From a virus: 32,816 nucleotides of DNA. Below the pieces are notes generated by a model. It did not search any database and had not been told where the DNA came from. It saw nothing but the letters and a program-made list of their open reading frames with translations. Below are positions 1 to 32,816 of the stretch, one piece after another; position 1 is the stretch's first letter; every line of letters begins with the position of its first letter. The stretch lies in the IMG/VR virus record IMGVR_UViG_3300022701_000252, positions 1 through 32,816 of that record, one strand, 5' to 3'. Position numbers and translations under genes: made by a program.

Positions 1-1
1 G

Positions 2-97
2 GTTTGCTCCGATTGCATACATGAAGGCACTTCGCAATGGCTTGACCCTTGCCATACTTGTATAGATGGTGATTCAAAAGAGCAAACTGATTGCTAA
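2..97 (+). CDS. Cys-rich zinc-binding-like protein, C-terminal part (5' end cut by window)
   Basis: An open frame enters from the left edge and ends at TAA 95-97, giving 31 residues. It holds two Cys pairs, C2-x2-C5 and C17-x2-C20, with a Trp and Pro before the second pair (QWLDPCHTC), which is the spacing of small treble-clef or zinc-ribbon proteins common in phages. The start is missing. The last 16 bases of the window carry an ATG (32801) in a good start context that could be its beginning if the molecule is circular. The stop codon sits inside a repeated inter-gene element. The exact role is unknown. Confidence 0.5.
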   Translation, partial: VCSDCIHEGTSQWLDPCHTCIDGDSKEQTDC

Positions 98-175
98 CGG
101 ATAGCGGTATGGGTAGTTTGCCCTTCGCACCGCATCAATGTAAAATTGAAATACTAAACTTAAAATATTTGAGCG
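95..175 (+). repeat. Inter-gene repeat element, copy 1
   Basis: This spacer begins with the stop codon of the previous ORF as CTAACGG, has GCGGTATG at 104-111, an A/T-rich AAACTT segment, and ends in gagcg just before the next ATG. GCGGT (104-108) can pair with ACCGC (129-133), with GGG (111-113) facing CCC (121-123), so it can fold into a hairpin. Related spacers lie at 575-636 and 32718-32800, with a degenerate copy at 1078-1100. The function is not known. Confidence 0.5.
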
Positions 176-571
176 ATGGCTTGTAAATGTCAAAAATGTG
201 GTAAAGAATACAAACTGGATTTACTAATTCCAGATGAAATTTGGAGTAAAATAACACCGTCAAATAACAAAGAATCTGGATTGTTGTGTCCAGTTTGTAT
301 TATAACTGAACTTGAAAGGATATATGGATATTCAATGTTTAAATTGAGCGATGGCAACCAACTTCAATCTGAGAACGGCAAATTACCTATACCGCATGTT
401 AGGTTTCAGTTGCCTTCTGATCAACAGATTATTGAGCTTGCAATATTATTTAATGATGGCAACATGGATACAGAGATTCTGACTAAAATGGTATCACTGG
501 CTAATTTTATAATTGACCGACTTTATGAAAATGGTGATGTTTCAAAGCCGAGTAGTAAAGAAGGCAATTAA
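176..571 (+). CDS. Small zinc-ribbon protein
   Basis: A 131-residue soluble protein. The N-terminus carries C3-x-C5-x2-C8 (MACKCQKCGKEY), followed by CPVC near residues 38-41, so a four-Cys zinc ribbon is likely in the first 45 residues. The rest has no motif I recognise. It probably binds nucleic acid or protein; this is inference from the ribbon alone. The start ATG at 176 follows gagcg, the same context as the ATG at 32801. It is one of a run of small ORFs separated by the repeated spacer, and looks accessory rather than core. Confidence 0.6.
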   Translation: MACKCQKCGKEYKLDLLIPDEIWSKITPSNNKESGLLCPVCIITELERIYGYSMFKLSDGNQLQSENGKLPIPHVRFQLPSDQQIIELAILFNDGNMDTEILTKMVSLANFIIDRLYENGDVSKPSSKEGN

Positions 572-574
572 ACC

Positions 575-636
575 TAACGGTCTTGCGGTATGCGCTGGCT
601 GGGAATAGAAGCAGAAACTTTCAATACATATAAACG
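575..636 (+). repeat. Inter-gene repeat element, copy 2
   Basis: The element starts four bases after the stop codon as CTAACGG, has GCGGTATG at 585-592 (three to four bases after TAACGG, as in copy 1), and then AAACTTTCAATA leading into cgATG of the next gene. Copies 1 and 2 share order and spacing of these blocks but differ between them. Confidence 0.45.
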
Positions 637-1080
637 ATGAATAAAAGCACAGTAGATACAATTACCCACCGGCCCCATCTGGCGTATGACCGCAAGTTAG
701 TAGCTGGCCGTGAATATCGCATTGAATTTGATGAGAACGACAACAATGGCAACCCGTGCGGTAGGGTTCATCAATGCATTATTGGTGATATGTATCTTGA
801 AATAATGGACATGGACGGAACGAGGTTTAATACTGTGAAATATACAGATAAGATAGGATTTGAAGTTGAAAACAAAATATTTCTGGCAGTAGGATTTAGT
901 CCGTGGTCTGGTAATATGATTTGGAACTCACATAAACTGACAGAAGAAACAGCATTGAATTTAGTAAACCACTTAATTAAAAGCGGCAATTGGACTGTAA
1001 ACGAAGCACCAACGTGGCAATATGAAAAATTTGCGGGAGGGCAAACCTTTGATAAGAGAGACTTACAGGCTTGCTACTAA
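637..1080 (+). CDS. Hypothetical accessory protein, 147 aa
   Basis: A soluble protein of 147 residues that I do not recognise. It has mixed beta-type sequence in the first 90 residues and a short helix (residues 105-117), with no Cys pairs, signal peptide or membrane segment. The frame is well defined: ATG at 637, stop TAA at 1078-1080 within a degenerate copy of the inter-gene element. Composition is less A-rich than the genes after 1276. By position it belongs to the accessory block before the first terminator. Confidence 0.55.
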   Translation: MNKSTVDTITHRPHLAYDRKLVAGREYRIEFDENDNNGNPCGRVHQCIIGDMYLEIMDMDGTRFNTVKYTDKIGFEVENKIFLAVGFSPWSGNMIWNSHKLTEETALNLVNHLIKSGNWTVNEAPTWQYEKFAGGQTFDKRDLQACY

Positions 1081-1100
1081 CAATTGATAGGCGGTTCTTA
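1078..1100 (+). repeat. Inter-gene repeat element, degenerate copy
   Basis: Directly at the stop codon the sequence reads TAAC, then GATAG and GCGGT (1091-1095), matching the first third of copy 1 with small insertions. The remaining bases up to 1195 hold no gene that I can support. A -7-like TATTTTTG occurs at 1105-1112 but has no clear gene behind it. Confidence 0.3.
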
Positions 1101-1195
1101 CTGTTATTTTTGCAATGGAAAATATAGGACAAAGACATGGATAAGAAAAAACTGTGTTAAAGTATTAGGATTTATATTTAATGATTGATTTTTTT

Positions 1196-1216
1196 GGTGA
1201 TATTCCTCACCTTTTT
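1196..1216 (+). terminator. Rho-independent terminator
   Basis: GGTGA (1196-1200) pairs with TCACC (1207-1211) across a six-base loop and is followed by TTTTT. It closes the accessory block and separates it from the promoter at 1229. Confidence 0.55.
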
Positions 1217-1228
1217 ATTAATTATTCG

Positions 1229-1247
1229 TAACAAAGTGTTATTTTTA
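1229..1247 (+). promoter_or_regulatory. Promoter with palindromic operator (TAACA-AAG-TGTTA)
   Basis: A perfect 5-bp inverted repeat, TAACA (1229-1233) and TGTTA (1237-1241), overlaps a -7-like TATTTTTA (1240-1247). The same arrangement occurs at 3230, 10196 and 32635. No clear -33 TTG is present here. It lies 28 bases before the ATG at 1276. Confidence 0.5.
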
Positions 1248-1275
1248 TCGTATAATTAAGAAAAAAATAAGCGAT

Positions 1276-1554
1276 ATGAAAATAGAACCGATAAAATATA
1301 GGCTTGAAAATGCGATCCGCAGAAAATGGGGTCAAAGAGGACACTGGAAGCAACAGATTGTGATGGTGCTTTCATATGAATTAGGGAGCCTGTCTAAAGC
1401 TTGGGAGGAATTCAGATACGTTTATGGCCAGATTGATTTGATCCGTCATTTAAGAGCTTCAAAAAACAATGTCTTGACGTTTGAAGAAGAAATAAATCTT
1501 ATTACAAAAGGGATGCATGAAAGCAAAGAGCCTATATGTACACTTGATGTTTAA
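1276..1554 (+). CDS. Hypothetical early protein, 92 aa
   Basis: A 92-residue, mostly helical soluble protein, basic near the N-terminus. I do not recognise the family. It is the first gene behind the terminator at 1196 and the operator-promoter at 1229, so it is probably an early gene. The ATG is preceded by the 20-base sequence AAAAATAAGCGATATGAAAA (1263-1282), which recurs exactly at 1559-1578 before the next ORF. Confidence 0.55.
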   Translation: MKIEPIKYRLENAIRRKWGQRGHWKQQIVMVLSYELGSLSKAWEEFRYVYGQIDLIRHLRASKNNVLTFEEEINLITKGMHESKEPICTLDV

Positions 1555-1571
1555 CCTTAAAAATAAGCGAT

Positions 1572-1607
1572 ATGAAAACTTTAACAATAACACAAAAAAG
1601 AAAATGA
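1572..1607 (+). CDS. Possible 11-aa leader peptide coupled to the next gene
   Basis: The second copy of the 20-base start context (1559-1578) places an ATG at 1572. It opens an 11-codon frame, MKTLTITQKRK, whose TGA (1605-1607) overlaps the ATG at 1604 as ATGA. That is the classic arrangement for translational coupling. The peptide may only deliver ribosomes to the 1604 gene; whether it has its own role is unknown. Confidence 0.35.
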   Translation: MKTLTITQKRK

Positions 1608-1819
1608 AAAAATTACCAACCATAATCACTAAGGGGCAGCTTGTTGAAATCATCTTGAAATCTCAATTTGAATTAGACAATGACCAAGCAATTCGAATTT
1701 ATAATAAAATAAGGGTAAAGCTTCTTCGGATGCCTGAATTAATTTTTCTCGAAAAGATGTATAATTCATTTAATTTCAATCTCGAAATTGTTAGAAAAAA
1801 TACGTACATAATTCATTGA
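1604..1819 (+). CDS. Hypothetical small basic protein, 71 aa
   Basis: The 71 residues starting MKKLPTII are helical and Lys/Arg-rich with no cysteine. I chose ATG 1604 because it overlaps the stop of the 11-codon frame before it (ATGA). The same frame can be extended to 1517, but that would run 38 bases into the previous gene and bring in no better start site. The family is not recognised; a nucleic-acid-binding role would fit the charge but is not shown. Confidence 0.5.
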   Translation: MKKLPTIITKGQLVEIILKSQFELDNDQAIRIYNKIRVKLLRMPELIFLEKMYNSFNFNLEIVRKNTYIIH

Positions 1820-1852
1820 TCAATGATTGATGTCGATTAATCAATCATTTTT
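1814..1852 (+). terminator. Overlapping hairpins: terminator or attenuator
   Basis: AATGATTGAT (1822-1831) pairs perfectly with ATCAATCATT (1840-1849) around an eight-base loop, and the T-rich end runs to 1852. Overlapping its left arm is the perfect 12-base palindrome CATTGATCAATG (1814-1825). The two structures share 1822-1825 and cannot both form fully, which resembles an attenuator. The stem is A/T-rich, so it could be only a weak terminator. Confidence 0.45.
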
Positions 1853-1856
1853 GTAG

Positions 1857-1886
1857 TTGAAAAAATATCAATTTACCTTAGATTTA
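1857..1886 (+). promoter_or_regulatory. Possible Bacteroidetes-type promoter
   Basis: TTG at 1857-1859 and TAGATTTA at 1879-1886 are 19 bases apart, one mismatch from TAnnTTTG. It would start transcription very close to the ATG at 1894. It is weaker than the palindromic promoters. Confidence 0.3.
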
Positions 1887-1893
1887 AAAAGTT

Positions 1894-2064
1894 ATGAAAC
1901 CAAAAACTATTAGAATTTCTTTATTAGTCATCGTAATGACAGGGATTTTTTTCTATGTCACTCCTGTTTTGGCTATTTCAGTGACATCTATATCATTTAT
2001 ATTTTTTATAATAATGACACTCACGGCAAAAAAAGTTGATAATGAAAGAAGTGATCAAGATTGA
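1894..2064 (+). CDS. Small membrane protein, 56 aa
   Basis: This short frame encodes 56 residues with two hydrophobic stretches (about residues 7-20 and 24-43) separated by a short loop near YVTP, and a charged C-terminal tail ending ERSDQD. It should be a two-pass inner-membrane protein. It follows a candidate promoter and overlaps the next gene by 23 bases. Phages often carry such proteins for superinfection exclusion or host takeover, but nothing here proves either. Confidence 0.5.
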   Translation: MKPKTIRISLLVIVMTGIFFYVTPVLAISVTSISFIFFIIMTLTAKKVDNERSDQD

Positions 2065-2422
2065 ATTTGACAAGGAAGGTGTATATCTACACGTGAAAGA
2101 AAGTGACAATTCTAAACCTATGTTAGAAAAAGCAATTAACCAGAAAGTTCCGGACAATTCATTATTGTCAGGCAGGCCAACCGCTTCCGAAATGGCGTGT
2201 TGTCTGGCATCTGAAATTTATGGGAAAAAACATGAAAAAACTTTTTCTGTTGAATTTTCATTCATAAAAGGGGATTATTCATTCTGTTGTGATGTCAGGG
2301 TTATGGACCATGGTCAGAGAATAGAGTGTTCATGCCCTATGACTTTTTTTGATGGAAATGAAATAGAAAGTGAACCAGGAATCCTTTATGAACTTGAATA
2401 TGAAACGAAAAAACTATTGTGA
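2042..2422 (+). CDS. Hypothetical protein, 126 aa
   Basis: A soluble 126-residue protein with four Cys residues in its middle and C-terminal parts (CC, CC, CSC) but without regular zinc-finger spacing. I start it at ATG 2042; a TTG two codons earlier is in frame but less likely. It sits between a small membrane protein and the recombination module, overlapping genes on both sides, so it belongs to the early operon. No family is recognised. Confidence 0.55.
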   Translation: MKEVIKIEFDKEGVYLHVKESDNSKPMLEKAINQKVPDNSLLSGRPTASEMACCLASEIYGKKHEKTFSVEFSFIKGDYSFCCDVRVMDHGQRIECSCPMTFFDGNEIESEPGILYELEYETKKLL

Positions 2423-2540
2423 AGTAGAAATACCTCCCGGCTATCATGTTGTAGACCTACCGGTATTCAAACAGAAAAACAAAGTAATAATCATTAATCT
2501 CAAAGAAAATGAGCGAAGAGAAGAAACTACCGACAATTAA
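2400..2540 (+). CDS. Hypothetical small protein, 46 aa
   Basis: The 46-residue frame bridges the gap between two larger genes, overlapping the previous by 23 bases and the next by 32. It contains a PPGYHVVDLPVF segment and a beta-strand-like KVIIINL, so it may be a small folded protein. Tight overlaps are usual in this genome, which supports it; nothing identifies its function. Confidence 0.4.
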   Translation: MKRKNYCEVEIPPGYHVVDLPVFKQKNKVIIINLKENERREETTDN

Positions 2541-3042
2541 GGAAATAGAAAGCGGCGATATTGCCATAAGAGGTAAACAGAATGATCTTAATATTTTGCT
2601 TAATCAACAACCGCCAGCAAGTTGGGTAAAAAATCACCCTATGGCAAGCGGGGTAAAATATTTGCCTATTGAAAAGATTGAGTTTTTATTGACGAAAATA
2701 TTTATTAATTGGTTTGTTGAAGTAAAAGAAATTCAAATGTTTGCAAACAGTATCGTTGTTACCGTTAAGTTGAATTATGAAAACCCTGTTACCGGGAAAA
2801 TGCAATATCAAGACGGAATAGGATCAGCCCCAGTACACACAGCTAAAGGGGCAGGCGCAACTGAATTTGATAAGATACTTTCCGATTCTGTGATGAAGGC
2901 GGCCCCGGCTGCTGAAAGTTACGCTATAAAAGATGCTGCCGAGAAAATTGGCCGGATATTCGGCAAAGACCTTAATAGAAAAGACTTAATCAACTATAAC
3001 ACCCTTTCAGACGATGAACGATTCGGAAAAATTATGTCCTGA
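2509..3042 (+). CDS. Rad52-like single-strand annealing protein
   Basis: A 177-residue protein that fits the phage Rad52/Sak annealing proteins, which coat single-stranded DNA and pair complementary strands in recombination. The evidence is the overall pattern: an N-terminal helix, a central beta-sheet with YLPIEKIE and a KLNYENPVTG hairpin, a GIGSAPVHT loop, and a closing helical stretch SYAIKDAAEKIGRIFGKDL, where Rad52-type proteins typically have A-K-x-A-x-x-x-G-R-x-F-G. Family length is usually 150-250 residues. It is two genes upstream of a RecE/RecB-type nuclease, the expected partner. Identity rests on recall, so it is probable rather than certain. Confidence 0.65.
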   Translation: MSEEKKLPTIKEIESGDIAIRGKQNDLNILLNQQPPASWVKNHPMASGVKYLPIEKIEFLLTKIFINWFVEVKEIQMFANSIVVTVKLNYENPVTGKMQYQDGIGSAPVHTAKGAGATEFDKILSDSVMKAAPAAESYAIKDAAEKIGRIFGKDLNRKDLINYNTLSDDERFGKIMS

Positions 3043-3232
3043 TTGCGTCGAACAATTGAAGCCAGATAAGAAAAAATTAGGCTCAAAATCAAACTGGTTT
3101 GTATGTCCGACTTGTGGTTACCGCACACGTGACCTTCATTATCTTGATTTGCAATTTGATGCTGAAAAAATGCGTAAAATGAAGGACAGAATTAATAACA
3201 ATGAAACCAACTTTTATTTGGATAAGTCATAA
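3014..3232 (+). CDS. Zinc-ribbon protein
   Basis: A 72-residue protein with CPDC (residues 8-11) and CPTC (31-34), a standard four-Cys zinc ribbon, followed by a charged helix. It overlaps the Rad52-like gene by 29 bases and precedes the promoter at 3217. Small ribbons beside recombinases may assist DNA or protein binding; this role is inferred only from position. Confidence 0.6.
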   Translation: MNDSEKLCPDCVEQLKPDKKKLGSKSNWFVCPTCGYRTRDLHYLDLQFDAEKMRKMKDRINNNETNFYLDKS

Positions 3233-3248
3233 CAAAATGTTAATTTAA
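3217..3248 (+). promoter_or_regulatory. Promoter with palindromic operator (TAACA-AAA-TGTTA)
   Basis: A TTTG at 3217-3220 (-33) lies 20 bases before TAATTTAA at 3241-3248 (-7, imperfect). The perfect inverted repeat TAACA (3230-3234) / TGTTA (3238-3242) overlaps the -7 element, as at 1229, 10196 and 32635. It would drive the ATPase-remnant, nuclease and following genes. Confidence 0.55.
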
Positions 3249-3270
3249 CATAAATTTAATACAGAAACAA

Positions 3271-3687
3271 ATGAAAATCAAAACAATTACAGTAAGTAAT
3301 TTGAAATCAGTATCAAGTATGAGTGCTGATTTTAACGGCTGCACCGCAATCGATTCAAAAGTTAAATCAATTCAACAGCAACGAATTGATATGATAAAGT
3401 CCGCTAACTTGCCGGAAGGCATTTCCTTTACAAATGAAGGTATTGAAATTGACGGGATGCCGGTAACTAAAGAACAGCTTTCAAGTTCTAAGATTTATAT
3501 TACCGCCCTGAAACTTGCCCCGAAAACAATAGGTGGCGTGCGTTCAATTTATTTCGATGCTTCGCACCTTGATAAAAACAGCCTTGCCGAAATTGAAAAC
3601 TGGGCAAATGCAAACAACCTTCAATTATTGATTGAAAGACCTGATTTTCAAGGAGGAGAAATAACCTACAAAATTTTACAGTCATGA
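3271..3687 (+). CDS. RecF/SMC-type ATPase with internal deletion (no P-loop)
   Basis: The first 26 residues (MKIKTITVSNLKS...FNGCTA) match the opening strand pair of phage RecF/SMC-like ATPases, and residues about 48-138 match their C-terminal end: LSSSKIYITALKLA (signature-like), IYFDASHLDKNSL (Walker B and D-loop region) and LLIERPDF. Between them the family normally has several hundred residues, including the GxxxxGKS P-loop right after the CTA position and a coiled coil. All of that is missing here, yet the frame is open and the end overlaps the next start (ATGA). As it stands it should not bind ATP normally. It could be a decaying gene, a repurposed fragment or an assembly deletion. Confidence 0.6.
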   Translation: MKIKTITVSNLKSVSSMSADFNGCTAIDSKVKSIQQQRIDMIKSANLPEGISFTNEGIEIDGMPVTKEQLSSSKIYITALKLAPKTIGGVRSIYFDASHLDKNSLAEIENWANANNLQLLIERPDFQGGEITYKILQS

Positions 3688-4553
3688 TGCAAATCAAAAA
3701 AGACATACCTTTAAAGGTTTATCATGAAGAAAATGAACATTACAGCGCAACGGGGCTTAAACATGCCCTGCGCTCTTTAAAGGAAATGCGCTATTACCTT
3801 GACGGCGAGCTGAAAGAAAAACGTGGCAAGTTCCTGGATTTTGGAAATGCCTTTGAAACTAAACTGCTTGAACCGGATGAGTTCAAAAACAATGTTGCTG
3901 TTTTTCCGGCCGAAAAAATAAAATTTGATATACGGGAAATTCGACCGGAGTTAAAAGTTGTTGGCAACTCAAAAGAATTCAAGTCAGCAAAGGAAAGTTT
4001 TTATGCTGAAAATGCAGAAAAATATATCATTGAAGATTACAGCACCGAAGGATTGTCAACGCTTGAAGATATGGAAAAATCATGCCGTGAAAATCCCATT
4101 ATTTCAAAACTTCTATCGCAAGTTGAGAAGCAAGTATCTATTTTCTGGACAGACGAAAAGACAGGGGTCAAATTAAAGACAAGGCCAGACGTTTCCAGGT
4201 CTGAAAAAAACGTTATCGTTGATGTTAAGACTACCCGCGATGCTTCTCCCCGGATGTTTTCGAAACAAATTAATGACCTGAATTACTGGTTGCAGGCTTG
4301 TTTACAGATTGAAGGCTGTTTGAAATCCGGTTATATGGAAAAAATTGACGGTTATTTCTGGTTGGCAGTCGAAAAAGAAGCGCCTTTCAATGCCGTTATA
4401 TATGAGTTTGATAAAGATGATATTGAAAGGAAAATGATAAAGGTCTTGATGTTGCTTGATAGAATTGCCGAAAGTGAAAAATCAGGTGTTTGGCCGGGGT
4501 ATGAATCTGAAGCAAAAAATAATTTTGGGATACTTAAAGCGAAGATATGGTAA
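3684..4553 (+). CDS. PD-(D/E)XK exonuclease, RecE/RecB-like
   Basis: A 289-residue nuclease of the phage RecE/exonuclease VIII-like group, which resects double-stranded ends so that an annealing protein can act. It has the GxAF...LLEP motif (G54-P64), D169 in KTRPD, the catalytic D180-V-K182 in VIVDVKTT, and Q204 in NYWLQACLQIEG. The position usually holding His in GxAFH is Glu58 here. Two start codons, ATGATG, stand at 3684 and 3687; the first overlaps the previous stop. With the Rad52-like gene it makes a complete two-component recombination system. Confidence 0.75.
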   Translation: MMQIKKDIPLKVYHEENEHYSATGLKHALRSLKEMRYYLDGELKEKRGKFLDFGNAFETKLLEPDEFKNNVAVFPAEKIKFDIREIRPELKVVGNSKEFKSAKESFYAENAEKYIIEDYSTEGLSTLEDMEKSCRENPIISKLLSQVEKQVSIFWTDEKTGVKLKTRPDVSRSEKNVIVDVKTTRDASPRMFSKQINDLNYWLQACLQIEGCLKSGYMEKIDGYFWLAVEKEAPFNAVIYEFDKDDIERKMIKVLMLLDRIAESEKSGVWPGYESEAKNNFGILKAKIW

Positions 4554-4696
4554 ACGAAAAGATCGCAAAATTAAAACTTGAAATTTGCGAGAACTCAGTG
4601 AACAAGCCTAAAACAATGTCGAAGCTCAACCGGCTGCTTGTAATTCAGAAAAGAGAATTGATTAAATTAATTGAAAAAAATATCTGGGAGTTATGA
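4547..4696 (+). CDS. Hypothetical small helical protein, 49 aa
   Basis: A short frame starting at ATG 4547, seven bases before the nuclease stop ends, and running 26 bases into the next gene. The product is a Lys/Leu-rich helix (LNRLLVIQKRELIKLIEKN), possibly a small coiled coil. Overlaps on both sides and the absence of another frame over 4554-4670 support it. Function unknown. Confidence 0.45.
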   Translation: MVNEKIAKLKLEICENSVNKPKTMSKLNRLLVIQKRELIKLIEKNIWEL

Positions 4697-4919
4697 GAAA
4701 CATGTCCTTTATGCTCACCAAGGGGTTAAAAAAGGCCAAAAAATGACAAAAATTTGTGAAATAGAAATAATTTCAACTAAGAAAGAAAGGATTTCATCTA
4801 TAACAGAAAGTGAATGTGTTTTAGAAGGTTTTCCCGGGATGCGGCCTGATGAATTTATTGATATGTTTTGCAAATCGCATAAAGGCGTTACGCCTAGTAG
4901 TTTTATTAATCGAATTTAA
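4671..4919 (+). CDS. ASCH-like domain protein (short)
   Basis: The C-terminal 60 residues resemble the end of phage ASCH domains, small beta-barrel RNA-binding proteins: KICEIEIISTKKERISSIT is the paired strand and EGFPGMRPDEFIDMFCKSHK is the highly typical closing helix. A full ASCH domain needs about 110 residues, so the N-terminal third appears shortened. I use the TTG start at 4671, because the first 24 residues (HVLYAHQGVKKGQK) look like part of the fold; ATG 4743 is the alternative. It overlaps the previous small gene by 26 bases. Confidence 0.5.
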   Translation: MKKISGSYEKHVLYAHQGVKKGQKMTKICEIEIISTKKERISSITESECVLEGFPGMRPDEFIDMFCKSHKGVTPSSFINRI

Positions 4920-4930
4920 ATACTTATAAA

Positions 4931-5371
4931 ATGAAACAAAAAGTAGTAATCAAAAAAACGGGCACTAACATTATTGACTTTTTCAAGTCGTCAAAGTTTG
5001 GGGCTGCATTGCTTATTTGTAGCACTATATTGGAAAGTCTTTACGCTTTTAAATTATTCATGCTCACCGGACAATTTGCATTTAATGAAATGGCTTTAAT
5101 TGTAGCTATCATATACGCTGTTATTGTTGCTGGTACAATTGTCTTTTTTGCGCTCAGAAACAACCGTATGATCGTTTGGGCTGCCGTGATATTTGAATTA
5201 ACAATGAATATCCTTCTTGATGTTCAGGCGGTGGCTTTAATGAAGCCGGAAAACTGGTTTTGGATATTTGTTTCTCAAATGGCAATCGGGGCTATATTGC
5301 CGCTCGCAACTAAAGCCTTTGCGGATGAGGTAGGGAAGCGGGAGTTAACGAGGAAACCCCGAATGAAATGA
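4931..5371 (+). CDS. Multi-pass membrane protein, 146 aa
   Basis: The 146 residues contain four hydrophobic segments (about 23-45, 53-72, 78-99 and 106-124), a basic N-terminus and a basic C-terminal tail (KRELTRKPRMK), so it is an inner-membrane protein with both ends likely inside. I do not recognise the family. It overlaps the next small membrane protein by four bases (ATGA), so the two are probably made together. Confidence 0.55.
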   Translation: MKQKVVIKKTGTNIIDFFKSSKFGAALLICSTILESLYAFKLFMLTGQFAFNEMALIVAIIYAVIVAGTIVFFALRNNRMIVWAAVIFELTMNILLDVQAVALMKPENWFWIFVSQMAIGAILPLATKAFADEVGKRELTRKPRMK

Positions 5372-5472
5372 AGATAATCTTAATTTCAATAATTGTAATA
5401 TACATCATATATCGTTTATATAAAGTAATCCATGATGCCCCTACATACGACGATCCGAACATGGAAATGTGA
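5368..5472 (+). CDS. Single-pass small membrane protein, 34 aa
   Basis: A 34-residue frame translationally coupled (ATGA) to the four-pass membrane protein. Residues 3-16 (IILISIIVIYIIYR) form one membrane helix, followed by a short acidic tail (HDAPTYDDP). It is the last gene before the terminator at 5514. Such small helices often act as partners of larger membrane proteins; here that is inference. Confidence 0.45.
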   Translation: MKIILISIIVIYIIYRLYKVIHDAPTYDDPNMEM

Positions 5473-5513
5473 TGTTGTATTTGTTCTCTTGATTTTTATT
5501 TTTTAAATTTAAG

Positions 5514-5543
5514 TACCCGTTTCGACGGGTATTTTTCTCTTTT
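5514..5543 (+). terminator. Rho-independent terminator
   Basis: TACCCGT (5514-5520) and ACGGGTA (5525-5531) form a perfect seven-base stem with a stable TTCG loop, followed by TTTTTCTCTTTT. It ends the recombination operon. Confidence 0.8.
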
Positions 5544-5558
5544 AACGTTTCAAAAATC

Positions 5559-5699
5559 ATGAAAAAATATCTATTGATCAAAGATTATGCTGATAAAAAA
5601 AGGGTGTCTGAACGTACCGTATATAATATGATCGCCCGCAAAGAAGTTAAAACAAAAAAAATCGGATCATTAACTTTAGTCGAGTATGAAAAAAACTGA
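5559..5699 (+). CDS. Small helix-turn-helix DNA-binding protein
   Basis: A 46-residue protein of excisionase/MerR-like HTH type: YLLIKDYADKKRVSERTVYN is helix-turn-helix with the second helix VSERTVYNMI, followed by KKIGSLTLVE, the usual wing. It lies directly after the terminator at 5514 and overlaps the primase-helicase by 14 bases. It could regulate the replication operon or mark the origin. No integrase is seen, so a role as excisionase is unlikely here. Confidence 0.55.
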   Translation: MKKYLLIKDYADKKRVSERTVYNMIARKEVKTKKIGSLTLVEYEKN

Positions 5700-7953
5700 G
5701 AACTGTCTAATAAGTTTTGCAAAAAACACTACTGATCCAAAGTTGTCAACCATCAAGGTTGACGATTATTTCAAGGGAATTATTGACGGGAAATGGCAGG
5801 ATGAAGTTTTGAAATGCAGATCATTTAAAAATAAAGATGAACAGGATAGATTTAAAAAAGGGAATGTTCATGCTGTCATGGCTTCTGGTTTATTCTCAAG
5901 CAGAAGCGACAAGGATTTGATAGAGCACTCAGGATTACTTGTTATTGACATTGATAGCAAAGATCAAGATAGGCCATCAAATGAAATTCGCGAAGATTTA
6001 AAAGAAATTCCTGAAATTTTCGCTATTCATTACAGCCTAAGAGGCGAAGGTTTGGCTGTTTATTTCCGTATCAGAAAAGATAAACACCAGGAAGGCTATG
6101 AGGCAATTACAAAGATTCTTGCAAACGATTACAATGTGGTTTGTGATTTATCTTGCCGAAACATAGGCCGTCTTCGCTTTGTCAGTTATGATCCAGATTG
6201 CTATCTCAATTACGGCGCAACATGCTGGAACTTGTTTGAGAAAAAAGAAAACCGCGTCAATGAACATACCTATGACCATTTAGTTTTTTCTGAAAATGAC
6301 ATTGACTATGTCATGAAGCAGATCAAAGAGCGCGGGATCAATATCGCAACTGATTATTATTCATGGCTTCGGGTAGGGTTCGGGCTTGCATCGCAACTTG
6401 GAAACGGGGGTCGTGATTACTTTAAATTGATCTCATCGTTTTATTCCGGGAAGCAAAAAATTGATCCTGACAAGCAGTTTGATCGTTGTTTGAAAGCCGG
6501 AAAGTCAGGTATAACTATCAAATCTTTTTTCTATTACGCAAAGCTGGCTGGGTGCAGCCTTACGAGCAAGCGCACGGAAACGATAAAGACAATAGGTAAG
6601 ATCAGGCGCAAGCAGGAGCAATACGGCGGATCCGGAGCGATAAAAAACGGCAGACAGGATGCAATAAAATACTTAGATGAGTTTGAAGGCATAACTGGCG
6701 CTGATGTTGATAAAATACTGGACCAGGTTTGGCAGCTTCCTGCTTCGGAACTGAAGGAAGAAAAAAACAGCTTGTTGAATGATATTGAGGTTTACTTAAA
6801 ATCAACTTATAAATTCAGGTTGAACGAAATAACAAATATTGTTGAGGTTGACGGGGAGCCTATCAATGATTATCTTTTTAACTCGATTTATCTTCAAACC
6901 ACCCGAATCCTTTCCGATAAGGTGACAAAAGATAAAGTTTATGATTTGATTCATAGCGATTTTACGACGAGATATAATCCTTTACACGAATGGTTTGATA
7001 AAAATAAGGATTACAAAAGCAAAGGTAATATCAAGAAACTGGCAGACTGTATTGATTCGAAACTTAAAGAAAAAGACCCAGGATTCATTGAGTATTTCCT
7101 TGAAAAATGGCTGCTTTCAATCATTGGTTCAGCTTATGGAACTTATTCTATATTGTGCCTTGTGTTGACTGGCAGGGATCATGGTATCGGGAAAACTAAT
7201 TTTTTCAGGTTATTACTTCCGGATGAACTGCAATGGCTTTACGGAAAGTCAAAGCTGGACATGAAAGAAGCAGATGTAGCCCAGCTCATGAGTTCAAAGT
7301 TAATCATACTGGATGACGAGTTTGGCGGCAAATCAAAGCAGGATGAAAAGAAATTCAAAGACCTTATATCAACGGACAAGTTCAGCGTAAGGATGCCTTA
7401 CGGGCGGTATTTTCGTGATATGTCGCGACTCGCTGTGCTTTGTGGCACTTCAAATGAGGAAGAAATAATCAATGACATTACAGGTAACAGACGAATAATC
7501 CCTATCCAGGTAAATTCTGTTGACGAAAAAAAATTTAACGAAATCGATAAAACGTCTTTATTTATTGAACTTTACTGGAAATGGCGAAAAGATCAGAACG
7601 GTTGGTTCCTGAACAAAGATGATATTAATAGACTTAACGATGTTACTTCTGAATCAAAATTCAGAATGCCTGAAATGGAATTGCCGCTTGTTTATTTTGA
7701 TATTACTGATAGGTTTGAACTAATATCAAAATTTATGTCTACGTCAGAAATAAGGTCGTATATTGAAATTAGATCAGGCATCCGATTAAGCCAACAAAAA
7801 CTTTCTATTGCCCTTAAGGATATAGGCTTTGTTTATGATCAGAAAAAAATTGACGGTATCAATAAACGAGGTTTTTATGTTGTCCTGAAAAATGATTATA
7901 CCCCCCAAAATAATAACAGTGAAGATAAAAATCATGGAGAATTGCCATTTTAG
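5686..7953 (+). CDS. Primase-helicase (VirE_N/PriCT/VapE type)
   Basis: A 755-residue replication protein combining a primase and a ring helicase. Residues 60-185 resemble the BT4734-like VirE N-terminal (primase-type) domain, with LLVIDIDSKD (84-93), SLRGEGLAVYF and RLRFVSYDPD. Residues 205-290 look like PriCT. Residues 480-615 are a VapE/virulence-associated E helicase: Walker A GRDHGIGKT (496-504), Walker B IILDDEF (540-546), sensor with N590, and Arg finger region GNRR (600-603). The C-terminus ends GELPF, like the tail of bacterial SSB. The origin-like repeats begin at its stop codon. Confidence 0.85.
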   Translation: MKKTENCLISFAKNTTDPKLSTIKVDDYFKGIIDGKWQDEVLKCRSFKNKDEQDRFKKGNVHAVMASGLFSSRSDKDLIEHSGLLVIDIDSKDQDRPSNEIREDLKEIPEIFAIHYSLRGEGLAVYFRIRKDKHQEGYEAITKILANDYNVVCDLSCRNIGRLRFVSYDPDCYLNYGATCWNLFEKKENRVNEHTYDHLVFSENDIDYVMKQIKERGINIATDYYSWLRVGFGLASQLGNGGRDYFKLISSFYSGKQKIDPDKQFDRCLKAGKSGITIKSFFYYAKLAGCSLTSKRTETIKTIGKIRRKQEQYGGSGAIKNGRQDAIKYLDEFEGITGADVDKILDQVWQLPASELKEEKNSLLNDIEVYLKSTYKFRLNEITNIVEVDGEPINDYLFNSIYLQTTRILSDKVTKDKVYDLIHSDFTTRYNPLHEWFDKNKDYKSKGNIKKLADCIDSKLKEKDPGFIEYFLEKWLLSIIGSAYGTYSILCLVLTGRDHGIGKTNFFRLLLPDELQWLYGKSKLDMKEADVAQLMSSKLIILDDEFGGKSKQDEKKFKDLISTDKFSVRMPYGRYFRDMSRLAVLCGTSNEEEIINDITGNRRIIPIQVNSVDEKKFNEIDKTSLFIELYWKWRKDQNGWFLNKDDINRLNDVTSESKFRMPEMELPLVYFDITDRFELISKFMSTSEIRSYIEIRSGIRLSQQKLSIALKDIGFVYDQKKIDGINKRGFYVVLKNDYTPQNNNSEDKNHGELPF

Positions 7954-8218
7954 TCCCAACGTCCCAACCCTGTCCCATGTTATTCTATTATTGTCGGGAC
8001 TTTGTAACTTATTGATAATCAATAGTCACAGCTATTTAGTCCCTGTTGTCCCAACCTTTTATATTAAAAGATTATATTTATATATATATAGTATACCATA
8101 TATAGGGGGAGGTATAGGGGGCTTATATCTCTGGGAAAGGTGTAGAACCCATTGGTACTGTTGTGACCTTGGGACTTTCACTGATTATCAACGAGTTACT
8201 AATCCCAACGTCCCAACC
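7951..8218 (+). repeat. Origin-like repeat region (iterons, inverted repeat, A/T-rich core)
   Basis: This 278-base spacer has no credible gene. It holds three copies of a 19-20 base repeat, TAGTCCCAACGTCCCAACC at 7951-7969, a variant at 8037-8056, and TAATCCCAACGTCCCAACC at 8200-8218. A second, imperfect inverted repeat pairs 7993-8023 (with GTAACT and TTGATAATCA) with the reverse complement of about 8181-8210. Between lies an A/T-rich stretch of TA steps (8060-8105). The position just behind the primase-helicase fits a replication origin; a regulatory or packaging role is possible. Confidence 0.5.
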
Positions 8219-8231
8219 TTAAGTTAAAATT

Positions 8232-8585
8232 ATGGATTCAAAAGCAAAATGGAGAAAAAAATATCCGTTAAAAGCCGCGTATCAGACGCTTAAGTATAAC
8301 GCAAAGCGCAGGGGAAAAGAATTTGATCTTACCTTTGAACAGTTCAAAGAATTTGCGATAAAAACGAAATACGAGAAAAAACGTGGCGTTTACGCGGACA
8401 GTTATCACATTGACCGTATTGACGAAACGAAAGGCTATACAATTGATAATATTCAGGTACTCACAAATGTTCAGAATTTAAGAAAGTATATCGACTTTAA
8501 AGAAAGAAACCCGGACGGATCGGTTGTACTGTATACAGTGACAACAGGTAACCGGACAGAAAAATATGAAGATGTACCATTTTAA
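8232..8585 (+). CDS. HNH-like nuclease, Cys-free, with SSB-like tail
   Basis: A 117-residue basic protein. Residues 57-84 (SYHIDRIDETKGYTIDNIQV) follow the pattern of HNH endonucleases: H59-I-D61, G68-Y, D72-N73 and a final N/K helix (NVQNLRKY). No zinc-binding Cys is present, as in several small phage HNH proteins. The C-terminus ends YEDVPF, similar to the SSB tail. It could nick or cut DNA near the origin, since it lies directly behind the repeats, but activity is unproven. Confidence 0.5.
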   Translation: MDSKAKWRKKYPLKAAYQTLKYNAKRRGKEFDLTFEQFKEFAIKTKYEKKRGVYADSYHIDRIDETKGYTIDNIQVLTNVQNLRKYIDFKERNPDGSVVLYTVTTGNRTEKYEDVPF

Positions 8586-8597
8586 GAAATAAGGACA

Positions 8598-10022
8598 ATG
8601 CTTAAACTAAGGGCATACCAAAAAAACATAATCAATGAAATAAGGAGCCGGTTAAGGCAGGGACATAAACGAATCGTTGCCTGCGCGCCAACTGGGTCAG
8701 GAAAAACTGTTATATTCAGCTATATAGTGAAATCTTCATCCGAAAACGGATACAAATGCCTGATCATTTCAAACCGTACAGAACTGCTTGAACAGACGGG
8801 AGGTACGTTTGAGAAAATCGGCATAATGTATGAAAACTTGACGGCTGGCACAAGGAGTGTACCGGGATCAATGATAACAGTTGCAATGGTCGAGACATTA
8901 AAACGTCGTTTGAAATCACGGCTTGACTTTCAAATGTGGGTAAAAACCATCAACCTAATAATAATTGATGAAGCTCACCTTAATTGTTTCAATGATATTT
9001 TCAATTATGCAAATGAAGGGACGATCATCTTGGGTTTTACAGCGACACCTATTCGTTTCGGGAAAATGCCTGAACTAGCAGATTCTTTCACAAACCTGGT
9101 TGTCGGTACTGATATCCAAAACCTAATAGTTGACAACTTCCTTTCTCCAGCTAAATACTACGGTGTGCCAATTGACATTTCAACGGCGCGAATAAAGGCA
9201 GGGGAATTTGATGAAGGCGATTTGCAAAAGATATATACTTCATCGGAAGTGTTTGGAGGGCTTAAAGACAACCTGCAAAGACACGGACATGAAAGAAAAA
9301 CTATAATTTTTTGCCCGACAGTCGAAACATCTAAACAGGTAGCTTATGAATTAGGATGCTTACATATTGACAGTGAAATGTCAATCAATGACCGTCACCG
9401 TACATTAGATGCTTTTCATAACGACCCGTCCGGTATAATTTCCAATGTTGGCATATTGACAACAGGTTATGACCACCCTCCTGTAAGCAGGATAGTTTTG
9501 TACCGGGCCACGAAGTCGTTGCCACTTTATCTACAGATATGCGGACGTGGAAGCCGTATATATCCGGGTAAAGAAGATTTCATGATCCTTGATTTTGGCA
9601 ACAATATAATCCGTCATGATTTCTGGCATTCAAAACGTAAATGGTCCCTTGAAAACGACAAGCGAAAAAAACGCAAGTCAGATAAAGAAGGGGTTTTCCC
9701 GATTAAAGATTGTCCGTCATGCGGGGCGTTGATAGCTGTCAATACAATGATATGTCCTGAATGCGGGCATATCTGGACAAAAACCGAACAGGAAAAAAGA
9801 ATGGTAGAGCTGCAGGAAATGGAGTTTGGAAAGATAACTAAAATGATCGCTTCTGGCATGTCAGTTGCAGAGATGGAAGAGATAAGGATTGCCCGTGGTT
9901 ATAAAATCGGCTTTCTCTTACACCGGTTCGAATCATTCGAGCAGTTTAAGGAATACGGTGACCTTAAAGGTTACAATAAAAAATGGGCATATTTTCAGGC
10001 AAGAAAATTTAAAATAATTTAA
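8598..10022 (+). CDS. SF2 DEAH-box helicase with zinc ribbon
   Basis: A 474-residue superfamily 2 helicase. Motifs in order: Q-type LRAYQ (4-8), Walker A APTGSGKT (30-37), Walker B IIDEAH (122-127), TATP (148-151), LTTGYDHP (288-294) and motif VI QICGRGSR (313-320). A zinc ribbon follows, C372-x2-C375 and C386-x2-C389, and then a helical tail. It uses ATP to move on or remodel DNA, probably in replication or recombination, and is close to the helicases found in many phage replication modules. The ATG at 8598 is 12 bases after the previous stop. Confidence 0.85.
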   Translation: MLKLRAYQKNIINEIRSRLRQGHKRIVACAPTGSGKTVIFSYIVKSSSENGYKCLIISNRTELLEQTGGTFEKIGIMYENLTAGTRSVPGSMITVAMVETLKRRLKSRLDFQMWVKTINLIIIDEAHLNCFNDIFNYANEGTIILGFTATPIRFGKMPELADSFTNLVVGTDIQNLIVDNFLSPAKYYGVPIDISTARIKAGEFDEGDLQKIYTSSEVFGGLKDNLQRHGHERKTIIFCPTVETSKQVAYELGCLHIDSEMSINDRHRTLDAFHNDPSGIISNVGILTTGYDHPPVSRIVLYRATKSLPLYLQICGRGSRIYPGKEDFMILDFGNNIIRHDFWHSKRKWSLENDKRKKRKSDKEGVFPIKDCPSCGALIAVNTMICPECGHIWTKTEQEKRMVELQEMEFGKITKMIASGMSVAEMEEIRIARGYKIGFLLHRFESFEQFKEYGDLKGYNKKWAYFQARKFKII

Positions 10023-10028
10023 GATATT

Positions 10029-10193
10029 ATGACACACGAAAAATGTAATCGATATGTTGCAAAAGCAATACACGGTGAAGAAATTCTTTTTAAAGATATC
10101 CCAGACAAAGACTTTCAGACTTTCTGGGATGCAGTGGAGCGAAATAAAAAAGTAACTTTCAATGAATTTTCTACGGGGATTATTAGGAAATGA
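10029..10193 (+). CDS. Hypothetical small protein, 54 aa
   Basis: A 54-residue frame, seven bases behind the helicase stop. The product is acidic to neutral and helical (FQTFWDAVERNKKVTF), without Cys pairs or membrane segments. It fills the gap up to the operator-promoter at 10196. Function not recognised. Confidence 0.5.
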   Translation: MTHEKCNRYVAKAIHGEEILFKDIPDKDFQTFWDAVERNKKVTFNEFSTGIIRK

Positions 10194-10195
10194 TT

Positions 10196-10214
10196 TAACA
10201 AATTGTTAAGTTTG
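10196..10214 (+). promoter_or_regulatory. Promoter with palindromic operator (TAACA-AAT-TGTTA)
   Basis: The perfect arms TAACA (10196-10200) and TGTTA (10204-10208) overlap TAAGTTTG (10207-10214), an exact match to the Bacteroidetes -7 consensus. No clear -33 TTG is seen. It stands 17 bases before the ATG at 10231, beginning a second replication sub-operon. Confidence 0.6.
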
Positions 10215-10230
10215 TAAAAACTTTTTCACT

Positions 10231-10413
10231 ATGCTAGTTAAACGAAAAAACAAATACATTCAGCTTGCCTATCGTGGGGTAAATGGGAACAGATATCCAG
10301 AAAGGGAAATAGTGCCAAAAGAACAGTATCCAGGTTCAGGGATAATCAAATATAGATATAAAGGAAAATGGCTTACAGAAAAACAAATGGAGGAGTTATG
10401 CAATCAGAATTAA
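10231..10413 (+). CDS. Hypothetical small basic protein, 60 aa
   Basis: A 60-residue basic protein with a beta-type core (KYIQLAYRGVNG, GIIKYRYKGKWLT) and a short C-terminal helix. It begins just after the 10196 promoter and overlaps the VRR-NUC gene by 16 bases. The ATG lacks a Shine-Dalgarno site, like most genes here. The family is not recognised. Confidence 0.55.
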   Translation: MLVKRKNKYIQLAYRGVNGNRYPEREIVPKEQYPGSGIIKYRYKGKWLTEKQMEELCNQN

Positions 10414-10742
10414 GGTTACAACAAGAATGTTATCTTTGGTTCCATAACAATTACCCTTCATTGCGTGGACTTTTTTTCAAGATCAAAAATGAGGGTCACA
10501 ACAGGATTACCGGGGCAATTGACAAAGCCACAGGATTAGTGCCTGGGGTTGCTGATATGTGTTTTTTAAGACCCGCTAATGAGGGGGGCGGCGTTTTTTT
10601 TATTGAATTTAAAACAGAGATAGGAAGACAGTCATCTAATCAAAAAAAATGGGAATCTAAAGTCAAAGAAGCTGGTTATTATTATATAATAATTAGGCAT
10701 GAGCAAGATTTTAGAATGTTATTTTACAGACTTTTGGAATAA
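10398..10742 (+). CDS. VRR-NUC nuclease
   Basis: A 114-residue VRR-NUC protein, a small PD-(D/E)XK nuclease type linked to branched DNA and Holliday junctions. Conserved points: E10 in the first helix, GLVPGVAD with D53, the catalytic E70-x-K72 in FFIEFKTE, and Q78/Q82 with a Trp in the following helix. I chose ATG 10398 because GGAGGAG lies a few bases before it, one of the few good ribosome-binding sites in the window; the frame opens earlier, at 10368. It probably resolves replication or recombination intermediates. Confidence 0.8.
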   Translation: MQSELRLQQECYLWFHNNYPSLRGLFFKIKNEGHNRITGAIDKATGLVPGVADMCFLRPANEGGGVFFIEFKTEIGRQSSNQKKWESKVKEAGYYYIIIRHEQDFRMLFYRLLE

Positions 10743-10975
10743 TGAAACAGCACACCCGTATAACAATAAACGAAGCTAAAGCAACAGATCAAGGTATCCT
10801 GATAACCTCATGCTCGGTCATTGACGGTGAATCAGGCGAAGAATTGCGAATCGCTAAACTCACGCCTGAACTGGCCAAACTGCTTACTAAAATTGAAATC
10901 GACACGGATATTTATTTTTTATTGCAGAAACAAAACATAAAACAACTTATTAACACTTTTAATTTAGTATCATGA
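10742..10975 (+). CDS. Hypothetical protein, 77 aa
   Basis: A 77-residue soluble protein with a beta-rich first half (TRITINEAKATDQGILITSC) and a helical end. It starts on the last base of the previous stop codon (TAATG) and overlaps the next gene by four bases, so it is part of the replication operon. The family is not recognised. Confidence 0.55.
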   Translation: MKQHTRITINEAKATDQGILITSCSVIDGESGEELRIAKLTPELAKLLTKIEIDTDIYFLLQKQNIKQLINTFNLVS

Positions 10976-11733
10976 AAAAATTTAAACTAACAACAGAAAC
11001 AAAAATTAATCATTTTGAGGTTACCCTTTTTCGTATCGAAGCAATCACCGATTTTAAATCAATAAAAAAAGGGGGAAAAGGCGGTTGGGTTGAAAAAGAA
11101 GATAATATTTCCGGCGATGCATGGGTTTCCGGCGACGCGGAGGTTTTCGGCGACGCGGAGGTTTCCGGCGGCGCGATGGTTTCCGGTGGCGCGATGGTTT
11201 CCGGCGACGCGAGGGTTTTCGGCGACGCGGAGGTTTCCGGCGACGCGTGGGTTTCCGGCGGCGCGGAGGTTTCCGGCGGCGCGAGGGTTTTCGGCGGCGC
11301 GAGGGTTTTCGGCGGCGCGGAGGTTTCCGGCGATGCATGGGTTTCCGGCGGCGCGAGGGTTTTCGGCGGCGCGAGGGTTTCCGGCGACGCGAGGGTTTCC
11401 GGTGGCGCGAGGGTTTCCGGCGGCGCGAGGGTTTTCGGCGACGCGAGGGTTTCCGGCGATGCATGGGTTTCCGGCGACGCGTGGGTTTCCGGCGACGCGA
11501 GGGTTTCCGGCGATGAATTTAATTATTCACCTCTACAGATTCAAGGAAAAAAACATTTTGTTACTGAATGTAGAAAAGGATTTTTAAAAATAGGGTGTAT
11601 TGAATTATCTGTCGATGAATGGAAAAAACATTTTAAAAAGATAGGAAGAGAAAATAATTATTCCGAAAATGAAATAAAGGAATATGAGCTATATATTAAT
11701 TTAGCAATTGAACTTCAAAAATTAAGATCATGA
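10972..11733 (+). CDS. Hexapeptide-repeat (left-handed beta-helix) phage protein
   Basis: A 253-residue protein in three parts. Residues 1-45 are a cap that matches the usual start of this phage family (LFRIEAITDFKSIKKGGKGGWVEKE). Residues 46-183 are 23 hexads of the type V-S/F-G-D/G-A-x, which should wind as a left-handed parallel beta-helix. Residues 184-253 form the usual C-terminal cap (PLQIQGKKHFVTECRKG...). The function of the family is unknown to me. The repeats vary only at three hexad positions. The gene lies between replication genes and overlaps neighbours by four bases. Confidence 0.75.
   Translation: MKKFKLTTETKINHFEVTLFRIEAITDFKSIKKGGKGGWVEKEDNISGDAWVSGDAEVFGDAEVSGGAMVSGGAMVSGDARVFGDAEVSGDAWVSGGAEVSGGARVFGGARVFGGAEVSGDAWVSGGARVFGGARVSGDARVSGGARVSGGARVFGDARVSGDAWVSGDAWVSGDARVSGDEFNYSPLQIQGKKHFVTECRKGFLKIGCIELSVDEWKKHFKKIGRENNYSENEIKEYELYINLAIELQKLRS
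11107..11520 (+). repeat. 18-bp tandem repeat array, 23 units, inside the hexapeptide gene
   Basis: Each 18-base unit encodes one hexad and reads close to GTTTCCGGCGACGCGAGG. Differences concentrate at TCC/TTC (Ser/Phe), GAC/GGC (Asp/Gly) and the last codon (GAG, AGG, TGG or ATG). It is clearly more G/C-rich than the genes around it. The array lacks stop codons in several frames, which creates false long ORFs on both strands. Confidence 0.9.
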
Positions 11734-12083
11734 TAATACTGAAAATTAATCTACGTCAACTGCAGCATGCTTTAATGACAACGCCGAAAGGCGCAAAGGC
11801 AATCGTTTTGCCAATAAAAGAAAATAATCTTTTCGAAGGGGAGAAAGGGGTTTACCTCGACATCATAGGTTTTGAACTGAAAAACCCCGAACAGGGGAAA
11901 GACACGCATCTTTTGAAGCAATCATTTTCAAAAGAAGTGCGTGAGGCAATGACAGAAGAACAGCAGAAAGCTATCCCAATAATTGGGAATGCCAGGATAT
12001 CAACAGGTGGCTATTCCGAGCCGGCCCCCAACGATATGAACAACGGGAAAGTTTCTGAAAGTATTGATGAACTGCCATTTTAA
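11730..12083 (+). CDS. SSB-like protein with DELPF tail
   Basis: A 117-residue protein of a small family found in Bacteroidetes phage replication modules, with NLFEGEKGVYLDIIGFEL as central strands and DTHLLKQSF plus AIPIIGNARI after it. The last 15 residues are acidic and end SIDELPF, the classic SSB C-terminal motif. This suggests it binds single-stranded DNA and recruits partners; I do not see a clear OB-fold signature. It is the last gene before the non-coding segment and terminator, and overlaps the previous gene by four bases. Confidence 0.6.
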   Translation: MIILKINLRQLQHALMTTPKGAKAIVLPIKENNLFEGEKGVYLDIIGFELKNPEQGKDTHLLKQSFSKEVREAMTEEQQKAIPIIGNARISTGGYSEPAPNDMNNGKVSESIDELPF

Positions 12084-12106
12084 AAAATTAAGTGTCCGGG
12101 TGAACT

Positions 12107-12192
12107 AACCGTTAAGCTGAAACGGTTTGAAGCTGTCATGAAGTTGTGCCGGGCAGCCTTTTATTTGAGGTCTCTTCATCACACAATGACAG
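12107..12192 (+). ncRNA. Candidate structured RNA or packaging site before the terminase
   Basis: The 170-base spacer 12084-12253 holds no gene. AACCGTT (12107-12113) pairs perfectly with AACGGTT (12121-12127). CTGTCA (12133-12138) pairs with TGACAG (12187-12192), and inside it TTGTG (12144-12148) pairs with CACAA (12182-12186), leaving a five-base bulge. The next structure is the terminator at 12203. A stable folded RNA is possible; a pac/cos recognition site is equally possible since the small terminase gene follows. Confidence 0.4.
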
Positions 12193-12202
12193 AACCGCCG
12201 CC

Positions 12203-12228
12203 GGCAACTGCGAGAGTGTTGCTTTTTT
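12203..12228 (+). terminator. Rho-independent terminator
   Basis: GCAAC (12204-12208) pairs with GTTGC (12218-12222) around a nine-base loop and is followed by six T. It closes the replication operon. The right arm also supplies the -33 TTG of the late promoter. Confidence 0.5.
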
Positions 12229-12249
12229 GATCAAAATGTTATAATTTTG
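12219..12249 (+). promoter_or_regulatory. Late promoter, Bacteroidetes type
   Basis: TTG (12219-12221) and TAATTTTG (12242-12249), an exact TAnnTTTG, are 20 bases apart. The -7 ends four bases before the ATG at 12254, so the message would be nearly leaderless. Unlike the early promoters it has only half of the palindrome (TGTTA at 12237-12241, with GATCA on the other side). Confidence 0.55.
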
Positions 12250-12253
12250 AATC

Positions 12254-12628
12254 ATGGCATCAGGTAGATTAAAAGAAGATTTATCGTCACTTCCTGAAAA
12301 CTGGAAGGATATTATCATTGACCTTTATAAAGAAGGAGGTTCAGACGTTGAAGTTAAAGCTTTAATTTATCAATGGCGTGGTAGTTTTTCTAATGACTTA
12401 TGGGACAGGTGGATAGAAGAGGAAATTACTTTTTCGGAAACCATAAAAGATGGTCGGCAGCTTGCAGCCGCTTGGTGGATGCGGAACGGTAGGGAAAACC
12501 TACGGGACAAATACTTCAATTACACCGGTTGGTACATGCAAATGAAAAACCGTTACGGTTGGCGTGACAAAAGCGACATTACCTCAGACGACAAACCGAT
12601 AAACACCATCAATGTCAAATTCAGTTGA
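12254..12628 (+). CDS. Terminase small subunit
   Basis: A 124-residue protein in the expected position just before the large terminase subunit, overlapping it by 17 bases. It is helical, with a first half that could form an HTH-like bundle and the [17 protein letters not shown] segment (about residues 96-112), typical of small terminase subunits. It should recognise the phage DNA for packaging; the hairpins just upstream may be its site. The ATG at 12254 follows the late promoter. Confidence 0.6.
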
Positions 12629-13865
12629 TTTTGATTTCCTGAAAGTTTATGAGCCTGTCTTTAAATCGGATGCAAGGTATATCGATATTTGGGGTGGCCG
12701 TGGCCGTGGTGGTTCTCATTTCGTCACCGATTATTTTCTTTTTAAAATACTTTCTTCACGATATTTTAGGGGCTTTTTTATGAGGTCTGTTTTTCATGAT
12801 ATACGTTTGTCATTATATCAGGACTTCAAAGACAGGGTCGAAGAAAAGAACCTTGAAAGCCTGTTTCATTTCAATGATGTTGAGATGAAGATAAGCTGTA
12901 AGATTAACCAGAATACCATTAATTCAAAGGGCTTCAAGAAATCATCTGGCAACCAAACGGCAAAATTGAAATCTCTGGCCGGGGCTACTGATATAGTTAT
13001 CGAAGAGTGTGAGGAAGTCAACGAAGATGAGTTCAACACGTTAGATGTTTCAATTCGGACAACAAAGAATTCATTGCATGTATTCCGGGTATGGAACCCC
13101 CCGGATCAAAATCACTGGCTTATTAAAAATTATTACAACCTCATACCAGTCCCAGATACTGAAGGTTATTTTACTGCTGTTCCAAAAGGTATTGAAAACC
13201 ATTTATCTATATTTTCAACCTATAAGCAAAATGAAAATAACCTGGACGATACTTTCAAAAAGATTTTAGAGGGGTACAAAAAAACTAATCCTGATTTCTA
13301 TTATTCGAATGTAAAGGGTTATGTTAGCTCAGGTAAGAAAGGAAGGATATTCAAAGAATGGCAGCTTTATGATGAACTGCCCCAAAAAAGATTTTATAGG
13401 ATTTACGGACAGGATTACGGATATTCGCCTGATCCGACCGTTTTGATAGAGGTAAACATCAACATCGAACAGAAAGAAATTTACGCCCGTGAAATTTTCA
13501 GACAGACAGAAATGACTATCGAGGAAATTTACACAGCGAACAAAAAGGCAAATAAAGAAAATCACGAGATTGTTTGTGATAATGTTGAAAAAAGGGAGTT
13601 TTATGCATTAATGAACTACGGACTCAACATGATGAAGGGAAAAGAGGGCAATACTTCCAGAGGCGCTGGGCGTGACCTGGTCAAAAATTTTAAGCTATAT
13701 TTGCATAAAGATTCAAACGGACTGATCAAAGAGTTTGAAAATCATACATGGGCACTGGATGCACAAAAGATGCCGACGGGAAAACCGATTGATGGCTGGG
13801 ACCATGGAATTGACGCTATTGTCTATGCGGTTAGGTATTATGTTAGAAATTATGGTTTAAATTAA
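12612..13865 (+). CDS. Terminase large subunit
   Basis: A 417-residue packaging motor with an ATPase half and a nuclease half. The ATPase has [10 protein letters not shown] (27-36) in the P-loop position, but without the usual GK(S/T) lysine. Walker B with the catalytic acid is [10 protein letters not shown] (127-136). VWNPP (160-164) is the usual N-P coupling motif. The RNase H-like nuclease shows GQDYG (D268), IVCDN (D323) and HGIDAI (D401). The length fits the family. The start at ATG 12612 overlaps the small subunit. Confidence 0.85.
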
Positions 13866-13910
13866 AAAAAAATAAAGCCACTGCGGCGGCAACCGAAAAC
13901 TGAAAAAATA

Positions 13911-14138
13911 ATGGAAGATAAAAAATTATCAGAATTAGTTGCTGAACTTGAAAACAACACAAGTAAAGCTGAACAAGAATTATCAGAATCAAAAGCAACA
14001 TTAATAGTTAATTTTGGAAAGGATCAAAAAAGAAACCCTGTGTTATTGGACGGCACTGAGAAATCATTACTTTCAATGTTTATTCCTATATTGGAATTTT
14101 ATGTAAAAAAAAATAATGATACCCCTGCAAATAAATAA
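13911..14138 (+). CDS. Hypothetical small protein, 75 aa
   Basis: A 75-residue acidic protein: an N-terminal helix rich in Glu and Leu (LSELVAELENNTSKAEQEL), likely a coiled coil, and a short hydrophobic C-terminal part. It overlaps the next gene by 23 bases and lies 45 bases after the terminase. The family is not recognised; position suggests a small tail or packaging factor. Confidence 0.55.
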   Translation: MEDKKLSELVAELENNTSKAEQELSESKATLIVNFGKDQKRNPVLLDGTEKSLLSMFIPILEFYVKKNNDTPANK

Positions 14139-14658
14139 AAAGAAAGTCAAGATCAAATCTATTGATGAACTCACAACTAAAGAGTTCATAGAACTTTCGC
14201 ATATCGAAAATTGCGATATAATTAAGTACATCGCATGGCAGACAGGAGTGACTCTCAATGACGCTTTTTTTGTAAAGTCGCCGAAATCACTTGAAAATCA
14301 GATAGGCATTGCACCTGACATTACCAAACTGCCTACATTGATAGTTGATTACATTGATTACTCAAAACAGATAGAAACGGTTGGCCAGCGTCACCAGGTC
14401 GAAGAAATCAAGTTGCAAGGTTACGAACTGCTCGTACATTGCCTTGCTGTATCACAGGCACAAAGTAATAATATCGATGATATAAATCACCTTAAAGATA
14501 TTTACCTAGAAAAACCGTTCAAAGAAATTCTCCCTGCCGGTTTTTTTTTCTTCGGGATTTACAAAAATGGCAGAAGCAAAGGGCTGATCTTTTTAACCTG
14601 GTTAATGGGATTGATAAGGACGTGGCAATTAAAGAGCAAGCTGGCTCTAAGCGATTAA
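14116..14658 (+). CDS. Probable tail assembly chaperone, zero-frame product
   Basis: A 180-residue protein with a soluble helical region (SIDELTTKEFIELSHIEN) and no membrane segment until the last 30 residues. Its position, between terminase and tail genes, and a T9 run at 14541-14549 suggest a tail assembly chaperone made in two lengths. After the T run the zero frame reads FFGIYKNGRSKG and stops at 14658, while the -1 frame stays open to 14837. The first product would be this one and the second about 240 residues. The family is not recognised by motif, so the assignment is positional. Confidence 0.45.
   Translation: MIPLQINKKKVKIKSIDELTTKEFIELSHIENCDIIKYIAWQTGVTLNDAFFVKSPKSLENQIGIAPDITKLPTLIVDYIDYSKQIETVGQRHQVEEIKLQGYELLVHCLAVSQAQSNNIDDINHLKDIYLEKPFKEILPAGFFFFGIYKNGRSKGLIFLTWLMGLIRTWQLKSKLALSD
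14539..14550 (+). promoter_or_regulatory. Candidate -1 frameshift site (GGTTTTTTTTTC)
   Basis: Nine T in the zero-frame codons GGT TTT TTT TTC allow the tRNA-Phe to slip back one base and keep pairing. The -1 frame is open across the run from before 14520 to 14837. A homopolymer miscall of one T would produce the same picture. No strong downstream stem was worked out. Confidence 0.45.
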
Positions 14659-14837
14659 ATCAGTATTCAAACTATTTTGAAATACAAACACTGTGCAACC
14701 TGTTAAACTGCGATTACGAGACTGTGTTAAAATCAGATGATACTTTCTGCACAAAAATATTGCTTTCTAATTTAGAAAAATCTAAATTTGAATCCATGTA
14801 TTTTGAATTGAAACAAAAACATGGCAATAGAAAGTGA
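14622..14837 (+). CDS. -1 frame extension (tail assembly chaperone, long form) or separate small gene
   Basis: The frame has a GTG start at 14622 but is open far upstream through the T9 run, reading LRDLQKWQKQRADLFNLVNG and then VAIKEQAGSKRLNQYSNY. This looks like ordinary soluble protein, so it is probably joined to the 14116 gene by frameshifting. As an independent gene it would have 71 residues. It contains an acidic helical part (NCDYETVLKSDD) and overlaps the next gene by 17 bases. Confidence 0.45.
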   Translation: MAIKEQAGSKRLNQYSNYFEIQTLCNLLNCDYETVLKSDDTFCTKILLSNLEKSKFESMYFELKQKHGNRK

Positions 14838-15264
14838 TATTCAAACAATTGTAACTGACTTATATCCAGACGCTTCTTATCTGTTAGCTTCTAAATTCAG
14901 GGCTAATATTGATTTATTCGAAATTAACCCCTCAGAACTTCCTTTGATTATCCTTGATAACGAGCTCACAAAAAATAATTCTATTGCTGAAAACGGAAGC
15001 GTTAATAAAGACACAAGGATTATCATATATTGCCTTGACCAGGATTCAGTAGAAAATACGGATGTACAGACAAACGCTATACAACAAGCAATGGAGTTAA
15101 TTGCTGATCGTATCGCTTTGAGGATATTCAGATTTGCGAATGTATTTCCAAATGGGGTACAAAAATACAAAACAACAAAACTCTTTTATATGTTCAATAC
15201 TGATCTGTCAGGTATTGCGCTTGAAATAAATGTAATTGAAAACAACCTTATAAAATGCGAATAA
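14821..15264 (+). CDS. Hypothetical structural protein, possible tail terminator
   Basis: A 147-residue alpha/beta protein with NPSELPLIILDNEL, a beta strand KDTRIIIYCLDQD and a helix AIQQAMELIADRIALRIF, a layout seen in small tail-completion proteins. There is no conserved motif that proves this. It overlaps the previous frame by 17 bases and is followed one base later by the next ATG (15266), so it belongs to the tail operon. Confidence 0.45.
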   Translation: MAIESDIQTIVTDLYPDASYLLASKFRANIDLFEINPSELPLIILDNELTKNNSIAENGSVNKDTRIIIYCLDQDSVENTDVQTNAIQQAMELIADRIALRIFRFANVFPNGVQKYKTTKLFYMFNTDLSGIALEINVIENNLIKCE

Positions 15265-15265
15265 A

Positions 15266-15637
15266 ATGGCATTAACTCATAACGGGACAAGAGTAGATGT
15301 ACCTGCGGCTGAACTTCCGGCAGGATATACCAAGCCTTCTGTAACGACTTTTTCAGATCACGAAATGAAATATTTATCGAGATCGATTGAAATTGCAAAG
15401 GGGGACGTTGAAAATGCTACAGCAACAACAACAATGACGGCTATTATCGCGGCATTGAACACGGCAATTGAGACACTCCTTGGGGCAGACTTTGACGAAA
15501 CGGCAAACGATGTTGATTCTTACGCTGTGCTAAAATCATTATCTACAAACATGACTAAAACCGGTGTTTTATTTACGAACGGAGCTGTTAATTATGTTTG
15601 TGTCGTTGACATTTATGTAAAATCCGAAACTGCGTAA
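15266..15637 (+). CDS. Hypothetical tail-region protein, 123 aa
   Basis: A 123-residue protein with a Pro/Ala-rich start (TRVDVPAAELPAGYTKPS), a low-complexity Thr/Ala helix (NATATTTMTAIIAALNTAIE) and a beta-type end. Such helices with Ala and Thr occur in fibre and tail-spike connectors. It shares its last base with the next start (TAATGG). Function not recognised. Confidence 0.5.
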   Translation: MALTHNGTRVDVPAAELPAGYTKPSVTTFSDHEMKYLSRSIEIAKGDVENATATTTMTAIIAALNTAIETLLGADFDETANDVDSYAVLKSLSTNMTKTGVLFTNGAVNYVCVVDIYVKSETA

Positions 15638-15993
15638 TGGCAAAACAGACTATCAACATAGGGACTTCAGCGAATGACGGGTCAGGTGATCCGTTACGGA
15701 CGGCATTTGATAAATCTAATGATAATTTCGATGAGTTGTATGCAAGTAAATCATCTCTTGAGGCGACACAAGATGAGTTTGATAATTCATATCGCTGTGC
15801 TATCAATGTAGCTGTTACGACAGGGAGTAATGATATCGATTTTTCTTCGAGTTTTGGGGATGCAAATTATCGATTACAAATTGATGATCCTCTTGGAATA
15901 ATTTCCTCCCTTGACAGTAATGATGTAGACGGTTTTACTGTAACCGCTTCTGGAAATGGGACAATATCTTATTTAGCGACTTATGCCAAATGA
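15637..15993 (+). CDS. Tail fibre-related protein, 118 aa
   Basis: The N-terminal stretch QTINIGTSANDGSGDPLRTA with the following FDKSNDNFDELY is a widespread motif of phage tail fibres and tail-tip proteins. The remaining 75 residues are beta-type, rich in Ser, Asp and Gly. It is short for a fibre, so it may be a collar or the first part of a fibre completed by the 15983 gene, which overlaps it by 11 bases. Confidence 0.55.
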   Translation: MAKQTINIGTSANDGSGDPLRTAFDKSNDNFDELYASKSSLEATQDEFDNSYRCAINVAVTTGSNDIDFSSSFGDANYRLQIDDPLGIISSLDSNDVDGFTVTASGNGTISYLATYAK

Positions 15994-16966
15994 CGGAAAA
16001 ATTATAGTATCTGGGACGAGTATAACTTATGCCGGTGATGATCTCAACAATAAGGGGTTCTTTGCAACGGCAAATGGGACCGGTACCCCCGATGATGATT
16101 TATTGCTTGCCCATCCCGCGGGCGTAGCTGGTTGGTACGCTGTTGTCGGATCAACAGACACTATATGGATTTGGGATGATGACGATACTCAGTGGGAAGA
16201 TAGCGGAACCGCTTTTGTTGCCGGGGGCATGTTAGTCTCTGTTTATGATCCTGGGTCTGTAGCGGATGATTGTTTCGACATGGACAACATGGTTGAGGGA
16301 TCAACTAACAAGATTCTCACTCAGGCTGAGAGGGATAAGTTAAACGGGATAGATGCCGGAGCTGAAGAGAATGTGAATGCAGACTGGAATAGTTCAAGTG
16401 GGGATTCTGAAATATTAAATAAACCTACAATCCCCACAACGACAGCAGATTTGCCTGATAGCCTTAATAAGCGATATGTTACAGATGCTCAATTGTCAAT
16501 ATTAGCCAGCTCAACAGCAAGTTTTACAACGGCCGATGAAACAACAATTGACAATCTTGAAACTACTTATGAGCCTATAACGCAGCGGCCGGCAACGCAG
16601 CCTGTAATTTCTTCCGGGACTCCGAACACACTCACTCTTAATTGTAATTCAAAAAAAGCCGCCAGGTTTGAACCTCGCTTATCTTCAGGAACGAGATCGA
16701 TCAATGTAGATTTTGATTTGATATTGTCAAATGTCACTAATCTGGAAGATTGTCATATTATATTAAGTTTAACTGGAAATGTTAATATAACATTTGATTC
16801 ATCGACGATAAGCAACGATGAGGTTTTAGGTTCTGAATTTTCTTGGGATGATTCAACAGATATATTAACTGTAACCGCAGACACAGACGATATTTACGAA
16901 TTAATTTTATATAAAGATCAAACCAGTGGCGTTTACATACTGAAGGCCGCCGGGGCTTATGTTTAA
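15983..16966 (+). CDS. Tail fibre protein
   Basis: A 327-residue protein with low-complexity, Asp/Ser/Thr-rich sequence. It carries the fibre-typical KLNGIDAGAEENVNADWNSS and EILNKPTIPTT (about 118-152) and then a beta-rich C-terminal domain (residues 205-327) that probably forms the trimeric tip. It should contribute to host binding. It overlaps the previous gene by 11 bases; the next gene starts 18 bases later. Confidence 0.65.
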   Translation: MPNDGKIIVSGTSITYAGDDLNNKGFFATANGTGTPDDDLLLAHPAGVAGWYAVVGSTDTIWIWDDDDTQWEDSGTAFVAGGMLVSVYDPGSVADDCFDMDNMVEGSTNKILTQAERDKLNGIDAGAEENVNADWNSSSGDSEILNKPTIPTTTADLPDSLNKRYVTDAQLSILASSTASFTTADETTIDNLETTYEPITQRPATQPVISSGTPNTLTLNCNSKKAARFEPRLSSGTRSINVDFDLILSNVTNLEDCHIILSLTGNVNITFDSSTISNDEVLGSEFSWDDSTDILTVTADTDDIYELILYKDQTSGVYILKAAGAYV

Positions 16967-16983
16967 TCTAAAAAAACAAAACT

Positions 16984-17355
16984 ATGACACTAAAGGAACA
17001 ATGGGATTTATTCGTTAACAACAATGAGTTTTTGAGACAGAGGATAACTGTTAAGGCTGTGCAATATGCCGGTTATCTTGCAGGGCTTACTATTTCAACA
17101 GGTTTTTTTAACGGGCATTCACAAACCGTATACAATAAAATGCAAAAATTTTGTAAAAGGGTACTGCTAGCGAAGGCTAATGATGACGAAAAGTTGTTTG
17201 CCTCAATTACCTTTTATTGGATAACGGCCGCGCAGGGCGAACTTGACCCACAAGATTATCCGGGAACTATTACCGATACGCGGATAACGTATTTTATTGA
17301 ATCCGATGTGTTTTTAAAATTGTCTGGGATAACCGGGGATGAATATGCCGAATGA
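16984..17355 (+). CDS. Hypothetical protein, 123 aa
   Basis: A 123-residue mainly helical protein (EQWDLFVNNNEFLRQRITVK, YNKMQKFCKRVLLAKANDDEKL). It overlaps the adhesin-like gene by four bases, so it is translated with it, and could be a chaperone or connector of the fibre. I do not recognise the family. Confidence 0.5.
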   Translation: MTLKEQWDLFVNNNEFLRQRITVKAVQYAGYLAGLTISTGFFNGHSQTVYNKMQKFCKRVLLAKANDDEKLFASITFYWITAAQGELDPQDYPGTITDTRITYFIESDVFLKLSGITGDEYAE

Positions 17356-18188
17356 GTTTAATTATTGCACATAGGGGGTTAATTAGGAGGACAGTCACCG
17401 AGGCAAATGACTATTTCATTACAGAATGGGATTTGCCTTCAGGAAGTTTCACATTCCCGGCCGGTGATACTGGTACATATAACGCTGAAATTGATTTTGG
17501 TGATGGTGGTGGATGGAAAACTGTAACGGCCTATGACGATGCTAACCTAACAAACAATTATTCCAGTTCAGGAACTTATCAAATTAAAGTCAGGGGGATA
17601 TTCCCCTGGTTTTATATCAATAATAATTTATCTATTGATACATTAATAACTAAAGTGATCCAGTGGGGGGATGTAGGGTTTGAAACTATGCAAAATTCAT
17701 TTTCCGGGGCTTCAAATCTCACCACAATCCCATCAGGTGGAAATTTTAGTAATGTTAATGATTTGAGGGCATGTTTTTATTTATGTAGTTCGCTGACGTC
17801 TATCCCTGATCTTGATTTTTCAAGTTTAGATGGCCCAATCGACGCTATGTGTCTTGGCTGTAGTAGCCTAACAATTGCCAGCGCTACATTTGGTAAAATT
17901 ACGAATTCCCCAAATGCATTTAGAGGATGCACGAATCTTACAGAAGTCACGAACATCGGTAGTGCTGATATTACATCATTAACGAGCGCATCCAATATGT
18001 TATTAGGCACAACCCTTAACACAAACAATTACGATTCATTATTGATAGGCTGGGAGGGACAAGCTGAGCCTTCCGGGATAACTTTCCATGGAGGGAATTC
18101 TAAATATAGCGCTGGGGCTGCCGCTACAGCAAGGGGTGTCCTTGTTAATACCAGCTTATGGAATATTACAGACGGAGGTCAAGTTTGA
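17352..18188 (+). CDS. BspA/DUF285-like surface adhesin or receptor-binding protein
   Basis: A 278-residue protein. Residues 20-100 are a beta-sandwich with PKD-like FGDGGGW and SSSGTYQIKV. Residues 105-210 hold irregular leucine-rich repeats with LTTIPS, LTSIPDLDFSSL and FRGCTNL, as in DUF285/BspA proteins of host surfaces. The C-terminus FHGGNSKYSAG...LWNITDGG is characteristic of the group. There is no signal peptide, so it is probably a virion part, likely a receptor-binding tip, and may have come from host surface proteins. Confidence 0.65.
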   Translation: MSLIIAHRGLIRRTVTEANDYFITEWDLPSGSFTFPAGDTGTYNAEIDFGDGGGWKTVTAYDDANLTNNYSSSGTYQIKVRGIFPWFYINNNLSIDTLITKVIQWGDVGFETMQNSFSGASNLTTIPSGGNFSNVNDLRACFYLCSSLTSIPDLDFSSLDGPIDAMCLGCSSLTIASATFGKITNSPNAFRGCTNLTEVTNIGSADITSLTSASNMLLGTTLNTNNYDSLLIGWEGQAEPSGITFHGGNSKYSAGAAATARGVLVNTSLWNITDGGQV

Positions 18189-18231
18189 AAAAAAAGTAAA
18201 ACATTAACTAACGTAAACACTGTATTAATTG

Positions 18232-18239
18232 TATATTTG
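18232..18239 (+). promoter_or_regulatory. Possible -7 element before the lysis genes
   Basis: TATATTTG exactly fits TAnnTTTG, eight bases before the ATG at 18248. No -33 TTG is seen at the right distance, so it could be a chance match in A/T-rich DNA. Confidence 0.3.
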
Positions 18240-18247
18240 AAAAAATA

Positions 18248-18469
18248 ATGAAAGTAATGACAGACAAAGATTTCCATGCTCTCAAAAAATCAGTGGAACG
18301 AATAGAAACGGGCATCTTTGGTGATGAGCAGGCGGGAATCGAAGGAATTGTAAAGAGGGTGAATAGGCATGAGAAATTACTCGTTAACATTCAACGGATA
18401 GGATGGGGGATACTTGGGGCTAGTACATTGATTAGTATTATTTTAGGTCTTTTAAAAATTATAAAATGA
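18248..18469 (+). CDS. Putative holin
   Basis: A 73-residue protein with a charged helical N-terminal part (residues 1-46, including ETGIFGDEQAGIEGIVKRVNRHEKLL) and one membrane helix at the end (about 50-70, WGILGASTLISIILGLLKI). This layout resembles XhlA-type holin-associated proteins. It overlaps the next lysis-type gene by four bases (ATGA). It would make the pore or anchor that lets the lytic enzyme out; single-span topology and context are the only evidence. Confidence 0.55.
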   Translation: MKVMTDKDFHALKKSVERIETGIFGDEQAGIEGIVKRVNRHEKLLVNIQRIGWGILGASTLISIILGLLKIIK

Positions 18470-18894
18470 AAACCGACAACGGAGTATCAACTCTTGGATC
18501 ATTGAGAGTTAATGATTTGGAATTTGTACCCCTTGAAGATACACACAGAGATAAGAAAGTTTACGGAAAGACCCGGATACCTGCTGGGGAATATGAGATT
18601 ACTCTAAGGACTTTCGGAGGGCATCATGAAAGATATTTAAAAAAATTTCCTTTTCATAGGGGGATGTTATGGTTGCATAATGTTCCTAAATTTAAGGATA
18701 TCCTTATTCACATTGGCAATTATGCTAAAGATACAGACGGTTGTATTTTAGTTGGGCTCGAAGCTAAAGGATTTGACATGATTGTTAGTAGTACGTTAGC
18801 CTATGAAGTTTTCTACAGGGAGGTATTGAAAGCTTTTGATAAAAATGAAAAAGTGACGATAAAAATTACAGACAATTGTATCAATCCGGAATAA
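18466..18894 (+). CDS. DUF5675-family protein, candidate lytic enzyme
   Basis: A 142-residue DUF5675-like protein: FVPLEDTHRDKKVYGKTRIP (about 21-40) and the core LIHIGNYAKDTDGCILVG (85-102), where His, Asp and Cys follow the order seen in L,D-transpeptidase-type active sites. The activity of the family is not settled to my knowledge; a cell-wall role is inferred from that motif and the holin-like gene next door. It overlaps both neighbours. Confidence 0.65.
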   Translation: MKTDNGVSTLGSLRVNDLEFVPLEDTHRDKKVYGKTRIPAGEYEITLRTFGGHHERYLKKFPFHRGMLWLHNVPKFKDILIHIGNYAKDTDGCILVGLEAKGFDMIVSSTLAYEVFYREVLKAFDKNEKVTIKITDNCINPE

Positions 18895-19397
18895 AAAATA
18901 TTACCCTGATAGAAGATAAGGGCGTATCATTTAATTATTACGATCCTTTAGATTATTCAAAGATCAGTAATCTTGAATATACCGGGGAGGCTATTCTTAT
19001 CGAAGAACGTCAACGCCCGATGTTTGATATCAGGATAAGGGCTAATAATCACGGCAAAGTTAATCAGGAATATTCGGTAGAGTTTTTTCTATTTGCTTAT
19101 TCGACTGAAAATTATGATACCATAATCCAATTACAACAATCCATATACGGCTGGTTAATGTTAGTTGAGTTTTATGACGGGACTTTTAAATTTTATCGAA
19201 ACCCGGTTTACTGGACTGAAGTTGATTTCAAACCTCATGATGAAATGACATTCCCGGTTAAGATGAAATCAAAAGTTCCGACTGAATTGATGCACCTGGA
19301 ATTTACACCTGGTATTTCTGTAGTTCCTGTTTATAGGGCAGACACTACTTTATTGACGGCGGACAGTACAATTTATACAGCAGATTATAGCTTATGA
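18876..19397 (+). CDS. Tail or baseplate protein, 173 aa
   Basis: A 173-residue beta-rich protein that fits phage distal-tail components in general character (FNYYDPLDYSKISNLEYTG, FKFYRNPVYWTEVDFKPH). I use TTG at 18876, since no ATG appears before residue 49, overlapping the previous gene by 19 bases. The C-terminus has repeat-like TTLLTADSTIYTAD. The family is not recognised. Confidence 0.5.
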   Translation: MYQSGIKNITLIEDKGVSFNYYDPLDYSKISNLEYTGEAILIEERQRPMFDIRIRANNHGKVNQEYSVEFFLFAYSTENYDTIIQLQQSIYGWLMLVEFYDGTFKFYRNPVYWTEVDFKPHDEMTFPVKMKSKVPTELMHLEFTPGISVVPVYRADTTLLTADSTIYTADYSL

Positions 19398-20323
19398 GCC
19401 TGACATTAAATACCAACCTTGTAGGAACCGGAACACGAAAAATGTTTGCCGGATTCCAGCCGTGCAAGTTTATTTTCAAACGTGAAGATTTGGAAATTAC
19501 TTCCGTTGATTCAGGTACAGGGGCAAAGGCTCGGATAAATCACACCGGTGATTTAACAAGTTATTTGAACGTCGGGGACACCGTTTATCTTTATTCAGAG
19601 GCAACGGATTATACCTATGACGGGGTTTTTGAGATACTTATTATCACAGCCGGTGAAATTACAGTTGATACAGATTATGTACAAACCGGGACCGATGGCT
19701 ATATCAATTATTATAAAAATTATTACGTCGAACTGCAATGCGTACACCCCACTTTACCGACATTTAACTTGTTGCCCTTTAACTTGCAAAGCGACGGAGA
19801 TGCGGCCGGGAATGTGATTATTGATGTTTCGATTATCAATGAACTCAACAAGCAACGGGGCGAAATTAGCGAGAGCTTCCTTTCCGACAGCGTGACAGAG
19901 TTTGAAGTTAAATACAGGCAGGTTTATGAAGGCAGTTCCGAGAGTTTTACGCTTGTTGATGATAAATTACTGATAATGCTTTTCGCTATTGACGAGCCCG
20001 AGCAGGATTCAATTTTAAATCAATTCGGGAACCCGAAACTGTATCTTGGATATCCGGGGGCGATTGTAGCCGCCTTGCTTGCCCGATCAACAGGGTCAAT
20101 GTGTGAAATGGTTTATGATGAGCAAGATATAAATGGTAATATTATTGATTCGGGAACGCTGGGGGAGCAGGACGCAGATGTGAATGGATTTTTATTATGG
20201 GAATGGCCCTCAAATGTAAGTGTAAATATTCAAACGAAATTTATTAACTTCGATTTTGAAATAGTCAGTATATACGACTTTGCGGAGCCTGATTTTGCTT
20301 CGCCTGATTTTGTAACAAGCTAA
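19394..20323 (+). CDS. Tail structural protein, 309 aa
   Basis: A 309-residue beta-rich, Asp- and Thr-rich protein without motif hits. It overlaps the previous gene by four bases and is followed by a fibre-like gene ten bases later. The C-terminal repeat AEPDFASPDFVTS is unusual. Its length and context suggest a tail-tip or baseplate part; this is inference. Confidence 0.5.
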   Translation: MSLTLNTNLVGTGTRKMFAGFQPCKFIFKREDLEITSVDSGTGAKARINHTGDLTSYLNVGDTVYLYSEATDYTYDGVFEILIITAGEITVDTDYVQTGTDGYINYYKNYYVELQCVHPTLPTFNLLPFNLQSDGDAAGNVIIDVSIINELNKQRGEISESFLSDSVTEFEVKYRQVYEGSSESFTLVDDKLLIMLFAIDEPEQDSILNQFGNPKLYLGYPGAIVAALLARSTGSMCEMVYDEQDINGNIIDSGTLGEQDADVNGFLLWEWPSNVSVNIQTKFINFDFEIVSIYDFAEPDFASPDFVTS

Positions 20324-20333
20324 ATAATATATT

Positions 20334-21428
20334 ATGGCAAGTCGAGAAACAGTAAAAAGTAACATACAGACATTGAATGTCCCTTCGGTCAGCAATGATG
20401 ATCTTGAAGATATGCTGAATGACAATATTTGTGATAATGTCAGATTTAAGGAACATTCTACGAAACCGGCAGTAAACCCAGGTTCAAGTTCATTTGGTAT
20501 TAACTTCACTGGCTTTGACAGCGTTGTTTACAATAAAACCGGATCAAGTGTGATAATCAACGGCGTGACCGGGCTTGCTGAAGGGCAGACAGGATTTTTA
20601 ACTTTGAATAAATCGGCAGGGCAGACAGTTTCTTTTTCCGGAATAACTGACATGACTGTTTTTACGGAATTGGTAACTCCTTTATCAAGTGTTAATTTTA
20701 TTATTAAAAGAAAAAACAACGTCTATTATGCTTTAGCAATGATTAAGGATGTAGCTTACGCCTCAACATTTGACGGTATAACAGGCACAAACACAACGAG
20801 AATCGTAAACTCAGATGTTTTGCAGTACGTTGCGAGACAAAAGAGCGTTGTAAGAAGTTCATCCGGTGGCTATACTGTTGCTAGTAATGTAGGTTTTATA
20901 TCCATAAACAACGGTGTAAATAATGTTGCCATAACATTACCTAGTGTAAGCACTTTCGCAGGGCATAAGATATATATTGCTTGTGCGGGAGCGTCATCCG
21001 GCTCAACCGTGACTGGTACAGGGTTGTCTGGGACGGTAGCTATTTTATCCTCAAATAATCTTTATGTATGTATTTCAAATGGTTCTAAATGGTTTAAGAC
21101 TAATTTAGGACAAATAGATAATGCCGAAGGTTTAGCATGTCCCTTTGTTTATATTAACGGGATTTATTTTGATGAAATATTGAAAAACATCGTTGATATT
21201 GACGGCGAAGAAACTCTTGATGTTTCATCTGATCTAAAAATAGGTGAAAATAAATTGACTATTTCAGAAGAAAAATCTGAAATAACATATATTAAAAAGC
21301 TTTATTTTAATGACTCGTTGATTGCTGAAAACTTAATATTACATGAAGGTGATAAGAAAGAAATTGAAATTGTTTACGAAGGCGGCAAAGCTGAACTTAA
21401 AGCTATAGGACATTACATATATGTCTAA
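20334..21428 (+). CDS. Tail fibre-like protein, 364 aa
   Basis: A 364-residue protein with a helical N-terminal 35 residues and then long Ser/Thr/Gly-rich beta sequence (VIINGVTGLAEGQTGFLTLN; GSTVTGTGLSGTVAILSSNN), typical of fibres, with a separate C-terminal domain from about residue 285 (KIGENKLTISEEKSEITYIK). It overlaps the next gene by eight bases. The receptor is unknown. Confidence 0.55.
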   Translation: MASRETVKSNIQTLNVPSVSNDDLEDMLNDNICDNVRFKEHSTKPAVNPGSSSFGINFTGFDSVVYNKTGSSVIINGVTGLAEGQTGFLTLNKSAGQTVSFSGITDMTVFTELVTPLSSVNFIIKRKNNVYYALAMIKDVAYASTFDGITGTNTTRIVNSDVLQYVARQKSVVRSSSGGYTVASNVGFISINNGVNNVAITLPSVSTFAGHKIYIACAGASSGSTVTGTGLSGTVAILSSNNLYVCISNGSKWFKTNLGQIDNAEGLACPFVYINGIYFDEILKNIVDIDGEETLDVSSDLKIGENKLTISEEKSEITYIKKLYFNDSLIAENLILHEGDKKEIEIVYEGGKAELKAIGHYIYV

Positions 21429-21840
21429 ACGATTTGAACTCATACGGCCAAAAAGCCTCACGGATAGCAACTACGAGGCTTATGAATACCTGATCAGGTG
21501 GATAGGACGGGATGGGAGCGATCATCTATATATGTTTTATGATGCGGAGATTGACAACCGGATTGACACAGAGGTTATTAACCGGGAGGATTCTGACAAT
21601 ATTCAAAGCCTTATAAATAGGGTAGGACAGTCAATCACTTTGACAGCAAATGATTTATCATTATCTGACTTGACAATAATTGCCCAAATTCTTGAAAACC
21701 CTTACGTGACAAGGCTTTTTAAAGATGGTACGATTGAGCGTTACGCCCCTGACAGCAATCGTTTTAATTATCGGTTGAAAGACGGGCGGTATAATTTGGA
21801 ATTTGATTTAGTCAAAGTTGATGTCAAATCATGGAAGTAA
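21421..21840 (+). CDS. Tail protein, 139 aa
   Basis: A 139-residue alpha/beta protein (RFELIRPKSLTDSNYEAYEY...LIRWIGRDGSDHLYMFYDAE) with no known motif. It overlaps both neighbours by eight to ten bases, so it is part of one tail operon with the 586-residue protein that follows. Function unknown. Confidence 0.5.
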   Translation: MSKRFELIRPKSLTDSNYEAYEYLIRWIGRDGSDHLYMFYDAEIDNRIDTEVINREDSDNIQSLINRVGQSITLTANDLSLSDLTIIAQILENPYVTRLFKDGTIERYAPDSNRFNYRLKDGRYNLEFDLVKVDVKSWK

Positions 21841-23591
21841 AAATAAACGGCGAACTGGTTGAGCTTGGTGACAGCATGCCCGCTATCACTAAAAAATCTA
21901 TTGACATAAATAACCCGACTAGCCGTTTTATCGATTTCACAAACAAGTTCGTGCTTCCTGATACGATTAAAAACCGAGAGATTTTTGAACATCCTTACGC
22001 CGTTGGAAGCGATAACCGGAGCCTAGAGAAATTGTTTGACGTATCGATATTTGATGTATTTGAGATTTTCAGAGGGAAAGGATTTTTAGAAAGCACTTCA
22101 CGCAACCGGATGAGCCTTCAGGTAATTGATAATAGCATTGATTTGTTCAAAGCACTTGATGCGAAAATAAATACAATGTCTTGGGATGACAAGGACACTG
22201 CCTTGACCATTACTGAAATTGATGCGCTCGACACAAACGACCTGACAACATGCTGGCATTGGGGCAAGTTATGTTTACATGAAAATGCTGTACGGGCGAA
22301 CACTGATCAGGTAAGCGGGGGCGGCAATGACAGATGTAAGTATTCCCGACCTTCATTTAATGTTCAATCATTTCTTAAAAGAGCTATCGAAGCGCAAGGA
22401 TATACTTATACTGAAAGCGATATTAAGTTGGCTTTTTCGGGCTGGCATAACGAGTTCTTTTTTACCTCATATCAGAAAAACTATTCCGCAACCGAATACA
22501 ACCCGTCAGGCACACTCACTCTTACAGAACTTGATACGAACGATTTTGAACATGCGGATATTACGGCAGCTTCGGGATCAATTGACATGAACGCACTTAA
22601 AAGCAAGTTTCGTTTTCGTGGGACAATCGTTTCTACTGCTATCATTGATTTGATAATCCGGGGGACGGATCAAGTCGATTCAAGTAAGGTGACCGAAAGT
22701 AAGGTTACTTTAGGTATAGGAACCAACGAGGTTGACTTTACAACATCCGATTTTCAGAGCGATAACGGAATTACGGTTGAGGTGATTTTGTCGGGGACTG
22801 GCACGGTGACAATGACGGGCTATCTTTATAACCTACATTCGGACAAGGAAGGCGGCAACCTGTCAACAAACCCGTTTATGAGCTATCGAATAAAGGCTTA
22901 TGACAATTTGCCGGACATGACTTTTATTGATTTGTTCAAATTGATTTGCATTGTCGGAAATCAATACCAGGTCATAGATAGTTATTCGAAAATTTTCTCC
23001 TGGGGCAGATTGTCAAACTTAAGCAAGATGAATGCGGTTGACTGGTCGAAAAAATTTGTTATCGGATCGGAAAACGTCACGTCAAAATATAGCGGCCTGT
23101 TCAAAAAAAACCTACTCAGATATAATAATGATGTTACCGTTTCAAGCGAACATGGAAAAAGCTATTTTGAAACTGACAACGAAACATTGGCCGATGAAAG
23201 CGATTATTTTGCCTTAAATTTCGGGGCAAGTTACGACGTGACAATCAATTCTAATTTAATTGGTCATGTGAAAATTTATAGCGACACGGCAAGGATAATT
23301 GATCAGGAAATTGCAATAAGGCTGTTCTGGATTGATGATGATGTGTTGAGGTTTGACGAATTGAAATGGCATAACTTAAAGGAAAATTATTATAAGAACT
23401 GGTTTGCAGCGTTGAATAGGATAAGATTTATAACCTGTGAAATGAACTTAAGCAAATTGGACGTTTTGGGGTGGACGGAAAAGCAGCTTGTGTATGTCGA
23501 TTATTTCAAAACTATATTTATTGTGCTTGAAATTGGCAACTTTATCCCTGGTAGATTGACTAAAGTAAAATTACTGGCTTATGGCAGATAG
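21831..23591 (+). CDS. Large tail or baseplate protein, 586 aa
   Basis: The largest tail gene after the tape measure. The start MEVKINGELVELGDSMPAIT has a small beta domain, followed by a region with DINNPTSRFIDFTNKFVLPD that recurs in Bacteroidetes phage tail proteins as far as I recall. The middle is beta-rich, and the end ENYYKNWFAALNRIRFITCE is helical. It may be the hub or distal-tail protein. Next to the gp10-like and tape measure genes, which fits. Confidence 0.5.
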   Translation: MEVKINGELVELGDSMPAITKKSIDINNPTSRFIDFTNKFVLPDTIKNREIFEHPYAVGSDNRSLEKLFDVSIFDVFEIFRGKGFLESTSRNRMSLQVIDNSIDLFKALDAKINTMSWDDKDTALTITEIDALDTNDLTTCWHWGKLCLHENAVRANTDQVSGGGNDRCKYSRPSFNVQSFLKRAIEAQGYTYTESDIKLAFSGWHNEFFFTSYQKNYSATEYNPSGTLTLTELDTNDFEHADITAASGSIDMNALKSKFRFRGTIVSTAIIDLIIRGTDQVDSSKVTESKVTLGIGTNEVDFTTSDFQSDNGITVEVILSGTGTVTMTGYLYNLHSDKEGGNLSTNPFMSYRIKAYDNLPDMTFIDLFKLICIVGNQYQVIDSYSKIFSWGRLSNLSKMNAVDWSKKFVIGSENVTSKYSGLFKKNLLRYNNDVTVSSEHGKSYFETDNETLADESDYFALNFGASYDVTINSNLIGHVKIYSDTARIIDQEIAIRLFWIDDDVLRFDELKWHNLKENYYKNWFAALNRIRFITCEMNLSKLDVLGWTEKQLVYVDYFKTIFIVLEIGNFIPGRLTKVKLLAYGR

Positions 23592-24027
23592 TTTAGAAAT
23601 AGAGATACGGGATATGATTGAGCGAAAGGTCAATAACTTTAAGCATGATTTATTTAATATGCTTACTGTGGAGCGTGGCCTTACATCGTCCAGTAAAGCC
23701 GTTGAAAGCTTGACTATAGTAATGAATGAATCTGAAAAATATGTCGGATTAGAAGCTGTCGATTATATATATTACGTTATTCATGGGCGTGGTCCCGGAA
23801 AGTTCCCGCCGCCAAATAATCAAGGTAAATGGCCACTACCTTTCCCGGCAGCAAAAAAGATAGCCGAGGAAGGTAATTTGCAAAAATATAAAACATTTGC
23901 GGATAAATTCGACGAAATGTATAATGAACTTATTATTGATGTTCAAAAAGAAAGCGAGAAAGTTGCCTCTGACTTTATGATCAGAATAACATCCTTCAAA
24001 AATAAACAGATATGGCAGAAACAGTAA
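23581..24027 (+). CDS. HK97 gp10-like tail completion protein (putative)
   Basis: A 148-residue helical protein with the loop VIHGRGPGKFPPPN (about residues 66-79), which I associate with gp10-like tail completion proteins in this phage group, then an amphipathic helix and a basic end. It lies just before the tape measure and overlaps it by 16 bases, where such genes are often found. Assignment is by pattern and position only. Confidence 0.45.
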   Translation: MADSLEIEIRDMIERKVNNFKHDLFNMLTVERGLTSSSKAVESLTIVMNESEKYVGLEAVDYIYYVIHGRGPGKFPPPNNQGKWPLPFPAAKKIAEEGNLQKYKTFADKFDEMYNELIIDVQKESEKVASDFMIRITSFKNKQIWQKQ

Positions 24028-26480
24028 TCAAAATCGAATATGATACCGACGAAGCCCAGAAAGCAATAGACGATCTTGCTCTGAAAATTGATGGGCTCAC
24101 AGAATCCAATAAGGTATACAAAAAAGAAATTAAAGATGCCCGATCTGATTTAAGAAAAACTGACGATCAGCTTGTTAAAGAAGGGAAAACCCGGCAGAAT
24201 TTAATCAATACTATTCAAAAGGGAACAATTGGGCTTTCCCGAAATAAAGATGCTATCTCTGCTGCGCGTAAAGAACGATCCCAAAATATCAGATTAGTAA
24301 ACGGCGAAAAGACAGCTTTTGAAAAGCTTACTGATGCCGTACAAGAGGGAACTGCTGAGTCAAAAAAACATACGGCTGTTCTTGGAAATATGCAGCAAGG
24401 GTTAAGCTCAATTCCCGGTCCAATGGGAGGGATCGTAAACGGATTTATGGGAATGACAAAAGCAGCTTTGGCTTTTATCGCAACTCCAATCGGGGCTATT
24501 ATAGCAGCTATTGTTTTGGGTTTAAAGGCTTTAATGTCATATCTGAAAGGCAGTGAGGAAGGGCAAAATCGATTAAATAAAATAATGATGGTATTTAAAA
24601 CCATCGTGGGCAACCTGAGTGATATTGTACAAAAATTTGGAAAGCAATTATTTGAAGCCTTTACAAAACCAAAGGAGGCGCTGAATGATTTGGTCGATTT
24701 TATAAAAGGCCAGTTTACTAACCGATTGCAAGCATTGGCTAATATGGGGCAGGCAATTGCCAAGATATTTTCAAAGGATTGGAAAGAGGGATTTGCAGAA
24801 TTTGGAAAATCATTCATTGACTTTCAAACCGGGGTTTTAAATACTGTAGATAAATTCCGGGACGGCGTGAAAAAGGTGGGGGAAGAAATGGAGCGAGAAA
24901 GTGCGATAGCGATGAGATTAGCCGATAGACAGGCGGCCCTTGATAAAAAACAAAGGGCATTTCTTGTTGAACGCGAAAAACTGGAAGCCCAGATTGCCGA
25001 TGCCCGTGTAAAAGCTGCTGACAAAGAAAATTATACGGCTGAACAAAGAATCAAGTTTCTGGAGGAGGCCCTTGAAAAAGAAATGCAAATATTAGATACA
25101 GATTTAGCTATAGCTAAAGAAAAATTTGAGATCAAAAAAGCGCAGAATGCCCTTAGTAATTCAACTAAAGAGGATTTAGATGAACAAGCGAGGCTTGAAG
25201 CGGCTCTGTTTAGGATGCAACGGGATAATGCGACAAAGAGAATGGCATTAACTTCCCAGCTCACATCTGCCAGACGGGAGCTGAATAAGGTTGAAGAAAA
25301 AAGCTCTGAGGATGTCGAAAAACAAAGGGAGAAAGAAAGAAAGTTACAGGAAGAGATAGATACCCGCCGTGGCGAATCTATAGCAAAACTCGCTGAACTA
25401 AAACAAAGAGAACTCGAAATTGAAGCTGAAACTTATCAGAAAAAAAGAGAGTTACAAATATCTGCTGCTGACCAGAAGCTTGAAACTGAACTGGAAAAGC
25501 AAGGTATTTTACAGGAAGAAATCGAACTGGCCGAGCAGGAACACAAGATGCGGCTTGCTGAAATTGAGTCAGAATATCAGGAAAATATCAGGATGCAACG
25601 AGAGATGGCTTACAATGATTCGTTTGCATCAATGCAGGAAATTATATCTGCAACAGCTAATTTTGCAAATCAACGTGTCAATATATTGCAGGATGCCTTT
25701 TCCAAGATTGCAACTATAAATTTAAATGAAGTCAAGTCTGCCAAGGATGCCTTTTTGTCAATAGGGGGCGCAGCGCGGGGGTTAACTAATCTGATTGTCT
25801 CCGGGAACCAGGTTCAGCTTGAAGATTTAGAAGCAAAAAAACAGGCAGAATTAGAACTTGCAGGTGATAACGCTGTAGTTCGCGAGAATATAGAGAAAAA
25901 GTATGTTGCAAAATTAGCGGCCGTAAAAAGAGCTCAGGCAAAGGAGGAAAAAAGAAAGGCTATTGTTGATGCTATAATCGCAACGGCTCTAGGTGTTACA
26001 AAAGCCCTTGGCGCTCCTTTCCCCCTTAATACCGTGTTGCCAATTACTATAGGGGCTGCCGGTGCTGTGCAGGTAGCTACTATAAAGAGACAACAAGAAC
26101 CGGAATTTAGTTCAGATAAGATTTTTAAAAAAGGAGGCGGCATTGTAGACGGGGCAAGTCATTCAGGGGGTGGAGTTAACGTGTTTGGTGATAATGGACA
26201 GTACTTCGGGAATGTCGAAGGCGGGGAGGCTATGTTTGTAATGAAAAAAGATGCCACGGCGGAAATAACAGCAATGAGCCGAATTAATGAGAGCTATGGC
26301 GGAAGGTCTTTCAATTCAAACCCCGTCAAACATGCCCAAGAAGGAGGGCAGTTATCGGGCAATGATATTGCTTCAATGGTTGACCGTGAAATAAGCCGGA
26401 CACCTATTTTTGTAAAAGTCGGGGATATTGAAACGGGATTGACCGAAACGGAAAATGTAAAAAATGCGGGGGTAGTTTGA
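24012..26480 (+). CDS. Tail tape measure protein
   Basis: An 822-residue protein with coiled coil at 10-95, a hydrophobic segment at about 150-178 (FIATPIGAIIAAIVLGLKAL), long charged coiled coils (285-545, rich in Glu, Lys and Arg) and a second hydrophobic stretch near 655-695. The C-terminus is Gly-rich (FKKGGGIVDGASHSGGGVNV). This combination is typical of tape measure proteins, which set tail length. At about 0.15 nm per residue it predicts a tail near 120 nm, an estimate only. No sheath gene is seen nearby, which fits a siphovirus. Confidence 0.75.
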   Translation: MAETVIKIEYDTDEAQKAIDDLALKIDGLTESNKVYKKEIKDARSDLRKTDDQLVKEGKTRQNLINTIQKGTIGLSRNKDAISAARKERSQNIRLVNGEKTAFEKLTDAVQEGTAESKKHTAVLGNMQQGLSSIPGPMGGIVNGFMGMTKAALAFIATPIGAIIAAIVLGLKALMSYLKGSEEGQNRLNKIMMVFKTIVGNLSDIVQKFGKQLFEAFTKPKEALNDLVDFIKGQFTNRLQALANMGQAIAKIFSKDWKEGFAEFGKSFIDFQTGVLNTVDKFRDGVKKVGEEMERESAIAMRLADRQAALDKKQRAFLVEREKLEAQIADARVKAADKENYTAEQRIKFLEEALEKEMQILDTDLAIAKEKFEIKKAQNALSNSTKEDLDEQARLEAALFRMQRDNATKRMALTSQLTSARRELNKVEEKSSEDVEKQREKERKLQEEIDTRRGESIAKLAELKQRELEIEAETYQKKRELQISAADQKLETELEKQGILQEEIELAEQEHKMRLAEIESEYQENIRMQREMAYNDSFASMQEIISATANFANQRVNILQDAFSKIATINLNEVKSAKDAFLSIGGAARGLTNLIVSGNQVQLEDLEAKKQAELELAGDNAVVRENIEKKYVAKLAAVKRAQAKEEKRKAIVDAIIATALGVTKALGAPFPLNTVLPITIGAAGAVQVATIKRQQEPEFSSDKIFKKGGGIVDGASHSGGGVNVFGDNGQYFGNVEGGEAMFVMKKDATAEITAMSRINESYGGRSFNSNPVKHAQEGGQLSGNDIASMVDREISRTPIFVKVGDIETGLTETENVKNAGVV

Positions 26481-26674
26481 AAAGAGACAAGTATATAAAA
26501 AAACGATCTGAGTTTTGCCAGCTTGCTTTGCGGGATAACAAAGAAGCCGCAAAAGAACTCCACAGCATGGCAAAAGGATTGGAAAATTGCCGGAACACTT
26601 CGGATGTGATCTTTGCTTTACAGAATGTTTTTGCAGTTAGCGAGAGGACTATTTTTAATGATTTGAAAAGATAG
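26477..26674 (+). CDS. Small HTH-like protein, 65 aa
   Basis: A 65-residue basic protein that begins with TTG overlapping the previous stop (TTGA). The C-terminus FALQNVFAVSERTIFNDLKR looks like the second half of a helix-turn-helix, so it may bind DNA. It is the last gene before the terminator at 26698, between tail and head genes. If it is a regulator, it could control late genes; this is speculative. An ATG start exists at residue 30. Confidence 0.45.
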   Translation: MKRDKYIKKRSEFCQLALRDNKEAAKELHSMAKGLENCRNTSDVIFALQNVFAVSERTIFNDLKR

Positions 26675-26697
26675 CTTTACTGCAATCATTACACTAC

Positions 26698-26730
26698 GCC
26701 CCTTCATTAATTTGAAGGGGCTTTTTTTTT
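26698..26730 (+). terminator. Strong rho-independent terminator
   Basis: GCCCCTTCA (26698-26706) pairs perfectly with TGAAGGGGC (26713-26721) around a six-base loop and is followed by nine T. It separates tail and head modules, so the head genes need their own promoter or read-through. Confidence 0.85.
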
Positions 26731-26744
26731 GCCTAAAATTGTAT

Positions 26745-27962
26745 ATGCCAACACCGAAAAGCGGCGAAAAGAAAGATCAGTTCATACAGCGTTGTATGGG
26801 TGATCAGGAAGCTAATAACAGCTTCCCTGATGAAAAACAAAGATATGCTTTTTGTGTAGCTCAATTTGACAAAAAAATGAAAACGCTGATTTTAGAGCAT
26901 GACGTAGTTGACGAATCGACAAGGGCAGAATTAGAAGCCAAAGGCGAAAAATGTATATCCCTTGAACATGTCCGTAATTTTCTTAATTCAGCGAATGGCG
27001 AAGATATCAAGCTGGATATATCAACCCTTGGTGGAGACCTGGCAACTGCAATTACAATCCATGACCTTATAGGATCATATCCCGGGAAAGTAACCGGGGA
27101 AGTGACTGGTCTTCTTGCAAGCGCCGGAACGGTTATATTGCAAGCTTGTGACGAAAGGATAATGGACAGTAACAAATTATTCCTTGTTCATAATGGTTGG
27201 AAATCAGTAACAGGCAATATTTACGACTTTCAAAAAGCTGTGCAAGATATGTCCAAAACGGACGCTATCATGGTCAATATTTATAAGAAACGCACAGGGC
27301 TTGATAATGAAAAGATCATCGACCTGATGAAAACAAGTGAATGGTTGACCGCCGGGGAGGCGTTGGAGTATGGGTTTATCGATAAAATTACAGAAAGCAC
27401 TTTAAAAGTAGCCGCAAGCGCAATTATTACAGGGGCGCAAGGCAAAATAAATAATCAATTATTAATCAAACTAAAAGAAAAAATGGGAATTTTTAGTAAA
27501 AAACCAGAGGAAAAAAATTACCCTTTGGCTTTAGCTGATGGCAACATAGCGGTTATAAACGCCGAGAAGCCGGCTAAAGATGTTAAGATTGCCGCCCTTG
27601 GGGAGTTCGCTTTCGCAGGCGGCGAGTACGAACTTAAAGATGGCACGAAAATCAACGTTGTTGATAACGGGGATGGGACTTTTACCATTACAGAAGTAAT
27701 GGACAAACCTGAAATGGAGGTGAATTCCGAGGAAATGATCAACACGGTTGCGACCATGATCACCAACTCCGAGGCCAAAATCGAGGCAATGATCGAAGCA
27801 AAACTGAAGCCTTTGGCTGCAATTGCTTCCAAGCATGTGCCTGAAAAACCATCCGGACCATCTAATCCAGGCCAGTCAAGCGCGAACGACATACAAACGA
27901 AAGTCGAGGCGAAAGTGAAGGAATTGAAGGAAGCGGCCGCAAAAAAAAGGAAAGGAGTGTAA
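26745..27962 (+). CDS. ClpP-type head maturation protease with scaffold-like C-terminus
   Basis: A 405-residue fusion. Residues 1-43 (MPTPKSGEKKDQFIQRCMGD, then FPDEKQRYAFC) are a module seen before phage head proteases. Residues 46-225 are a ClpP-like serine protease: STLGGDLATA (oxyanion region), LLASAGTVI with Ser126, and FLVHNG with His149. Residues about 305-405 are helical and charged (INTVATMITNSEAKIEAMIE), like a scaffold that is cut away. It processes the capsid during assembly. I start at ATG 26745, since the TTG at 26712 lies within the terminator. Confidence 0.75.
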   Translation: MPTPKSGEKKDQFIQRCMGDQEANNSFPDEKQRYAFCVAQFDKKMKTLILEHDVVDESTRAELEAKGEKCISLEHVRNFLNSANGEDIKLDISTLGGDLATAITIHDLIGSYPGKVTGEVTGLLASAGTVILQACDERIMDSNKLFLVHNGWKSVTGNIYDFQKAVQDMSKTDAIMVNIYKKRTGLDNEKIIDLMKTSEWLTAGEALEYGFIDKITESTLKVAASAIITGAQGKINNQLLIKLKEKMGIFSKKPEEKNYPLALADGNIAVINAEKPAKDVKIAALGEFAFAGGEYELKDGTKINVVDNGDGTFTITEVMDKPEMEVNSEEMINTVATMITNSEAKIEAMIEAKLKPLAAIASKHVPEKPSGPSNPGQSSANDIQTKVEAKVKELKEAAAKKRKGV

Positions 27963-27965
27963 GCT

Positions 27966-28898
27966 ATGGGACTGACATTATCTAATTCAAATTATGGGGG
28001 CGAAGTTGCGGAAAAGATTGCTTTAAACATTGGCCTTGGTAATGAGGTCGCCAAAGAGGCTATCTCAGAAATGGTTACCGATGTGCCGGGCGACTTTAGC
28101 CTCCCGAACATGAAAGGGACAGCGCTTCCTTTCGGAGTTTATACATCCGGGTCTCCGTCAACGGAAACGGAAACGATTACGTATGCTGAGCGTAAACTAT
28201 CGATGAAAAAATCAACTATTTACCTGACTTTTGTGCCTGACCAGTTTCACGGGACTATTTGGCGCAAGTGGGAGGCAGTTGGTGATTTTACAAATTTGGA
28301 AATGAACACCCAGTTTGTGAGCGCTCTCCTTGATGTTCTAATGGATAAAGCTGGGTTGCATTATTCATTACTTTCTTTTCAGGGTGACACCGGGCTGGCT
28401 GCATCAACTAAGATGCATTATTTCGACGGCTGGGTAACCCGCGCAATTGCTGATGCAAACGTAATCAAACCGGATGCTTTGGGCGATATTACCAGCAACA
28501 ATTTTGCTGATATTTTGGCAGCTTTCTGGCAGTCAATTCCCAGTCATCTGATCAAAGACCCTGATTTCACGGCGAAGATCGACACAGCAGCGTGGAAACT
28601 TATGATGACTTCGAATTTAGAGTTGACTAAAGCTTTTGCCGGGGTACTCGGTGCTAATATGGCAGATGCAAAGTATCTCACTTCGAAGCTGGTCCCGTTT
28701 GACGGGATGAAGTCAAATTACATTTTGGGTTCAAAGTCTGACAACCTATATTCTGGTTTTTGGGTTGACTTCGAAAAAGAAAGTATGTTGATCGATAAAG
28801 TGGCCAATAACTCAAAATCTTGGTTCTTGAGGCTTGACACAAAGTTTGATGCAAACTATGCTTTGCCCGAAGAAATTGTACTTTACGAACCGGCTTAA
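27966..28898 (+). CDS. Major capsid protein (HK97-like, putative)
   Basis: A 310-residue protein directly after the protease/scaffold, where the major capsid gene belongs. The N-terminal part is an extended helix (GGEVAEKIALNIGLGNEVAK), followed by mixed domains and DSNLYSGFWVDFEKE-like strands near the end (actual motif SDNLYSGFWVDFEKES). The closing FDANYALPEEIVLY fits capsid proteins. The family was not confirmed by search. The ATG at 27966 is three bases after the previous stop. Confidence 0.7.
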   Translation: MGLTLSNSNYGGEVAEKIALNIGLGNEVAKEAISEMVTDVPGDFSLPNMKGTALPFGVYTSGSPSTETETITYAERKLSMKKSTIYLTFVPDQFHGTIWRKWEAVGDFTNLEMNTQFVSALLDVLMDKAGLHYSLLSFQGDTGLAASTKMHYFDGWVTRAIADANVIKPDALGDITSNNFADILAAFWQSIPSHLIKDPDFTAKIDTAAWKLMMTSNLELTKAFAGVLGANMADAKYLTSKLVPFDGMKSNYILGSKSDNLYSGFWVDFEKESMLIDKVANNSKSWFLRLDTKFDANYALPEEIVLYEPA

Positions 28899-28920
28899 AA
28901 AGAAAGGAAAGGAAAAGAAA

Positions 28921-29349
28921 ATGAAAAAGTTAATTTCGATATTGTTTTTTGCTATTGTTGCGCTTTCAATTAGCGCACAACAGTTCAGCTATACTTATGC
29001 GAACGATACAGTTAAGGCTGACACAAACTACTATCCTTCGAGTAATTCAGACCCTAATACCCTAAGTCCATCCTACGGGCTTAAAAGCACTATTTCAACG
29101 GGCGCTGTTTCGTTTACATTTACCCATACAGATGTAGCGGATTCGCTTAATTTTTCCGGTATAGAAGGGAGTAATAATGCCACGAATTGGTATACTGTTT
29201 CCAGCGTTGCATCTACTACTGCAGACGGTGAATCGGTTGTAAGTACAAGTACACCCCTTTTATACTTATATTACCGGGTCAGGCTCTCTTGTGCCGCAAC
29301 CGATACCGTGGCAATTACCTCGCCAAAACTAATATATAAGGAGAAATAA
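28921..29349 (+). CDS. Exported protein of the head module (signal peptide)
   Basis: A 142-residue protein starting MKKLISILFFAIVALSISAQ: two Lys, a hydrophobic core of about 15 residues and an ISA-Q cleavage site, so a Sec signal peptide is likely. The mature part is Ser/Thr-rich beta sequence (KSTISTGAVSFTFTHTDVAD). A purine-rich stretch precedes the ATG. Export is odd for a gene between capsid and portal. It may act in the periplasm or outer surface, or the signal may have been adopted for another role. Confidence 0.6.
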   Translation: MKKLISILFFAIVALSISAQQFSYTYANDTVKADTNYYPSSNSDPNTLSPSYGLKSTISTGAVSFTFTHTDVADSLNFSGIEGSNNATNWYTVSSVASTTADGESVVSTSTPLLYLYYRVRLSCAATDTVAITSPKLIYKEK

Positions 29350-29351
29350 TT

Positions 29352-29909
29352 ATGGCTTGCAAAATTGACAGAGGAAGTGCATTTGATTGCACATCATTGA
29401 CGCAAGGGGGGATTAAGGATTTTTTTTATTTGATCAATAAAGAAGATTTTGACAATAACCAGGTACTCACAGTTGATGGAACCAGTAATGAAATTATTGC
29501 GATTACATTGGCTTCCGGCACACAGGGGTATAAGTTTCAATCTTCAAAAGGATCGATACAGATAATTCCGACTTCACCTTACAGGGGAGTTACGGCCTTA
29601 GACGGTTTTGATCATCAGATTGATGCAAGGATTTTGGACGTATCTCAATTATCGATTGAGAATGTTGAAAAACTTCGCTTTCAAAAAGTGGTTGCTATCG
29701 TGCCGTTGCTCTCAGGGAAATTCCTGCTTTATGGCCGCAATGTCGGCCTTCGCATGAGTGATTTTCAATACAACCCTGGGGATGCCGATACAGGTGGAAC
29801 TTTACAGGTAGTTTTGAAAACTCCTGACAATGACCCCCCTGAAATTCACGCCCCGATATTAATTTCAAGTGATTACGATATCACAGAGCTTGATTCAGCA
29901 GCAGCGTAA
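29352..29909 (+). CDS. Head or tail structural protein, 185 aa
   Basis: A 185-residue protein whose ATG follows AAGGAG. It has two Cys near the start (MACKIDRGSAFDCT), a beta-rich core (FLLYGRNVGLRMSDF) and a flexible C-terminal part. In this group such proteins often form tail tubes or collars, but there is no decisive motif. It shares the last base of its stop with the next ATG (TAATG). Confidence 0.55.
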   Translation: MACKIDRGSAFDCTSLTQGGIKDFFYLINKEDFDNNQVLTVDGTSNEIIAITLASGTQGYKFQSSKGSIQIIPTSPYRGVTALDGFDHQIDARILDVSQLSIENVEKLRFQKVVAIVPLLSGKFLLYGRNVGLRMSDFQYNPGDADTGGTLQVVLKTPDNDPPEIHAPILISSDYDITELDSAAA

Positions 29910-30103
29910 TGGGTTACGAAACTAAACATAAAATATACGCAAAAGGTAAGCTGGTTGATGATTTGACCAGCTTGCCTGAGCATATTATCAATAAATTATT
30001 GAAACGAAAAATCATTAAAAATGTCAGAACAGAAACAAACGCCAAACAAACCGAAAAAAGAACAAGTAAGCGCAGAGATGTACGAAAATTACATCAAACT
30101 TAA
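29909..30103 (+). CDS. Hypothetical small protein, 64 aa
   Basis: A 64-residue basic protein with a beta-type start (HKIYAKGKLVDDLTSLPEHI) and a Lys/Arg-rich tail. It overlaps the next gene by 83 bases in another frame, which is the longest overlap in the window. Part of the tail (from about residue 38) may be non-functional read-through over the start of the 30021 gene. Function not known. Confidence 0.4.
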   Translation: MGYETKHKIYAKGKLVDDLTSLPEHIINKLLKRKIIKNVRTETNAKQTEKRTSKRRDVRKLHQT

Positions 30104-30323
30104 GTTTATCAAACTTACCGGTGATCAACTCAGGGAAGACTATGAAAAAGAACTTGAAGCTCTTGAATCAAAGATAAAAGCTTGTTCCGGGAACAAACCC
30201 AAAAAAACTACAACCAGGCAGCTTGGGGTAAAACTTGTCCGCCTTGTTGAAGGCATCCCCGTTCCTGATCTGCTTTACAATTATGTGAAAGCTAATTGTA
30301 AGAATATTTCGAAATATTTCTAG
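30021..30323 (+). CDS. Hypothetical protein, 100 aa
   Basis: A 100-residue protein with a charged, helical first half (SAEMYENYIKLKFIKLTGDQ) and a C-terminal half TTRQLGVKLVRLVEGIPVPD. It lies directly before the portal gene (three-base gap). A connector or scaffold-like role is possible by position. No family recognised. Confidence 0.5.
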   Translation: MSEQKQTPNKPKKEQVSAEMYENYIKLKFIKLTGDQLREDYEKELEALESKIKACSGNKPKKTTTRQLGVKLVRLVEGIPVPDLLYNYVKANCKNISKYF

Positions 30324-30326
30324 CCT

Positions 30327-31712
30327 ATGATGCTCAATAATGTTGATCCGGCAGTCAGGCGCGAAGAGGCATTGAATGACGGTGACGACATAAAAGTTGC
30401 CGTCAATTCTATTCAACGGACTTTGTTTGTTGAACGGTTGACCGTAAACGTTGCCTATCCGCAAGATCGGATCATCCCTTATGACAATGACAATCTTTAT
30501 CCGAATAAAGTCAAGTCGATAGCACAAAGGTCAGGATCAACAATGTCTGCTATCCAGACACTTTCGTCGTTTGTGAGCGGTGACGGCTTTCCGTATATGG
30601 AAACGATCATTAACCGCGAGAATCAAAATTTGTGGGATATTTGCAGGCATATATCTCTTTCAAAGGCAATGTTCAATGGTTTTGCCCTTCATTTCAATTA
30701 TAATTTGATGGGTCAAATTGTCGAGATTTGGCCGATTAATTTTGAAGCAATCCGATGGGACCGGGATATTAAAAAATTGGTTTATAACCCGGACTGGTCC
30801 AGAAAGTATATATTCAAAAACAAAGAGGTAATTTATACTCCTTTTAACCACGAAAAAACATTTGAAGAAATCCAGCAGGCGGGTGATATTAACAAATACA
30901 AAGGACAGTTATATTATTGGATTCCTAACAAGAAAGACCATTACACGACCTGTACCTGGGACAGTGTTTTGGATGATGCTCAATTTGAGGCAGAGGTAAA
31001 ACTATACTCTTTAAGTTCAATTCAAAATAACTACTCACTCGATGGAATTATCACTTATCCGAAAAACATTGAAAACACGGAAGGCAAAGAGGAAGTAAAA
31101 AAAGAATTAAGGAATGATAAAGGCTCCGCCAACGCCGGGGGCGTAAGGGTAATCCCTGCCCCCGTTGTTGAAAATATGAACAACTGGAAATGGTTCACGC
31201 CTATAAGCAGGGCGAACATTGACAACCTTCACACTAACCAGATCGAGCGGGCAAAATTTAACATATACGCAGCTTTCAGGCAGCCGCCTATCCTTAACGG
31301 GATTTCGTCGGATGGTATGTTTAATGAAGCTTCTTTTGCCGATGCTTTCAACTATTATAATTCAGCTACTGAAACAGAAAGAAAAGAGGTTGAAAGCGAA
31401 CTGAACAAGATCATTTCAAAAAGTGTCTGGGCGAATTTAGGGAAGGTTGAGATTATCCCAAAAAAATATGTGACGAGGGAAGTTAACACTCCTGCGGGAC
31501 AAGCGATACAAGCGAGCGAAAGCCAGCAGGAGTTAAATAGCACTTTAACAAACCTTACCGGCCGTCAATTGCAAGGGGTGTTCAGGATTACAAGGAAATT
31601 TAAAAAAGGAGAACTTACACACGATCAGGCGGCTTTGATGTTAAGAGATGGATTTGGTTTCGCTGATGATCAAATAGAGGTTTGGCTTATTAATGATGAG
31701 GGGGATTTATAA
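30327..31712 (+). CDS. Portal protein
   Basis: A 461-residue portal-type protein, the dodecameric ring through which DNA is packed. It shows IIPYDNDNLYPNKVKSIAQR, LSSFVSGDGFPY, the wing region WPINFEAIRWDRD and FRQPPILNGISSDGMFNEAS, as in Bacteroidetes phage portals. The C-terminal helices include QGVFRITRKFKKGELTHDQA. Double ATG at 30327 and 30330. It lies at the far end of the head module, downstream of the capsid and 16 kb from the terminase, an unusual order. Confidence 0.7.
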   Translation: MMLNNVDPAVRREEALNDGDDIKVAVNSIQRTLFVERLTVNVAYPQDRIIPYDNDNLYPNKVKSIAQRSGSTMSAIQTLSSFVSGDGFPYMETIINRENQNLWDICRHISLSKAMFNGFALHFNYNLMGQIVEIWPINFEAIRWDRDIKKLVYNPDWSRKYIFKNKEVIYTPFNHEKTFEEIQQAGDINKYKGQLYYWIPNKKDHYTTCTWDSVLDDAQFEAEVKLYSLSSIQNNYSLDGIITYPKNIENTEGKEEVKKELRNDKGSANAGGVRVIPAPVVENMNNWKWFTPISRANIDNLHTNQIERAKFNIYAAFRQPPILNGISSDGMFNEASFADAFNYYNSATETERKEVESELNKIISKSVWANLGKVEIIPKKYVTREVNTPAGQAIQASESQQELNSTLTNLTGRQLQGVFRITRKFKKGELTHDQAALMLRDGFGFADDQIEVWLINDEGDL

Positions 31713-32227
31713 TGGCTGATCAAAATTTAATAACAATAACAGACGTTCAGGGCTATCGAAGGATTGACCCGAAAACACCGACCGAGAAGTTTAACGCTTT
31801 TCTCCGTGAGGTACAGAGGCGTAATTTAAAGGATTTTTTAGGTGATGCTTTATACCTTGATCTGATGACAAATTATTCGGAGCAAAAATATGTTGACCTG
31901 ATAAGCGGTAAGACTTACACTTACAACAACGAAACTATTGAGTTTTATGGACTTAAATCAATATTGGTTTATTGGTGGCTTGCCATTGCCGCCCGTGAAG
32001 GCAGTATGTTCCTTTCAAATTACGGGGCGGTCCAGTTCGTCAACAACCCTCAACAGAATTTTGAAAGCAGCAAGGAAAAAGAAAGGATCGCTTTAGGTTA
32101 CTTGGAAACAGCAGGTGGCTATAAAAACGATGCTGTCAATTTTTTGGACACAAATTTCGCTGATTACCCGCTTTGGAAAACGAAAGCGGAGACGAAAACT
32201 AATAATTTAACAACATTCAAAATATGA
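31712..32227 (+). CDS. DUF6712-like head-tail connector protein
   Basis: A 171-residue helical protein matching DUF6712 as I remember it: ITDVQGYRRIDPKTP at the start, FLREVQRRNLKDFLGDALYL and the central LVYWWLAIAAREGSMFLSNYG (about 94-114). These proteins probably sit between portal and tail. It starts on the portal stop codon (TAATGG) and overlaps the next gene by four bases. Confidence 0.65.
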   Translation: MADQNLITITDVQGYRRIDPKTPTEKFNAFLREVQRRNLKDFLGDALYLDLMTNYSEQKYVDLISGKTYTYNNETIEFYGLKSILVYWWLAIAAREGSMFLSNYGAVQFVNNPQQNFESSKEKERIALGYLETAGGYKNDAVNFLDTNFADYPLWKTKAETKTNNLTTFKI

Positions 32228-32565
32228 AACTAACAGCAATTTTAACAGGTATCGGGCTGATTTTCGGAAAAGCCTGGAAAATAATCAAGGCAGCAACAAA
32301 GTTAAAAGCCTTGAAAAAAGAGATAATTGAAGCCTATGAAGAAAGCGAAAAGGCTTATTTTTGCGCTTCTGTTACTTTGAAAAAAATTCGAGGTTATTTT
32401 AAAGAAGATTCGGAAGGAGGAAAAAAACTAACCTCTAAAGAAGTGGCAGAGGCAACTAGACTCTTAGGAGAACTTGGAGCGCAACTTAAAAAAGCTACAA
32501 AAGAAGTGCTTGAGGCAAAGGATGAGATTAAAAAAGTTATTGATTCTATTAAAAAACAAGGTTAG
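32224..32565 (+). CDS. Coiled-coil protein with hydrophobic N-terminus, 113 aa
   Basis: A 113-residue protein with a weak hydrophobic segment (residues 4-14, TAILTGIGLIF) and then one long charged helix (KLKALKKEIIEAYEESEKAY, ELGAQLKKATKEVLEAKDEI). It could be a membrane-linked coiled coil, possibly a spanin- or holin-like factor, or a structural rod. It is the last late gene before the terminator at 32598. Function not recognised. Confidence 0.5.
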   Translation: MKLTAILTGIGLIFGKAWKIIKAATKLKALKKEIIEAYEESEKAYFCASVTLKKIRGYFKEDSEGGKKLTSKEVAEATRLLGELGAQLKKATKEVLEAKDEIKKVIDSIKKQG

Positions 32566-32597
32566 TTAGTAGTTTTTTTTCATTGTTTCTGTTAAGG

Positions 32598-32621
32598 CCC
32601 CGATTTTTTTTCGGGGTTTTT
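32598..32621 (+). terminator. Rho-independent terminator
   Basis: CCCCGA (32598-32603) pairs with TCGGGG (32611-32616) across a seven-T loop and is followed by five T. It ends the late region. Confidence 0.75.
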
Positions 32622-32653
32622 CTTGCATAGTAAATAACATAATGTTATATTTG
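32622..32653 (+). promoter_or_regulatory. Early promoter with palindromic operator (TAACA-TAA-TGTTA)
   Basis: TTG (32623-32625) and TATATTTG (32646-32653), an exact -7, lie 20 bases apart. The perfect arms TAACA (32635-32639) and TGTTA (32643-32647) overlap the -7. It is the best of the four operator-promoters and points off the right end, toward the left-end genes if the genome is circular. Confidence 0.7.
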
Positions 32654-32677
32654 TTGTTGTAAAATCGTTAAATTATT

Positions 32678-32713
32678 ATGGCAAAAAGGTTAAGTATGAA
32701 TTTTATTAAATAA
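32678..32713 (+). CDS. Possible 11-aa mini-ORF before the repeat element
   Basis: ATG 32678 opens MAKRLSMNFIK and stops at TAA 32711-32713, just before the TAACGG block of the repeat element. It follows the strong promoter and could be a leader peptide or the remnant of a lost gene. There is no other evidence for translation. Confidence 0.25.
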   Translation: MAKRLSMNFIK

Positions 32714-32717
32714 CGCT

Positions 32718-32800
32718 TAACGGGTAAAAATATGGGTATGTGCTGCCCTCAAATAAGCACAACAGTTAATTAGAATTACAAACCTTTAAAATTACGAGCG
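32718..32800 (+). repeat. Inter-gene repeat element, copy at right end
   Basis: TAACGG at 32718-32723, GGGTATG at 32734-32740, then an A/T-rich AAACCTTTAAAATTA leading into gagcg and the ATG at 32801. The final block is almost the same as before the 176 gene (AAACTTAAAATATTTGAGCG). GTGCT and AGCAC here can pair as a small stem. Confidence 0.5.
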
Positions 32801-32816
32801 ATGGCAATGGAAGAAA
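32801..32816 (+). CDS. Start of a gene cut by the right edge
   Basis: ATG 32801 in the context gagcgATGG opens MAMEE and runs off the end. With one added A at the junction, the reading frame continues into the Cys-rich frame at 2-97, giving a 37-residue protein. Joined directly, it would instead read 26 residues and stop. Confidence 0.35.

Follow-up and report, generated by a model that had tools for sequence, protein, structure and literature searches.

A conserved run of nine T in a phage tail-module gene and its probable short and long tail-assembly-chaperone-like products

The tail assembly chaperones of the lambda gpG/gpGT type are protein pairs (Xu, Hendrix and Duda 2004, as cited in PMC10885494; described in PMC5009743), and for phage T4 the tail chaperone genes gp26/gp51 were proposed to work without frameshifting (Vladimirov 2022, going by the title cited in PMC10885494). 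A change of frame may also arise during transcription. In bacteria, slippage of the RNA polymerase is highly efficient on runs of nine A or T, and transcriptional slippage occurs at 9 Ts in Thermus thermophilus dnaX as well as in Shigella type III secretion genes (reviewed in PMC5009743). For the E. coli polymerase, the tendency to slip is greater on poly(T) (PMC6260861). Here, a previously unnamed phage gene gains a defined product pair and a likely role in tail assembly. The best explanation of the locus, which we regard as likely on the whole, is that one gene gives two proteins through a conserved slip on nine T (T9), and that these are tail-assembly-chaperone-like.

Two reading frames at the nine-T run

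The window, i.e., the whole stretch of 32,816 nucleotides that was analysed, is a 32.8-kb virus record whose genes include a terminase, a tape measure, a ClpP-type head protease, a capsid and a portal. The features used below are as follows.

12612–13865, plus strand: terminase large subunit, the upstream neighbour (Pfam Terminase_3, Terminase_3C)
13911–14138: small ORF between the terminase and the slip gene, with neither a family match nor a counterpart found in the relatives
14116–14658, plus strand: zero-frame ORF, short product of 180 aa, homologous to the zero frames of the relatives
14541–14549, plus strand: T9 slip run, codons GGT TTT TTT TTC, with the heptamer T_TTT_TTT at 14541–14547
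14547–14837, plus strand: -1 frame extension, 96 codons and TGA
14116–14837, plus strand: long (fused) product of 240 aa, computed with a slip on T_TTT_TTT
14821–15264, plus strand: predicted tail terminator of 147 aa (AlphaFold model against the PDB)
24012–26480, plus strand: tape measure protein (PHROG tail length tape measure protein, phrog_991)

Read directly from the window sequence on the plus strand, the run (14541–14549) is preceded by GG at 14539–14540 and followed by C at 14550. The short product consists of an N-terminal domain and a 35-aa, poorly conserved tail past the slip site. The -1 frame contains no stop between 14496 and 14834 and is closed by the TGA at 14835–14837, so that in the window it overlaps the next gene (ATG 14821) by 17 bp; among the relatives this overlap is often ATGA. 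The run, the zero-frame stop at 14658, the -1 frame reaching 14837 and a fusion of about 240 residues had all been given in a sequence-only reading of this DNA, and every number held on recheck.

A second T9 run is present in the window at 26722–26730, close to the 5' end of the head protease ORF, which starts with TTG; the run lies upstream of an in-frame ATG at 26745 and hence is probably in the head protease leader. Elsewhere in the window, the ORF at 10972–11733 contains many hexapeptide-like repeats (GDARVSGGAEVSG...), and the segment 17352–18188 resembles, as judged by eye, a BspA-type leucine-rich repeat protein.

Conservation of the slip site and of the downstream frame

Searches of viral contigs with the zero frame, the terminase or the capsid as single-protein queries returned no relatives. 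Related contigs were reached through a terminase pair alignment and portal searches, and two alignment scans completed the set, which comprises 17 distinct IMG/VR members from separate metagenomes, the window included. With the fused protein as query, every gene-bearing record matched in two frames that met near residue 140 to 147. A tblastn search of 50,697 named phages with the fusion and with the L059 protein (see below) gave no match, and a homologue sought in 395 and 393 genomes, from the phylum and the order, respectively, of a Bacteroidales MAG, was not found.

Exactly nine T at the same codon, with the -1 frame coding for the downstream protein, were observed in 16 of the 17 distinct members. 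The remaining one, L059, has ten T (T10), and a single continuous ORF of 235 aa codes for its fusion; it groups with the window on the tree. Two types of flanks were seen, GG-T9-C, and GC-T9-G in a deeper clade (L072, L081, L083). A pattern scan of IMG/VR tolerating T7 to T11 recovered GG-flanked family members with T9 only, plus the single T10 of L059; its T7 matches fell in the 5' leaders of another, unrelated gene, and two more matches had no relation to the family either. By codon parsimony on the protein tree, the four slip codons showed zero third-position changes compared with a mean of 6.4 elsewhere, and outside the slip codons only 5 of 228 third positions were unchanged in the same analysis. 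GGT accounts for only 31% of the Gly codons, and both TTT and TTC are used freely by the relatives for a conserved Phe-Phe pair near residue 51. In approximately 180 kb of ORFs of the related phages, 17 of the 21 sense A/T runs of at least nine were the slip site itself. The conservation of T9 in 16 of the 17 distinct members thus indicates that the frame change is real and programmed. This agrees with the sequence-only reading, which had proposed a programmed frame change and had turned to homologues for two frames with the same slip site: 16 of the 17 members keep them, across divergent phages, which strongly supports the proposal. The opposite outcomes it had named, ten T in accurate reads or homologues with a single frame and no slip site, turned up only in one relative, the T10 member.

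One of the five unchanged third positions belongs to the Leu codon L216 of the fusion (window approximately 14760–14762), which is TTG in all 17 members. It is possibly an embedded signal, or possibly due to chance.

Past the slip site, the -1 frame showed a mean pairwise amino acid identity of 53% among homologues, and its most variable sites were its own third codon positions. The tail of the zero frame after the slip had only 31% identity between relatives, and the zero-frame stop lies 118 nt past the start of the run in most members, not in all. This pattern indicates that the -1 frame is under purifying selection, while the tail of the short product looks tolerated rather than conserved. 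Together with the overlap with the next gene, the identity and the codon-position bias of the -1 frame imply that it is translated in continuation of the zero frame. We conclude that a programmed, functional recoding of this tail-module gene is very highly probable.

Three other explanations of the two frames were weighed. Homopolymer runs are prone to error, and a fault of sequencing or assembly, or else a broken gene, was considered first; yet the run has an identical length in contigs of many separate metagenomes and the -1 frame is conserved and under purifying selection, which makes the probability of this explanation practically negligible. The run could instead vary in length at the DNA level, by phase variation or replication slippage, so that T9 and T10 genomes would be mixed in the population, and the T10 and continuous ORF of L059 speak for this. 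A switching locus should, however, show more T10, T8 and T11 than the one exception to T9 in 17 members, and no other lengths appeared in the scan tolerant of run length; we regard such variation as very unlikely. Lastly, a 71-aa ORF with a GTG start at 14622 is present in the -1 frame and could be a separate gene made without any fusion. This appears extremely improbable, as conservation of the -1 frame starts at the slip site whereas the GTG corresponds to residue 170 of the fusion, and the invariant W152, Q153, R156 and F160 all precede it. Moreover, both halves form one protein in L059, and the slip site falls within a single predicted helix (133–163). Sequencing error, a broken gene and an internal start were all rejected on this evidence.

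Polymerase or ribosome

The agent of the frame change would be the RNA polymerase, adding one T to the mRNA by slippage, for which we see about an even chance, or the ribosome, slipping by -1 on T_TTT_TTT, which is rated somewhat lower, or both. The run has the length at which programmed transcriptional slippage is expected, approximately nine or more A/T (T9 in 16 of 17 members and T10 in 1 of 17). It also contains the slippery heptamer X_XXY_YYZ of programmed -1 ribosomal frameshifting in the form T_TTT_TTT, perfect and in phase in all T9 members. A purely ribosomal mechanism, as in lambda-type tail chaperone genes, is thus quite possible, and phage tail chaperone genes are known to use ribosomal frameshifting (PMC5009743). 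However, seven T's suffice for it and yet nine are kept in 16 of the 17 members, the third Phe codon retaining its wobble base as well; this last T is weak evidence against the ribosome, because TTT accounts for 81% of the Phe codons. In addition, frame shifts occur less readily in E. coli on U_UUU_UUU than on A_AAA_AAG (PMC5009743).

The region 3' of the run also bears on this question. In programmed -1 ribosomal frameshifting a downstream stimulatory RNA structure is common, not obligatory. A stem-loop signal was not found downstream of the slip site: by pseudoknot-free folding, single folds showed no structure (z-scores of -1.0 to +1.2), nor did the consensus fold of the alignment (-0.05 kcal/mol). 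Since this structure was not found and T9 is an efficient slip site for the polymerase, transcriptional slippage is no less likely than -1 frameshifting by the ribosome. Of the -1 frameshift put forward in the sequence-only reading, the frame change therefore stands, and the ribosome as its agent is less secure, as polymerase slippage on T9 gives the same protein.

It is possible, and we put it forward tentatively, that the polymerase slipping on T9, and not the ribosome, determines how much short relative to long tail-assembly protein the phages of this group make. Under polymerase slippage the T10 allele would still yield both products. If the polymerase slips, the locus might represent a transcriptional version of the tail-chaperone frameshift, a suggestion of the same tentative order. 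Since lambda-like phages make a product pair of this kind by ribosomal frameshifting, the gene offers a natural case for telling transcriptional from ribosomal slippage apart. Gene callers will truncate the slip gene in every T9 genome, so the annotations of the group at this locus are likely wrong.

The tail module and the described systems

The AlphaFold model of the gene at 14821 matched in the PDB the E217 neck protein, the lambda tail cap and gpU, the Mu terminator and T4 gp15 (E of 0.002 to 0.04), and a tail terminator fold is predicted for it on this basis. A homologue of this gene is located directly 3' of the slip gene in every relative. The order tape measure, slip gene, terminator was found in three relatives (L072, L081 and L083), and the order terminase, slip gene, terminator in most others. 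The slip gene thus belongs to the tail module, by its neighbour with the terminator fold and by the tape-measure gene adjoining it in these three relatives. Genes of the gpG/gpGT type sit after the major tail protein gene and directly upstream of the tape-measure gene, a position that the slip gene does not share.

In the L072 record, the head genes come after the terminase and the pair of slip gene and terminator after the tape measure; the window instead has this pair after the terminase and its head genes after the tape measure. The terminase large subunit of the window (12612–13865) has only 25–31% identity to that of relatives (L060–L071) whose other tail and head genes are 40–70% identical, and higher identity to those of L059 (55%) and of the L072 record (49%). 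From these values, the terminase gene looks to have been exchanged between lineages.

The AlphaFold model of the single-ORF protein of L059 had a pLDDT of 81. In the long-form model the confidence was high for the N-terminal domain and lower for the C-terminal part, which is helical; the slip site lies inside one long predicted helix. A PDB fold search with the long form gave no match. Sequence searches of Pfam, NCBIfam and the PDB did not assign the gene to any of the known tail chaperone families, which is still compatible with a distant relation; across Pfam, NCBIfam, PHROGs and the PDB, no membership of a known chaperone family was seen. Foldseek returned several unnamed viral proteins of 210–260 aa at probability 1.0 with TM-scores of only 0.4 to 0.5; matches of much lower probability were Nonlabens P12024S I6R9M9 (175 aa) and R9ZZW4 (176 aa). 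From length alone, we infer that I6R9M9 is P12024S_38, directly after its terminase, and that R9ZZW4 is Cellulophaga phi46:1 gp16, also directly after the terminase. Profile comparison of the slip gene with T4 gp26/gp51, P12024S_38 and phi46:1 gp16 detected no sequence similarity. A single frame is present in the Cbastvirus phages, Nonlabens P12024S and Cellulophaga phi46:1, whose candidate genes are distant and similar in fold or position; together with the close T10 relative, this indicates that the two-product state is not universal.

We propose the following model. Most expression would stay in the zero frame and give the short protein of approximately 180 aa, i.e., the N-terminal domain, and a fraction would shift at T9 to the -1 frame and give the long form of 240 aa, to which a second, helical domain is added; both products would be made in vivo, in some such ratio. 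The slip gene would most likely act like the lambda gpG/gpGT pair, many short and few long copies binding the tape measure protein and recruiting tail tube subunits. This chaperone-like role is our best guess and a likely one. The sequence-only reading had named the gene a candidate tail assembly chaperone; the terminator neighbour, the tape measure adjoining in three relatives and the short and long forms favour it, and the lack of a link to a Pfam, NCBIfam or PDB family and a place not directly upstream of the tape-measure gene weigh against it. The gene might instead be recoded as described and serve as another tail-module factor, e.g., a tail completion or neck assembly protein. In favour of this, its partner in every relative is the predicted tail terminator gene, the tape-measure gene usually lying elsewhere, and no chaperone family match was obtained; but short and long forms with a common N-terminal domain are the hallmark of tail chaperones (PMC5009743), and in three relatives the slip gene directly follows the tape-measure gene. 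We regard this other role as the less likely one.

Among described systems, T4 gp26/gp51 possibly have a similar role, and profile similarity to the slip gene was not found. A weak profile match running across the junction was obtained with phrog_10445 (E 1.7e-4), a 296-position family of unknown function. The Cbastvirus proteins UXQ88761.1 of Tenacibaculum phage Larrie and gp016 of Cellulophaga phiST are of similar length and their profile alignment also crosses the junction, but both are single-frame and the similarity is weak (hhalign E 9e-4, probability 24%); phiST gp016 is followed by a gene of approximately 149 aa and then by structural genes.

The frame change resembles the one known from the tail chaperone genes of many phages. 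As in lambda gpG/gpGT, the slip gene is a tail-module gene with a homopolymer-rich slip site, and two overlapping frames are joined by a conserved slip site so that a -1 extended long form and a short form have a common N-terminal part. Unlike in lambda, no sequence match was found, the nine-T site is without RNA structure, and the gene lies directly before the tail terminator, and after the tape measure in three relatives, instead of directly upstream of the tape measure. With Thermus dnaX and the Shigella type III secretion genes the differences are that a phage tail gene is concerned here and that slippage is proposed from the sequence; the slip gene resembles them in its nine identical A/T bases, in the two protein lengths per gene and in that RNA structure is not needed.
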